Origin: Bacteroidales bacterium
GTDB taxonomy: Bacteria; Bacteroidota; Bacteroidia; Bacteroidales; UBA932
Direction: 5' to 3'
Length of the DNA stretch: 64,000 nucleotides
NCBI GenBank assembly: GCA_016285455.1
Contig: JAEEQS010000002.1
Span: 186,001-250,000 of the forward strand
Shown here: one piece after another, positions 1 through 64,000 of the stretch
Layout of the letters: every line of letters starts with the position of its first letter
Numbering within the stretch: the stretch's first letter is position 1
Made by a program: the position numbers and the translations under genes
Notes under the pieces: model-generated
Seen by the model: only the letters and a program-made list of their open reading frames with translations
The model's database searches: none
Told to the model about the DNA's origin: nothing

Positions 1-173
1 ATGCCTCTTTCTGCAGCATTCTTTGCGAATTGGGCCACCAGCTCAGGCGTGCGGTGAGCCGACAAGGCATTAACCTCAAAAGGAATTTCCATTTCTTCCA
101 GGAATTTCAAAGCGGCCTCCATGACCTTCAGGTCTGAGGTGCTTCCCATAATGACGCTTACCAAAGGTTTCAT
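1..173 (-). CDS. purE: 5-(carboxyamino)imidazole ribonucleotide mutase, N-terminal part, truncated by window edge
   Basis: Reverse complement from 173 reads MKPLVSVIMGSTSDLKVMEAALKFLEEMEIPFEVNALSAHRTPELVAQFAKNAAERG, a PurE N-terminus (GSTSD, SAHRTPE). Missed by the ORF track because it runs off the window. Confidence 0.9.
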   Translation of the reverse strand, partial: MKPLVSVIMGSTSDLKVMEAALKFLEEMEIPFEVNALSAHRTPELVAQFAKNAAERG

Positions 174-241
174 CTGTGACATTTGTTGCTTTTATTCTGC
201 AAAAATACCTAAATTTGAACCTTAATACAACACCCACCGCC

Positions 242-817
242 ATGAAAAACGTACAGCTATATGACAAGAGCTTCAAGCTCTATATGCCTTACGAGGAAAT
301 CCAGAAGGCAATAGACGCTGTCGCTGAGAAAATCAACGAAGACCTCAAAGACGAGCATACCCCTATTTTCGTTGGAGTTCTGACAGGCAGCTTTATGTTC
401 TTCGGAGACTTGATGAAACGCATCAACCTGGAGTGTGAAACCTGCTTCATACGCCTGGCTTCATACGAAGGAACCTCTTCTACCGGAGTGGTAAAGCAGG
501 TCCTAGGCTTAACCCAGAGCGTAAAAGGCCGCAACATTGTTGTGGTAGAGGATATAGTGGACACCGGCACCACCATCAAGGAGCTGTACCAGATACTCAA
601 CGAAAACGGAGCCAGGAGCATCCGCACAGCAACCCTGATGTTCAAGCCGGGCAGCTACAAGTACAATATCAAGATAGATTATCCTGCCGTAAGCATTCCT
701 AACGACTTTATTGTGGGATTCGGCCTGGACTATGACCAAATCGGACGCAATCTCAAAGATATCTATGTACTTGATCCTGAAGAGACAGAAAAGCGCAAAG
801 CAATCAACGTGAAATAA
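242..817 (+). CDS. hpt: hypoxanthine phosphoribosyltransferase
   Basis: PRTase motif VVVEDIVDTGTT; start set at MKNVQLYDKS (ATG 242), not the longer ORF start. Confidence 0.9.
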   Translation: MKNVQLYDKSFKLYMPYEEIQKAIDAVAEKINEDLKDEHTPIFVGVLTGSFMFFGDLMKRINLECETCFIRLASYEGTSSTGVVKQVLGLTQSVKGRNIVVVEDIVDTGTTIKELYQILNENGARSIRTATLMFKPGSYKYNIKIDYPAVSIPNDFIVGFGLDYDQIGRNLKDIYVLDPEETEKRKAINVK

Positions 818-818
818 T

Positions 819-1385
819 ATGAAATACTATATTTTGTTCGGGCCTCCCGGAGCCGGAAAAGGCACCCAGGCCAAATTCATCGCGGAGAAATACAATCTTC
901 TCCATATTTCCACGGGCGACCTCCTGAGAAAGGAAATGGCCGCCGGAACCCCTCTGGGCCTTCAGGCAAAGCAACTGATTGAAGGCGGAAACCTTGTTCC
1001 GGATGAAGTTGTAGTGGGAATGATTCAAAACACCTTCAAAAACAATAAAGATGTTAGCGGATTCCTTCTGGACGGATTTCCAAGAACTATCGCCCAGGCT
1101 GAAAAGCTGGACGAGATGCTCGCGGAAAGTTCAGAGAAAGTGGACAAGGTCTTGAGCCTTGTCATCAAAGACGAGACTATCTTTGAAAGATTGGCAAAGA
1201 GGGCACTGATAGAAGGAAGAAAAGACGACGCCGATCCTGCCACTATCCAGAACAGGATAGACACCTACCACGCAAAGACAGAGCCGCTCATAGACTATTA
1301 TAAAGAAGCCGGGAATTATTGTGAAATTCCTGGAGAGCAAACCATAGAAGAAGTTTTCCAGAGTCTCTGCGATGTTATAGGATGA
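819..1385 (+). CDS. adk: adenylate kinase
   Basis: GPPGAGKGTQAKFIAEKY and DGFPRTIAQAE motifs. Confidence 0.95.
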   Translation: MKYYILFGPPGAGKGTQAKFIAEKYNLLHISTGDLLRKEMAAGTPLGLQAKQLIEGGNLVPDEVVVGMIQNTFKNNKDVSGFLLDGFPRTIAQAEKLDEMLAESSEKVDKVLSLVIKDETIFERLAKRALIEGRKDDADPATIQNRIDTYHAKTEPLIDYYKEAGNYCEIPGEQTIEEVFQSLCDVIG

Positions 1386-2380
1386 ACACAGATTTCGTAG
1401 ATTATGTCAAGCTCCATCTTACCTCCGGAAACGGCGGCAATGGGTCTATGCACCTCCACAGGGAAAAGTTCATAGACAAGGGCGGCCCAGACGGAGGTGA
1501 CGGTGGTAAGGGCGGAAGCGTTATCATGCAGGGTGACAGCCAGATGTGGACTCTCATCAGCCTGAAGTACCGCAAGCATATCTCAGCCGAAAACGGAGGA
1601 AATGGAGGCTCAAACCTCTGCACCGGAGCCGATGCCAAGGACGTGATCCTGAAGGTTCCCCTGGGAACGGTTGCAAAGAACGCGGAAACCGGAGAAATCA
1701 TTGGAGAAGTTACCGAAAACGGAGAAAAGTGCACATTGCTCAAAGGCGGAAGAGGCGGCAAGGGAAACGCTTTCTTCAAGAGTGCCACACGCCAGACTCC
1801 TAAATTCGCCCAGGAAGGAGAACCTGGGGCTGAGGGCTGGTTCATACTGGAAATGAAGGTGCTCGCCGATGTGGGACTGGTTGGTTTCCCTAATGCCGGA
1901 AAATCCACCTTGCTTTCCACGGTATCTGCAGCACATCCAAAAATCGCAGACTATGCTTTTACCACTCTGGAACCGAGTGTTGGAATCGTAAGATACTACG
2001 ATGACCAATCCTTCGTTATGGCAGACATTCCGGGCATAATCGAGGGCGCTCACGAAGGCAGGGGCCTGGGCCACAGGTTTCTTCGCCACATAGAGCGCAA
2101 CTCCATCCTTCTTTTCCTGGTATCGGCTGAAAACCTGGAGATTGCAAAGGAGTACAAGATACTCCTCAACGAGCTCAAGATGTATAATCCCGAGCTTCTG
2201 GACAAAGAAAGGATACTCGCTATAACAAAATGCGACCTTCTTGGAGGAGACAAAGACCTGATCTCTTCTCTCAAGAGAAAAGTTCCTAAAAAAGTTCCGT
2301 ACGTTTTCATTTCTTCAGTTACCGGAGAAGGCATACAGGAACTTAAAGACCTGATTTGGGAAACACTTCACAAGCAATGA
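1382..2380 (+). CDS. obgE: GTPase Obg
   Basis: Glycine-rich Obg fold (GGNGGNGSMHLHREKF) plus G1 GFPNAGKST and G3 DIPGIIEGAHEGRGLG; ATGA overlap with adk. Confidence 0.95.
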   Translation: MNTDFVDYVKLHLTSGNGGNGSMHLHREKFIDKGGPDGGDGGKGGSVIMQGDSQMWTLISLKYRKHISAENGGNGGSNLCTGADAKDVILKVPLGTVAKNAETGEIIGEVTENGEKCTLLKGGRGGKGNAFFKSATRQTPKFAQEGEPGAEGWFILEMKVLADVGLVGFPNAGKSTLLSTVSAAHPKIADYAFTTLEPSVGIVRYYDDQSFVMADIPGIIEGAHEGRGLGHRFLRHIERNSILLFLVSAENLEIAKEYKILLNELKMYNPELLDKERILAITKCDLLGGDKDLISSLKRKVPKKVPYVFISSVTGEGIQELKDLIWETLHKQ

Positions 2381-3003
2381 TTGATATAGACAACCTTCTG
2401 AACCTAGACAGGGCTCTTACAGTAACCATCAACAGCTGGCATTCCCCGCTGCTGGACAGCATTATGATATTCCTGTCAAACAAATGGGCTCTGATTCCGC
2501 TTTATGTGGCTATTGCCCTTTATGCGCTATCCAGAAGAACCTATGTTTTCAGAAGGAGGAAGTATTTCAACGGCTGGGCAATATGGATTCTTCTCCTGCT
2601 TGCCTGCGGCGCCGCTTTTTTCATTCTGGATTCAACCGGACACGATATCTTAAAGCCATATTTCCATCGTCTTAGGCCTGGATTTGATTTCTACACCTGG
2701 GACATCATTAGGACTCCAGACGGAAAGGGCGGAGCCTACAGTTTGCCATCTCTCCACGCCGCCAACATAGCAGGCTTTGCAATGGTAACAGCCCTGTTTT
2801 TCAAGAGGACGTGGTACACTCTGCTTATCTTCCTGCTGGCTCTTGCTGTATGCTACAGCCGAGTTTACCTGGGAAGGCATTTCCTCGGCGATGTGTCCTT
2901 CGGCTTTGTTTCCGGCATTATCGTAGGATATTTCGTATATCTTATTGCTGTTGCCATCATAGGTTTCTTGAGGCGGCGCTACATAATCAGGGAAATAAGA
3001 TAG
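2377..3003 (+). CDS. PAP2-family membrane phosphatase
   Basis: Hydrophobic protein with KPYFHRLRPG, SLPSLHAAN and SRVYLGRHFLGD motifs; ATG overlaps the obgE stop. Confidence 0.85.
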   Translation: MIDIDNLLNLDRALTVTINSWHSPLLDSIMIFLSNKWALIPLYVAIALYALSRRTYVFRRRKYFNGWAIWILLLLACGAAFFILDSTGHDILKPYFHRLRPGFDFYTWDIIRTPDGKGGAYSLPSLHAANIAGFAMVTALFFKRTWYTLLIFLLALAVCYSRVYLGRHFLGDVSFGFVSGIIVGYFVYLIAVAIIGFLRRRYIIREIR

Positions 3004-3010
3004 GCGCGCA

Positions 3011-4000
3011 ATGCTCTATATCTCAGATAAATCAACAGACCCCTATTTCAACCTGGCAGAGGAAGAATTCCTTCTCAAGAATATGAAGGAAGATATCTTC
3101 CGCCTGTGGAGAAACTCTCCTTCCATCATCGTGGGCAGATACCAGAACACCATCGCTGAGATAGACTCAGAATACACCAAGTCTCACAGCATTCCGGTTG
3201 TCAGAAGGCTCAGTGGCGGCGGCGCGGTTTTCCACGATCTTGGCAACCTCAACTTCACCTTCATTCAAAACGCTAAGGGCAAAGAAGACACCACTGAGCT
3301 TTTTCGCCGTTTCACTCGCCCTATAATAGACGCTCTCCGCACCCTTGGAGTAAACGCTGAACTTCAGGGCAGGAACGACCTTGCAATAGACGGTAAAAAG
3401 TTTTCCGGCAACGCCATCTGCATTCATAAAGACAGGGTTCTGATGCACGGAACCCTGATGTTCAGCGTAAGCACATCAGATCTGGGCAAAGCGCTGAAAC
3501 CCAGGCCGGAGAAATTCATCGGCAAAGCCGTCAAAAGCAACGTAAAACGCGTAACCAACATCGGCGAACACCTTAAAGACAAAAACAAAAATATCCTCTG
3601 GTTCAAAGATTTCCTGGGAGAGTTTATCTGCTCCCATCTGGAAGGCATTACGCCATATTCCTTCTCAGAAAAGCAGCTTCAGAAAATAGAAGAGCTCAAG
3701 GCAAACCGATACTCCACAGACGAGTGGAATTTCGGCAAGTCTCCGCGATATTCTTTCTCTGCCAGCAAAAGGTTCCCAAAGGGCATCGTTGAACTTTACC
3801 TTAACGCTGAAAACGGAATTATTAAAGATCTAGACATAAAGGGGGATTATTTTTTCACCCGCCCTACGGAAGAATTCATCAAAAAGCTCATCGGAACTCC
3901 GCACACCAGAACGGATATAGAAAAGAAAATAGGCACCCTTGATCTGGGCGCCTACTTTGCGGGTATTTCTTCAGAAGATATCGTAAGCTTGTTCTTCTGA
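3011..4000 (+). CDS. lplA: lipoate--protein ligase
   Basis: RRLSGGGAVFHDLGNLNFTF and FSGNAICIHKDRVLMHGTLMF motifs. Confidence 0.9.
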   Translation: MLYISDKSTDPYFNLAEEEFLLKNMKEDIFRLWRNSPSIIVGRYQNTIAEIDSEYTKSHSIPVVRRLSGGGAVFHDLGNLNFTFIQNAKGKEDTTELFRRFTRPIIDALRTLGVNAELQGRNDLAIDGKKFSGNAICIHKDRVLMHGTLMFSVSTSDLGKALKPRPEKFIGKAVKSNVKRVTNIGEHLKDKNKNILWFKDFLGEFICSHLEGITPYSFSEKQLQKIEELKANRYSTDEWNFGKSPRYSFSASKRFPKGIVELYLNAENGIIKDLDIKGDYFFTRPTEEFIKKLIGTPHTRTDIEKKIGTLDLGAYFAGISSEDIVSLFF

Positions 4001-4011
4001 CAAGCTTACTC

Positions 4012-4305
4012 TTATCTGCCGAATTTCTTTTCCTTTAGCTTAACCAGCTGTCCTTTAAGCACATCAACACAATCTACAACGGCATCCTCAAAGCTCTTGG
4101 CATTTCTGGTTACGATAATGTCGTCTGTAGGTACCTGAAGTTTGATTTTGCACTCCTTGTTCAGCTGGTCAGGAAGCAGGCTCAGAATAACATCGGCCTC
4201 CATAAAACCATCAAAGAACTTTTCCAGCTTTTCAACCTTCTTCTCTACAAATGCAAGAAGTTTCTCATCTGCATCAAACTTAACTGATTGGATTCTAATT
4301 TCCAT
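4012..4305 (-). CDS. hpf: ribosome hibernation promoting factor / RaiA-type interface protein
   Basis: MEIRIQSVKFDADEKLLAFVEKKVEKLEKFFDG... about 97 aa HPF fold; internal ATG at 4305 is the better start. Confidence 0.85.
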   Translation of the reverse strand: MEIRIQSVKFDADEKLLAFVEKKVEKLEKFFDGFMEADVILSLLPDQLNKECKIKLQVPTDDIIVTRNAKSFEDAVVDCVDVLKGQLVKLKEKKFGR

Positions 4306-4421
4306 AATCAACCTCCATATTTTATTGGTTAAACTGTATTGTAAATATACAAAAAATGAACCGAAAAGCAAAACTTGGCACTATTTTTATACATTTGTAA
4401 AAGGATCAAAAAATCACCGCA

Positions 4422-5390
4422 ATGAAACGTCTATTCATCTTCTCTATCCTGCTTCTTTTCTCGGCGATTTGCTATTCACAGAACACCGTACAGACACTCC
4501 CTGCCAAAGACGGCGGCAAATACGTGGGAGAAGTTTCAAACAACCTGCCCAACGGCAAGGGAATAATGTACTATGCCAACGGAAACAAGGAATATGAAGG
4601 CACTTTCAAAGACGGCCAGTTCCACGGCACCGGCACCTCCTATTACGAAAACGGGAAGCTGGAATACACAGGCCAGTGGAAAGAGGGGTATATGGACGGC
4701 TACGGAGAGGCGTACTGGGATAATGGCTTCAAGTGCTATGAAGGCACTTTCAAGGATGGCTATTTTGAGGGAGTTGGAACCTCTTATCGCCTAGAAGACG
4801 GAACAAAATTATACTCCGGACAGTGGATAGAAGACAGCCCGGAAGGTCAAGGAACGTATTATTACCCAGACGGCAAAGTTGAATATACCGGACAGGTTAA
4901 GGACGACCAGCCAAATGGACCGGGAACTTCCTATTACAAGAGCGGAAGCATTGAATTTACCGGAACCTTCTCCAACGGCTACAAATTAGACGGCCACGGA
5001 ACAGAGTATTTTGACGGCGGCGGCAAAATGTATGAAGGAGACTTCGTTAAAGGTATTTGGGAAGGCCAGGGCACCTGGTATTACCAAAACGGAAATATCC
5101 GCACCAAAGGCAGCTTTTCTAAAGACCTTCCTTGCGGACAGGTTGTCCGATACTACGAAAACGGAGTCAAAAAATATGAAGGCAGCGTTGCGCTTTTCAC
5201 AAATGAAGAAGGCAAGACTGTGAGCTCTGCTCAAGGCTACGGGTTATGGTATGACGAAAATGGCAAGATTATCTACAAAGGCAATTTCAAAGCAGGAAAG
5301 TTCGATGGCTACGGCACCTCCTACAAGGAAGACGGAGTTACAATAGAACATCAGGGACAGTGGAAAGATGGCGATTTTATAGGAAAATAG
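4422..5390 (+). CDS. exported MORN-repeat protein
   Basis: Signal peptide followed by many MORN-like units (YYENGKLEYTGQWKEGYMDGYG...). Confidence 0.85.
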   Translation: MKRLFIFSILLLFSAICYSQNTVQTLPAKDGGKYVGEVSNNLPNGKGIMYYANGNKEYEGTFKDGQFHGTGTSYYENGKLEYTGQWKEGYMDGYGEAYWDNGFKCYEGTFKDGYFEGVGTSYRLEDGTKLYSGQWIEDSPEGQGTYYYPDGKVEYTGQVKDDQPNGPGTSYYKSGSIEFTGTFSNGYKLDGHGTEYFDGGGKMYEGDFVKGIWEGQGTWYYQNGNIRTKGSFSKDLPCGQVVRYYENGVKKYEGSVALFTNEEGKTVSSAQGYGLWYDENGKIIYKGNFKAGKFDGYGTSYKEDGVTIEHQGQWKDGDFIGK

Positions 5391-5428
5391 ACATACGAAA
5401 ATAGTAAAACAAAAAACAGATAGATATT

Positions 5429-5857
5429 ATGAAAAGATTCTTGAGAACAACCGGAATGTGCCTTGCAGCAATATTGGGCGCTTTTGTGCTGCTGAGCATG
5501 GACAAAGTATGCGAAAGGTGCAAAGGCACAGGTATGGACCGCAATGAATGCTACTCCTGCAAAGGCCTGGGCTACACGCAGTGCCTTACCTGCAACGGCA
5601 ACAAGATGATCAGATGCACCTTCTGCGGAGGCGGCCGCACCATCGTTTGCCCACACTGCCACGGCAGAAACCCTAACTGCATCAAATGTGACGGAAAAGG
5701 TTACTTTGACTGTGAAAGATGTAGCGGAACCGGCCAGATTACCTGCACCGTATGCAACGGAGAAGGCCATAATCGCTGCATGACCTGCGACAAGAAAGGC
5801 TATATTGAATTCCGCTGCCCAGACTGCAACGGCACTGGAGAGCTCCCGGACGATTAA
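5429..5857 (+). CDS. membrane-anchored/exported DnaJ-type cysteine-rich zinc-finger protein
   Basis: N-terminal hydrophobic segment, then ten CxxC pairs, many as CxxCxGxG. Confidence 0.75.
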   Translation: MKRFLRTTGMCLAAILGAFVLLSMDKVCERCKGTGMDRNECYSCKGLGYTQCLTCNGNKMIRCTFCGGGRTIVCPHCHGRNPNCIKCDGKGYFDCERCSGTGQITCTVCNGEGHNRCMTCDKKGYIEFRCPDCNGTGELPDD

Positions 5858-5945
5858 ACCGTCTGAATCCTCTATTTAAACAGGCAGACAAATGACATTA
5901 TTTTTGCACAAATATTATCTTTGTGCAAACACAATTATTCTTTCT

Positions 5946-6641
5946 ATGAAGCCTATTACTATTATAGCAACAATTATCGCGATAACCATAGCCCTTTCTT
6001 CTTGCAAGAACAATAATAAAATCGACAATCCGGCTCCTTCCACAACAGACTCATCCAAAGTCTTAAGCTCTTCTGCCATCACAGGCAATGAGTCTGGTTC
6101 TCAGGACTCTGACCCCGCATATGTTATAGATGTTGAGAAAATATTCACTCTCATAAAGGAAGTTGCCAGCGACTGGAAAGACGAAGATGGCCTCAAAGGA
6201 CAAAAAGCAGGGCTTTCCCTAATGAAGCAAACACGTGGAATAGACGGAGAAATAGAACTGATTGCTTTCTATTATGGCCACAATGTCCGTCTTGTAGCTG
6301 ACACTCCAAACAAATTCACCAGCCCCAACGCAATGAACGCTCCTGTTTTCACCCCTGCAGGAGGAAACGCCTTTTACATTTTGATAGGAGCAGATTCCAC
6401 CCACGGCTCCATTATCTTCTTCAACCAGAAAAATGACTATGACCTTTTCATTTCCAAAGTTACAGAATACGGCCTTTACACAAATGACTACGGATATTCT
6501 TTCATCCCTGAAACCAAAACCGGCAAAAACGAGTCTTTGTCTCAATCAAGCAACTTGGAAAAGAATCCGCCTATGTTGAGTTTTGAGCCAATGGGTCTCC
6601 AGAACGGATGGTTCAAGATTATTATGGGCTTAGATATTTAG
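5946..6641 (+). CDS. hypothetical lipoprotein
   Basis: MKPITIIATIIAITIALSSCKNN lipobox; no recognisable domain. Confidence 0.6.
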   Translation: MKPITIIATIIAITIALSSCKNNNKIDNPAPSTTDSSKVLSSSAITGNESGSQDSDPAYVIDVEKIFTLIKEVASDWKDEDGLKGQKAGLSLMKQTRGIDGEIELIAFYYGHNVRLVADTPNKFTSPNAMNAPVFTPAGGNAFYILIGADSTHGSIIFFNQKNDYDLFISKVTEYGLYTNDYGYSFIPETKTGKNESLSQSSNLEKNPPMLSFEPMGLQNGWFKIIMGLDI

Positions 6642-6860
6642 ACTTATATTTCCGCCTTCAAGTATTCCTTTCCCAATTTTCTGATTTTCTGTAGGATTAG
6701 TTTTTCTCTTTCTTTGGAAGGAGTCTTGAATCCCAACAATTATTTGTCGCAAAGAAAACAAACTGCCAATAAAGAATCCGAATTATAAACATTTATAATC
6801 GTTTAAAACATTTCGGAATTAAATGACAAAAATTGCATTCTGCAAGGTTGTTTTATCGAG

Positions 6861-6962
6861 TTTACAGGCCACTTTACAGGCCACTTTACAGACCACTTTA
6901 CAGGCCGGTTTATAGGCCGGTTATGATTTACAGGCTTATTTACAAGCTCATTTACAGGCTCA
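6861..6962. repeat. degenerate 12-bp tandem repeat TTTACAGGCCAC, eight units plus a 6-nt partial unit
   Basis: Read directly: TTTACAGGCCAC x2, TTTACAGACCAC, TTTACAGGCCGG, TTTATAGGCCGG, TTATGA, TTTACAGGCTTA, TTTACAAGCTCA, TTTACAGGCTCA. Confidence 0.9.
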
Positions 6963-6978
6963 TTACTCCTGTCTTCAA

Positions 6979-7050
6979 CAAAAATAGTTATCATTGTTGA
7001 TAATACTGACTTCATTGGAAAACAGATGAGGAGCTGGATGCGTGGATAGC
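6979..7050 (+). pseudogene. putative deletion scar of a higBA-like cassette (5' operator fused to 3' flank)
   Basis: 6979-7004 matches 14161-14186 (25/26), followed at once by a block resembling DNA just 3' of higA (from about 14920). Confidence 0.55.
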
Positions 7051-8797
7051 GTTGTTATCAATCTTGATTCTACATCAAACCACAACTGAGGGAGGGCCAG
7101 GCATGAAACTGACGCAGTTGTTATCAATCTTGATTCTACATCAAACCACAACGAGTAGGAGGCATACAGCACGGTGCTGTTGTTGTTATCAATCTTGATT
7201 CTACATCAAACCACAACCTTGCGCGATGCCAAGAAACTTGAATCAGAGTTGTTATCAATCTTGATTCTACATCAAACCACAACTGCAGGCCTCTTTCCAG
7301 TGCAGCGCGGCTAGTTGTTATCAATCTTGATTCTACATCAAACCACAACTCAGTTCCCCGATAACGCGTTTCGCGTAATCGTTGTTATCAATCTTGATTC
7401 TACATCAAACCACAACTGCAGAACATATTTTCCTGTGGCAGTCTGAGTTGTTATCAATCTTGATTCTACATCAAACCACAACCGATCCAGCAGCACGCTG
7501 TCCGTGCCGTAGGTTGTTATCAATCTTGATTCTACATCAAACCACAACGCTCTCTCGCAAGCTCTGAACGAGCAATAGTTGTTATCAATCTTGATTCTAC
7601 ATCAAACCACAACCCAGGGCGTAGGCGCAGATAGCGCACTTGAGTTGTTATCAATCTTGATTCTACATCAAACCACAACTTCATTGACGAGCGGTATTTC
7701 GGGCCGGACGTTGTTATCAATCTTGATTCTACATCAAACCACAACATAAGGCCGTCGGCTTCGTAGCGGGCCACGGTTGTTATCAATCTTGATTCTACAT
7801 CAAACCACAACCTAAATGAGAAACGAGAGGCGTTGCTTAAAGTTGTTATCAATCTTGATTCTACATCAAACCACAACCGGCACGGTTTCGCGTGAATTTG
7901 GCACGGTGTTGTTATCAATCTTGATTCTACATCAAACCACAACCTTCGTCATAATAATATTCCCGTTCGCATCGTTGTTATCAATCTTGATTCTACATCA
8001 AACCACAACCTTCTGGGTTTGTGCGTCAAAAAAACCAAAGTTGTTATCAATCTTGATTCTACATCAAACCACAACTGGCAACTCAAGCCACCGTGCCGCA
8101 GAATTGTTGTTATCAATCTTGATTCTACATCAAACCACAACTCCTGTTGTGCAATCTGTGGCATAATCGTTGTTGTTATCAATCTTGATTCTACATCAAA
8201 CCACAACCTTCTATATCAAATGTAGTTAGAGGAAAAGGTTGTTATCAATCTTGATTCTACATCAAACCACAACAGAGAGTGCGTATATGGCTGCGCTGGC
8301 CGCGTTGTTATCAATCTTGATTCTACATCAAACCACAACAGGTAGATGTAGTTGGAACCTGCAAGGCCGGTTGTTATCAATCTTGATTCTACATCAAACC
8401 ACAACCCATATTCTATATGTGTTTGAAGTTTTTCGTTGTTATCAATCTTGATTCTACATCAAACCACAACTCGTGCTGCGCCAGTTTGGTGACGGTGGCA
8501 GTTGTTATCAATCTTGATTCTACATCAAACCACAACCCGTTCAAGCGGTTTACCTCTTTGGTAAGGTTGTTATCAATCTTGATTCTACATCAAACCACAA
8601 CCGCCCAGATGATGTTATGTACCAAGAAGGGTTGTTATCAATCTTGATTCTACATCAAACCACAACCGTGCGTGGTGCTTCCCAGAACACAATACGTTGT
8701 TATCAATCTTGATTCTACATCAAACCACAACGGTTATCTCGGCAGCCAGCTCCCGCTTTTCGTTGTTATCAATCTTGATTCTACATCAAACCACAAC
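7051..8797 (-). CRISPR. type II-C CRISPR array: 27 repeats of 36 bp and 26 spacers of about 29-31 bp
   Basis: Plus-strand repeat GTTGTTATCAATCTTGATTCTACATCAAACCACAAC, first copy 7051-7086, last 8762-8797, all copies apparently identical. Complementarity to the tracrRNA means crRNA is read from the minus strand as GTTGTGGTTTGATGTAGAATCAAGATTGATAACAAC. Confidence 0.98.
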
Positions 8798-8913
8798 GTA
8801 AGTTAATTTTTCTGCTGAAATACCGCTATTTAGATGCGGTTTATCAAAGCAAAAAACGATATGACAAGGCCTACGAAGTAATGTTTGATGTCAGAATTTT
8901 CATCCAAATATAA
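8798..8913 (-). promoter_or_regulatory. putative CRISPR leader between cas2 and the array
   Basis: AT-rich gap between the cas2 stop and the cas2-proximal repeat; minus-strand TATATTTG (8912-8905) fits a Bacteroidetes -7 box; small inverted repeat ACCGC...GCGGT at 8822-8840. No clear -33 TTTG. Confidence 0.5.
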
Positions 8914-9252
8914 CTAAAATAACTCTAACTGTTGAGACTCGGCGTTCTTCAGTCCCTCTATCTTTCCCCAGTAGTTTTGCATATCCCCATATTGTTTGTC
9001 CGTTACACTCAGCAAACTTATATTCCCACTTGGCGGAAGAATTCCTTTAACTCTTTTTGTGTGAACCTGAAGACTTTCATAGGAAGCACAATTTCGGACA
9101 TACACGGAAAACTGCATCATCGAAAAGCCGTCACGCATAAGCAATGTGCGAAACTTGGCTGCATTACGGCGTTCGGTTTTCGTGTTTGTCGGCAAGTCAA
9201 AAAAGACAAACAACCACATTATTCTATATTCGTTCAAGCGAATCTCGCTCAT
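8914..9252 (-). CDS. cas2: CRISPR-associated endonuclease Cas2
   Basis: IMWLFVFFDLPTNTKTERRNAAKFRTLLMRDGFSMMQFSVYVR; start set at ATG 9252, overlapping the cas1 stop. Confidence 0.95.
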   Translation of the reverse strand: MSEIRLNEYRIMWLFVFFDLPTNTKTERRNAAKFRTLLMRDGFSMMQFSVYVRNCASYESLQVHTKRVKGILPPSGNISLLSVTDKQYGDMQNYWGKIEGLKNAESQQLELF

Positions 9253-10133
9253 ATTGACGGATATACTATAGACTTTGCCTCTCCAGAAAAACATTTGACA
9301 AGAGAGGCCGTAGTCATAGACAACGCCACATCCAACGGACGTTTCATTTTGGGGAAAGAGGTGTCGCAAAACAAAACTTTCACCAATTCACTCTTTACCT
9401 TAGCGTTCAGTTCACATTCCCCTAACATCAGAATGTTATAGACACATTCATCCACAAAAGGACGATAAGGTTCCATTATATCATCTGCCAAAGGAAAGGC
9501 ATTATAACGGTTCCTGTGAAAAATGCCGAATGCTGGAGAGAGTCCAGACCCCATCAAAGCCCTGGCCACGGCGGCACGCAAGATTGCATAACCGTAATTC
9601 AAGACAGCATTAGGATCACCACCTTCTCTATTTCGGATGAAATCCTCTCCAAACAATTGTTTCCAATAGATCCGAGCCGAAGCTCCTTCCTTATTATCTG
9701 AGTCTCCGCTCTTCACATTTCTATAGTAAGGAACTAGCAGATCGCCATCCTTGCCCAGCTTATTAAGTAACTTTGACTGATTCTTAATCTTTGCTTCTAT
9801 TATCTGCTTCCAAATATTCTTCTTAATTGGAAGGCTTGCTTCTATCTGCGAACGGTAAACCTCAGCTTGAACACTATTGGCCTCAAGCGGTTGAAGCATA
9901 CAATGAGGCATCTGATTATTGCCACAAATAATCAACGATGTATTATTGTCAACCAATGCATTCATCAACGGAATGGTAAGAGATATTTGGTTGTTGACAA
10001 TTATCACATAGCCAAGATCCTCAATTGGAACGGAACGGTTGGGAGTATCAGTATCTCTATACTCCACAATAAGCTGGTTATTCTTCAGCGATAGTTTCGC
10101 CGGATTAGAGAAGTATATTGCCTTCTTTAACAT
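9249..10133 (-). CDS. cas1: CRISPR-associated endonuclease Cas1
   Basis: Type II Cas1 features (YGYAILRAAVARALMGSGLSPAFGIFHRNRYNAFPLADDIMEPYRPFVD). Confidence 0.95.
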   Translation of the reverse strand: MLKKAIYFSNPAKLSLKNNQLIVEYRDTDTPNRSVPIEDLGYVIIVNNQISLTIPLMNALVDNNTSLIICGNNQMPHCMLQPLEANSVQAEVYRSQIEASLPIKKNIWKQIIEAKIKNQSKLLNKLGKDGDLLVPYYRNVKSGDSDNKEGASARIYWKQLFGEDFIRNREGGDPNAVLNYGYAILRAAVARALMGSGLSPAFGIFHRNRYNAFPLADDIMEPYRPFVDECVYNILMLGECELNAKVKSELVKVLFCDTSFPKMKRPLDVALSMTTASLVKCFSGEAKSIVYPSI

Positions 10134-10137
10134 AATA

Positions 10138-13100
10138 CTATCGCCTTATGAAATGAATCTTTCCGGAAGGAGAAAGAGTAAAGTCAAAACCTTCGACCAA
10201 TGCATTCAACTGAGTATGTTTCATTCCAATAATAGGACGCAATTCTTCAAAAGACTTGTAAGCTCCTCCTTTTGCCTTTAAATCCTTCATTGATCGTGAT
10301 TCTTGACAATATAATAATGAAAGTGTTCCATATTCATACAAACCACTTACGAGCTGCGAAGACAAACCGATCACCTTATACAATCTCCTTGTCAACTCCT
10401 CCTGGTTTGCCTCATAGATTTCTTCCGGAGTATCCTCATAGAGAAGAACCATTGTTCCTATCTTCAGAACATACTTGAGTTTGTAACCATTATTGTCTTC
10501 ATTTGGAACCATATTGGAAGAAACACCCTCATTAACAGCACCAACAGCGTTTAGATTATTGACCAATTTGAATGAGCGTTTGATCTTTCCTTTTGCATCA
10601 GTTCCTTCGTAAATACCCATACAGTAGTTTCTGTCATTTGCAACATTGAATTGCTGCTTGTACTCAAAACGGGATTTGTCTCGCTGATCTTTGAGATGGA
10701 TAGGATTGGTAACGGAAGGGGTAAAGATTCTCACTTTCTTTATCTGGATGCCCTTTTCCTCATTCATCCAAATAGTGCCAGCCATTGCTTCTTTGAAGCC
10801 TTTCTCCGCTATGGCCTGTTCTATCTTTTGGCGGACTACATCATCTACAATCTTTAAAACATCTGTTTTCTCCAGAGATGAAAGAGGCTTTCGGACGACA
10901 TATTTGATTTCATCACCTCTTTGAATGGCTCCATAAAATGTTTCAAGATGAAGGGCGCCGCGGGCGGTATCTCCTTTTGTCATAAATGGTTTGCCGTCTG
11001 GCCCTTTCTGTATCTCACCTCTTTTCCTCAACAACTTATATGTACGTTTTTTAAGATTGTCTGGTGTATAGTGAGAGACAAGAACTTCTTTGTTAATTCT
11101 CTGCAAATCTTCAGTAAAGGTTGCCCAAGGTTTAGGCATAGTTGGACGTTCTTTTCCAAACCACTTATTTTCTTCTTCTTTGTGGTAGTAATTAGCCATC
11201 TCGGAGTATTCCCTAGGACCTATGCATGCTATCACAATTGCATCAACAGTATGATTAAGGAAAGTGCTACGGTCTTTCTTCTCATCCCCCTGAAGACCCC
11301 ACATCTTGCGGAACTGGGATGTGGTTAAACCTTTAATAGTATAAATATGATTGAATACCGTTCGCAAATAAGGACGTGCATACTTAGAAATAATGCTATT
11401 ATCGACATCCTGATTCTTTCTATAATCAGACGGCACTTCCTTCATTAAAAATTTGCCATATTTGTCTGACAAGTAGTTTCTTTCATATTCCAGCAGTCTG
11501 CGCTTTTGAATAATGGCATCACGCACTTCTTTGGTTGCAGCTCCGCTCCCCTTCAGTTTTTCTATCTGTTCCCTAAGCTCCTCTATTCTTTCTTTTACTG
11601 GTTCAAGCCGGATAAGAATCTCTTGATGATTTGACAATTGAGAAGGAATCTTGTTTTTCTTGACATCTCTATTGAACTTGTTGTTACAAAGAGTCTTGTT
11701 TTCCAAAGCATCTTCTCCTCCTAAGCTTCTTGGAATAGTGTGCTCAATGTCATATTGCGGATTAGAGCCAAGGAACTGAGAAATACCTATTTTTTCTCCT
11801 GTATATAGACATATATGCCTCTGCTCTTTCCATAGTCTATATTTTTCTATATCTGTCTTTGTTGGCTCAGCATTTATACCATTCTCGCGGAAATGCTTCA
11901 ATATTTCTTCGTGATAAAGATTGTTTTCCTTTTCCCTGTCTCGCTGATATCTTTCAAGAGCCTTACGCTTGTTGGCATCGTTAAGAGAACGGCTATATTC
12001 AATGTGAATCTTAGTGTCTTTGTCAACCTCGCCATTCTTTATCAAATCGTTGATAAGTGCTCTCAGCCTAAACAAAGCCCGCATAGCCATAGGATTCTTG
12101 AAGGAATTAGTTCTCGGAGAACCAAGAAAACCTGTGTTAGATTTAGCATAAACATCTATCATAGAAGGATGATAGAGCCTCTCATAATGAGCTGCTCCCA
12201 AATTAAAGTTGTCCATCAGAAACTCTTTAATTCTCTGCTCAGTTGTTTCTTTGGTTGGAGATGGATTATCAACGATGATACCTATCTCTCGTTCTATGAT
12301 TTTACGATTTTCTGAATTGGAAATGATCTCCTTTGGAACAATACTGGCAATGTTGGCCAAAAATACTGCATGAGAATATTTGAAGCCTCTACGCAAAAAA
12401 GCCAGTATCTTATTGATAGCATTTAGGCTAAGTGAAGCATAATCATTTCCGATTGAAATCTTGCTGAATTTTAGAGCATCGTCTTCAGATAGTTGCAATT
12501 TATCTTTAGCCCAGGCTCTTAGCTTTTCATCATCGCTGAAGAAAAACATAGTATGCCATACATCATTTACAATCTGCTCTTTAGTTTTTTCTTTTTTGTC
12601 TAAATATCTAGAAACTATGCCATCTTCCCAATTGTCACCGAAAATATCTTTTAATCCGGCAACGACCGGACAACCAGATACAGATGTAAACATCTTGAAG
12701 TTGAAACGGTAAGGCTTTTCATCTGGATCTTTGTAAAAAGCATACTGTCCTCTAGCTGACAAGGCTTTGGCTATGTCTTCAAACGGAAATTGCTTTTTGC
12801 TCTTGCGGAAGAAAAGCGGAAGGATCTTTACTATTTCCTCAGCATTCAACGGACGCAAATCTTCATCACAAGGAGTCTTAACCTTAATGTTGTTGATGAA
12901 AGACCACATACGAAATTCCTCAAATCGAGGATGAGAAACAGGACATCTGGTTTTCTTAGTCTCAAACTTGCAATGCCCTACAGAGCCCTTCTGCGATTTC
13001 AGAGGTCTTTGGAAGAAGATTGCCCTTTCGAGTTGTTTCTTGATTGAGTCAGAAATTCCTTGAATTTTGCAAATGGCATCAAATTCATCTTTGTAGTGTT

Positions 13101-13737
13101 GTCTAGAAGTATAGTGAGCACGAATCCTTTCTTTTCCGTAGATAGTATAGAAATACTCACCGATATACTTGCAGCCACTTTCTTCAAGAGCTTTATTCAA
13201 AGCGGATATGTCATCTTTAACCTTGCCATTAGATTCTTTTGTATTCTCTTTTCTATTGCTAAGGAAGCCCCTTCGCTGAGAAAGATGATACATAACACGG
13301 CCTAAGATGTATTTATCCTCTTTTTTGGACAAATCAAGCTTTTGGGTTAACGCAAGATGACGATAATAATATGGATTTTTTTGCTCATTATCGTTCGTAC
13401 GCTGCCAAAGCATAAACTCGTCAATCTTTGGATAAATGTTGCGATAACGCCAGTCTGACAACTGTTCTGCAGATAAATAAGGACACCAACCTAAATCTAC
13501 CAACACCTTCAACGTCTCAATTTTTCTTAATCTTCTACGAAATATTCTCCTTCTTGCAGACCTGTATCCAGTACGTTCTGCTGCTTTTGAAGATTCATTT
13601 CCTTTCTCAATTTTAACTCCCTCCTGGAAGATAGATACACCTTTGTCAAATAGTTTGTAGGATCCATCCTGTTGTGTATCAACAATAGCCCAACCTATAC
13701 TGTTGGTTCCTAAATCAAGGCCAAGTATTCTAGACAT
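10138..13737 (-). CDS. cas9: CRISPR-associated endonuclease Cas9, type II-C, about 1199 aa
   Basis: RuvC-I MSRILGLDLGTNSIGWAIVD, Arg-rich bridge helix RSARRRIFRRRLRK, RuvC-II KIHIEYSRSLND, HNH YDIEHTIPRSLGGEDALENKTLCNNKFNRDVKKNKIP, RuvC-III NHTVDAIVIAC. Start at ATG 13737. Confidence 0.97.
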   Translation of the reverse strand: MSRILGLDLGTNSIGWAIVDTQQDGSYKLFDKGVSIFQEGVKIEKGNESSKAAERTGYRSARRRIFRRRLRKIETLKVLVDLGWCPYLSAEQLSDWRYRNIYPKIDEFMLWQRTNDNEQKNPYYYRHLALTQKLDLSKKEDKYILGRVMYHLSQRRGFLSNRKENTKESNGKVKDDISALNKALEESGCKYIGEYFYTIYGKERIRAHYTSRQHYKDEFDAICKIQGISDSIKKQLERAIFFQRPLKSQKGSVGHCKFETKKTRCPVSHPRFEEFRMWSFINNIKVKTPCDEDLRPLNAEEIVKILPLFFRKSKKQFPFEDIAKALSARGQYAFYKDPDEKPYRFNFKMFTSVSGCPVVAGLKDIFGDNWEDGIVSRYLDKKEKTKEQIVNDVWHTMFFFSDDEKLRAWAKDKLQLSEDDALKFSKISIGNDYASLSLNAINKILAFLRRGFKYSHAVFLANIASIVPKEIISNSENRKIIEREIGIIVDNPSPTKETTEQRIKEFLMDNFNLGAAHYERLYHPSMIDVYAKSNTGFLGSPRTNSFKNPMAMRALFRLRALINDLIKNGEVDKDTKIHIEYSRSLNDANKRKALERYQRDREKENNLYHEEILKHFRENGINAEPTKTDIEKYRLWKEQRHICLYTGEKIGISQFLGSNPQYDIEHTIPRSLGGEDALENKTLCNNKFNRDVKKNKIPSQLSNHQEILIRLEPVKERIEELREQIEKLKGSGAATKEVRDAIIQKRRLLEYERNYLSDKYGKFLMKEVPSDYRKNQDVDNSIISKYARPYLRTVFNHIYTIKGLTTSQFRKMWGLQGDEKKDRSTFLNHTVDAIVIACIGPREYSEMANYYHKEEENKWFGKERPTMPKPWATFTEDLQRINKEVLVSHYTPDNLKKRTYKLLRKRGEIQKGPDGKPFMTKGDTARGALHLETFYGAIQRGDEIKYVVRKPLSSLEKTDVLKIVDDVVRQKIEQAIAEKGFKEAMAGTIWMNEEKGIQIKKVRIFTPSVTNPIHLKDQRDKSRFEYKQQFNVANDRNYCMGIYEGTDAKGKIKRSFKLVNNLNAVGAVNEGVSSNMVPNEDNNGYKLKYVLKIGTMVLLYEDTPEEIYEANQEELTRRLYKVIGLSSQLVSGLYEYGTLSLLYCQESRSMKDLKAKGGAYKSFEELRPIIGMKHTQLNALVEGFDFTLSPSGKIHFIRR

Positions 13738-13772
13738 AATCAATAAATATTTGTCTATAAAATTAACATTAA

Positions 13773-13803
13773 TTTGCTTTATCAACAAAGTTTGCTACCT
13801 TTG
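13773..13803 (+). promoter_or_regulatory. tracrRNA promoter, Bacteroidetes type
   Basis: TTTG (13773-13776), 19 nt, TACCTTTG (13796-13803): consensus -33/-7 with consensus spacing, just upstream of the anti-repeat. Confidence 0.75.
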
Positions 13804-13808
13804 TGTTA

Positions 13809-13887
13809 TAAGATTCTACATCTTATCACAATAAGGCTATATGCCGAAGGTTTTTACCTAAACTCCCGCTTCGGTGGGAGTTTTTTA
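13809..13887 (+). ncRNA. tracrRNA
   Basis: Anti-repeat GATTCTACATCTTATCACAAT (13812-13832) pairs with crRNA repeat 5' part GTTGTGGTTTGATGTAGAATC apart from a short internal loop; nexus hairpin GGC-TATAT-GCC (13835-13845); terminator AACTCCC-GCTTCGGT-GGGAGTT then T run (13861-13886). Confidence 0.85.
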
Positions 13888-13907
13888 TTGGCAAGGACCT
13901 TCGCGCG

Positions 13908-13943
13908 CAAAGATATTGGAGCCTTTTGACAATTTCTGTCAAA
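13908..13943 (-). promoter_or_regulatory. predicted cas9 promoter with overlapping palindromic operator
   Basis: Minus strand TTTGACAGAAATTGTCAAA-N9-TATCTTTGC; same layout as the promoter at 16005-16040. Confidence 0.6.
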
Positions 13944-14160
13944 GAATAATATAATTACCCCTGAATTCAATTAGTAAAAGAAACGATAGCCTCCTTTTCA
14001 AGAACGAACTGAATAGAAACAGTAATTTTAACTTACTATAGTTCAGACCTCTGATCCGTTTTATAAATCATCAAACGATTATAAACGATTATATCCGGAT
14101 AAGATTTGGATTGAAAAAGGGAATGGATATAAGTTTGTCTCGATTTAAATGCCATAGACT

Positions 14161-14208
14161 CAAAAATAGTTATCATTTTTGATAATTAATTAACAAATAT
14201 TATATTTG
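14161..14208 (+). promoter_or_regulatory. higBA operator/promoter
   Basis: Perfect inverted repeat TTATCA-TTTT-TGATAA (14170-14185) and -7 TATATTTG (14201-14208) directly before the toxin ORF. Confidence 0.6.
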
Positions 14209-14218
14209 CAGAAATAAA

Positions 14219-14536
14219 ATGACAATAGAATTTGAAAGTGAAAGCCTGTGGGAGTTATACAGCAACGGAACTACTCAAGACAAAACTTATAACAAATTGC
14301 CGAAAGATATCATAACTCGCTACGTAAAAGTTGTGAACTATCTGAAATTAGCAACAAGAATTGAATCCTTGTTTAGAATCAAGAGTCTGCACTATGAGAA
14401 AAAGAAGGGGAATTTGAGTAACATAGAAACCGTATGGATAAATGATCAATACCGATTGCTATTAAAAAGCAGAGCTGGAGAAGCCGGGATCATCAACATC
14501 ATTTTAATTAAAGAAATATCAAAGCATTATGAATAG
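14219..14536 (+). CDS. higB: RelE/ParE-superfamily HigB-like toxin
   Basis: 105 aa with ...RIKSLHYEKKKGNLSNIETVWINDQYRLLLK..., upstream of and overlapping a HigA-type antitoxin. Confidence 0.75.
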   Translation: MTIEFESESLWELYSNGTTQDKTYNKLPKDIITRYVKVVNYLKLATRIESLFRIKSLHYEKKKGNLSNIETVWINDQYRLLLKSRAGEAGIINIILIKEISKHYE

Positions 14537-14918
14537 AATAACACCAAATAACGTTATTGATGAGAGCACGACTCCTTTTATTGCAACACACCCTGGAGAA
14601 TTGATAAAAGACGAGTTGGCGGAAAGAAAAATGACACAGAAACAGCTTGCCGATATTACTGGCATTAAAACATCTATCCTAAGTCAGACAATAAACGGCA
14701 AGCGCTCAATATCTCTGAATATGGCTGTCAAACTTGAAAAAGCTCTTGACATTCCAGCGGATTTATGGATGAATTTGCAAACTCAGTACAACATTGATTC
14801 TGCTAATATCCTCAAGAGGCAGACAAAACAACTTACAGCAACAATCCACCTTCCGGTCCAAGACAGAAATCTCATAAAGGATCTTTCCAGGAAGTTTGGT
14901 TGGGTCTGTTTATTTTGA
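14529..14918 (+). CDS. higA: HigA-family XRE antitoxin
   Basis: HPGELIKDELAERKMTQKQLADITGIKTSILSQTINGKRSISLNMAVKLEKALDIPADLWMNLQ, typical HigA HTH. Confidence 0.9.
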   Translation: MNRITPNNVIDESTTPFIATHPGELIKDELAERKMTQKQLADITGIKTSILSQTINGKRSISLNMAVKLEKALDIPADLWMNLQTQYNIDSANILKRQTKQLTATIHLPVQDRNLIKDLSRKFGWVCLF

Positions 14919-14984
14919 AAATACTGAATGCATTGGAAAACAGATGGGGAGATGGGTAACGGGGTAGCAAGGTGGTGCTCTTTA

Positions 14985-15941
14985 TTACAAGAAATTGTGC
15001 AACAGCCCTGTAGCTGCAGCGGGAACTGATAGCTTGTCTTCCCAGCAGTCATCAAGAGTAGCATCGTTCCCCCTGATTTTATTCTCTGCAACTTCTTTAG
15101 AGACACCTAACCGGATCATCATATAATTCTTGACCGCCTTCTTGTAGTCTTTCGCATTAAGGTTTCTGAACAGCAATTCGTCACGTTCTTCTATGTCAGC
15201 GATGTGCCCCTTGCCGTTTTTTATCAGCACATAAAAAGGAAGTCCCAGAATGCCATCACCTTTGGGTTCGCAAACAACAACTTCATAACCTTTGTAATTT
15301 GGCTCTAATTTCAAATTAAGATACTCATCTCCGCCTATTACCTTTTTTGCTATCTCTATATTTTTCACAGCAAGGCGTTTGGCATCTAAATCATCCTTAA
15401 AATATTTTTTCAGCTGCTCAAAAGTCCAGGGTAGCCCCTTCCCGAAATACTTGTCAAGACGTTCCATCACTTCAAACATCGTGAGCACGCCAAAATAATT
15501 CTTCAGTTTTTTGAGTGGCACTTTAAACCGCTTGGTATTCTTCTTTATATTTTCAAATACAGCATTATAGAAAACAACAGGGCTAGATGGCGCGGTTTCC
15601 TCGAATTGCACAAAGACTTCGGATATCGTTACTCCTCTTGCCCCAATAGTTCCATCATCATCAAGAACATCAAGTTCCGAGGCTCTTATTTCAATCCTTT
15701 CAAAGAGCTTGTCAGAAGAGTAAACATCGTTGAGCTCACTTTCATAGGGCCATTGAACAAGACGTACCAGATCGTCATATTGAGCATTACGCAAGATGTA
15801 ATCGGTGTAACCATCGGTAGAATCAGGATCCTCGTTGAATCCTTCCAAAGCAGAATAACCAACAAATCCCAAAGGCACGCAGTAACGGCATTTCTTGTCG
15901 TCAGCCTTCTCATAGAAAAAAGCTAATAAATCGTAAAGCAT
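14985..15941 (-). CDS. uncharacterised 318-aa protein with cas9-like promoter
   Basis: Long ORF; 340-aa track version needs a TTG start overlapping the predicted -7 box, so the first ATG (15941) is preferred. No family recognised. Confidence 0.7.
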   Translation of the reverse strand: MLYDLLAFFYEKADDKKCRYCVPLGFVGYSALEGFNEDPDSTDGYTDYILRNAQYDDLVRLVQWPYESELNDVYSSDKLFERIEIRASELDVLDDDGTIGARGVTISEVFVQFEETAPSSPVVFYNAVFENIKKNTKRFKVPLKKLKNYFGVLTMFEVMERLDKYFGKGLPWTFEQLKKYFKDDLDAKRLAVKNIEIAKKVIGGDEYLNLKLEPNYKGYEVVVCEPKGDGILGLPFYVLIKNGKGHIADIEERDELLFRNLNAKDYKKAVKNYMMIRLGVSKEVAENKIRGNDATLDDCWEDKLSVPAAATGLLHNFL

Positions 15942-16004
15942 AACGTTAAATAATAAGGAATAAGTAATTTGTTCAAGAAGGAGAGCCCCCTCTTGAGTCA
16001 ATGG

Positions 16005-16040
16005 CAAAGATACAAGGCCGCTTTGACAAGTTCTGTCAAA
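16005..16040 (-). promoter_or_regulatory. predicted promoter with palindromic operator, upstream of the 318-aa ORF
   Basis: Minus strand TTTGACAGAACTTGTCAAA-N9-TATCTTTGC. Confidence 0.6.
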
Positions 16041-16085
16041 TGAAAAGTTTTTACAGGCTCATTCGCCTGAATTAACAAATGAAGT

Positions 16086-17285
16086 TCAGCGAGTATGAGG
16101 GTAACGGTGGTGGCAGTACTTCTGCGCCCAGCGTTTCTTTGCGGGAGTGTCTATAGGGTCATATTCGCTGATGATGCAGCCTGTATAAAGGTCTGTGGCA
16201 ATTTCTTCTATGATGTCTAAAAGCTCCAGATTCTTGGTAAAGTGGGCCGGAATTGCGCTGCGGCCAAGAAGGCAGCCTATGATGTTGCCGCAGACTGCAC
16301 CGGTGGAGTCGCTGTCTCCGGAGTGGTTGACGCTGCTTATGATTGCGTCTTCAAAAGAAGCGCAATGCTTGACCGCGCTGTAAACCGCAATGGCAAGAGC
16401 TTCGTGGCCGGTCCAGCCGCCGCCGATGGACTCAATGGCTGTGTGGTCTGGAGTGTCTCCTCCGGCAAGGTCTATGGCCTTCTTGATTATGTCCTGCTGG
16501 GTGGCTATATGATTAGGCCAGAGTTCTTTGTAAGTTTTGTTATCATCTGGTGCAGACTGTATTGAACCAATCTCTTCCGCGGCCTTTTGTATCAGGGAAG
16601 CAAGGAGGTCTTGGCGGTCTTCACCATCCGCATATCCACCCAGAATCCTGGTCAGAATGTGATTGAAAAGAGCGGAAGAAATGAAACCAAGCGGATGCTT
16701 GTGAGTCAGCCTGGCTGCCTCAGCGGCACACATATCGCAAAAAAGTATATCTCCGGAAGCATAGCTGTGGAGGAAATCAAGAATGGCAAGCGGCGCTGTG
16801 CGCATTACTCCGCCGCAGCCGCAGCTGTCGTTGACCGGAGTCTGGTCCTTCTCCAAAGCCATCAGGGCGGTAAGACAGGTATGGCCGGGAGCCCGGCAGG
16901 AGTAGAGCTGGGGGATATCCATCAGCCAGGAATCAACTCTCTCGTCTTCTTTTCTGGCAGTCCACTGCTGCGTGTGGAGCCAGTCCAGATATGTCCAGTG
17001 GCAATAGGTATCTATGCGAGCCATAATGCCTCTCATATAGCCTCTGGTCATTCCCAGAAGAATGCCGGCGGCGGTGAAAAGAGACATCTGAGTGTCGTCT
17101 GAGATACGGGCAACCCCCCATCTGTCAAGTTGATAACGGGTAATGCCACTTGGGCCGTACTTGCGTTCTATTTCCTGCCAGCTGTCAAACTCAATGGCAT
17201 AGCCCAGGGCGTCTCCCACAGCCCCGCCAACCATACAGCCCCGCGCACGGTCTTTATACTTATCTGCTTGAGTGTTGTCTTTCAT
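16086..17285 (-). CDS. ADP-ribosylglycohydrolase family protein
   Basis: GCMVGGAVGDALGYAIEF, ISDDTQMSLFTA and NHSGDSDSTGAVCGNIIG motifs. Confidence 0.92.
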   Translation of the reverse strand: MKDNTQADKYKDRARGCMVGGAVGDALGYAIEFDSWQEIERKYGPSGITRYQLDRWGVARISDDTQMSLFTAAGILLGMTRGYMRGIMARIDTYCHWTYLDWLHTQQWTARKEDERVDSWLMDIPQLYSCRAPGHTCLTALMALEKDQTPVNDSCGCGGVMRTAPLAILDFLHSYASGDILFCDMCAAEAARLTHKHPLGFISSALFNHILTRILGGYADGEDRQDLLASLIQKAAEEIGSIQSAPDDNKTYKELWPNHIATQQDIIKKAIDLAGGDTPDHTAIESIGGGWTGHEALAIAVYSAVKHCASFEDAIISSVNHSGDSDSTGAVCGNIIGCLLGRSAIPAHFTKNLELLDIIEEIATDLYTGCIISEYDPIDTPAKKRWAQKYCHHRYPHTR

Positions 17286-17803
17286 TATTTGCCAACGGCT
17301 TTTGGAGTCCAGTTCTTGAAGAAGCGGAGAACTTTGTCCTTGTTGTAGCCTTCTCCTTCCTCGAGAAAGCTTGAATCTTGTATATGAAGGACTTTGCCGC
17401 CTTTGTCTAGCACTATGAAGACAGGATATCCGAAGCGGCCAGCATTGTCCAGGCGCTTCATAAGGGCATTAGCCTGTTTGGCAACAGCTTCGTCTTTGCT
17501 CTTGGCCATTCTCGGATTGTAGTTCACGTGGATATAAACAAAATTGTCGCCGATCATCTTGTTTATATCTGCGTCTTTTGTGATAAAATCGGCGAACCTT
17601 AGGCACCACGGGCACCAGTTTCCGCCCAGCTGGCAGATTACGTATTTGCCTTCAGCCTTGGCTTTTGCAACAGCCTTGTCTATCTGCTCAAGCGGATTGA
17701 TATCTTCGTCATAAACCTTTTTGAGGGCTTGCTTCTGAGTGGTCTGGGCAAATGAAGCGGTAGCGAATAATGCCAGAATTGCAATTATGAGAATCCTTTT
17801 CAT
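17285..17803 (-). CDS. exported thioredoxin-fold protein
   Basis: Signal peptide; GGNWCPWCLRFADF active site; GYPVFIVLDKGGKVLH. Confidence 0.85.
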   Translation of the reverse strand: MKRILIIAILALFATASFAQTTQKQALKKVYDEDINPLEQIDKAVAKAKAEGKYVICQLGGNWCPWCLRFADFITKDADINKMIGDNFVYIHVNYNPRMAKSKDEAVAKQANALMKRLDNAGRFGYPVFIVLDKGGKVLHIQDSSFLEEGEGYNKDKVLRFFKNWTPKAVGK

Positions 17804-17829
17804 ATTAAATGTTGTTTTTGATTTGTCTT

Positions 17830-18759
17830 TTATTTCCTGGCCCTTGGATGGGCGGTTTTGTAAACTTCCTTTAATTTCTCAAAAGAGTTGTGGGTATAAA
17901 CCTCCGTGGCAGCAAGGCTGGAATGTCCCAAAACCTCTTTGATACTCATTATATCAGCTCCATTGTTAAGAAGGGCGGTAGCGAAACTATGTCGGAGTAT
18001 ATGTGGTGTCATCTTTCCTGAAAGACTTTTTATACTAGATAACTCTTTCCTAACCAAACGATTAATGAGCTCTACATAAGCAGGATTACCTTTGTTCGTT
18101 AAGAAAAAAAAATCCGAAGGATTTTGACATTTTTGATTAGCAAATTCTTGCCTTATACGAAGGTAATCCACGATTTTCTCTGCCAGAGAGTCTACTATCG
18201 GAATGAGCCTTTGCTTGTTGCCCTTTCCAATTATGCTGATGGTGTGTCTGGAAAGGTCTATATCTGTTGTCCTCAGCCCTGCCGCCTCTGCCCGCCTGAG
18301 GCCGGTGGCAAAGAGAAGGGTCACTATCATCTTGTTTCTGGCAGAAGGATAGTCATCGGAAACAGGGCTGTCAAAATACTCTTTCAAGGCCTCCGGTGTG
18401 AAAAAAGACGGAAGCCGCTTTTTCTCTTTAGGGCGGACTATGCCCTTGACGGGATTGGACGGGAGCTTTTGCTGCTTGACAAGGTAGTTGCAGAAGGTGC
18501 TCAGGGCGCTCAGATGAAGATTTACTGTTCTGGCATCCAGAGACCTGTCCATCATATTGGAAACATAGCCACGTATGATCTGGAATCGGAGAACTTCCAG
18601 AATCTCATTGTCAGGAATGGCGGATGTTGCCTCGTTTTGCCTTTCCGGCAGGGCATAGCGGAGGAAATCCCCCACGGCATCGCTGTAGAGCTTTACAGTG
18701 CGGGGAGAATATCTCCTCCTGACCTTGAGGTAATCCGTAAAATCGCTGAGGCATCCCAT
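17830..18759 (-). CDS. xerC: tyrosine recombinase XerC/XerD-type
   Basis: C-terminal HILRHSFATALLNNGADIMSIKEVLGHSSLAATEVYTH; LLFATGLRRAEAAGL; next to rpsU as commonly seen in Bacteroidetes. Confidence 0.88.
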   Translation of the reverse strand: MGCLSDFTDYLKVRRRYSPRTVKLYSDAVGDFLRYALPERQNEATSAIPDNEILEVLRFQIIRGYVSNMMDRSLDARTVNLHLSALSTFCNYLVKQQKLPSNPVKGIVRPKEKKRLPSFFTPEALKEYFDSPVSDDYPSARNKMIVTLLFATGLRRAEAAGLRTTDIDLSRHTISIIGKGNKQRLIPIVDSLAEKIVDYLRIRQEFANQKCQNPSDFFFLTNKGNPAYVELINRLVRKELSSIKSLSGKMTPHILRHSFATALLNNGADIMSIKEVLGHSSLAATEVYTHNSFEKLKEVYKTAHPRARK

Positions 18760-18775
18760 ACATTGCAAATATAAC

Positions 18776-18812
18776 GAAAAAGAGGAACGGACTGATGTCC
18801 ATCCCTCTCTAA
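18776..18812 (-). terminator. rho-independent terminator downstream of rpsU
   Basis: Minus strand GAGAGGGATGGAC-ATCA-GTCCGTTCCTCTTTTT. Confidence 0.65.
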
Positions 18813-18831
18813 GCTTGCAAAAGCGCCAGGA

Positions 18832-19023
18832 TTATTCCTCGCTGGTCTGAAGGTGCTTTACATAGATAGCCTTCATCAACTGCGCACGCCTGCGGACTGA
18901 AGGCTTTTCAAAAGTCTTGCGGTCTCTGAGCTCGCGGATGACGCCTGTCTTCTCGAACTTTCTCTTGAATTTCTTAAGTGCTCTCTCTATGTTCTCGCCG
19001 TCCTTGATTGGAACGATAATCAT
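18832..19023 (-). CDS. rpsU: 30S ribosomal protein S21
   Basis: MIIVPIKDGENIERALKKFKRKFEKTGVIRELRDRKTFEKPSVRRR. Confidence 0.95.
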   Translation of the reverse strand: MIIVPIKDGENIERALKKFKRKFEKTGVIRELRDRKTFEKPSVRRRAQLMKAIYVKHLQTSEE

Positions 19024-19248
19024 GCTTTATACCACCTCCTTTTTCTTTTGCGGGGTGCAAAGGTATGAAAATTTCTTTCTTTTGTGCAAATCCGGCGGAA
19101 AAACTTTCTGGCAGGCTTGTTTTGAAATAAAAAGCCATCTAGCGCAAAATCTCTTACAACTTACAATAATAAATGTTATATTTGTTGTCTATTAATAAGT
19201 TTAAACAAACATTAAACAATAATACACCTATCAAACAACAGTAATAAT

Positions 19249-21102
19249 ATGGCAGAGAAATTATTTACTGAGTTTCCTCCCGTTCCCAAACAGGTATGGG
19301 AAGATGCTATAATCAAGGATTTGAAAGGTGCCGACTATCAGAAGAAACTGGTATGGAGAACTATGGAAGGTTTCTCCGTACAGCCTTATTACCGCGCTGA
19401 AGACCTCAAGGGCCTTAAGGAAGTAGGCGGAAAGGCTGGCCAGTTCCCTTTTGTCAGAGGCACAAAAGACAACAACAACTGGCTTATCCGTCAGGATTAC
19501 CTTGTAGGCAAAGACTTCAAGGCGGCTAATGCTCTAGCTCTGGACGGAATGATGAAGGGAGTAACCGCTCCTGGATTCGACCTCAGCCAGACCGAGAAGG
19601 TACTCAAGGCAGATATGAAGGCCCTTCTCAAAGGCATAGAGCTCAAGGCAGTTGAAGTAAATTTCAAGGGTTGCAAAGACCTTTCAGTCCTGAAGAATTT
19701 TATCGCCGTGGTAAAAGAGAGCGGCGCAAAAGCCTCAGCAGTAAGGGCATCGTTTGACTATGACCCTCTGAAAGAAATGAACTCTACAGGAGTCTGGAGC
19801 AAGGCAGATGCTGCAAAACTTCTGGTTAAGGCTATTGAACTGGTCAAAGACTTCCCTCACATCACGGTAGTTGGAGTTTACACCTACGCTTTTAACGATG
19901 CGGGAAGCACCATCACACAGGAACTGGCTTACGGAATGAATATGGGAAGCGAGTACCTGAACCTTCTGCAGGATGCAGGTGTTAAGGTAGACGAAGCTGC
20001 AAAGAGAATTAAGTTCACCGTATCCATCAGCGGCAACTACTTTATGGAGATTGCCAAGTTCAGGGCAGCCAGACTGCTTTGGGCAAACATCGTGAAGGCT
20101 TACGGGGCAAAGAAGGAAGACAGCTGCAAGATCAAGGTTCATGCAGTTACAAGCGCCTGGAACCAGACAGTTTACGATCCTTACGTAAATATGCTCAGGG
20201 GCACTACCGAGGCTATGAGTGGAGCCGTTGGAGGAGTTGACTCAATGGAAGTTCTTCCGTTCGACCACCCTTACAAGAAGCCTGGCGAATTCTCCAACAG
20301 GATTGCAAGAAACGTTCAGAGCTTGCTTCTGGACGAGAGCCACTTCAACAAGGTAGTAGACCCTGCCGCAGGATCTTACTATATTGAAGAGCTCACCGAT
20401 GCAATAGCAAAGACATCTTGGGATCTGTTTAACTCCATCGAGAAGGCCGGCGGATACGTTGAGGCTTTCAAGGCAGAGAAGATTCAGGACAGCATCAAGG
20501 AAACATCGCTGAAGAGAGATTCAAACATAGCCACAAGACGTGATACTCTCCTTGGAACCAACCAGTTCCCTAACTTCACAGAAGTTGTGGAGAAGGAAGT
20601 TACCAAGAAGGTTGTAACCCGCAAGGCCGCTCCTAAGAAGAAGGCAGGAATGGTTGGCCGTCCTCTGGAAGTTTACAGAGGCGCAATGGCCTTTGAAGAA
20701 TTGAGATTCAAAACAGACAAGGCTGCAAAACGCCCTATGGCATTTATGGTTACTTACGGAAATCTGGCAATGTGCCGTGCAAGGGCTCAGTTCGCCTGCA
20801 ACTTCTTTGCAGTAGCCGGATTCCAGGTGGTTGACAACAACCGCTTCAACTCTCCTGAGGAAGGCGCAAAAGCTGCCCTCAAGGCAAAGGCAGACATTAT
20901 CGTGGCCTGCTCATCTGATGACGAGTATGCCGCTGAGGTTCCTGCTATCGCCAAGATCGTTGGCAAGAAGGGAATCGTGGTTGTAGCTGGTGATCCTGAG
21001 TGCAAGAACGATCTCATCGCCAAGGGAATCGAGAACTTCATCAGTGTCCGCAGCAATGTGCTCGAGACCCTGAAGGGTTATCAGGAAAAACTTATCAAAT
21101 AA
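19249..21102 (+). CDS. mutA: methylmalonyl-CoA mutase small subunit
   Basis: 617-aa mutase-fold protein with degenerate B12 domain, directly before mutB. Confidence 0.92.
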   Translation: MAEKLFTEFPPVPKQVWEDAIIKDLKGADYQKKLVWRTMEGFSVQPYYRAEDLKGLKEVGGKAGQFPFVRGTKDNNNWLIRQDYLVGKDFKAANALALDGMMKGVTAPGFDLSQTEKVLKADMKALLKGIELKAVEVNFKGCKDLSVLKNFIAVVKESGAKASAVRASFDYDPLKEMNSTGVWSKADAAKLLVKAIELVKDFPHITVVGVYTYAFNDAGSTITQELAYGMNMGSEYLNLLQDAGVKVDEAAKRIKFTVSISGNYFMEIAKFRAARLLWANIVKAYGAKKEDSCKIKVHAVTSAWNQTVYDPYVNMLRGTTEAMSGAVGGVDSMEVLPFDHPYKKPGEFSNRIARNVQSLLLDESHFNKVVDPAAGSYYIEELTDAIAKTSWDLFNSIEKAGGYVEAFKAEKIQDSIKETSLKRDSNIATRRDTLLGTNQFPNFTEVVEKEVTKKVVTRKAAPKKKAGMVGRPLEVYRGAMAFEELRFKTDKAAKRPMAFMVTYGNLAMCRARAQFACNFFAVAGFQVVDNNRFNSPEEGAKAALKAKADIIVACSSDDEYAAEVPAIAKIVGKKGIVVVAGDPECKNDLIAKGIENFISVRSNVLETLKGYQEKLIK

Positions 21103-21117
21103 GGGGAGGAAAAAGTT

Positions 21118-23262
21118 ATGCGTCCAAAATTCAACGATTTAGTATATAAGTCAGCTGCAAAGCCTGCAGCAAAGAAGGGTGCAGCAAAGAAAGAAGTTCT
21201 TTGGAATACCCCTGAAAAGATAGCCGTAAAGACCAACTACACCGCAAAGGATCTGGAGGGAATGGAGCATCTGCATTATGCAGCAGGTGTTGCGCCTTTC
21301 CTCAGAGGCCCTTACAGCACGATGTATGTTCAGAAGCCTTGGACCGTTCGCCAGTATGCGGGCTTCTCCACTGCAGAAGAGTCTAACGCATTCTACAGAA
21401 GAAACCTGGCTGCCGGACAGAAAGGTCTTTCAGTAGCGTTCGACCTCCCTACCCACAGAGGATACAATGCTGATAATCCAAGAGTTGTTGGTGATGTTGG
21501 AAAGGCGGGAGTAAGTATCTGTTCTGTTGAGGACATGAAGATCCTCTTTGACCAGATTCCTCTTGGAAAGATGTCTGTTTCAATGACAATGAACGGAGCC
21601 GTTCTCCCAATTATGGCCTTCTACATTGTAGCAGGTCTGGAGCAGGGAGTAAAGCTCGAGGAGATGGCCGGTACCATCCAGAATGACATCCTCAAGGAAT
21701 TCATGGTAAGAAACACCTACATCTACCCTCCTGAGTTCAGCATGAGAATCATCGGCGACATCTTTGCCTATACATCTCAGTTTATGCCTAAGTTCAACTC
21801 CATCTCAATCTCCGGCTACCATATGCAGGAGGCAGGAGCAACCAACGACATCGAGATGGCATACACCCTTGCAGACGGTCTGGAATATCTCCGTACCGGT
21901 ATCAAGGCCGGCATTCCTGTAGACAAGTTCGCTCCAAGACTTTCATTCTTCTGGGCAATCGGAACCAACCACTTTATGGAGATTGCAAAGATGAGGGCAG
22001 CCAGAATGCTCTGGGCTAAGATTGTGAAGCAGTTCAATCCTGAAAATCCTAAGAGCTTGAGCCTTAGAACTCACTGCCAGACTTCAGGATGGAGCCTTAC
22101 AGAGCAGGATCCGTTCAACAACGTTGCAAGAACCTGCATCGAGGCTATGGGAGCAGCCCTGGGCCATACCCAGAGTTTGCACACCAACGCGCTTGACGAG
22201 GCTATCGCTCTGCCAACGGACTTCTCTGCACGTATCGCCAGAAACACCCAGATCTACATCCAGCAGGAGACTCAGGTTTGCCGTTCAATCGACCCGTGGG
22301 CTGGTTCATACTACATCGAGAGCCTGACCAACGAGTTGGCTCACAAGGCTTGGGGACATATCCAGGAAGTGGAGAAGCTGGGCGGTATGGCAAAGGCTAT
22401 CGAGTCAGGTATTCCTAAGCTGAGGATCGAGGAAGCCGCTGCAAGAAAGCAGGCAAGAATTGACTCCGGCGAGGAAAGTATCATCGGACTGAACCGCTAT
22501 CGCCTTGAGCACGAAGATCCTATCAAGATTCTTGATATCGATAACACCAAGGTTCGCCAGCAGCAGGTTGCACGTCTGGAGCAGCTCAGAAAGAACAGAG
22601 ACAACGAGAAAGTTAAACAGTGTCTTGCCGCTATCACCGAGTGCGTAAAGACCAAGAAGGGCAACCTTCTGGCTCTGGCAGTAGAGGCCGCAAAGGCAAG
22701 GGCATCTCTGGGAGAGATTTCCGACGCTTGCGAAGAGGTAGTAGGAAGATACACAGCAAAGATCCGTATGAATGTAGGAGTTTACTCATCCGAGGTCAAG
22801 AAAGACAACGAGTTCGAGACCGCAAAGAAGATGGTTGCAGCCTTCGCGAAGAAAGAAGGAAGACAGCCGCGTATAATGATTGCAAAACTCGGTCAGGATG
22901 GCCACGACAGAGGCGCAAAGGTTGTGGCTACCGGCTATGCAGACTGCGGATTCGACGTGGATATGGGACCTCTGTTCCAGACTCCTGCCGAGGCTGCTAA
23001 GCAGGCTGTGGAGAACGACGTTCACGTAGTTGGAGTTTCTTCTCTTGCAGCAGGCCACAAGACCCTGGTTCCTCAGATTATCAATGAACTGAAGAAACTC
23101 GGAAGAGAGGACATTATCGTAGTTGCCGGCGGAGTTATCCCTGCCCAGGACTATGATGCTCTCTACAAGGCTGGCGCAGCCGCCATCTTCGGCCCTGGTA
23201 CCAGAATCTCATACGCAGTCATCAAGATGATTGAGCTTCTGAACCAGAGATTCGAGAAGTAA
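21118..23262 (+). CDS. mutB: methylmalonyl-CoA mutase large subunit
   Basis: [19 protein letters not shown] and B12 motif [26 protein letters not shown]. Confidence 0.96.
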
Positions 23263-23283
23263 CCACTTCCGGATGCTGAATTG

Positions 23284-23317
23284 AAGGATGCCGTAGCAAG
23301 TGCGGCATCCTTTTTTT
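23284..23317 (+). terminator. rho-independent terminator after mutB
   Basis: GGATGCCG-TAGCAAGTG-CGGCATCC followed by T7. Confidence 0.85.
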
Positions 23318-23345
23318 ATATTTGTAGTAACAAACATCTGTTATC

Positions 23346-24857
23346 ATGAAAGTTTTCAGATCATTTATTGTCTTTGCCTCAGCGATGATGCTTTCAGCTG
23401 GTCTTTTTGCTCAGGGAAAAATCATATCGCTTGACTACAAGACCGATAAAGACCTTTACCCTGGAACGGAAAGGAACCTTCAGGTTTACATACCCAATCA
23501 ATATGACGGGAGCAGACCGGCCTGCCTTTTCATCGGGCTGGACGGTATCACCTGCAACGCCCCGAAGGTTTTTGACAAGCTTATCGCAGAGGGCAAGATG
23601 CCGGTTACCATAGGCATTTTCGTCCAGCCGGGTGTTATCAGGGGAAAGGACGGAAATGTTATCCGCTACAACCGCTCGAACGAGTTTGACTTTACCGACG
23701 GAAGGTTTGCCGAATTCCTTGACACGGAGATAGTTCCGTTTGTCGAGAAAGAAACCGGAATAAAAGTTTCAAAGAATCCTGACCAGAGGGCCATCTTCGG
23801 GCTTTCGAGTGGCGGAATAGCTGCCTTCAACGCCGCGTGGATGAGGCCTGACCTTTTCCGCAGGGTTTACAGCGGAGTGGGAACCTTCGTCTCAATGAGG
23901 GGTGGAAACGACCTTCAGGTGTTTGTCCGCAAATGCGAGCCGAAGCCACTGAGGATTTGCCTTCAGGACGGAAGCCAGGATGTGTGGAACGCCACCTTCG
24001 GACACTGGTATGAAGCCAACCAGATGCTGTCCACGGCTCTGGATTTTGCAGGCTATGACACCAAGTACGACTGGTCGGACGAAAAGCATTCCGGAAACCG
24101 CGCAGCCGTAATATTTGAAGAGGTAATGATCTGGCTCTGGGGAGGTTATCCTGAACCCGTCAAGGCCGGAATCACCCAGAACGATTTCCTGAACAAGTAT
24201 CTTTATCGCGATGGGGAAAAGACTCCTTTCAAGCCTCTTTCTGTAAGCGGACAGGACCAGTGGGTCAAGGAAAAACAGATAGACAGGACTAATCCTGACG
24301 TGTTTACGATAGAAAATATGGCAAAGGGCAACGGAAGAAGCCACTCGAGCGCCCGCTCATATTACTGTGCAGATTATCCTGACGGCAGCTTCACTGCCCT
24401 GGAAAAGAGTTTCTTCTGGAACGAGGCGGAGACCAGCTGCCTCTGGCAGGCAATAACAGGAGAGCGCAGCCCGCTTGTAGAAGAACAGAGATTCTACTGG
24501 CTCCACTCCTACGGCAACACCCTCGTCTCCAAAGGCCCTATGGTTTTCGACTCGAAGGGCAACCTTTTTGTCCTCACCGATATCGGTATCCAGGTCTGCG
24601 ACCAGAACGGAAGGGTGAGGTTTATCCTGGAGATTCCGGACCAGGTCAGAGACGCCCTTCTGGAAGACAACGGTCCGCATCTTCCGGAACTTACCTCTGA
24701 CGGCGGGACAAAGGAATACACGCGTAAGTTTCTCACTATGTACATCGCTGAGGGAAAGATCATTATTACAGACAGGACATCTTTCACATACAGCCGCGAG
24801 CTGAACATTTCCCCTGCCGTCAAAGGGCAGAAACCGAAAAGCCAGGGACAGGGTTAA
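23346..24857 (+). CDS. exported esterase-like alpha/beta hydrolase with C-terminal SMP-30/gluconolactonase-like region
   Basis: Signal peptide; GLSSGGIAAFNAAW nucleophile elbow; C-terminal FDSKGNLFVLTDIGIQVCDQNGRV. Confidence 0.75.
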   Translation: MKVFRSFIVFASAMMLSAGLFAQGKIISLDYKTDKDLYPGTERNLQVYIPNQYDGSRPACLFIGLDGITCNAPKVFDKLIAEGKMPVTIGIFVQPGVIRGKDGNVIRYNRSNEFDFTDGRFAEFLDTEIVPFVEKETGIKVSKNPDQRAIFGLSSGGIAAFNAAWMRPDLFRRVYSGVGTFVSMRGGNDLQVFVRKCEPKPLRICLQDGSQDVWNATFGHWYEANQMLSTALDFAGYDTKYDWSDEKHSGNRAAVIFEEVMIWLWGGYPEPVKAGITQNDFLNKYLYRDGEKTPFKPLSVSGQDQWVKEKQIDRTNPDVFTIENMAKGNGRSHSSARSYYCADYPDGSFTALEKSFFWNEAETSCLWQAITGERSPLVEEQRFYWLHSYGNTLVSKGPMVFDSKGNLFVLTDIGIQVCDQNGRVRFILEIPDQVRDALLEDNGPHLPELTSDGGTKEYTRKFLTMYIAEGKIIITDRTSFTYSRELNISPAVKGQKPKSQGQG

Positions 24858-24907
24858 TCTAAGCGGAGATTCGCTATATTTGCGCCCGTTTTTAAATCAG
24901 ACAGAAA

Positions 24908-25276
24908 ATGGGCAGAGGATTGCTTACCATACTGCTGTTGATTGTTTCCAACAGCTTCATGACTTTGGCCTGGTACGGCCAGCTTAAATTCAAGACCAAC
25001 ACTCTCCTCCCTAAGTGGGGGCTTTTCGGCATCATCCTGATCAGCTGGTGCATCGCGTTCTTCGAGTACTGCTTTATGATACCGGCAAACAGAATCGGCT
25101 TCAAGGACCTTGGAGGACCATTCTCCCTTGTCCAGTTGAAAGTGATCCAGGAAGTGGTGACAATTATGATATTCGTGATATTCTCGCTGATATTTTTCAA
25201 GACCCAGACTTTCAACTACAATCATCTGATTGCATTCTTCCTGCTGATCGGAGCGGTATATTTCGTGTTCAGATAA
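24908..25276 (+). CDS. DMT-superfamily small membrane protein (DUF486-like)
   Basis: Short four-TM protein with WYGQLKF and WCIAFFEYCFMIPANRIG. Confidence 0.8.
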   Translation: MGRGLLTILLLIVSNSFMTLAWYGQLKFKTNTLLPKWGLFGIILISWCIAFFEYCFMIPANRIGFKDLGGPFSLVQLKVIQEVVTIMIFVIFSLIFFKTQTFNYNHLIAFFLLIGAVYFVFR

Positions 25277-25341
25277 AATCTTTGATTTTATTATTTGCGG
25301 AATAATTGCTATTTTTGACGGATATCATAAAAATTTCAGAC

Positions 25342-26526
25342 ATGAAAAAGTTCAGATTTTGGGCATTTGCTGCAGTTATTGCATTGTTCGCGACAGCCTG
25401 CGGAGGAGGCGGTGGAGGAAGTGAAAGTGAGAAACCGCTGGATCCAGAGCCAGTGAAACCGGTTGAAGAGGTTGACCCTCCTATCAATGAACCTTCAGTC
25501 GCTCCGAATGCCAGGATAGACGATGGCAGGCACGTAACCGCCTATGTCACCTATTACGGAAGCCTGATACCTGACGCAAGCGTGATAACCCATATCAACT
25601 ATGCGTTTGCAGAACTTTATATGGTTGACGGAATCTACAAGAAGTTTGACCTTCAGGGAAACAAGGCAAGATTCCAGAACATCGTCAACCTGAAAAAGCT
25701 CTACCCTAACCTCAAGATATGCCTGAGCTTCACACACGGAGTCACCAATTCCGACAACAGGCAGGGTGGAAGTTTTTCCGCTTTGTGCAAAAGCGAGGAC
25801 AACATGAAGAGGTTCGCCGATGACTGCCTCAAGTTCCTCCAGGATTACGGCATTGACGGAATAGACCTGGACTGGGAATTCCCTGGACTGAGCTGGAGCG
25901 GTGCCGCCTGCGACGTAACCTGTGATACGGAAAACTACGTCAAGCTCGTCAAGCAGCTAAGGGAAACCCTGGGAGATAAATATGAAATCTCTTACGCAGG
26001 CTACTGTTTTGACAAGCAGACTGTTTCCGGAGGCGGTTACAGATATGTCGACATCAAAGGCATGGACCAGTATGTGGACTATGTGAATATCATGGCCTAC
26101 GACTTTGACGAAGCTCCCCATCATCATTCAGCCCTCGCAGACACAAGGGCCTACAGAGACTGTAACCGCGCTGTGAACTCCTATCTGAACGCCGGCGTGA
26201 ATCCTAAGAAGCTCGTTCTCGGAATTCCATTCTACGGCCGCCATTCATTCAGCACATCTCCTACAGCAGTCTCATACAAGAGCATCCTAAATCTCGACCC
26301 TAAGAAATACAGGAGGAACAAGTGGGACGCTACGGCCAGCTGCCCTTATGTTGAAACGATGCAGGGAGTTTTCTATATGGGATATGACAACCCGAGGAGC
26401 ATAGCCGCAAAAGGATCCTGGATACGCCAGAAAGGAATGCTTGGACTGATGTACTGGGAATATGACCAGGATGACGCAAGAGGCACTCTCCGCACCGCCG
26501 TATGGAATGCAGTAATGACCCCTTAA
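25342..26526 (+). CDS. glycoside hydrolase family 18 (chitinase-like) lipoprotein
   Basis: Lipobox ...FATACGGGG; GH18 catalytic motif DGIDLDWEFPG (DxxDxDxE). Confidence 0.9.
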   Translation: MKKFRFWAFAAVIALFATACGGGGGGSESEKPLDPEPVKPVEEVDPPINEPSVAPNARIDDGRHVTAYVTYYGSLIPDASVITHINYAFAELYMVDGIYKKFDLQGNKARFQNIVNLKKLYPNLKICLSFTHGVTNSDNRQGGSFSALCKSEDNMKRFADDCLKFLQDYGIDGIDLDWEFPGLSWSGAACDVTCDTENYVKLVKQLRETLGDKYEISYAGYCFDKQTVSGGGYRYVDIKGMDQYVDYVNIMAYDFDEAPHHHSALADTRAYRDCNRAVNSYLNAGVNPKKLVLGIPFYGRHSFSTSPTAVSYKSILNLDPKKYRRNKWDATASCPYVETMQGVFYMGYDNPRSIAAKGSWIRQKGMLGLMYWEYDQDDARGTLRTAVWNAVMTP

Positions 26527-26551
26527 CGAACACAAATAGATTTAAATAGTT

Positions 26552-28000
26552 ATGGCATTTGCTAATAATGTGATGATCGTTCGCCAGGCGCTTCTGGCAA
26601 AGTTGGTGGAATTGTGGAAAGAAGACAAGCTGGTTGAAGAGATAGATCGTCTTCCGATAAAACTCAGCCCGAGGAATAACCAGAAGGTGCTGGGAAGGTG
26701 CTGCATACACAAGGAAAGAGCTGTGTGGAAATACAAGAGCTTCCCTCTGATGGGATTCGATATGTATGACGAGACAGACGAACTGACTCCGCTTTCCTGG
26801 TATGCCAAGGAGGCTCTAAACAGAAAGGATCCTCACCGCAAGCCAAATCTTATGTGCGTCATAGATGAGGCCTGCTCCTCCTGCGTGAAGACCAACTATG
26901 AAATCACAAACCTCTGCCGCGGCTGCGTTGCCAGAACATGCTACATGAATTGCCCGAAGAATGCCATTTTCTTCAACAAGAAAGGCCGCGCGGAAATAGA
27001 TCACGATGTTTGCATCAGTTGCGGCAAATGCCTCCAGAGCTGCCCTTACCACGCTATCGTTTATATACCGGTTCCGTGCGAGGAAGCCTGCCCTCTCAAG
27101 GCGATTTCCAAAGACGAGAATATGATTGAGCACGTAGATGAAAGCAAGTGCATCTACTGCGGGAAATGCATCAACGCCTGCCCATTTGGGGCAATCTTTG
27201 AAGTCAGCCAGATATTCGACGTGCTCCAGGGGTTGAAAAACGGACAGGAAATGGTGGCAATAGTCGCACCAGCCATCCTTTCCCAGTTCCAGGGAGTGCC
27301 AACCGAAAAGGTTTACGGCGCAATCAAGTCTCTGGGATTCAAAGACGTGATTGAAGTCGCCGAGGGAGCTATGGAAACCACCTCTACAGAGGCTGCGGAG
27401 CTCAACGAGAAAATCGCCGAGGGCCAGCCTTTTATGACAACCAGCTGCTGCCCTTCCTGGATTGAACTTGTCAGAAAGCACATACCGGATATGGCAAAAT
27501 ATGTTTCTTCTACCGGTTCCCCGATGTATTACACGGCCAAGATCGCAAAGAAGAAATATCCGGAAGCAAAGGTTGTATTCATTGGCCCTTGCCTTGCAAA
27601 GAAGAAAGAAGTCAGAGACAATCCTGATACGGATATGGCCATTACCTTTGAGGAAATCGGCAGCGTGTTTGCAGGCCTTCACATAGACTTTGAAACCATT
27701 CCGTCTTTCATTCCTGAAGTTCAGAGCTACAAGGCAGCCCACGCCTTTGCCAAGAGCGGCGGCGTGATTGGAGCAGTAAAGTATATACTCAAAGACGAGC
27801 AGCTCGAGGCAACGGCCATAGCAAATCTGGACAAGAAGAACATTGCCTTTCTCAGGGGCATCGCCAAGACAGCCAAGGCTCCATCACCTTTTGTGGAGGT
27901 AATGGCTTGCGAAGGCGGATGCTGTACCGGTCCGCTTATTTACAACGACCCGGCAGCGGCACTGAGAAATCTAAACTCTAAACTCAACAACATGAAATAA
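26552..28000 (+). CDS. [FeFe] hydrogenase, monomeric ferredoxin-fused type
   Basis: 4Fe-4S motifs plus H-cluster L1 TTSCCPSW, L2 FIGPCLAKKKEV, L3 EVMACEGGCCTGP. Confidence 0.92.
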   Translation: MAFANNVMIVRQALLAKLVELWKEDKLVEEIDRLPIKLSPRNNQKVLGRCCIHKERAVWKYKSFPLMGFDMYDETDELTPLSWYAKEALNRKDPHRKPNLMCVIDEACSSCVKTNYEITNLCRGCVARTCYMNCPKNAIFFNKKGRAEIDHDVCISCGKCLQSCPYHAIVYIPVPCEEACPLKAISKDENMIEHVDESKCIYCGKCINACPFGAIFEVSQIFDVLQGLKNGQEMVAIVAPAILSQFQGVPTEKVYGAIKSLGFKDVIEVAEGAMETTSTEAAELNEKIAEGQPFMTTSCCPSWIELVRKHIPDMAKYVSSTGSPMYYTAKIAKKKYPEAKVVFIGPCLAKKKEVRDNPDTDMAITFEEIGSVFAGLHIDFETIPSFIPEVQSYKAAHAFAKSGGVIGAVKYILKDEQLEATAIANLDKKNIAFLRGIAKTAKAPSPFVEVMACEGGCCTGPLIYNDPAAALRNLNSKLNNMK

Positions 28001-28005
28001 GCAAG

Positions 28006-29910
28006 ATGAGCAAAGAAGAGAAGAAAAACAAAGGATACGGGAGCGAGGACATCCAGCATTGGGATTGGCACGAGCATCTGAGGAAAAGACCAGGAATGTA
28101 CTTGGGAAAGCTGGGAGACGGCAGCGAGAAGGATGACGGTATCTATGTGCTTTTCAAGGAGATAGTGGATAACGCCATAGACGAATTCAATATGGGGTTC
28201 GGAAAGACCGTAGACATCACCCTGGACGAGGAAACCAAGGAAGTCTGCGTAAGGGACTATGGCCGTGGCATTCCGCTGGATAGTCTTGTAGTTTCCGTTG
28301 GACAGATAAACACCAGCGGAAAGTATGGTTCTGCCGCATACGGAAAGTCCGTGGGACTGAACGGCGTGGGAGCCAAGGCGGTTAACGCCACATCCACCAA
28401 GTTTTACGCCCAGAGCTGGAGAGACGGAAAAAGCAAATGGGCTTATTTTGAGGAAGGAGAGCTCAAGAAGGAAGGAGAACTCAAAAACACAGACGAAAAA
28501 GACGGCACGCTCATACGCTATACTGCAGACCCTAAGCTGTACGAGAACTACTCCTACAAGCTGGAGTATATAGACAGCATGCTCAAGAACTACGCTTACT
28601 TGAACACTGGGCTGACCATCCATTTCAACAAGACCACCTACTGCAGCAAGAACGGTCTTCTGGACCTTATCAACGACAATATGACGGAGGCTCCGCTATA
28701 TTCCCCTATCCACCTGAAAGGTCTCGATATAGAAGTGGTCATAACCCACGGAAGCGAATCCGGAGAAGACATATATTCCTTTGTAAACGGCCAGAACACC
28801 TACCACGGCGGAACACATTTGAGCGCTTTCAGAGAGGCTGTTGGAAAAACCGTCAAAGACTTTTACAAGAAAGATTACGATCCTAAGGATGTAAGGGAAG
28901 GCATAGTTGCAGCCATCGCCATAAGAGTCGGCGAGCCGGGCTTTGCCAACCAGACAAAAACCTTCCTGAACTCCCGTCTTACAGATACGGAAGAGAACGG
29001 GGGCATCCCTATCAAGACCTTCATAATGAACTTCCTGGCCTCAGAACTTGACAATTATCTGCATAAAAATCCGCTTACTGCGGACGCAATGCAGAAGAAG
29101 ATCAATGCCAGCGAAAAGGAGAGGAAGGAAATTGCAGACATTCTCAAGAGCAAGCGCCGCAAAAAGGGAATGATAAGCAACGAGAAGCTCCGCGATTGCA
29201 AAATCCATTATACAGACAAGAACAACCCTCTTGCAGAAAAGACCACCATTTTCATCACAGAGGGTAATTCCGCAAGCGGAACGGTTTCCAAGGCAAGGAA
29301 CGCAGACACACAGGCGGTTTTCTCGCTGAGGGGAAAGCCTATGAACACCTACGGCAGTTCCAAGAAAGTAATCTACGACAATAACAACAAGGAACTCAAC
29401 CTTTTGCAGGCAGCCCTTGACATAGAGGAAGACATAGAGAACCTGCGCTACAACAAGGTTGTAATTGCAACCGATGCGGATGTTGACGGTATGCACATCA
29501 GGATGCTGATGCTAACCTTCTTCATCCAGTATTTTCCTGAGCTTATCAGAAGAGGCCATCTTTTCATACTCCAGACTCCGCTGTTCAGGGTGCGCAGAAA
29601 GAAGAAAGACAATTCCTTTGACGTGCGCTATTGCTATAGCGAGGCAGAAAAGCTGGAGGGCATAGAGGAGTTCGGAAAGAGCGCGGAGGTAACCCGATTC
29701 AAAGGTCTTGGAGAAATCTCAGACAAGGAGTTTGAGAATTTCATCGGCGACGATATGCGTCTAGACACGGTCCACATATACAAAGAAGATCCAACCCACG
29801 AGATTCTTGAGTTCTATATGGGCAATAACACTCCTTTCCGCCAGGATTTCATTATGAAAAACCTGAGAGAAGAGGTTATTATGGAAGACAGGGCGGCCGC
29901 AGACGCTTAA
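28006..29910 (+). CDS. parE: DNA topoisomerase IV subunit B / GyrB-family type IIA topoisomerase
   Basis: GHKL ATPase (KEIVDNAIDEF, DYGRGIPLD, GLNGVGAKAVNA) and TOPRIM EGNSASGT...DADVDGMHIRMLML. Confidence 0.9.
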   Translation: MSKEEKKNKGYGSEDIQHWDWHEHLRKRPGMYLGKLGDGSEKDDGIYVLFKEIVDNAIDEFNMGFGKTVDITLDEETKEVCVRDYGRGIPLDSLVVSVGQINTSGKYGSAAYGKSVGLNGVGAKAVNATSTKFYAQSWRDGKSKWAYFEEGELKKEGELKNTDEKDGTLIRYTADPKLYENYSYKLEYIDSMLKNYAYLNTGLTIHFNKTTYCSKNGLLDLINDNMTEAPLYSPIHLKGLDIEVVITHGSESGEDIYSFVNGQNTYHGGTHLSAFREAVGKTVKDFYKKDYDPKDVREGIVAAIAIRVGEPGFANQTKTFLNSRLTDTEENGGIPIKTFIMNFLASELDNYLHKNPLTADAMQKKINASEKERKEIADILKSKRRKKGMISNEKLRDCKIHYTDKNNPLAEKTTIFITEGNSASGTVSKARNADTQAVFSLRGKPMNTYGSSKKVIYDNNNKELNLLQAALDIEEDIENLRYNKVVIATDADVDGMHIRMLMLTFFIQYFPELIRRGHLFILQTPLFRVRRKKKDNSFDVRYCYSEAEKLEGIEEFGKSAEVTRFKGLGEISDKEFENFIGDDMRLDTVHIYKEDPTHEILEFYMGNNTPFRQDFIMKNLREEVIMEDRAAADA

Positions 29911-29925
29911 AGCAATATTCTGATT

Positions 29926-30513
29926 ATGAGCTTCAGGCAGAAATTCAGCAAACGGCTTTTAAGATGGATGGGCTGGACTGCAGAAGGAAGCATTCCTCCG
30001 GAAGACAAATGCATCGTTCTGGGAGTTCCCCACACGTCCGTTGTGGATTTTGTTGTAGCCTGGGCGGCCTACACCTATATGGGCGGCACTCCCAACATAA
30101 TGATCAAGAAGGAATTCTTCTTCTGGCCTCTGGGCTGGCTACTGAGGAAGATGGGAGCCATTCCGGTTGACAGATCCAAAGGCAGCAATGTTGCTCTCCA
30201 CAACATCCAGGCTCTGAAAAACTCTCAAAAGATGCATCTTGCCATTGCTCCGGAAGGAACCCGAAAGAAAACTGACAAGTGGAAAATGGGCTTTCTGACA
30301 ATCGCCCGCGCCTGCAATGTTCCGGTCTATCTCGGCTATTTCAACTACAGGACAAAAAAAGTGGGAACTGGAATAAGATTTGCTGTCTCAGACAATCCGA
30401 AAGAAGATTTGAAAAAGATTCAGGCCCATTATGCTGCAATGAACCTGGAAGGGCGGCACAAAGGCTGTTTCAGTTGCGGAGACGTTACTCCAAAGCTCAT
30501 AGAAAATAACTGA
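29926..30513 (+). CDS. 1-acyl-sn-glycerol-3-phosphate acyltransferase family protein
   Basis: PlsC-like GVPHTSVVDFV and IAPEGTRKKTDKWKMGF. Confidence 0.85.
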   Translation: MSFRQKFSKRLLRWMGWTAEGSIPPEDKCIVLGVPHTSVVDFVVAWAAYTYMGGTPNIMIKKEFFFWPLGWLLRKMGAIPVDRSKGSNVALHNIQALKNSQKMHLAIAPEGTRKKTDKWKMGFLTIARACNVPVYLGYFNYRTKKVGTGIRFAVSDNPKEDLKKIQAHYAAMNLEGRHKGCFSCGDVTPKLIENN

Positions 30514-30518
30514 CATTT

Positions 30519-32009
30519 ATGAAAAAAAGCATATCGGCTGTAATCTGTCTCTTTCTAGCCGTTCAGGCCTGGGGACAGACATACACACTTAAGGAATACG
30601 AGGAGTTTGCTTTGCAGAACTCCAAAAGCATGAAGGTCTCTCAGGAAAGAATCAACGCCGCGGAGAATCTGAGAAAAGCCGCCTTTACCCAGTTTTTGCC
30701 AAGCTTCCAAGCCGTGGGCACTTATGCCTGGAACCAGAAGAACATCTCTCTTCTCAGCCAAGATGCCCTCCTTCCGGTAGGCACCAAGATGGCCGACGGC
30801 ACCTTTGGCTTTACTGCAGACCAGATATCCAACGGTTGGACTATTATAGACGGGCAACCTGTTCCACTTGATGCTGACGGAGTACCGTTCAACCCAAAGA
30901 CCAATCCGGAGAAAATCCAGTGGAAGCAATACGCCTATCTGCCCAAGAGCGAAATGACTTTTGATGTCCATAACGTCTTTGCCGCTGGCATAGGCTTCAC
31001 CCAGCCAATATATCTGGGCGGAAAAATCCGCGAACTTTACAACATAGCCAAGACAACGGAAGATATGGCCCGCCTCCAGACAGACAACAATCAGGAAGAG
31101 CTTATAATTTCCGTAGATCAGGCATACTGGCAAACCGTATCGCTGATTAACAAGAAAAAGCTTGCAGAAAAATACGTAGAGCTTCTTGAAAAACTGGAGA
31201 AAAACGTTCAGGCATCCATAGACCAGGGTGTCGCAACTAAAGGAGACCTTTTGAACGTGAAGGTCAAGCTCAACGAAGCCAATCTGGCACTTACCAGAGC
31301 AACAGACGGAGTGGCCCTTTCCAAGATGGCCCTGTTCAGAGTCTGCGGCCTGGATCTTGACGGAGACTTCGGCCTTGCAGATGAAGACATATCTCCAAAC
31401 CAAGCCCAGGAACTCGATCCAGCCTACAACAGAGCTCAGGCAATAGACAACCGCTTTGAAATTAGAGAACTGGAAAACCTCAGCAAGATAAGCCACAGCC
31501 AGGTTAACATTGCCCGCAGCCGTTTCCTGCCCAACATAGCCGCCTCCGCCAACTATCTGACCACCAACCCGAATACCTTTAACGGATTCGAGAAAAAGTT
31601 CAAGGGTATGTTTTCTGCAGGAGTAGCCATCACAATCCCGATTTTCCACTTCGGCGACAGGGTTTACACCCTCAAGGCAGCACAGAGCGAAGAAAGGATG
31701 GTCCGCCACCGCATAGATGAGGCTAAGGAACTTATTAATCTGCAGGTTACCCAAGCCAACTTCAAGGTCAGAGAAGCCAACAAGAAACTCGAGGCCGCAG
31801 AGAGTAACATCAGCGCCGCTGAAGAGAACCTCCGCCTTGCGGAGCTCTCCTACAAGGAAGGCCTGATCAGCCTCACAGATCTCCTTGCCGCCCAGACCGC
31901 CTGGATCAGTGCCAACTCCGACAAAATCGACGCCGGCATAGATACCCGCCTTTGCGAGCTCTACCTGCGCAAAGCCATCGGCCAGAGCAACCTTAAAAGA
32001 ACTGAATAG
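30519..32009 (+). CDS. TolC-family outer membrane efflux protein
   Basis: Signal peptide; TolC coiled-coil (AAESNISAAEENLRLAELSYKEGLISLTDLLAAQ). Confidence 0.9.
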   Translation: MKKSISAVICLFLAVQAWGQTYTLKEYEEFALQNSKSMKVSQERINAAENLRKAAFTQFLPSFQAVGTYAWNQKNISLLSQDALLPVGTKMADGTFGFTADQISNGWTIIDGQPVPLDADGVPFNPKTNPEKIQWKQYAYLPKSEMTFDVHNVFAAGIGFTQPIYLGGKIRELYNIAKTTEDMARLQTDNNQEELIISVDQAYWQTVSLINKKKLAEKYVELLEKLEKNVQASIDQGVATKGDLLNVKVKLNEANLALTRATDGVALSKMALFRVCGLDLDGDFGLADEDISPNQAQELDPAYNRAQAIDNRFEIRELENLSKISHSQVNIARSRFLPNIAASANYLTTNPNTFNGFEKKFKGMFSAGVAITIPIFHFGDRVYTLKAAQSEERMVRHRIDEAKELINLQVTQANFKVREANKKLEAAESNISAAEENLRLAELSYKEGLISLTDLLAAQTAWISANSDKIDAGIDTRLCELYLRKAIGQSNLKRTE

Positions 32010-32114
32010 CAGCAGAAAAGAAGCGGCAAGTTTGCCTTGAAGCACATAGCGGAGCGTGGTGCGAAAGGCACAACTGCCGCGGATTAAAAGAAGATATTTA
32101 AAAGGTAATAGCAT

Positions 32115-33104
32115 ATGAAGAAGTTAGAGCAAAGCACCATAAGCCTGCTGGTAGGACTGGCAGCGCTGCTACTTGTAATCATAGTACTGGTAGTAATCGG
32201 ATGGCTCACCTCCTCCACCCAGAAACTCACCATCCAAGGCACAGTAGAAGCCCGCGAATACAGAGTATCCGGCAAGGTAGCAGGAAGAGTAGAGCAGCTC
32301 CTCTACCAGGAAGGGGACACCGTAAGCAAAGGCCAGATTGTAGTGCGCCTTGACAGCCCTGAACTCCAGGCCAAAATTGTTCAGGCAAACGCCCAGAGCC
32401 GCGCTGCAAGAGCCCAGAGAGCAAAAGCCAGCGGAAGCGCCCGCAGCGAGCTGGTAGAAGGAGCCTTTGAGCAATGGCAGAAAGCCAAAGTGGGAGTGGA
32501 CATTGCCCGCAAGTCTTACGAGAGGGTAGAAAACCTTTACCGCCAGGAAGTTGTATCCGCCCAGAAGAGAGATGAAGCCAAAGCCCAGTACGACGCCGCA
32601 GTTGCAACTGAAAAAGCCGCCTTCAGCCAGTACAACCTGGCAAAGAACGGAGCTCAGGCAGAAGACAAAATGGCAGCCCAGGCCGCCGTTGATGCCGCCA
32701 ACGCAAGCGTAGACCAGGTCAACTCCTACATAGATGAAATCAACTTGGTTTCCCCTATCACTGGAGTCATTACTGAAGTGTTCCCTAAGGTCGGGGAACT
32801 TGTAGGCCAGGGAGCTCCTATTATGACAGTTACAGACATCAACGATGTTTGGTTCTCCTTCAACATCAGGGAAGATATGCTCAAGGGCATAACTATGGGA
32901 AGTAAGATCAACGTCAAGATTCCGGCCCTTGGAGATGAAACTTATCAGGCAGAAGTATATTTCATAAACGTAATGGCCTCCTTTGCTACCTGGAAACCAA
33001 CCAAGGCAAGCGGAGAATTCGACGCCAAGACCTTTGAAGTAAGGGCAAGGCCTGTCTCAGCGATACCTCATCTGAGGGCAGGAATGAGCGCAATCGTAAA
33101 ATAA
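32115..33104 (+). CDS. HlyD-family periplasmic adaptor
   Basis: N-terminal TM, lipoyl-like GTVEAREYRVSGKVAGRVEQLLYQEGDTVSKGQIVVRLDSPEL, coiled coil, INLVSPITGVITEV. Confidence 0.9.
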   Translation: MKKLEQSTISLLVGLAALLLVIIVLVVIGWLTSSTQKLTIQGTVEAREYRVSGKVAGRVEQLLYQEGDTVSKGQIVVRLDSPELQAKIVQANAQSRAARAQRAKASGSARSELVEGAFEQWQKAKVGVDIARKSYERVENLYRQEVVSAQKRDEAKAQYDAAVATEKAAFSQYNLAKNGAQAEDKMAAQAAVDAANASVDQVNSYIDEINLVSPITGVITEVFPKVGELVGQGAPIMTVTDINDVWFSFNIREDMLKGITMGSKINVKIPALGDETYQAEVYFINVMASFATWKPTKASGEFDAKTFEVRARPVSAIPHLRAGMSAIVK

Positions 33105-33120
33105 TCCATCGCTGAGGAAA

Positions 33121-34305
33121 ATGAGAAAGAGTTCCAATATGCTGAGTTGCATTCTCAACGTTTTCGTCAGAGAAGGCAATATCATGCTGAACAGGCCTAT
33201 CTACCTGTACGGCACCATATTGGTACTCGCATTCTGCGCCATTTTCTTTGTATCACTGATGTACCAGGGCCTCCCTCAGAGAGTTCCCGTGGGAGTTGTA
33301 GACAAAGACGACTCCTATCTTTCACGCAATGCCATCAAGCAGATAGAAGCCATGCAGGGCATAGAGATAGCCCACCGCTACGGCAGCTACCACGACGCCC
33401 GCCTGGCTATGCAGAGAGGAGAAATCTACGGCTTCATCGAATTTCCTGAAGACCTGTACGTTAATGTGGTTAACGGCCTGAGGCCAACCGTTCCTGTCTA
33501 TTACACAGAGTCTTATATGGTTCCTGGCACGCTTGCCTACAGGAACTTCTTCCAGATAGCCAATGTGCTCAACGCAGGAGTAAGAAGGACAACGATGCGA
33601 ACCAAGGGAGTTCCTGAAGCGGACATAATGCCGCAGCTCCAGCCTATAACCCTAGACACCCACAGCATATGCAACCCGTGGAGCAGCTACGCCATCTACC
33701 TCATATCCATAATATGGCCTGGAATCCTAAGCCTCTGCATCATTGTGATGACGGTATTTACCATAGGATTCGAACTCAAGCAGAAAACCACTCCGGACCT
33801 TCTGGAAAAAGCCGGCGGCAGCATAGTTAACGCTCTGATAGGAAAGCTATTACCATACTTTTTGATCTACCTTCTACTAGGACTTTCATTTGTGGTTCTG
33901 GCATACAGGATTTTCGGATTCCCACTTCTGGGACCGGCCTGGGTAATGGCTCTGAATATAACGATGCTGGTTCTGGCGTCACACGCCGTTGGAATATTTT
34001 TCATTGGACTTTTCCCTGTCTTAAGAGACGCCCTCAGCGCCGCTTCACTTTACTCTATCCTGGCGCTCTCTATGTGCGGAATGACCTACCCTGTAGAGAT
34101 GATGATTGCTCCTATGCAGGGATTCGCCCAGCTCTTCCCTCTGAGGCAATATTACCTGATTTACGTCAAGTGGGCAATGCTGGATTCCGGTATCAGAGAC
34201 TGCTGGATTAATATGCTGGGAATGTGCATATTCTTCTTCCTTCCTTTCCTCATTCTGGGAAGGCTTAAGGACGCTATGGTAAAACTCAATTACCCAACCA
34301 AATAA
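33121..34305 (+). CDS. ABC-2 type transporter permease
   Basis: Six-TM ABC-2 permease, GVVDKDDSYLSR..., downstream of HlyD. Confidence 0.85.
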   Translation: MRKSSNMLSCILNVFVREGNIMLNRPIYLYGTILVLAFCAIFFVSLMYQGLPQRVPVGVVDKDDSYLSRNAIKQIEAMQGIEIAHRYGSYHDARLAMQRGEIYGFIEFPEDLYVNVVNGLRPTVPVYYTESYMVPGTLAYRNFFQIANVLNAGVRRTTMRTKGVPEADIMPQLQPITLDTHSICNPWSSYAIYLISIIWPGILSLCIIVMTVFTIGFELKQKTTPDLLEKAGGSIVNALIGKLLPYFLIYLLLGLSFVVLAYRIFGFPLLGPAWVMALNITMLVLASHAVGIFFIGLFPVLRDALSAASLYSILALSMCGMTYPVEMMIAPMQGFAQLFPLRQYYLIYVKWAMLDSGIRDCWINMLGMCIFFFLPFLILGRLKDAMVKLNYPTK

Positions 34306-34308
34306 GAG

Positions 34309-35496
34309 ATGAAAGGATCTGTCTTCACATATCTGAAAGAAGTGCTTTCGCAGCTTACCGCCATCACTCGGAGGGAGATGAAGACCATCTTTACCGATAG
34401 CGGCGTGCTGCTGATCCTTATCATTGCCGGATTGGGCTACCCTCTTCTTTACAGCACCGTTTATCTCAATGAAAGCGTAGATGAAATTCCTGTTGGAATC
34501 ATAGACGAGAGCGGCACTTCCTACAGCCGCCGCTTTGCATCCAAGATAGACGCCACAAGGGAAATCGCCCTGGAATCCTGCGTCAATATGGATGACGCCA
34601 TTTCCAGGATGAAGAGAAGACAAATCCACGGAATTATTGTCATTCCTAAAGATTTTAGCAAAGATATCCAGACCGGAAAACAGACCACGGTCTCTCTCTA
34701 CATCAATATGGCCACCTTCTTCATCTACAAGAACATAGCCCTTGCCTGCAACTATGTTATGCTGGATGAAGGAAAAAACATTTCCATAGCCAGGCTCCAG
34801 GCTGACGGCCTTACAGAACAGGAAGCATTGACCAGCACAGAACCTCTGAGAAACAAGATGAATATTCTCTTCAACGAGGGCAACGGCTTTGCCAGCTTCT
34901 TTGTTCCGGGAGTGCTGGTGCTCATCATCCATCAGCTCCTTTTCCTCGGCATTGGAATGGTATCGGGGACAAGAAGAGAGGAAAACGCAAACCACAAGCT
35001 CAGCGCCGAGGAATCTCCATCCAAAAAGAAAGTTCAGCGATATATCTGGGGGCAGGGCTTCGCCTACTTCCTGATTTACCTTGTAATAGGTTCATACATT
35101 CTCATTCTGGTTCCAAGGATATTCGGCCTTCCTCACTATGCTTCTGCCTGGGACATATATAGGCTTATGGTTCCGTTCCTTCTGGCCACAATCTTTTTCT
35201 CCCAGACCTGCGCCGTCTTCATCCGCAACAGAGAGACAGGAATGGTAATGTTCCTGTTCTTCAGCGTGATACTGCTTTTCCTGAGCGGACTTACCTGGCC
35301 GGTTTCCAGCTTCCCTTCTTTCTGGAAGTATTTCTCATATATCTTCCCTGGAACCTTTGGCGTTCAAGGCTATGTCAAGCTAAATTGCATGGGAGCAGAC
35401 TTTGCCGTCATACGGCCGGAATTCATCAGTCTCTGGGCTCAGGCAATCTTCTATTTCATCACAGCCTGCTTCTCCTACCGCTACATTAACAAGTAG
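34309..35496 (+). CDS. ABC-2 type transporter permease
   Basis: Related to the preceding ORF (VGIIDESGTSYSRRFASKID...). Confidence 0.85.
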   Translation: MKGSVFTYLKEVLSQLTAITRREMKTIFTDSGVLLILIIAGLGYPLLYSTVYLNESVDEIPVGIIDESGTSYSRRFASKIDATREIALESCVNMDDAISRMKRRQIHGIIVIPKDFSKDIQTGKQTTVSLYINMATFFIYKNIALACNYVMLDEGKNISIARLQADGLTEQEALTSTEPLRNKMNILFNEGNGFASFFVPGVLVLIIHQLLFLGIGMVSGTRREENANHKLSAEESPSKKKVQRYIWGQGFAYFLIYLVIGSYILILVPRIFGLPHYASAWDIYRLMVPFLLATIFFSQTCAVFIRNRETGMVMFLFFSVILLFLSGLTWPVSSFPSFWKYFSYIFPGTFGVQGYVKLNCMGADFAVIRPEFISLWAQAIFYFITACFSYRYINK

Positions 35497-35593
35497 CTTA
35501 AATGTTTATTTGATATCTATCAAATTTTAATTACTTTTGTAATCTTCAAAAAAGATTATAAGTAGAATTTTATCAAATTTAATATTTAAAAAC

Positions 35594-37006
35594 ATGGCAA
35601 CTAAGAAGTACAGAGTTGAATCAGACCTTCTGGGTGAACTCAAGGTTCCGGCAGAAGCATACTACGGCGTTCAGACTCAGAGAGCGCTGAACAACTACAA
35701 GATCTCAGGTGTCAGGATGTGCGACTATCCTGATTTCGTGATCGCTATCGCTTACGTGAAACTGGCTGCAATCCAGGCTAACAACCAGCTCGGAGTTGTA
35801 GACAGCAAGATTACCAAGGCTGTAGAAAAGGCTTGCAAGGAAATCATCGCAGGCAAGATGCATCAGGACTTCCCTATTGATATGCTGCAGGGTGGCGCAG
35901 GCACTTCAGTTAATATGAATGCCAACGAAGTTATCGCAAACCGCGCCCTTGAGATTATGGGCAAGGAAAGAGGAGACTACAAGACCGTTTCTCCTAACGA
36001 CCATATCAACTGCGCTCAGTCTACCAACGACGCCTACCCAACAGCTCTCCACCTTACCATCGTGAGAATGAACAAGATGCTTATAGAAAGCCTCAAGGCT
36101 CTCATCGCATCCTTCAGGGTTAAGGCCAAGGAGTTTGACAAGATCATCAAGATGGGAAGAACCCAGCTTCAGGACGCTGTTCCTATGACTTTGGGCCAGG
36201 AGTTCAAGGCTTTCGCCGATTCTCTGGAAGAGGAAATCGAGAACCTCGAGTACAACAAGAAGAAGCTCTACGCTATCAATATGGGCGGTACAGCTATCGG
36301 AACCGGCATCAACGCAACCCCAGGATTCACTAAGCTCTGCTGCAAGAGACTAGCTGAACTTACCGGCGAGCCTTTCTATGCTGCAAAGAACCTCGTTGCC
36401 GCTACTCCAGACACTGCTGGCTATGTAGGATATCACGGAGCTGTTAAACGTCTTGCTGTAAAACTGTCAAAGGTTGCCAACGACCTTCGTCTGCTGGCTT
36501 CCGGCCCTAGATGCGGTCTCGGAGAAATCAACCTTCCTCCAAAGGCTCCTGGATCTTCCATTATGCCTGGCAAGGTTAATCCTGTAATCCCTGAAGTCAC
36601 CAACCAGGTTTGCTTCAAGGTAATCGGAAACGACACCGCTGTTGCTTTTGCAGCCGAGGCTGGCCAGCTCCAGCTCAATGTTATGGAGCCTGTTATCATT
36701 CAGTGCATCACAGAGAGCATCACCTGGATGAGCAACGTAATGAACACTCTCAGAGTAGAGTGCGTAGACGGCATCACTGCTAACCCAGACCACTGCATGG
36801 ATCTGGTAAAGAACTCCATCGGCATCGTTACGGCCCTCAACCCTTACATCGGATACAAGGCCAGCACAAAGATTGCCAAAGAGGCTCAGCAGACCGGCCG
36901 CAGCGTTTACGACATCGTTCTGGAACAGAAGGTTATGACCAAAGCAAAGCTAGACGAGGCCCTCAATCCAAAGAACATGCTCGCAGCCCGCGACTACAAG
37001 AAATAA
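35594..37006 (+). CDS. aspA: aspartate ammonia-lyase
   Basis: ESDLLGELKVPAEAYYGVQTQRA and GSSIMPGKVNPVIPE signature. Confidence 0.95.
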   Translation: MATKKYRVESDLLGELKVPAEAYYGVQTQRALNNYKISGVRMCDYPDFVIAIAYVKLAAIQANNQLGVVDSKITKAVEKACKEIIAGKMHQDFPIDMLQGGAGTSVNMNANEVIANRALEIMGKERGDYKTVSPNDHINCAQSTNDAYPTALHLTIVRMNKMLIESLKALIASFRVKAKEFDKIIKMGRTQLQDAVPMTLGQEFKAFADSLEEEIENLEYNKKKLYAINMGGTAIGTGINATPGFTKLCCKRLAELTGEPFYAAKNLVAATPDTAGYVGYHGAVKRLAVKLSKVANDLRLLASGPRCGLGEINLPPKAPGSSIMPGKVNPVIPEVTNQVCFKVIGNDTAVAFAAEAGQLQLNVMEPVIIQCITESITWMSNVMNTLRVECVDGITANPDHCMDLVKNSIGIVTALNPYIGYKASTKIAKEAQQTGRSVYDIVLEQKVMTKAKLDEALNPKNMLAARDYKK

Positions 37007-37009
37007 TAA

Positions 37010-37603
37010 TTAGAGTTTGCCCTCGGCCTTGAGGGCAGCGTTGAAACAGTGCCGGCACAGCGGCTCGTATTTGTCCATTTCACCGATAAGTACCTGCTCG
37101 TCTGCGCCGGCTCCTTTTACTGTCGGAAGCCTGTGGGAGTGCTGGGCCGGCTGGCCGCACTTTACGCAGATGGCGTGAACTTTAGTTATGTATTCAGCCC
37201 TTGCAAGAAGAGCAGGCATAGGCCCGAAAGGCTTTGCCAGATAGTCCATATCCAGGCCTGCCACTATCACCCTTACGCCTTTGTCTGCGAGCATATTGCA
37301 AACGTCTACTATTCCATCATCAAAAAACTGGACTTCATCAATTCCTACCACATCCACATCAGTGGCGTACAGAAGAATGTTCTGTGAAGAGTCTACAGTA
37401 ATGGACTGGATGGATTTGCCCTCATGGCTGACCACATCCGTCTCTGAATAGCGTACATCTATTCCCGGCTTGAAAATCTGCACTCTCTGACGGGCGAAAT
37501 TAGCCCTCTTTAGCCTCCTGATAAGCTCTTCCGTCTTGCCGGAGAACATACTTCCGCAGATAACCTCTAGCCAACCAGACTGTTTTGGACTTTCTAGAAA
37601 CAT
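37010..37603 (-). CDS. tdk: thymidine kinase
   Basis: [32 protein letters not shown]; zinc-binding cysteines. Confidence 0.95.
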
Positions 37604-37645
37604 TTTTCTTAAATTTGTACTGCACTTACAAATTTAGGAAAATTT

Positions 37646-38413
37646 ATGGAAGAGAAAAAGGGACTGCTGTCCGCACTCGCAGAAACGCTCAAGCAATACG
37701 AACTGAATCAGGCTGACAATAAGGATAGTCTGGCAATTGCCCTGGAAGAAAAACTGGAAGAAATCGCCAAGATGATTTCTTCTCTCAGCGACAGAATTGA
37801 CCATCTTTCCTCACGCCTGAATTCCATAGACGATAAAGTGGATGCCCTTTCCCAAACTCAGGACGAGGAGCCAATCCTGTCTGCCGACGAGACCAGCCCT
37901 ATTCCTGAACCGGTATTTGACTCTCTTGTAGACAACAGTTTTGAGGAGGATGAAGAAGAGTTCTCAGTTGAAGAGACCGAATCGGAAGAGGCTGTAGAGG
38001 AGGAAGGTGATGAAAGTGATGAGAATCCTGAAGAAGTTTCTGAAGAGGAAGATGCTGAGCCAGAAGAAGTTGAAATAAAGGAAGAGGAGGCAGAGAATAC
38101 CGTCGAAGAAAAACCGGTAAAATCTGTCGCTGAGAAAAAGGGAAAAGACTGGTACGATTGGGAATATGATTATCCTCAAGAATATGTAGACGACATTCTG
38201 GGCACAATGGGCATCAACGACAAGCTTGAGTTCGTAAGGGAGCTGTTCCATTCAGACCCTGCGCTTTTCAACTCCCAGATGACCGAAATAGACTCAATGC
38301 CTAACTTCAAGGCAATAGTCCAGTTCTTCCGCCAGGCTCATCCTGAATGGAAGGAAGACAGCGACACCGTATACAGGCTTTATATGCACATCAGGCGCAA
38401 GTTCCGCAATTAA
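37646..38413 (+). CDS. acidic low-complexity hypothetical protein
   Basis: Glu-rich central region, conserved-looking C-terminus; abuts rsmI. Confidence 0.65.
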   Translation: MEEKKGLLSALAETLKQYELNQADNKDSLAIALEEKLEEIAKMISSLSDRIDHLSSRLNSIDDKVDALSQTQDEEPILSADETSPIPEPVFDSLVDNSFEEDEEEFSVEETESEEAVEEEGDESDENPEEVSEEEDAEPEEVEIKEEEAENTVEEKPVKSVAEKKGKDWYDWEYDYPQEYVDDILGTMGINDKLEFVRELFHSDPALFNSQMTEIDSMPNFKAIVQFFRQAHPEWKEDSDTVYRLYMHIRRKFRN

Positions 38414-39183
38414 TGGAGAAGGGAAAGCTATATCTTGTGCCCACTCCCGTGGGAAACCTTGAGGACATAACTCTCAGGGCATTAAGCGTGCTCAAAAGCG
38501 TGGATGTAATTTATGCGGAAGACACCCGCACCAGCAGCGTGCTTCTGAAAAAGTATGGCATTTCCACTCATATGGAGAGCTACCACAAGTTCAATGAGCA
38601 CAAGAGAACCGATTCTATCTGCGGAAAGATTCTGGATGGTCAGAATGCAGCGCTAATTACAGATGCCGGCTCCCCTGGAATTTCTGATCCTGGATTCCTT
38701 GTAACCAGAGCCTGTATAGAAAACGGCATAGAGGTGGAGGCCCTCCCAGGAGCAACCGCCTTTGTTCCAGCCCTTACAATGAGCGGACTTCCAAGCGACC
38801 GTTTCTGCTTTGAGGGCTTTATTCCGCAGAAAAAAGGCCGCCAGACAAGGATCAGGGAAGTAGCAGAAAACCCCGTCACGTCAATCATTTACGAATCCCC
38901 TTACAGGCTGCTCAAACTCCTGGAATCTCTCAAAGAGTTTGCAGGAGGACTCCGCAGAGCGGCCGTATGCAGGGAGATTAGCAAAATACATAGCGAGTGC
39001 AGAAGAGGCACTCTTCATGAACTTGTTTCTTGGTTCACCGAAGTTGAGCCGAAAGGCGAAATCGTAGTTATTTTAGAAGGGAAAGAAAATGGGAAAGATG
39101 AGGAGAAAGATTTGGGAAAGGATGAGTTTCTGGAGAAGAGGGACGGAAAACTCAGACGAAAAGAAAAGAAGGGAGAGATCTGA
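38413..39183 (+). CDS. rsmI: 16S rRNA (cytidine(1402)-2'-O)-methyltransferase
   Basis: MEKGKLYLVPTPVGNLEDITLRAL...AEDTRTSSVLLKKYGI...ITDAGSPGISDPG; start at ATG 38413. Confidence 0.92.
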   Translation: MEKGKLYLVPTPVGNLEDITLRALSVLKSVDVIYAEDTRTSSVLLKKYGISTHMESYHKFNEHKRTDSICGKILDGQNAALITDAGSPGISDPGFLVTRACIENGIEVEALPGATAFVPALTMSGLPSDRFCFEGFIPQKKGRQTRIREVAENPVTSIIYESPYRLLKLLESLKEFAGGLRRAAVCREISKIHSECRRGTLHELVSWFTEVEPKGEIVVILEGKENGKDEEKDLGKDEFLEKRDGKLRRKEKKGEI

Positions 39184-40132
39184 AAAAGAAAGATCTTCCG
39201 GCAAAATCAGCGACACAACAGCAAGGGGAGTTATCGCGATGATGGCTCTGTTGTTTGTATTTCAGACCGTTACATTCACTCTCCATAAATGCTCTGGAGA
39301 CAGGAACGCAGACGGCTCCAGTCCAGGGCAACGATTCTCAACAAATGCTGATGGAGATTCGGGAAAGCGCAAAACGGAGTTGTTTAATTTTAATCCCAAC
39401 ACCATAAGCCTAAACAGCCTCCAGAGACTGGGCTTTTCACGCAAGCAGGCTCTGACCATAATCCACTACAGGGAAAAAGGCGGACGGTTCCGCAAGAGGG
39501 AAGATTTCTCAAAGATGTATACAGTAAGCCCTGAGAAATACGAGGAACTTGCCCCATACATTTCCATACCGCAACAATCTGAACGCAAAAATTATTCTCA
39601 ATCCCCTCCGCCTGAACATTCCGTCAAGACCTCTCAGCCAAAAATCCGGAAAGAAGAGAAGGTCTCTGAAAATAAAGTAAAGAGCAAAGAAAGCGTGTCA
39701 AATAATAGCGGAGAATGGAGCCCCTCAAGGGAAAAGGTTTGCATAGATCTCAACGAAGCAGACAGCGCAGCGCTGATTTCCGTAAGGGGAATAGGCCAGT
39801 ATTTCTGCAAGGCTATCCTTTCTTACCGCAAGGCTCTTGGCAGTTTTTCCAGCATTAATCAGCTGCTGGAAATCAGGGGGATGGACCAGGAAAAGTTCGA
39901 CAGGATAAAAGACCAGGTGTTCGTGCATCCTTCAGGAGTAAAGAAATTCTCCATCGCTGAGGAAGATGAAAAATTCCTGAGGCGTCATCCATACATCGGA
40001 GCATACAACGCCAGGGGCATAGCGCTTTTCATCCAGTCTCAGGGAAAAGAAAACTGCACCCTCAAGAATCTCTGCCAAAACAACATACTCTCCCCGGAAG
40101 ACACTCTCAGGCTTCATCCCTATATGAAATAG
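39089..40132 (+). CDS. helix-hairpin-helix (ComEA-like) membrane-anchored protein
   Basis: Two HhH regions (LNSLQRLGFSRKQALTIIHYREKGGRFRKREDF; LNEADSAALISVRGIGQYFCKAILSYRKALGSFSSINQLLEIRGM). Start uncertain: 39089 (overlapping rsmI) or about 39239. Confidence 0.75.
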   Translation: MGKMRRKIWERMSFWRRGTENSDEKKRRERSEKERSSGKISDTTARGVIAMMALLFVFQTVTFTLHKCSGDRNADGSSPGQRFSTNADGDSGKRKTELFNFNPNTISLNSLQRLGFSRKQALTIIHYREKGGRFRKREDFSKMYTVSPEKYEELAPYISIPQQSERKNYSQSPPPEHSVKTSQPKIRKEEKVSENKVKSKESVSNNSGEWSPSREKVCIDLNEADSAALISVRGIGQYFCKAILSYRKALGSFSSINQLLEIRGMDQEKFDRIKDQVFVHPSGVKKFSIAEEDEKFLRRHPYIGAYNARGIALFIQSQGKENCTLKNLCQNNILSPEDTLRLHPYMK

Positions 40133-40198
40133 ATGTTTTTGTGTAAATTTGCCGCTTGAGATTTAGCAAGATTATTATTAATCATTAAATACAGAAAG

Positions 40199-41176
40199 AT
40201 GGGTTTTATCAGTTGTGAAAATGTGGTCAAGAAATTCGGCAAGTTTACTGCCCTGGACCATATAAATCTGGATATTCCCCAGGGCAAGATCTTTGGCTTT
40301 CTCGGCCCTAACGGAGCAGGAAAGACTACCCTGATAAGGATTATCAACCGCATTACCCTGCCTACTGAAGGACGGGTGCTTTTAGGTGGCAAGGAACTCC
40401 GGCTGGAGGACATTGAAAGAATTGGCTATCTGCCTGAAGAAAGAGGACTTTACAAGAAGATGAAAGTGGGAGACCAGGCAGTATATCTGGCAAGGCTGAA
40501 AGGCCTCAGCAGAACAGATGCCACGCGTGAGCTTATGAAATGGTTCCAGAAGTTCGGCATCCAGCCGTGGTGGAACAAGAAGGTGGAAGAGCTCAGCAAG
40601 GGCATGGCCCAGAAGATACAGTTCATCACCACCGTTTTGCACAAGCCGCAGCTTCTGATTCTGGATGAGCCGTTCTCTGGATTCGATCCTATAAATGTTA
40701 ACCTCATCCGCGATGAGATTCTCAGGATGAAAAGCGAAGGCTGCACCATCATTCTCTCTACGCATAATATGGAATCTGTGGAGGAGCTCTGCGATGACAT
40801 TGCTCTGATTAACAAGGCAAAGCTGATTATTACCGGCAACGTGGACCAGATCCGCAAGGAGCACGGGCACAACCGTGTAGAAGTCTGCTACAGCCCTTCG
40901 CAGGATGAGCCTTGTCTTGAAAGCGCAGATGGAATTTTCTCTGTGGTTTCAACGGAAAATGTCAAAGATTATGTGAAGAGCATTCTGGAAGTCGCTCCCG
41001 GCGTAAGCAGGAGAGACCTTCTCAGAAGCGTTGCAGACAAGACAGACATCATCTCCTTCCAGCCTCTGATGCCAAAGATGAACGAGATCTTCATAAAGCT
41101 CGTTGGAGAAAGCGGAGGAGCCACTTCGCAGAGCATAGAAGATTACAAGTCGGACTCTAAAACTTCAAGACTATGA
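40199..41176 (+). CDS. ABC transporter ATP-binding protein
   Basis: Walker A GPNGAGKTT, signature LSKGMAQKIQF, Walker B LLILDEPFSGFDP. Confidence 0.93.
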   Translation: MGFISCENVVKKFGKFTALDHINLDIPQGKIFGFLGPNGAGKTTLIRIINRITLPTEGRVLLGGKELRLEDIERIGYLPEERGLYKKMKVGDQAVYLARLKGLSRTDATRELMKWFQKFGIQPWWNKKVEELSKGMAQKIQFITTVLHKPQLLILDEPFSGFDPINVNLIRDEILRMKSEGCTIILSTHNMESVEELCDDIALINKAKLIITGNVDQIRKEHGHNRVEVCYSPSQDEPCLESADGIFSVVSTENVKDYVKSILEVAPGVSRRDLLRSVADKTDIISFQPLMPKMNEIFIKLVGESGGATSQSIEDYKSDSKTSRL

Positions 41177-42573
41177 GCAAGATAGGAATCATAATCGCCA
41201 GAGAATACTCCACCAGAGTAAAGAAAAAGTCCTTCATCATAGGAACTCTGCTGGTGCCGATACTGTTTGCCACGATGATTGTGGTGCCTATGCTTATCGC
41301 AATGTACTCATCAGATAACAAGGTGAGAACTATTGCTGTAAGCGATGCCTCCGGAGTGGTGGCCCAAAAACTTGAAGACAAGGAGAACATAAGATACAGC
41401 ATAGTGGAAAGTTCTGTTGCAGACAAGATCAAGGAAGACCTTCCTTCTTCCGGAACATATTACGCTCTGCTTCAGATTTCTGAACTGGATTCTCTCAACA
41501 ACGCAGACGTTGCCATCTATTGCAAGGAGCAGGTTAGCATCTCTCTCAAAGACCAGATTCAGAGTCAGGTAAATCAGATACTCTCAGCCAACAAACTGGC
41601 ATCTTACGACATCCCTGACCTCGACAAGGTTATGGAAAACATCCGCAACACTTCCCACGTCAAGACTCTTCAGGTAGGAGATGATGACAAAGAAGGCAAG
41701 GAAACTTCCGTAGGTGCATATATGGCAATCGGCTACATTTCCAGCTTCATAATCTATATGTTCATATTTATGTTCGGAAGCATGGTTATGCAGGGAGTGA
41801 TTGAGGAAAAGAACAACAGGATCATAGAGGTGATTGTTTCTTCCGTCAAGCCTATGCAGCTGATGATTGGCAAGATAGTGGGCATAGCACTTGTGGCCTT
41901 GACTCAGTTTGTGGCATGGATAGTTCTTACGTTCCTGATTGTTACGGCAGTTTCTGTCTTTACCGGAAGAAGCACCGCTTCTCTGGCTCAGCAAAGCGCC
42001 CAGGCCCAAGTAGCTCCTGCCGGCATAGGTGGCGGCGCCGCAGATCTGTCTGCTCTTGGAATAGACGAGGCAGCAGTTCAGGCAGATTCATCAGCTGTTT
42101 CGGAAGGAATGAATGCAATGGCCCCTATCCTGAATACTCTCAAGCAGATGAACATTCTTGGAATAATAGGAACGTTCCTGATTTACTTTATCTTGGGTTA
42201 TCTGCTCTATGCCAGCATGTTTGCGGCGGTGGGAGCCTGTGTAGACAACCAGGCTGACACTCAGCAGCTGCTCTGGCCAATCACCATTCCGCTTATCATA
42301 GGACTATTCATAATGATGAGCGCCTTCCAGAATCCTAACTCCACAATCGCAGTCTGGGGCTCAATCATTCCGTTCACATCTCCTATGGTAATGGTGGCAA
42401 GGTTCGCTTACGGCGTTCCAACATGGCAGTATCTGCTTTCTATCGCCCTTCTGGCCGGAACGTTCCTGCTTATGGGATGGATCAGCGGCAAGATTTACCG
42501 CATCGGAATCCTCTCCTACGGCAAGAAGGCCGGATGGAAGGAAATCTTCAAATGGATGAAGTTCAAAGACTAG
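41173..42573 (+). CDS. ABC-2 family permease (NatB-like)
   Basis: Follows the ATPase with ATGA overlap; GIIIAREYSTRVKKKSFIIGTLLVPILF and EEKNNRIIEVIVSSVKPMQLMIGKI. Confidence 0.9.
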   Translation: MSKIGIIIAREYSTRVKKKSFIIGTLLVPILFATMIVVPMLIAMYSSDNKVRTIAVSDASGVVAQKLEDKENIRYSIVESSVADKIKEDLPSSGTYYALLQISELDSLNNADVAIYCKEQVSISLKDQIQSQVNQILSANKLASYDIPDLDKVMENIRNTSHVKTLQVGDDDKEGKETSVGAYMAIGYISSFIIYMFIFMFGSMVMQGVIEEKNNRIIEVIVSSVKPMQLMIGKIVGIALVALTQFVAWIVLTFLIVTAVSVFTGRSTASLAQQSAQAQVAPAGIGGGAADLSALGIDEAAVQADSSAVSEGMNAMAPILNTLKQMNILGIIGTFLIYFILGYLLYASMFAAVGACVDNQADTQQLLWPITIPLIIGLFIMMSAFQNPNSTIAVWGSIIPFTSPMVMVARFAYGVPTWQYLLSIALLAGTFLLMGWISGKIYRIGILSYGKKAGWKEIFKWMKFKD

Positions 42574-42583
42574 ACTCAGCGAT

Positions 42584-43426
42584 ATGAAAAGCTCTCTCAA
42601 AATACTGCTGTGCCTTGCTCTTCTGCCCATTGCATCGCTGAGCCTTCAGGCCCAGAGGGTGAAAAAGGCGGAGTACACCTCGGTGCAGCTTAACAACAAG
42701 TCTATCAGCAAGATTACCTGGACAACAACAACCATCAACTCCCGTTTCGATCCCCAGAAGGGAGATGATCTCAAGACTCAGGAAATCATAGCCAAGTACA
42801 AGCCGGAGGTTGACAAGTATTCAGACCCTATCGGCTTCTGCCCCGCCGGCCTGAACAGAGGCTATCCGGAATCCCCTTTGTCCAACTGGGCCACGGATGC
42901 CTATCTGGAATATGCGCAGAGGTACTTAGACACCACCTCCAGAACAGATATAAACAAAAATATAAAGATAGACTTCGCCCTGATGAACTTTGGCGGAATG
43001 CGCACGGAAATGCCTAAGGGCAATGTCTCCAGGTATGATATTCTCTCCATCTTCCCGTTCGACAACTTCCTGGTTATTGAGGAGATGGAAGGAAAGGACG
43101 TGAAAGAGCTGATGGAATTCTTTGCCAAGACAAGGGGCCAGGCGATGAGCAACGTAAAGCTTCATATAGACGGCAACACCGTCAAGGAATGCCTGATTGG
43201 CGGAAAGCCGCTAGACGAAAACCGCAAGTACGTGATAGCCACGATAGACTTCCTCTATAACGGCGGAGACAACCTCTATCCGCTGAAAAGAAGCAACTAC
43301 CTGATTGAAACCCACAAGAAACTGATGGATATATTCATTGAGTATATCCTGGACCTTACAGCAAAAGGCAAGAATATAGAAACGGCCAAAGACTCCAGGC
43401 TGATTGTTGAAAACAAGGAGAAATGA
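42584..43426 (+). CDS. 5'-nucleotidase C-terminal domain protein
   Basis: NFGGMRTEMPKGNVSRYDILSIFPFDNFLVIEEMEGKDVKELME, substrate-binding domain only. Confidence 0.85.
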   Translation: MKSSLKILLCLALLPIASLSLQAQRVKKAEYTSVQLNNKSISKITWTTTTINSRFDPQKGDDLKTQEIIAKYKPEVDKYSDPIGFCPAGLNRGYPESPLSNWATDAYLEYAQRYLDTTSRTDINKNIKIDFALMNFGGMRTEMPKGNVSRYDILSIFPFDNFLVIEEMEGKDVKELMEFFAKTRGQAMSNVKLHIDGNTVKECLIGGKPLDENRKYVIATIDFLYNGGDNLYPLKRSNYLIETHKKLMDIFIEYILDLTAKGKNIETAKDSRLIVENKEK

Positions 43427-43428
43427 TT

Positions 43429-44253
43429 ATGAAAAAGACATTGACATTTTTTGCAGCATTGCTCCTTGCTTTTACCTCAGCCCAGGGGCAGGATCTTGTG
43501 ATTCTTCACACCAACGACACCCACAGCCAGATAGAACCTCTTGCTTCCGGAAACTATAAAGGTCTTGGCGGAGTGGTACGCAGAGAAAAATACATCAATC
43601 AGGTCAGGGCGGAGAACAAGAACGTGATTCTTCTGGATGCCGGAGATTTCTCACAGGGAACTCCGTATTTCACTCTTTTCAGGGGAGATGTGGAAGTGGA
43701 ACTTATGAACGCGCTGAAGGTAGATGTGGCCACTTTCGGAAACCACGAATTCGACAACGGACAGGAGGAACTTGCCAGAAGAATCAAGATGGCAGCCTTT
43801 CCGGTCGTGAACGCAAACTACGACTTTAAAGGCACTGCTCTGGAAGGACTGATACCTCCTTATGCCATTGTGGAAAGAGGCGGAAAGAGGATTGGAATCA
43901 TAGGCCTGAGCGTACAGCTTGCCAGCCTGGTCAGCCCTTCAAGACTGGGCAAAATGAAATACCAGCATCCTTACAAGATAGTCAACCGCCTGGCACGGAA
44001 ACTCCGCAACAGAGAGAAATGCGACCTTGTTATCCTGCTGACACATTGCGGGTTCAACGATGGAACGCAGCAGAATCCTTCTGACCAGCTAATTGCCGCC
44101 AACACTGAAGGAGTTGATATAATAATCGGAGGACATTCTCATACATTCATCAAACAGCCTGCAATTGTTGAAAGCAAGACCGGAAAGAAAGTGATGATAG
44201 TCCAGGCTGGGGCAAAGGGAGAAGAAGTAGGCAGGATAGATATCTGGTTCTAG
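43429..44253 (+). CDS. 5'-nucleotidase N-terminal-type metallophosphatase
   Basis: LVILHTNDTHSQIEP, GDFSQGTPYFTLFRG, TFGNHEFDNG, GGHSHTF; stops before a C-terminal domain. Confidence 0.9.
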   Translation: MKKTLTFFAALLLAFTSAQGQDLVILHTNDTHSQIEPLASGNYKGLGGVVRREKYINQVRAENKNVILLDAGDFSQGTPYFTLFRGDVEVELMNALKVDVATFGNHEFDNGQEELARRIKMAAFPVVNANYDFKGTALEGLIPPYAIVERGGKRIGIIGLSVQLASLVSPSRLGKMKYQHPYKIVNRLARKLRNREKCDLVILLTHCGFNDGTQQNPSDQLIAANTEGVDIIIGGHSHTFIKQPAIVESKTGKKVMIVQAGAKGEEVGRIDIWF

Positions 44254-45671
44254 GCCTCCTTGTCAAGAGAATACAGACTGAACTTGAACACAATGCCGCC
44301 TCCCTCTCTTTCGGAGGCGGTTATTGTTCCCTTGTGGAAAGACACGGCGTTCTTGACGATAGACAAACCCAGTCCGCTTCCTCCAGTACGGCGGGTGCGG
44401 CCTTCCTCTACGCGATAGAACCTTTCAAAGATCCTGTCAAGAGCCTCGGCGGGAACTCCTTTTCCGGTATCGGTGTAAGAGAAGTTTATCTTGTATCCGC
44501 CCTCTCCGCTAGGCTGCTCTATTCCGCCTACAAGACTGATCTGAATGCCAGGCCCTCCGTGCTCTATAGAGTTGTCTATCAGGTTCTTGAATAGAGAATA
44601 TATGAGATTGTAGTTTCCGTTTATCTTCAGGCGGCTGCTGACTCTCGGGGTAAAGATTATGTTGTTTTTCTCTAGCTTGTAGCCTATTTCTTCCAGTATG
44701 TCGTCCAGGCAGTTCTTGATGTTAACTTCCTCTATCTTGTAAAGTCCTTCATCTGACTTGCCAAGTTCGGAAGACTCATCCAGCTTGTTTATGGTGGAAA
44801 CAGCATCCACGAGGTCAGACAGGCGGATGGTCTGGCTATAGGCCTTGCCCACGAACTTTCTCATCTGTTCAGCTGTCATATCCTCTGAATTGATGATTGT
44901 CTCCAGATAGGCTCTTACGCCTGTCAGAGGAGTCTTCAGCTCATGCGCTATGTTGTGGCTTAGCTGCTGCTTGAATTTTTTAGCCTGTTCAAGCTGGCTG
45001 AATGTTGAAGCTATCTCACGCCCTACATTTCCAAGTTCGTCGTTGCCGAATTTTATCTCTCCCAGCTTGTTGCCGTTGTCTTTGATGGCCCCGACCAGCT
45101 GGCTATAGGTACTAAGCGGCTTAGACAATCTTCTGAGTACATACACAAAGGTGGCTATCAAGGCTATAAGAAGAATGGCGATTAAAATGAAATAAGTGTT
45201 GTCTTTTTCAACCTGGGCCGGGCGATTTATCTCGAATTTTGAATAGGAGCGGATGATGCGGTTTCCAACACGCTTTGCGTAATACAGGTATTCAGCATCA
45301 GGCTCACCAACAGAACTCCTCAGCGCGCTCCCCTCCCCGGAAGACAGGGCATTAGCTATCTCTGTGGCAGACAGAACGTTGTCGGGCACAGAAATATCTT
45401 TCTGGCGAGAGTCGTATAAAACTTCTCCCAGAGTGTCTACTAAGGTAAATCCTATTCCGCCATCGAGGATTATGCTTTCTGCTTTGCGCCCCATCGCAAG
45501 ACTGTCGTCAACAAAAACAACAGCATCGCGGAGTTCCTTCTGGAGAGCGGAAATGCTGTAGCTTCTGCTCTGTCTGGATACATAAAGAACAAAGAACAGC
45601 GCCACAAGGGTTAACAGTATAAGCAGGTAGATTACAAGCCTATAGCGGTATTTGAGTTCGAGTCTCTTCAT
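44250..45671 (-). CDS. two-component sensor histidine kinase
   Basis: H-box LSHNIAHELKTPLTGVRAYLETI; N/G boxes NLIDNSIEHGG, GSGLGLSIVKNAV. Confidence 0.93.
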   Translation of the reverse strand: MKRLELKYRYRLVIYLLILLTLVALFFVLYVSRQSRSYSISALQKELRDAVVFVDDSLAMGRKAESIILDGGIGFTLVDTLGEVLYDSRQKDISVPDNVLSATEIANALSSGEGSALRSSVGEPDAEYLYYAKRVGNRIIRSYSKFEINRPAQVEKDNTYFILIAILLIALIATFVYVLRRLSKPLSTYSQLVGAIKDNGNKLGEIKFGNDELGNVGREIASTFSQLEQAKKFKQQLSHNIAHELKTPLTGVRAYLETIINSEDMTAEQMRKFVGKAYSQTIRLSDLVDAVSTINKLDESSELGKSDEGLYKIEEVNIKNCLDDILEEIGYKLEKNNIIFTPRVSSRLKINGNYNLIYSLFKNLIDNSIEHGGPGIQISLVGGIEQPSGEGGYKINFSYTDTGKGVPAEALDRIFERFYRVEEGRTRRTGGSGLGLSIVKNAVSFHKGTITASEREGGGIVFKFSLYSLDKEA

Positions 45672-46459
45672 TTATCTTGGCCGGAGTGAGGCTTCTGGAT
45701 GCAATAGCCGTAGCCGGAACGGTTCTGGATCAGTTCACCGGCCTTGCCGAGTTTTTTCCTTAGACGGGCAATGTGCACGTCAACCGTTCTCTGAAGAACA
45801 AAGCCGTCTTCTTTCCACACTTTTTTTAGTATGTCTTCTCTGGAGAAAATCTTTCCTGAGCCACGCGCAAGAAGAAGAAGAATGTCCAGCTCCTTGCGTG
45901 TGAGGAACACTTCTGTTCCGTTTGCAACAACGTGGTTTTCAGCCGCATCCACCTTCAAAATTCCAAAGTCAAAGAATGTCTGGCTTTCCTGATCTTCCGC
46001 CGCCGGCTGAACCGCATTTCCTGAATCCGCCCTTTTCCAGGATGAAGAAGAGGCAGCATCTCCCTGAAGCCTGCGCCCGCTGCGGGAAAGCACGGCTCCT
46101 ACTCTTGCTACTACTTCGTTCACGGAGAAAGGCTTGGAGATGTAATCGTCTCCGCCCGTGCTGAATCCCTTGAGGATATCATCTTCCGTGTCCAGAGCCG
46201 TTACAAAGATTATAGGAACGTTGCTCTTGTAGTCTTCCCTGAGAAGCTTTGCCAGCTTGAGGCCGCTGATTCCGCCTAGCATAATGTCCAGCAGCAAAAG
46301 ATCATACTTCTGCGCAGCTATCTGGGAAAGAGCTTCCTCTGCGCTCAGCGATGTCTTGACCTGGTAACCGGCCCTTTCGAGATTGTACTGGAGAATTTCG
46401 CAGATGTCTTCTTCATCATCTACCACCAGTATCCTTGGCTTGTTCTTTGACTCTTCCAT
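45668..46459 (-). CDS. OmpR/PhoB-type response regulator
   Basis: RILVVDDEEDICEILQYNLERAGY receiver and winged-helix C-terminus; ATGA overlap with the kinase. Confidence 0.93.
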   Translation of the reverse strand: MEESKNKPRILVVDDEEDICEILQYNLERAGYQVKTSLSAEEALSQIAAQKYDLLLLDIMLGGISGLKLAKLLREDYKSNVPIIFVTALDTEDDILKGFSTGGDDYISKPFSVNEVVARVGAVLSRSGRRLQGDAASSSSWKRADSGNAVQPAAEDQESQTFFDFGILKVDAAENHVVANGTEVFLTRKELDILLLLARGSGKIFSREDILKKVWKEDGFVLQRTVDVHIARLRKKLGKAGELIQNRSGYGYCIQKPHSGQDK

Positions 46460-46528
46460 AGTTGCAAATATAGTATTTATTGACCTATATTTATTAACTT
46501 AGCGCACTGTTTGAAAAGAAGCTGAAAA

Positions 46529-47128
46529 ATGACATACAAGAAAAAGGAAATATTCACGCCTGAAACAACAAGTAAACTGGCTGCTCACTACAAGGAAATC
46601 CTAGACCTTATTGGAGAAGATTCTTCCAGAGAAGGTCTGCTTAAAACTCCTGAGAGAGTAGCCAAAAGCATGCAGTTTCTGATGCACGGCTATCAGATTG
46701 ATCCTGTGGCAATTCTCAAGAGCGCTATGTTCAAGGAAGAATACCAGCAGATGGTTCTGGTAAAAGACATAGAACTGTATTCGATGTGCGAGCATCACCT
46801 TCTGCCTTTCTACGGCAAAGCTCACGTGGCCTACATTCCAAACGGATTCATTACCGGCCTTAGCAAGATCCCGAGAGTGGTAGACGCTTACGCCCGCAGG
46901 CTTCAGGTTCAGGAGAGGCTTACGGTTCAGATCAGAGACTGCATACAGAAAACCCTCAAGCCGCTGGGAGTGGCCGTGGTGATTGAGGCTGCCCATATGT
47001 GCATGCAGATCCGCGGCGTCCAGAAACAGAACTCAGTGACCACTACATCCGCCTTTACGGGAGCTTTCCTTAACAACCGCAAGACCAGAGAGGAGTTCCT
47101 CCGACTTATAGGTTCTACGCTTCACTAA
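46529..47128 (+). CDS. folE: GTP cyclohydrolase I
   Basis: [45 protein letters not shown]. Confidence 0.95.
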
Positions 47129-47153
47129 CATTAAACCGCTAACAGACAGAACG

Positions 47154-47855
47154 ATGGAAACGGACAATATGAGAATTCTGATTTGCGCCGCCGAACAAGA
47201 AGAATTGGACAGCGCCACCCAGGCTCTTCGCCTTTATGAAAGCAAGCTTGCAGGCAAGATCCAGGTAGATTTCCTGCTTACCGGAATAGGCACCACATCT
47301 GCCTGCTACCGCATAGCAAAAAAGCTGGTGGAAGCAGAATCGGAAGGTAACCGCTACTCTCTGGCCATAGACATAGGCATTGCCGGAAGCTACGACCTTG
47401 AAAAGTTCCCGATAGGAAGCGTCGCCCTGATTGAGAAGGAGTTCTTTGGAGACCTTGGCTTTATGACCGCATACGGATTCCAATCTCTGTTCGACGCCAA
47501 AACTCTGGACGCCAACCTCTTCCCGTTCAAAGACGGAGCTTTGGAGATGCTTCCGCTTCCGGATTTCTTCAACGATATTGCATCCAATTTCAAAAGAGCG
47601 ACAGGCGTTACCGTCCAGACAATTACCGGAAACGGCAAAACCATCGCGATGCTCAAAGACAAATACTCTGCCCACATAGAATCAATGGAAGGCGCCGCCT
47701 TCTTCTACGTTTGCCTCAACGAGAACGTCAAGTTTATGGAGTTCCGCAGTGTTTCCAACAGGGTTGGAGAGGAAGACACATCCAAGTGGGAGAGCACCAA
47801 AGCCCTTGAGGCTCTGATAGATGCGCTCAAGTTATTCTTCAGCCGTCTAGCTTAA
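47154..47855 (+). CDS. mqnB: futalosine hydrolase
   Basis: Nucleoside-phosphorylase fold (LLTGIGTTSACYRIAKKL; AIDIGIAGSYDLEKFPIGSVALIEKEFFGDLG; MEGAAFFYVCL; FRSVSNRVGEED). Confidence 0.8.
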   Translation: METDNMRILICAAEQEELDSATQALRLYESKLAGKIQVDFLLTGIGTTSACYRIAKKLVEAESEGNRYSLAIDIGIAGSYDLEKFPIGSVALIEKEFFGDLGFMTAYGFQSLFDAKTLDANLFPFKDGALEMLPLPDFFNDIASNFKRATGVTVQTITGNGKTIAMLKDKYSAHIESMEGAAFFYVCLNENVKFMEFRSVSNRVGEEDTSKWESTKALEALIDALKLFFSRLA

Positions 47856-47889
47856 AGCTAAACCATTGGAAAGATAAGGAGATGGAGAT

Positions 47890-48615
47890 ATGGAAACAGA
47901 TAATCAGAACACAGTCATAAGGATAGAGGATCTTCACAAAATCTACTCCCTCGGCTCTCAGCAAGTAAACGCCCTGGACGGAGTTTCTTTGTCCATTAAG
48001 AAAAACGACTACATAGCCATAATGGGCCCTTCCGGAAGCGGCAAGTCCACAATGATGAACATCCTAGGCTGCCTGGATACCCCTACTTCCGGCCGATACA
48101 TTCTTGGCGGAACAGACGTAAGCCAGATGGAAGACAGTGAGCTTGCAGACGTGCGTAACCGCCAGATCGGCTTTGTATTCCAGTCTTTCAACCTTCTTCC
48201 AAGATACTCTGCCCTTGAGAATGTGGCACTTCCTCTAATTTACTGCGGCACGCCGGTAAGGGAGCGCATTGCCCAGGGGACCAAAGCTTTGGAAATTGTA
48301 GGCCTTTCAGACAGAATGGACCATAAGCCTAGTGAACTTTCCGGAGGACAGAGGCAGAGAGTTGCCATCGCCAGAGCCATCATCAACAACCCAACCATCA
48401 TTCTGGCAGACGAGCCAACCGGCAACCTCGACACCAAAACCTCCGTGGAGATTATGAACATCTTTGAGAAAATCTGGCGGCAGGGCAACACCATAATCAT
48501 CGTCACCCACGAAGAAGACATTTCCAAGTTTGCCAGGAGAATTGTCCGTCTCCGCGACGGGAAAATAGAAAGCGACACAGTTAATCCTAACCCAACACTA
48601 GCCAACATATTATGA
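47890..48615 (+). CDS. ABC transporter ATP-binding protein (MacB/LolD-type)
   Basis: [44 protein letters not shown]. Confidence 0.93.
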
Positions 48616-49190
48616 AAATATACACCAAAACCGGAGACCAGGGAACCACTTCCCTTGTAGGAGGAAAACGAGTTTTCAAAAACGACCCGAGAGTTGAAGC
48701 CTACGGCGACGCAGACGAGCTGATCTCCTATCTTGGCCTTATCATCGCCGAGAGCGAAAATCCCGCAAACAAGGCAGAGACCGCCGTGCGCATCCGCAAA
48801 GACATTCTCCGCATCCAGCAGACTCTGATGCAGGTTTCCGCCTTCCTGGCTATGCCGGAAGAGGGCACAGGCAAGGCTCTTAAGCCTATGGATGACGCAG
48901 AAACGGAATTCCTGGAAAACGGAATAGACCAGATGACAAGCCAGATGCCGCCGCAGAAGGCCTTCGTCATCCCGGGAGCCCCTATCCAGGCCGCCCATTG
49001 CCACGTGGCCCGCACAATCTGCCGCAGGGTGGAAAGGCGCTGCGTCAACCTCCACGCCACAGATGAAAATCTTGAAGATAATCTTTCCAAGTGCAAAAAA
49101 TACATCAACCGCCTGAGTGACTATCTTTTTACTTTGGCACGATATTTCTGTACGATCACCAGCACCAGCGAAACATTTTGGCTGCCGTAA
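48612..49190 (+). CDS. PduO-type cob(I)alamin adenosyltransferase
   Basis: [54 protein letters not shown]. Confidence 0.92.
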
Positions 49191-49251
49191 CAAAAAAATG
49201 TTGCAGAATAGAAAATAGTATTATATTTGCACCCCCAAATTTGATAGAAAG

Positions 49252-49473
49252 ATGTATTGGACATTAGAGCTAGCATCAAAACTTGAAGATGCTCCTTGGC
49301 CAGCAACCAAGAGTGAATTACTTGATTATGCAGTCCGTTCCGGCGCGCCTGACGAAGTGATTGAGAACCTCAACGACATCGAAGACGAAGAAGAAGTATT
49401 CGACAGCATAGAAGACCTTTGGCCTGACTATCCTAGCAAGGAAGACTTCTTTTTCAACGAAGACGAATACTAG
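49252..49473 (+). CDS. DUF2795-like small acidic protein
   Basis: MYWTLELASKLEDAPWPATKSELLDYAVRSGAPDEVIENLNDI... Confidence 0.8.
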   Translation: MYWTLELASKLEDAPWPATKSELLDYAVRSGAPDEVIENLNDIEDEEEVFDSIEDLWPDYPSKEDFFFNEDEY

Positions 49474-49516
49474 TCCTAATTGAGGAGCAAAACCTCTCTA
49501 AAAGCATTGATTGAAA

Positions 49517-49556
49517 GAAAAAGACAGGAAATTCATTTCCTTGTCTTTTCTTTTTT
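49517..49556. terminator. bidirectional rho-independent terminator
   Basis: AAAAGACAGGAAATTCATTTCCTTGTCTTTTCTTTTTT between convergent genes. Confidence 0.75.
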
Positions 49557-50793
49557 AGAACAGGCCTTTTTCCTTTGCCTTGATAACGAGTTCTGCAGCG
49601 GTAGAAGCCTCAAACTTTGAAAGCAGTTTCTTACGGTACCATTTTATGGTAGGAAGAGAAAGATACATTTTCTCAGCGATTTGAGGACTTGTCTTGCCCT
49701 GGGAAATAAGCTGCAGTATCTGGTGTTCCCTTTCCGTCAGATCCACTTCCTGGCCGGAAGAATTGCCTTCGGTCTTTTCCATAACACTGATGGCTTCTTC
49801 TATTACCTCGTCTGCCGCAACGCTTTTACGCCTTAGCAGGGCGTTTCTTCTTACGTAAAGCATAAGGGCAATCATCAGAGCCACCAGGCACAGAGCTCCC
49901 CAGAAGAGCCATCTGAGCTGCTTTTTCTGCTGAAGCAGTACTTTCCTCATTACATCCAGGGTTTCCAGCCTTGCCCTGAATTCCTGATCTTCGTGGAGAG
50001 AATAGTACTTGTCTGCCTCTTCCAGGCACTTGAGGGCTCTGGAGGTTTTTCCCTGAGCCAGGTACAGTGCACCCAGGCCTTTCAGCGGAGAAGATATTTG
50101 TAGGGAGTCTCCGCTTTCCCTTGCATAGCCCAAAGACTTGTTGTAGCACTCTTCCGCCTGGGAATAATCTCCCTCGTCCAGCCAGGTCTCTCCCATATTG
50201 TACCAAAGTATGGCGTTGCTTTCCTTCCATCCGTACTTGTCAAAAATCTCTCCGGCCTTCTTGTAATAGTCCATAGCCTTTGGAATGGAATCCATCATAT
50301 TGTACATGTTGCCCAAAGCCCCATACAGGGTAGATTTGGCGTCGTCTATGGTTGACTGTGGATAGCCTTCAGGATGCTGAGGAGTTGTAGCCCCGCCTTC
50401 CATCGTCTTTATCGCATCCAGAGACTTGTTGTAATAGAAGATCGCCGAGTCCCATTGTTCCGCCGCATAATAATGCATTCCCAGCACTTTGGCCGCGTCA
50501 AAGTATGCAAACCAGTAACCTTTTTCCTGGCTCAGTGCCAATGTTTTGCGGGCAAACATCATGCTCCGCTCCCTGTTTATCTGCAGATAGCCCCACATCA
50601 AGTCTTTGTATGCTGTAAGCAAGCCGTCAATTTCTCCGTCAGAGGCCAAAGCTATCTTTTCCGGCGTCCAACCCGCTACAACTTTTTCCAATGAATCTGT
50701 ATTGTGCCCCCTGTGGTCTGAATACTGGGCCAAAGCAGATGAACAGCAGAACAGAACCAAAACAACAGCTGCAATCTTTCTCATAAAACTCAA
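49555..50793 (-). CDS. TPR protein with TM segment and C-terminal LuxR-type HTH
   Basis: Signal peptide, TPR-like helices, TM (LFWGALCLVALMIALMLYV), DLTEREHQILQLISQGKTSPQIAEKMYLSLPTIKWYRKKLLSKF. Confidence 0.85.
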   Translation of the reverse strand: MSFMRKIAAVVLVLFCCSSALAQYSDHRGHNTDSLEKVVAGWTPEKIALASDGEIDGLLTAYKDLMWGYLQINRERSMMFARKTLALSQEKGYWFAYFDAAKVLGMHYYAAEQWDSAIFYYNKSLDAIKTMEGGATTPQHPEGYPQSTIDDAKSTLYGALGNMYNMMDSIPKAMDYYKKAGEIFDKYGWKESNAILWYNMGETWLDEGDYSQAEECYNKSLGYARESGDSLQISSPLKGLGALYLAQGKTSRALKCLEEADKYYSLHEDQEFRARLETLDVMRKVLLQQKKQLRWLFWGALCLVALMIALMLYVRRNALLRRKSVAADEVIEEAISVMEKTEGNSSGQEVDLTEREHQILQLISQGKTSPQIAEKMYLSLPTIKWYRKKLLSKFEASTAAELVIKAKEKGLF

Positions 50794-50958
50794 TTGTTTA
50801 ATTCAACACAAATTTAGCAAACTCTCGCCAAAACTCCCTGAAACCCTAATTTCTATACCAAAGTATAATGGGCGCAAGGATTTTTCTATCCCAAAGGATG
50901 GTGCGCGGGAGAAAATGATTCCCGAATTTTGCATTGAAAAACAAACACTTGTCTAAGT

Positions 50959-51171
50959 ATGGCCGATACAACCAACAACATTACACTTACGGAAAAAGAA
51001 ACCGTAATTCTGAAAATGATAGCAGAAGGCAAAACCAGCCCAGATATAGCCAAGGCCTTGTGCCTGAGCCTTCCAACAATCAAATGGTACCGCAAGCGCC
51101 TTAAAGACAAATTCGGCTGCTCCAGCACCGTAATGTTAATCAGGAAGGCTATGGAATGGCATTTGTTATAG
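50959..51171 (+). CDS. stand-alone LuxR-type HTH protein (70 aa)
   Basis: LTEKETVILKMIAEGKTSPDIAKALCLSLPTIKWYRKRLKDKFGCSST; nearly the whole protein is the HTH. Confidence 0.75.
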   Translation: MADTTNNITLTEKETVILKMIAEGKTSPDIAKALCLSLPTIKWYRKRLKDKFGCSSTVMLIRKAMEWHLL

Positions 51172-51252
51172 ATTTTTCGTACATTTGAAAACTTAACGCA
51201 TAAAAAACATCATAATCCAAACGCAAAATCATTAATATCAAATACAACAAGT

Positions 51253-52629
51253 ATGAAAAAGTTTGCTTTAATCATCGCGATGCTGCTGTTTGTGGCAGCA
51301 GGTGCCGATGCTCAAGGATTCCTGAAGAAAATCGGCAAAGCAGTTAAGGACAAAACCGAGAACAAGACCGAAGAGACCGTTGACCAGGCCGTTGACAAAG
51401 TTTTTGACGGCATAGGCGGGCTTCTGAGCGGAAAGAAAAAAGACAAGGACAAGAAATCCAAGGACAGTGACGACGAGGATGAAGACGATGGCGAGGAAGT
51501 AACAGTTGCCAAGCCTGGCACCTGGACTTGCCCTAACCCTGAGTGCGGCCACAAGGGTAACACCGGAAAGTTCTGCGACCAGTGCGGAACCAAACGCCCG
51601 GACAATACCCCTGCTGAAGCTCAATACGAACAAAGCGACTTCGTGCCTGGAGCTGTTGCTTTCTTTGAAGATGATTTGAAGACTGAGCAGATGGGCGAGT
51701 TCCCGTCTAAATGGGATCTAATCGAGGGCTCTGCGGATGTGGCTAATTTAAAAGGTTTTAAGTGCCTCCATTTTGAACCGGGGTCAAGGGTTGAACCTCT
51801 GATGACCAATCAAAAGAGTTATATCCCGGATGTATTCACTTTAGAGTTCGATTTCTGGATGAACGACCCTAAGACAGAACTTAGCAACTGCTATGAGCTT
51901 GAGTTCAAGGATGCGCAGGGTGATGATGCTTATGAAATCAGAATTGGCGAATATTATGACAAACTATCAGTAACATGCCGTTACATATCTACCGCAGGTG
52001 ACTGGAGAGATTCTGGCGACGGCAAGACTTGGGAGTTGAAGAAGAATGACTGGAGCCACTTTGCTTTGTCTTTCAACAAGCGTGCCCTAAAGATCTATAT
52101 TAACAACAAGCGTGTTATTAACATCCCTAATTGCAGACCAGCTGTGCGTATGATAATCCATCAGGCAGAATGGGGCGGATTCAACGGCAACAATAATTAT
52201 GTAACAAACTTCCGCTATGCCAAAGGCGCTATGGATCTCTATGATCAGACTGTAACAGATATGGATGCTGTTTCAAAGGCCATCGCTGAGAGCGGAAAAT
52301 TTGTTACAAACAACATTCTGTTCGTTTCCGGAAAGGCAGATCTAAAGCCTGAGAGCATGGAGGAAATCAAGAAGGTGGCTGACTATATGAAGAAGAACCC
52401 TAACGTAAGGTTCGAGGTTCAGGGCCACTGCGATAACCAGGGATCTGACAAGGTTAATGATCCTCTGTCTCAGCAAAGAGCAGAAGCAGTTGTTAAGGAA
52501 CTGGTTAAGCTGGGATGCGATGAATTCAACCTCAGGGCAGTTGGCAAGGGAAGCCACGAGCCAGTAGCAGACAACTCAACAGAAGCCGGCAGAGCTCAGA
52601 ACCGCAGAGTTGAGTTCATAAAGAAGTAA
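51253..52629 (+). CDS. exported OmpA-family protein with internal zinc-ribbon
   Basis: Signal peptide; CPNPECGHKGNTGKFCDQCG; LamG-like middle; OmpA VRFEVQGHCDNQGSDKVNDPLSQQRAEAV. Confidence 0.85.
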   Translation: MKKFALIIAMLLFVAAGADAQGFLKKIGKAVKDKTENKTEETVDQAVDKVFDGIGGLLSGKKKDKDKKSKDSDDEDEDDGEEVTVAKPGTWTCPNPECGHKGNTGKFCDQCGTKRPDNTPAEAQYEQSDFVPGAVAFFEDDLKTEQMGEFPSKWDLIEGSADVANLKGFKCLHFEPGSRVEPLMTNQKSYIPDVFTLEFDFWMNDPKTELSNCYELEFKDAQGDDAYEIRIGEYYDKLSVTCRYISTAGDWRDSGDGKTWELKKNDWSHFALSFNKRALKIYINNKRVINIPNCRPAVRMIIHQAEWGGFNGNNNYVTNFRYAKGAMDLYDQTVTDMDAVSKAIAESGKFVTNNILFVSGKADLKPESMEEIKKVADYMKKNPNVRFEVQGHCDNQGSDKVNDPLSQQRAEAVVKELVKLGCDEFNLRAVGKGSHEPVADNSTEAGRAQNRRVEFIKK

Positions 52630-52640
52630 TTAAACTATTA

Positions 52641-52686
52641 TTGGAACGGCTGTAAGGTTTATGCTTTATGGCCGTTTCTTTTTTCT
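52641..52686 (+). terminator. terminator after the OmpA-family gene
   Basis: AACGGC...GGCCGTT followed by TCTTTTTT. Confidence 0.55.
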
Positions 52687-52714
52687 TATACCTAAAGATT
52701 AACAAGTATCCATT

Positions 52715-53491
52715 ATGAAAAAAATCTATTTAGCTCTTATGTGCGCTGCCTCTGTGGCACTGGTAGCAGCTTGCGGAGGCAATTCAGGCAAGAGCGGCCA
52801 AGCTGCAGAGAATGAAGTTAATGCAGAAGAGACTTCCGGCGAAAAGAAAACAGAGGCAGCGGTAGAGGAAACCGCTTCTGAGCCTGAGCAAATCGCTGAG
52901 GAAAAAGTTGAGCCGAAGAAATGGTATGAAAATGACTTTGTGCTCAAGGAAAAGATGTATGTTGGCACTCAAAGCATCACCAGGATCTATGCCCGCAAAG
53001 GCAATGTGGTAATCGGTACCAGCGAAGGCAGCCCTACAACCACTCTCTTTGAATGCACAGACTCAACCCGAGCCGAGTATCTGATAGGCAACAAGGGAAC
53101 TTACGGATTTGTAAAGGAAAAGACCGGATTCACAAGCGTAAATGACGCCATTTACAAGTATCTCAAGAGCCAGATGAGCGAGACTGTATTTGGAAAAACC
53201 GTGAAGAAGGATGACCCTGAATGCGTTGTCAGAGACACTGTTGTCTTTGAAAGGCCGGCATATATAATCACCAAGGAACATACGGAGAAGAACATTGCAG
53301 TAGAGGTGTATGGCAAGACCATAATGTGGATAGACAAGGAAAACGGTATGCCTTACTACAAGTACGGCTATGTCAGGAACGGAGACAGGGTTATAACAGA
53401 CGGGCCTGTATTTGAAGTGCTGGAGTTCTCTCTCAACCCAACCTACGAAGGACTGACAGTCAGCCTCGACGGACTTGAAAGAATTAATTAA
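52715..53491 (+). CDS. lipoprotein (hypothetical)
   Basis: MKKIYLALMCAASVALVAACGGN lipobox. Confidence 0.7.
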   Translation: MKKIYLALMCAASVALVAACGGNSGKSGQAAENEVNAEETSGEKKTEAAVEETASEPEQIAEEKVEPKKWYENDFVLKEKMYVGTQSITRIYARKGNVVIGTSEGSPTTTLFECTDSTRAEYLIGNKGTYGFVKEKTGFTSVNDAIYKYLKSQMSETVFGKTVKKDDPECVVRDTVVFERPAYIITKEHTEKNIAVEVYGKTIMWIDKENGMPYYKYGYVRNGDRVITDGPVFEVLEFSLNPTYEGLTVSLDGLERIN

Positions 53492-53511
53492 AAACCAATA
53501 ACTTAGCACCT

Positions 53512-54225
53512 ATGAAAAAGATTTATTTGATTATGCTGCTTGCCGCCTCGGCGATGATGATTGCATCTTGCGGCTCAAACTCAAACAATAACGGAGACGG
53601 CACTGAAGCCGAAGAACAGAAAGAAGAGGTTGCAAAAGAAAAAGGAACCTGGTTCTGTGATACTCCAGGCAAAGTTCTGACATATAAGCAGACCGGAACC
53701 GCCAACGACATCTTCAAATATCACATCGTTGAAAGCAAAACCGAAGGCAAAAAGACCACCATCACCTTCAATGTGGTGATAGAATCAATCAAAGGAGTTG
53801 CTCAGCAGCCTGTAGGATGCGATGTATGGACGGAAGACGGCCTCTTCCACACCAATGCCAAGGCAATGATGGGACAGTACGGCCCTGCTTTCAGCGTTAC
53901 AGGACACGGCCCTATTATTCCGGAAGAACCTAAAATTGGAGAAGATCTGGGAGACAGCAAGATTGTGATTGAAGCGCTTGGAACCACCGGCACTTTCCAC
54001 AATGTAAGATTCACCGGCAAGGAGGAGATTGAAACTCCTGCAGGAAAATTCAATTGCTGGGTTCTTGAATACGACTATACCTCAGAAGTGAATTTCATAA
54101 TGAATATCAAACAGGCCGGAACCTGCAAGATGTGGATGAAAAAAGGCATTGGCGTAGTCAAGAATGTTCTTAATGGAGAAGACGGCAATCCTACTCTCGT
54201 TCAGGAACTTATCGGTATTGAATAG
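53512..54225 (+). CDS. lipoprotein (hypothetical)
   Basis: MKKIYLIMLLAASAMMIASCGSN lipobox. Confidence 0.7.
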   Translation: MKKIYLIMLLAASAMMIASCGSNSNNNGDGTEAEEQKEEVAKEKGTWFCDTPGKVLTYKQTGTANDIFKYHIVESKTEGKKTTITFNVVIESIKGVAQQPVGCDVWTEDGLFHTNAKAMMGQYGPAFSVTGHGPIIPEEPKIGEDLGDSKIVIEALGTTGTFHNVRFTGKEEIETPAGKFNCWVLEYDYTSEVNFIMNIKQAGTCKMWMKKGIGVVKNVLNGEDGNPTLVQELIGIE

Positions 54226-54240
54226 CAAGACTTCCGTGAT

Positions 54241-54987
54241 ATGAAAAAGATTTATCTTATAATGTTGTTTGCCGTCTCAGCGATGTTGATAGCATCTTGC
54301 GGCGGAAAGAAATCTTCCAAGGCTGCACCGGATGAAGGGAAAAGCCCTGAAGAATCAGAAGTGTTCACCGGATCAAAAGACAGCCAAGAAGCTGCCGAGT
54401 TCTGCTTCCACAAAAACTACGGAATTGACTTTGCAGACATTACGCCAGACTTTGCGCTTGCTCAAGCAGACAAATACGACTTCTACGGAGACGATGGCCA
54501 CGTAGCTACCGCAACCTTTGCAATTGATGCAGACGAGCTGTCTAAAGACGAATACATAAAGTATGTGCGCAAGGTCTATGACGCCACCGCAAAAGCGTCA
54601 GACAACGGCATAAACGTCTATGGATTTGAGGAAAAGAACACTCTTGAAGAAGCCTCTCAGGAAAAAGACTTTGACCAGATGATAGAGGCCGGCAAGGGAG
54701 GAAAGATCTTTGGCATAGACCTTTACACCGGAATGTACGGCTGGTCTTTCATCAAGGGCGGACAGTTCTACCACTGCTCTATGGAAAGAATAGACAAGAA
54801 GGTGGAAGGCAAGACAGACAAGGTTCCATTGAAGGCCAGAGTGCAGATCTACAAAGGTTTGCAGAAAAGCCTAGACGAGGCTCTAGAAGACGTAGACAAA
54901 GTGCTTTCAGACCCTAAAGTTCAGGAAGCAGTACAGAAAGAGGCTCAGAAAGAAATGGAGAAAGCCTTGAATCAAGTCTCCAAGTAA
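54241..54987 (+). CDS. lipoprotein (hypothetical)
   Basis: MKKIYLIMLFAVSAMLIASCGGK lipobox. Confidence 0.7.
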   Translation: MKKIYLIMLFAVSAMLIASCGGKKSSKAAPDEGKSPEESEVFTGSKDSQEAAEFCFHKNYGIDFADITPDFALAQADKYDFYGDDGHVATATFAIDADELSKDEYIKYVRKVYDATAKASDNGINVYGFEEKNTLEEASQEKDFDQMIEAGKGGKIFGIDLYTGMYGWSFIKGGQFYHCSMERIDKKVEGKTDKVPLKARVQIYKGLQKSLDEALEDVDKVLSDPKVQEAVQKEAQKEMEKALNQVSK

Positions 54988-54990
54988 AAA

Positions 54991-56634
54991 CTAGAACCTG
55001 AGAATATTGTCTGCAAAAGAGACTACGGCTTCGCGGTGGGATATGAAGATAATGGTCTTTTTTCCGCGATAAGCATTGCAGATATTTTCAAGCAGACGAT
55101 GCTCAGTCTGGCCGTCAAGGGCGGAGGTAGCTTCATCCAAAAGAAGCACTCCGCCTTTTTTCAGCAGAGCCCTTGCGATGGCGATTCTCTGGCACTGCCC
55201 CTCTGAAAGGCCCGAGCCGTCTTCTCCGCACTTGGTGTCGAGTCCTTCCGGAAGATCAAACACAAAGCCCGCTTCAGCCGTAGAGAGGGCTTTTTTCATT
55301 GTATCTTCATCAGCCTGGGAATCAACTAACAGAAGGTTTTCACGGATAGTGCCTGAAAGAAGTGTGTTGCCCTGGGGAACATACATAAAGTTCTCCCTTG
55401 TGGCGGCAGAAATCTCAGCCTGGGTTAGCTTGCCTTCTTTTGTGCCGGACAATATCGCTGAGCCAGAAGAAGGCTCCAAAAGCCCCATCACGATTCTGAG
55501 CAGAGTACTCTTTCCGGCGCCGGTTGCACCCATTACGGCAGTCAGGCTTCCGGAAGGGAATATGCAGGAGAAATCGTTCAGAACCTTCTCGTCCGAATCC
55601 GGGTAAGAGAAGCATATGTTATTCAGCTTTATTTCCGGAGCATCTTCAAAGATGATTGCATCTCCCTGCTTTTCCTGCTGAAGGTCTGTAAGTTCAGATA
55701 GCCTCTCTATGGAAGTTACAGCGTGGATGAAAGCCGGAATGGCCCTGCCGATATCTGAAATAGGCCTTTGAACCTGGCTTACCAGCTGGAGCATAGCGGT
55801 CATCATACCGTAGGTAACAGTTCCGGCAGCTATGCCGAATACTCCCCAGAAGAAGGCCGCGGCATATCCGCCCAAAAAGCCAATACCCATAAATGCCCTG
55901 GCAAGCACGTTGTAGAACAGGCGCTTGCGAGTAAGGATCTCTATGTCTTTCTGCTCACTGTCAAGCCTGCCCATAACCTTAGACGGGCCAAAGAGCATAA
56001 GAACCAGGTCTCTCAGGCGGAGATTATCCTGGAAAAGCTGCTGGACGCGGCTGTCTTTTTTGCGTATATTGTCTGTTAGTCTTCTGAGCTTGCGGAAGAA
56101 CAGCCTGGAACCCACAATGGCCACAATCATAAGGGCAATCACCATCCATATAAGGCCAGGAGCCAGGATAACGGCATAGATAGATGCTGCAACAAGCTGG
56201 CATACAGTAATAAACACATCAGGAACCCTAACGCAGATAAGTTCCGTAACAACTCTGATGTCTTCTTCCAGGCGGTTTACTGTATCCGCGCTGTGGAACA
56301 TTTCCTTGCCTCTCCAAGTAGAGAAAAGAACGTGAGAGAAATGGTTTCTCCTGAGAATGTTCTGGGTCTTGACCACATTCATTTTCTCCCACCAGGCGGC
56401 AAAAAGGCGCAGGATGATCTGGAGCAGCATTACAGATGCCATAAGGATCACGTAAAACCACAGAGAGCCTTGCCGGTCTCCCGTGGCAACGTCAACCAGA
56501 GCCTTGCTAGTCCAAACAAAAGACAGAGACGCCGCAATCTGAACCAGGCCGATCAGAAAGCTGACTAGCATTCTCCACCTTGCGGGGCGGCTCATCTTTA
56601 TGGCTGCCTTAAGGCAATATCCAACGCTCTTCAT
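54991..56634 (-). CDS. ABC transporter, fused permease and ATPase
   Basis: TM domain plus GATGAGKSTLLRIVMGLLEP, LSEGQCQRIAIARALL, LLLDEATSALD. Confidence 0.93.
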   Translation of the reverse strand: MKSVGYCLKAAIKMSRPARWRMLVSFLIGLVQIAASLSFVWTSKALVDVATGDRQGSLWFYVILMASVMLLQIILRLFAAWWEKMNVVKTQNILRRNHFSHVLFSTWRGKEMFHSADTVNRLEEDIRVVTELICVRVPDVFITVCQLVAASIYAVILAPGLIWMVIALMIVAIVGSRLFFRKLRRLTDNIRKKDSRVQQLFQDNLRLRDLVLMLFGPSKVMGRLDSEQKDIEILTRKRLFYNVLARAFMGIGFLGGYAAAFFWGVFGIAAGTVTYGMMTAMLQLVSQVQRPISDIGRAIPAFIHAVTSIERLSELTDLQQEKQGDAIIFEDAPEIKLNNICFSYPDSDEKVLNDFSCIFPSGSLTAVMGATGAGKSTLLRIVMGLLEPSSGSAILSGTKEGKLTQAEISAATRENFMYVPQGNTLLSGTIRENLLLVDSQADEDTMKKALSTAEAGFVFDLPEGLDTKCGEDGSGLSEGQCQRIAIARALLKKGGVLLLDEATSALDGQTEHRLLENICNAYRGKKTIIFISHREAVVSFADNILRF

Positions 56635-56641
56635 TTTTGCT

Positions 56642-56911
56642 CTAATCCTCTATAAGTCCTGCTTCTTTCCAGGAGTTTATCAAGGTCTCGGAATCTTTTA
56701 GGGCGGTTTCTCTGTCAACCTCATAATGGTCCATAAGGAGATCGCAGAGCTTTTCAGCATTAAAATCCTTATCCTGAATCTGCTCCCACAGGTAGGCGGC
56801 AGTAGCGTTCAGGGAAATGATCTTGTTGAAATTCACTCTTTCCAGACCTTCTCCTGTTACAACATACTCGCCAAGAAGCTGGCGGAGCACAAATCCTTTC
56901 TTGAGTTTCAT
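56642..56911 (-). CDS. PqqD-family (RRE-like) protein
   Basis: 89 aa: LKKGFVLRQLLGEYVVTGEG...NFNKIISLNATAAYLWEQIQDKDFNAEKLCDLLMDHYEVD. Confidence 0.85.
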   Translation of the reverse strand: MKLKKGFVLRQLLGEYVVTGEGLERVNFNKIISLNATAAYLWEQIQDKDFNAEKLCDLLMDHYEVDRETALKDSETLINSWKEAGLIED

Positions 56912-56941
56912 ATCTTATTCAATTATTTGTTCTCAGCGATG

Positions 56942-57373
56942 TCAAATTTTGGTCCAAACCCTGCGGTAGAAAGCCAAAAGATATCTGCGTATAGGAAGCA
57001 GAGCCTTCCAAAGTTTTCCCTTTGAAGGAGTTACGCTCTTTCCTCCCGGCCTCACTATTTTTACGACAGTTCCCAGAACTTTGTCTTTTGTGCAGCTTTC
57101 TGTGCCGCGGACGTTGCCGTCTCCCATAAGGGTAAGCCTTTCTCCATCCTCAGCAATAATTCTATGAAGCACATATCTTCCTCCAAGATCCACAAGCACG
57201 ATGTCTCCCTTTTCCACCTTGTCTTTCTTCTTCAGCACAACATTGTCTTTTTCCTGGCGGATGAAAGGCAGCATGCTGTTTCCCTTGGGGCGCATCTCCA
57301 CCTCTCGTCCCTCCGCTAGAAGCCTTCCGACTTCGGGTATGAGAATCTCGTTGGGTATGGTAATCTTATCCAT
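56942..57373 (-). CDS. S24/S26-family signal-peptidase-like protein
   Basis: GREVEMRPKGNSMLPFIRQEKDNVVL...KGDIVLVDLGGRYVLHRIIAEDGERLTLMGDGN; Ser (SMLPF) with downstream Arg (HRI) as in S24/S26 folds. Confidence 0.82.
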   Translation of the reverse strand: MDKITIPNEILIPEVGRLLAEGREVEMRPKGNSMLPFIRQEKDNVVLKKKDKVEKGDIVLVDLGGRYVLHRIIAEDGERLTLMGDGNVRGTESCTKDKVLGTVVKIVRPGGKSVTPSKGKLWKALLPIRRYLLAFYRRVWTKI

Positions 57374-58256
57374 AAATGCTCTTGCAACTCAAACGGGCGG
57401 CATCTCCATCAGGCAGGCACTCCAGGCTGAAGCAAGGAACGCTTGCGGCTACCGCAGATAGAGACTGATGAATGCCGTCTGCAATCTTTCTTTCCGGACG
57501 GTAAGCGGAAACGGAAGGATAAAGGCAGGCGTAAGACTGCACAGGGCCAAGCCGTGTGATTTTGTTAAAAGGAGCCTGCACAATCCTCACAATTCCCGCA
57601 AGAGGCATCTCCAGATTCTTGTAGCAAGGAGTCTTGCCGCTCCACGGAGATCCGTAGATAATAATCCTTCCGTCTGCGTGACAGCGGATTACAGGATTAT
57701 CGTCGTTAAGCAATTCCGTTCCCTCAATGTTCTCCAGCCACATCCTGCTATGGGTGCTTTTTCCGGTTCCGCTCTTTCCCAGGAAAGCCACGGCCTTACC
57801 CTCTTTCATTATCACAGACGCGTGAACCTCAAGGCATCCAAGTGGTGCAGTCCTGAGAGCATAAAGGAGCATCATCACATTATTAACGGAAAAGACGGAA
57901 TTGCGCCTGTCCTTGAGCTCAAACTCCACTTTAGAAAAATCTTCCGAGGCAGAGCAAACGCAGCTGGTCGGACGGTTATCCAGCGGAGCCATAGTAAAAA
58001 ACCATTTTCCGGAAGGAGTCTTCCCTATAGTGATTCTCGGAAAACCCTTGTCTTCAGAAACCAGAAGCGGCTCCGGCTCATCTTCCCCAATACTTTCTAC
58101 CTGCCTGACTTCCAATATGGTGGTATCCGTTTCATCTATTCTGAACGGCTTCATATTGTCAAGCCTGTCCCAAAGAACCGTATCCTCCAGCCCCAGGCAA
58201 ATGGAATATCCTGCTATTTTAAAATATCTTGCTTCCATATCAAAATCAATCTTCAA
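57366..58256 (-). CDS. HPr kinase-like (HprK/ScmC-type) ATP-binding protein
   Basis: Walker A FLGKSGTGKSTHSRMW; LLNDDNPVIR; GSPWSGKTPC. Confidence 0.75.
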   Translation of the reverse strand: MKIDFDMEARYFKIAGYSICLGLEDTVLWDRLDNMKPFRIDETDTTILEVRQVESIGEDEPEPLLVSEDKGFPRITIGKTPSGKWFFTMAPLDNRPTSCVCSASEDFSKVEFELKDRRNSVFSVNNVMMLLYALRTAPLGCLEVHASVIMKEGKAVAFLGKSGTGKSTHSRMWLENIEGTELLNDDNPVIRCHADGRIIIYGSPWSGKTPCYKNLEMPLAGIVRIVQAPFNKITRLGPVQSYACLYPSVSAYRPERKIADGIHQSLSAVAASVPCFSLECLPDGDAARLSCKSIYG

Positions 58257-58289
58257 ATTTAATCAATAAAAAGACAAACTCCATATCTG

Positions 58290-59165
58290 TCATTTTATGA
58301 CGAGCAATCCAGACCTGCGAATCTCAAATTCAAGGAACGATTCAGCCCATAGAGGCTCACCGTCAATGTGTATGTATCCGGGAGCGTTTCTTATGACAGT
58401 GAAAGCAGAGAGCTTGATTCTTGAGTATATCTTCTTGTCTTTATCCAGTGTCCCCCGGAATAGTTTCCTTGCCACAGACGGAGCCTTCCAGAAGGAGAAT
58501 TGTCTCATTGCCGCTATGTCAAGCAGACCGTCTGTTACACAAGCTCCTGGAGCGATAATGGCGTTATTACCCCATTGCGATGCGTTTGCAACCGTCAACA
58601 GAACCGCATCCTGCTTAATGACTGGCTGTCCTTCAGAGCGGATCAGATATGTCTGGCTCTTTGCTCTACGCCATTCTTTCATCACGCAACAAACGTAGCT
58701 ATAAAGTCCTCTCTTCTTGGCTTTTGAAAACCGCAGGCTTACTTCAGCGTCAAGCCCCATTCCGCAAGTGCAGAAAAACTTCCGGCCGTTAACCGTAGCG
58801 TAATCTATTCTTTCCGGAGCGGAACTGTTAAGCGCCTTTATAGCCTCGGCCGGATTTAACGGTATTCTAAGATGGCGGGCTAGGCCGTTGCCGCTTCCGC
58901 AAGGAATTATTGCCAGAGCAGTGTTGGTTCCGGCAAGAGAGCTTGCAACCTCGTTCACCGTGCCGTCTCCGCCAACAGCGGCCACTATATCAACTCCTTC
59001 AGAGGCAGCTTTTCCCGCCAGTAATTTTGCGTGGGAAGCATATTCCGTATAAACCACGCTGAAAGAGAAAACGGAAGAGTTCAGATAGCGGGACGCAATG
59101 TCCCCGACATTCTCTTTCTTCCCCTTTCCGCTTGCAGGATTGACTATGAAAACTATCTTCTTCAC
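58290..59165 (-). CDS. diacylglycerol/lipid kinase family protein
   Basis: FIVNPASGKGKKE; VAAVGGDGTVNEVASSLAGTNTALAIIPCGSGNGLARHL. Confidence 0.92.
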   Translation of the reverse strand: MKKIVFIVNPASGKGKKENVGDIASRYLNSSVFSFSVVYTEYASHAKLLAGKAASEGVDIVAAVGGDGTVNEVASSLAGTNTALAIIPCGSGNGLARHLRIPLNPAEAIKALNSSAPERIDYATVNGRKFFCTCGMGLDAEVSLRFSKAKKRGLYSYVCCVMKEWRRAKSQTYLIRSEGQPVIKQDAVLLTVANASQWGNNAIIAPGACVTDGLLDIAAMRQFSFWKAPSVARKLFRGTLDKDKKIYSRIKLSAFTVIRNAPGYIHIDGEPLWAESFLEFEIRRSGLLVIK

Positions 59166-59242
59166 CCTGTGGAGTATAATTAGTCTAACGGCAAAGTTAC
59201 GGTATTCCTGCTATTATTTTTATCTTTGTGAATTGGAAACCA

Positions 59243-59923
59243 ATGAAAACAAGTATGAACAAGTTGTTACTGGCATTGATAATAGTTGCAGCGGTGGGGG
59301 CTGTTGCCGCCATCATATTAAGCTGCGGAACAAAAAAGCGCGCAACAGACATTCCTGCTCCAAAAGCAGAGCCGGAGGAGTTCATACAGGGAACCGGAGA
59401 CACGCTGATTGCCTTGAGATTTGAATCGTGGATTGGCGGAAATTTCTATAATTCCGATGTCTATGACTTTTCCCACGGAGAACACGGCTCACATCTATAT
59501 TTCCGGCAAAGCGGCAGCTTTTCAGGCAGCGGCCGAGGACTTTTTGATGGGGCTTTTATACTTCCTGATTTTGAGGTTCTTGTAAAAGAACTGGATCTTG
59601 CGTCTTATCCTTTTACCGCCTTCAGCGATGAAAACAAGAAAAAAGACAGGTGGATGATTCAGGTCAAGTACAAAGACTCTCACAGGCTATCAATAGTAAA
59701 GTACCTGAACTCTGAAGACCAGGCCAAAGACCAGGAGGTTATGGACAAGACAAGAGCCGTCTTCAAAAAGCTGCTGGATGAAATGGAAAAGCGCCAGATA
59801 AGGTGTGAACGTTCTAAATATACATATGACTCCAAGGGTAATGTAACAAGAAGGATTGACTATACCGCAGACGGAATCGTCCGCGGAGGATGGGACGCAA
59901 ACAACCCTTTGGCAAGCTTTTAA
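59243..59923 (+). CDS. hypothetical lipoprotein
   Basis: MKTSMNKLLLALIIVAAVGAVAAIILSCGTKK lipobox. Confidence 0.6.
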   Translation: MKTSMNKLLLALIIVAAVGAVAAIILSCGTKKRATDIPAPKAEPEEFIQGTGDTLIALRFESWIGGNFYNSDVYDFSHGEHGSHLYFRQSGSFSGSGRGLFDGAFILPDFEVLVKELDLASYPFTAFSDENKKKDRWMIQVKYKDSHRLSIVKYLNSEDQAKDQEVMDKTRAVFKKLLDEMEKRQIRCERSKYTYDSKGNVTRRIDYTADGIVRGGWDANNPLASF

Positions 59924-59947
59924 TAACAGAAACTCCAAACAATTGAT

Positions 59948-61300
59948 ATGAAGATAATTATTGCCGGAGCCGGAGAAGTGGGAAGCCACCTGGCCAAAAT
60001 GCTCAGCCGAGAGGCCAACGACATTACCATCATAGAAAGCGATGAAACCAAACTGGACAAGCTCAGCGAACTTGCAGACGTGGTAACCGTACACGGAGAC
60101 CCTACATCCATACCCGTTTTGCGTCAGGCGGGAGCCGCAAAGGCAGACCTTTTCATTGCCGTAGGCCCAGCCCAGACACAGAACACAAACATCATCTCCT
60201 CCCTTCTGGCAAAGAAGATGGGTGCCAAGAAAGTCACCGCCAGAATCAACAACGACGAATATCTTGAGCACGACAACAAGCTAATTTTCACGGAACTGGG
60301 AATAGATCTCCTATTCTATCCGGAAAAGATGGCGGCTTACGAAATCATAGACCTTCTCAAGGAAACCGGCACCAGCGAGTTTATGGACTTTGCCAGGGGA
60401 AAACTTCAGATGGCTGTATTCCGTCTCGACGACGGAGCCCCTCTGATCAACAAGACCCTCAACATCCTCAGCAACGGCCATCCGGAAAACAAGCCTTTCA
60501 AGCCAGTTGCCATAGCCAGGGGAAACGAGACCATCATCCCGAATGCAGACACCAAGTTCCAGCAGGGAGATCTGATATTTATGGTCTGCAAGAAAGAAGG
60601 TTTCCAGGAACTTATGATCCACTCCGGAAAATACGACATAGACGTCAAGAACCTGATGATTGTGGGCGGAGGAAGAATTGCCGAGATGCTCTGCCGCAAG
60701 ATGCTCCACAAAGTGGATCATATCAAAGTGATAGAAGCTCGCAAGGAAAGATGCGAGTATCTTGCAGAAGCTCTTCCAGAGGTGGTTGTGATTAACGGAG
60801 ACGCCCGCAACACAGACCTCCTGGTGGAAGAAGATGCCGGCGGATACGACGCTTTTGTGGCTGTCACGTCTTCCAGCGAAACCAACATCCTATCCTGCGT
60901 GGCCGTCAAGAATATGGGTGTTCCTAAAGTCATCGCCGAGGTAGAGAATCTGGAATACATCACCCTTGCAGAAGATATGGGAATTGATGCGGTAATCAAC
61001 AAGAAGCTGGTTACAGCCGGCAGAATATTCCGCTTTACCCTAAGCAACAAGGTGCGATCCATCAAATGCCTCAACGGAAGCGACGCAGAAGTTCTGGAAT
61101 TCATCGCTAATCCGGAAAGCGCGATCACCAAGTCCCCGATCAAGGATCTAAAGTTCCCGAAAGAAGCCATCATTGGCGGAATCATAAGGGGAGAAGAGAG
61201 CATAATAGCCAATAGCAACACTGTTGTGGCGCCATACGACAGAGTTGTGGTATTCGCTCTACCTCAAGTCCTTGCCAAGGTAAACAAATTCTTCCTGTAG
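59948..61300 (+). CDS. trkA: Trk system potassium uptake protein TrkA
   Basis: Two TrkA-N Rossmann repeats (IIIAGAGEVGSHLAKMLS; LMIVGGGRIAEMLCRKM) with TrkA-C domains. Confidence 0.93.
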   Translation: MKIIIAGAGEVGSHLAKMLSREANDITIIESDETKLDKLSELADVVTVHGDPTSIPVLRQAGAAKADLFIAVGPAQTQNTNIISSLLAKKMGAKKVTARINNDEYLEHDNKLIFTELGIDLLFYPEKMAAYEIIDLLKETGTSEFMDFARGKLQMAVFRLDDGAPLINKTLNILSNGHPENKPFKPVAIARGNETIIPNADTKFQQGDLIFMVCKKEGFQELMIHSGKYDIDVKNLMIVGGGRIAEMLCRKMLHKVDHIKVIEARKERCEYLAEALPEVVVINGDARNTDLLVEEDAGGYDAFVAVTSSSETNILSCVAVKNMGVPKVIAEVENLEYITLAEDMGIDAVINKKLVTAGRIFRFTLSNKVRSIKCLNGSDAEVLEFIANPESAITKSPIKDLKFPKEAIIGGIIRGEESIIANSNTVVAPYDRVVVFALPQVLAKVNKFFL

Positions 61301-61302
61301 AG

Positions 61303-61815
61303 TCAGTAGAGAATACTCCTGAGCCGCGAAGCCCACTCTCCGTTTATCACGGAGAGCTGCCTGCGGAATGTTCTCAGGTCTGCAAAGCCGCTCCTCAGAA
61401 TTATAAAGGCGTACTCGGCCGCATCCACTCTTTCTTCATCTTCAGACAGAATTCCTCTGGTATTGGAAGGCAAAGAAGCTATCTGCTGAAAAATGCTTTT
61501 GAACCTCAATTCGTTAAGATATGTCCTGAAGCCTTTCTTGGTAGAGAGCAAGTTGGAAATGTAAGTGCGATTGCTTCCTACCTGAGAGGCTATTCTAGAT
61601 AGACTGAGATAAGGATCCAGATAGAGCTTTCTACTCTCTATGTAATCCTCCAGACGATCATTCAAGTTCTTTAGAGTCTGAGCCTTAGAACTTGTGAACA
61701 TACACTCGGGGTACCTCAGCAAATCTTCTTCCCCTCTTTCGCCTTCAATTTTTATCGCCATCCTGAAAAACTTGTCGCTGAGACTGAAAAAAAGCCTTCT
61801 TAGATAATTCCTCAT
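61303..61815 (-). CDS. AraC-type HTH protein lacking a sensor domain
   Basis: YLDPYLSLSRIASQVGSNRTYISNLLSTKKGFRTYLNELRF. Confidence 0.7.
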   Translation of the reverse strand: MRNYLRRLFFSLSDKFFRMAIKIEGERGEEDLLRYPECMFTSSKAQTLKNLNDRLEDYIESRKLYLDPYLSLSRIASQVGSNRTYISNLLSTKKGFRTYLNELRFKSIFQQIASLPSNTRGILSEDEERVDAAEYAFIILRSGFADLRTFRRQLSVINGEWASRLRSILY

Positions 61816-62375
61816 ATTTTGTTCAAATCCTTGATATAGTCATAAACAGAAATGGTTTCCTTTTTCTTCAGCCTCTTTTTAACCTCTCTCTGCCATTTTA
61901 CGGGAGACCTCTGAGTAAAGTTCCCGAAAGCGTTGGAAAAAGAGGAGAAAGATTTGAATCCAGATTTGGAAACCCATTCCTTTCTGGAAATGCCAGGCTG
62001 TGAAAGATAGAGCACACAAGCTTCCTTTACTCTGAAATAGTTGCACATCTGGCTGAAATTCATCATAAAGCAATCGTTGATAGCCTTGCTCAGATAATTG
62101 CGGTTGGTGCCAACAGCCTTTGAAAGGTCAGCGATTCTTAGTTGGGAGTTAAGATAGAGCTTCTTGGCCTCCATAACGTGAGCGGCCTTGCTTGCAATGT
62201 AGAATAAATCGTTGCTTTCGTAAAGCAGAGAAGAATCTTCCGCGTAATGCTTATAAGTTTTTCTGGCGCGGATGGATTTGCGTCCGATTTTTTTGCGCAG
62301 TTTCCTGGCGCGGGAGACAAGCCATAATGTCAAAACGGTCTGGGCGATGATAAGAACCAATGCAATAGTGTTCAT
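61812..62375 (-). CDS. membrane-anchored AraC-type HTH protein
   Basis: N-terminal TM; YLNSQLRIADLSKAVGTNRNYLSKAINDCF...SGFKSFSSFSNAFGNFTQRSPVKWQ. Confidence 0.78.
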   Translation of the reverse strand: MNTIALVLIIAQTVLTLWLVSRARKLRKKIGRKSIRARKTYKHYAEDSSLLYESNDLFYIASKAAHVMEAKKLYLNSQLRIADLSKAVGTNRNYLSKAINDCFMMNFSQMCNYFRVKEACVLYLSQPGISRKEWVSKSGFKSFSSFSNAFGNFTQRSPVKWQREVKKRLKKKETISVYDYIKDLNKI

Positions 62376-62520
62376 AGTGCTTCGTTATTTCGCGCGGAAA
62401 GAAAGCACAAAAATAACGGCAGTAACAGGCCTCCCAAAAGCCTGAACCACAATTGCATCAAACTATTTTACGATTCTGGAATCGTACGAAATTACAATTC
62501 CAGGATTGTACAAAAATTGG

Positions 62521-63453
62521 CTATTTGCCTATCTGCTGGAAGCCTCTTCCCCATACTCCGGTAACCGGAGCCATAGAGATGAAAGAGTCTTTGTCTATCT
62601 CCCTGATCAGGTTGTGAATCTTGCCTACCTCGGTCTTGTGGATAAGAACCATCAGCATTTTGCTCTCGCTTCTGGTATACCATCCTTCTCCCGTAAGAAC
62701 CGTAACACCACGCCCCATTTCTTGGGTAATGATATCCGCAATCTTTTCATAATTCTTGGAGAATATGAATACCTGCACGCTCTGGCGGCTGCCGGCTACC
62801 ATCATATCCACAATCTGAGAGCAGGAAGCAATCAGCATATAGCCGTAAAGAACTGTTGCAAGCCTCATTCCCCAGGTTTCTGTGCCGATGACATTTCCGG
62901 CGGCATCTGTAATTTCCTTTGCCGGAATGAAAAGCGAGCAGGCAATTATTACAAGATCCATATAGAGAATCATCCTGCCCGGGGCAATGTTGTGGTATTT
63001 GGCAACCATAAGAGCCACAATGTCTGTTCCTCCGGTGCTTCCGCCCTGGGAGAAGCTGATGCCGATTCCCACGCCGCTCATCACGCCTCCGAATATTGCG
63101 CTGAGGAGTTTTCCGTTAGATATGGCTATCTCGTTGATAAAATCCTGAGGGATGAACTGGGGCACAAACTGGAAGAAAAGCGTGGATGCAACAATAGCAT
63201 AAACTGTCTTTGCCCCAAAGCCTTTTCCAAGAACCTTCAGCGCAATAAGCAGCAGTACAATGTTGATGGAAAAGTATGTTATGGAAATTGGCACTCCAAA
63301 GGCATAGAGTATGATAGAAGAGATACCTGAAACTCCGCCGCCAACAAGGTTGTTGGGAATCAGAAATATGCACCATCCCATCACATAGCACAGAAGGCCC
63401 AGCGTAATAATCACATAGGCCTTGATTCCGCCCAGAATTTTTCTTGTATTCAT
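62521..63453 (-). CDS. YitT family (DUF2179) membrane protein
   Basis: GGSTGGTDIVALMVAKYHNIAPGRMILYMDLVII and C-terminal DUF2179 (GVTVLTGEGWYTRSESKMLMVLIHKTE). Confidence 0.9.
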   Translation of the reverse strand: MNTRKILGGIKAYVIITLGLLCYVMGWCIFLIPNNLVGGGVSGISSIILYAFGVPISITYFSINIVLLLIALKVLGKGFGAKTVYAIVASTLFFQFVPQFIPQDFINEIAISNGKLLSAIFGGVMSGVGIGISFSQGGSTGGTDIVALMVAKYHNIAPGRMILYMDLVIIACSLFIPAKEITDAAGNVIGTETWGMRLATVLYGYMLIASCSQIVDMMVAGSRQSVQVFIFSKNYEKIADIITQEMGRGVTVLTGEGWYTRSESKMLMVLIHKTEVGKIHNLIREIDKDSFISMAPVTGVWGRGFQQIGK

Positions 63454-63459
63454 AATGCT

Positions 63460-64000
63460 TTAACTGTCAATCCATTTGAGAAGCCTCTTGAGACGGTTCT
63501 CCTGGCTTTTCTTCTGTTTGCCCTTGATTTCGGCAAAGCCCAGGCCATAGACAGAAGACAAGTTGGAAACGGAAATGAAAGCCTTAGGGTCAACCGCCTT
63601 TACGGCCTGCGTGATGTCTTTGAGCTGATGCTTTCTGGAAACCACTATCAGCACTTTGCCTTCCTGCTTTGAATACCACCCCACGGAGTCAAGTGCTGTA
63701 ACTCCTCTATTCTGCTCGTTCATAAGAGTATCGGCCACTTCCTGATACTTCTTGGAGAAGATAATGACCTGAACGCTCTGCGTGCTTCCTGTAAGAATAA
63801 GGTCCACCATATAAGAGAAGGCTATGGTGAAAATGTAACCGAAAATCACATCGCTCAGATGCTTGTCCGGAAGCAGGATTATGGAAGCTACAATGCAGAA
63901 GTCGCTGTACATAAAAACCTTTCCTGGAGAAATGTCTTTGTACTTGTTTATTATCAGAGCCAGGATATCCGTTCCGCCCGTACTTCCGTTGCGCTTGAAT
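63460..64000 (-). CDS. YitT family (DUF2179) membrane protein, truncated by window edge
   Basis: Frame continues to 64000 (NGSTGGTDILALIINKYKDISPGKVFMYSDFCIVASIILL...); the track's M at 63912 is internal. Confidence 0.88.
   Translation of the reverse strand, partial: FKRNGSTGGTDILALIINKYKDISPGKVFMYSDFCIVASIILLPDKHLSDVIFGYIFTIAFSYMVDLILTGSTQSVQVIIFSKKYQEVADTLMNEQNRGVTALDSVGWYSKQEGKVLIVVSRKHQLKDITQAVKAVDPKAFISVSNLSSVYGLGFAEIKGKQKKSQENRLKRLLKWIDS

Follow-up and report, generated by a model that had tools for sequence, protein, structure and literature searches.

Why does a CRISPR array in a rumen-type Bacteroidales genome (G000) adjoin a 72-base stretch resembling the two flanks of a toxin-antitoxin (TA) cassette with no genes between them? 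In the window, the whole 64,000-nt stretch of this genome analysed here, positions 6979-7050 consist of a higBA operator fused straight to the DNA that lies 3' of higA. The reading favoured here, with a probability of roughly 77%, is that this stretch is the scar of an old, divergent higBA cassette that was lost by a deletion of about 736 bp.

The scar abuts a type II CRISPR-Cas locus that consists of an array of 27 perfect 36-bp repeats (7051-8797, minus strand), the genes cas2, cas1, and cas9 (8914-13788, minus strand; NCBIfam TIGR01573, TIGR03639, and TIGR01865), and a tracrRNA gene read from the sequence (13801-13885, plus strand); no cas genes beyond these three were seen at the locus. 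The tracrRNA includes an anti-repeat (repeat-like at 13812-13831) and a terminator hairpin, and it is conserved in relatives. The tracrRNA gene is on the plus strand, and its anti-repeat is similar to the repeat as read on that strand. crRNA is thus likely transcribed from the minus strand, which would make position 7051 the leader-distal, old end of the array. This placing fits the aberrant terminal repeat found at the same edge in a related genome, G011, and the survival of that repeat as a lone repeat in two others, G022 and G023. The possibility that the 72 bases are a CRISPR leader was rejected, since the anti-repeat places the leader side next to cas2 and the sequence at this edge is unrelated in four relatives.

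The relatives also differ in what lies around the locus. G022 has lost cas9, cas1, cas2, and the array, leaving a single CRISPR repeat joined directly to the tracrRNA gene (L060, 11284-11533). G023 has tandem genes between its lone repeat and the array edge (contig C13, L062, 1-1805); these genes and the window's open reading frame at 14985-16007 have a common C-terminal domain (..DYKKAVK..YWEDKLPVSATATG..), N-terminal parts that differ among species, and no Pfam match.

The intact counterpart of the scar is found on the other side of the CRISPR-Cas locus. Its operator and promoter (14161-14209, plus strand) have the form TTTG-N19-TATATTTG, which we take to be a Bacteroidetes-type promoter, and the operator palindrome, conserved in homologues, overlaps the -33 box. 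The predicted toxin gene higB (14219-14536, plus strand) precedes and overlaps higA (14529-14918, plus strand), which encodes a predicted HigA-family XRE antitoxin (TIGR02607, 66.9 bits against a cut-off of 47.7) and is followed by a 3' flank (14919-14979, plus strand) that aligns with 7005-7050. By sequence HigB is sub-threshold for PF05015 (24.1 bits against a cut-off of 27; E 5e-5) and has no match among PDB sequences; its AlphaFold model (pLDDT 80) has HigBA and HigB chains of Proteus vulgaris as the top Foldseek matches (TM 0.6-0.7), so that the predicted fold points to a RelE-like HigB toxin. The cassette thus resembles the type II TA system HigBA of P. vulgaris in having the toxin gene first, a HigA recognized by TIGR02607, a palindromic operator at its own promoter, and a HigB model closest to the P. 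vulgaris chains. It differs from known HigBA systems in a HigB that falls below the Pfam cut-off, in a left copy present only as a remnant, and in its site next to the cas9/tracrRNA end.

Alignment confirmed the resemblance on which the earlier note had based its proposal of a deleted second cassette. Positions 6979-7004 match the operator at 14161-14186 in 25 of 26 bases; the half-sites TTATCA..TGATAA are intact and the -7 promoter element is absent. The bases that follow had been described as about 80% identical to the DNA after higA; they match 14915-14968, from the higA stop codon on, at 43 of 54 ungapped positions over 6997-7050 (best stretch, 36 of 41), with the small correction that the two blocks overlap at TTGATAAT (6997-7004). 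The remainder of the second block (7005-7050, plus strand) abuts the first CRISPR repeat. Within the window the operator and 3' blocks have BLAST E-values of 4e-6 and 8e-9, and the scar scores 47 and 58 against the two higBA flanks, compared with maxima of 29 and 25 for 5000 random 72-bp windows. The strand and order of the two blocks are those of the intact cassette, and the coding part is indeed missing, with about 730 bp (promoter -7 element, higB, and higA) absent between them; the scar itself encodes no protein. Elsewhere in the genome neither block recurs, as the exact operator motif occurs only in the scar and at the intact higBA, and the 3' block only in the scar and 3' of the intact higA.

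The point at which the two blocks join is informative about how they came together. In the intact cassette, imperfect direct repeats with 9 of 10 positions identical, TTTTGATAAT (14177-14186) and TTTTGAAAAT (14913-14922), bound the 736 bp that are missing from the scar, and the scar keeps at its junction (6997-7004, plus strand, where the two alignments overlap) a sequence common to both parents. A second species, G014, carries the scar directly beside its array, with 68 of 72 positions identical to G000 by eye in an ungapped alignment. G014 keeps TTTTTGATAAT where G000 has TTGTTGATAAT, so its junction reads TTTTGATAAT and its operator side is exactly that of the intact sequence. A slippage-type deletion is expected to leave this pattern, in which the lost segment has a direct repeat at each end. 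Scars of deletions between short direct repeats (microhomology) keep one repeat copy and join the two flanks, as here; no difference from such scars is evident, and the event would be an ordinary one.

The same repeats can be read in another way, in which 6979-7050 is an unoccupied target for higBA insertion and TTTTGATAAT is the target-site duplication that bounds the inserted segment in the right-hand copy. This explanation would place the operator outside the insert, and the operator appears to belong to higBA. Among HigA relatives taken from 33 genome contigs, a recurring palindrome, AATT(A/C)(T/G)CA..TTTGCGAATT or its GATAATT variant, is found at the promoter upstream of nearly all unlinked higB homologues, and this constant placing ties the operator to the cassette. 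A matrix was built from the operators of 14 unlinked higBA relatives, with the CRISPR-linked ones left out. Its best site in the 64-kb window is the true operator (14168) and its second-best the scar (6986), and in the 10-kb left contig of G014 the scar is the best site; as a caveat, the seed pattern used to choose the matrix sites was loose and allowed the GATAATT form. In addition, neither a transposase nor terminal inverted repeats were seen, and the right-hand sites of G011 and G022, which are truly empty, do not resemble the scar. An empty site is the least probable of the explanations considered.

The intact half-sites in both species, together with a G014 operator core that matches the right-hand operator at 21 of 21 positions, might instead mean that the left operator has been kept as a HigA binding site that links control of higBA to the edge of the array. 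Against such a retained function, the sequence holds no -7 element and no terminator, control of array transcription would be unlikely from a leader-distal position, and the two scar copies differ by four to five substitutions over 72 bp, so that no excess of constraint can be claimed. We regard a retained regulatory element as improbable. On the minus strand the palindrome is followed by T's; this was not called as a terminator, and it folds only weakly better than shuffled sequences.

As an example of what would overturn its proposal, the earlier note had named a 3' block that is a common repeat unrelated to higBA. This was excluded in the collections searched, where the 3' block was seen only 3' of CRISPR-linked higA and in the scars. 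It was not found beside unlinked higBA homologues, in other members of the genus, or in viral contigs; 393 genomes of the order hold no full unit and only two partial matches (30-39 bp) with no convincing higBA alongside. Phages gave only chance-level matches to the block, and plasmids no higBA match. Nor does the block appear to be the coding remnant of a longer higA, since homologous HigA proteins end at the same place and the differences between the copies, judged by eye, are not coding-like.

While the operator is 96% identical between the scar and the right-hand cassette, the 3' block is only about 80% identical, so the scar would derive from a divergent parent cassette or be an old copy. 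The higBA genes of G014, G023, and G027 are 99.8-100% identical to those of G000, and a block of about 2 kb that includes the cas9 5' end, the tracrRNA gene, and higBA is 97-100% identical in these four species. One boundary of this block is near 12,900 within cas9 (for G014 it lies deeper in the gene); the other is at about 14,979, right after the 3' flank. Beyond these limits, the G000 cas9 shares 78-87% identity with its counterparts in G023 and G027, and the G023 cas9 (11,000-12,900) is 99% identical to that of G011, which, like G022, has a right-hand site without higBA. The identity of the block against the divergent remainder of cas9 indicates that the cas9 5' end, tracrRNA, and higBA were exchanged as a unit. 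Because the right-hand higBA arrived recently, its coexistence with a left copy cannot be assumed; the left copy may already have been gone by then. The earlier suggestion that two TA cassettes in the same orientation flanked the array is thus supported in part: it stands for the left remnant, and no intact left higBA that would bear out coexistence of both cassettes was seen in the genomes searched.

That lack, like the divergence of the 3' block, counts against the favoured reading. No intact higBA was found at the left flank among 39 genus and 399 family genomes (one genome per species, a sampling that may have missed it) or among the HigA relatives, and four members of the genus (G011, G013, G022, and G023) have unrelated sequence at this array edge with no trace of higBA. 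The scars in G000 and G014 may moreover be shared through recent exchange of the flank, as the left flanks of the two are 92-99% identical near the array and 75-86% further out, and they are best counted as one event. Since an intact left higBA is found in none of the genomes searched, we infer the deletion of the left cassette from the two blocks and their order, the homology at the junction, the identity of the operator, and the scar in two species.

An intact left cassette would never have existed if only two short flank pieces had been copied leftward by gene conversion or template switching. Such a partial copy agrees with the failure to find the intact form and with a locus that is clearly mosaic through recombination, and the joined product is what a deletion allele of the right-hand cassette would look like, an allele that might have formed at some other place before its transfer. 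It still needs a jump over 736 bp with both ends falling precisely in the 10-bp repeats, and so a higBA deletion at some time, and it leaves the 3' block about 20% different from its sole known source, which itself hardly varies among four species. We consider a partial copy unlikely.

The favoured reading, deletion of an old left cassette, would run as follows. A higBA cassette in the orientation of the present one would have occupied the leader-distal array edge in the lineage of G000 and G014 or in a donor to it. Slippage in replication, or end-joining, between the imperfect 10-bp direct repeats, one in the operator/-33 region (TTTTGATAAT) and one at the higA stop codon (TTTTGAAAAT), would have removed about 736 bp with the -7 element, higB, and higA, leaving the operator and 3' flank fused at the end of the array. 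With its half-sites intact, what was left might still be bound by HigA made from the right-hand cassette. Several findings give good support to the view that the stretch is what remains of a higBA-type cassette: the independently derived operator motif, the colinear blocks, the junction microhomology, and the scar in a second species.

The left flank holds traces of a second TA-like module. In G011 and G013 it contains an intact two-gene operon that encodes an unknown protein of 189 aa together with an HTH/DUF2442 protein of 270 aa, located between a zinc-finger gene and the array (L059, 4371-5724; L061, 342-1695); the pair has a weak score to the PADLOC candidate PDC-M64B. What G000 retains is a stretch of 25 codons from the HTH gene (6659-6733, minus strand; 75 bp at 84% to L059 4434-4508) and the putative former upstream region of the operon (6750-6807, plus strand), which includes a quasi-palindrome, AAACATTTATAATCGTTTAAA, and aligns with L059 5798-5865. 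Because these fragments lie in G000 besides the scar, the left flank appears to record two TA-like losses, not one.

Other features of the flanks were observed as well. A quasi-palindrome close to AAACGATTATAAACGTTTA occurs on both sides of the CRISPR-Cas locus (6786-6805 and 14073-14091), in G011 too, and at only four places in the G000 genome. Tandem TTTACAGGCC and TTTACAGGCTCAT units fill 6865-6963, which separates the scar from the old TA upstream region; their copy number differs in G014. In G017, the same MORN and zinc-finger genes have next to them a higBA homologue and, after it, a further HigA-like gene (L028, 9836-11108); this higBA was rejected as an intact left copy, as it lies on the far side of those genes in the opposite orientation and no array was seen there.

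TA modules beside CRISPR-Cas loci are known from CreTA, CRISPR-regulated RNA toxin-antitoxin guards (PMC9458426, PMC10097628). The locus described here resembles CreTA in that position, and differs in that the TA system is a protein one and the CRISPR-Cas system is type II. None of the array spacers matches 13,700-15,400 over at least 10 bases; with no spacer aimed at higBA, control of higBA by CRISPR is not indicated. A limited literature search found the RNA-type guards and no description of higBA beside type II-C loci.

The scar may be viewed as a trace of TA cassettes coming and going at the edges of a type II CRISPR-Cas locus. It is conceivable, though doubtful at present, that the ends of the locus are TA exchange points, where higBA, the cas9 5' end, and tracrRNA would move as a single recombining unit, and where the left scar would show that different TA modules, which select against loss of the locus, have held the flank in turn. 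Together, the scar, the other TA-like pair in sister species, and the cas9-tracrRNA-higBA block make a 'guard' role of protein TA systems for Cas9 loci testable.
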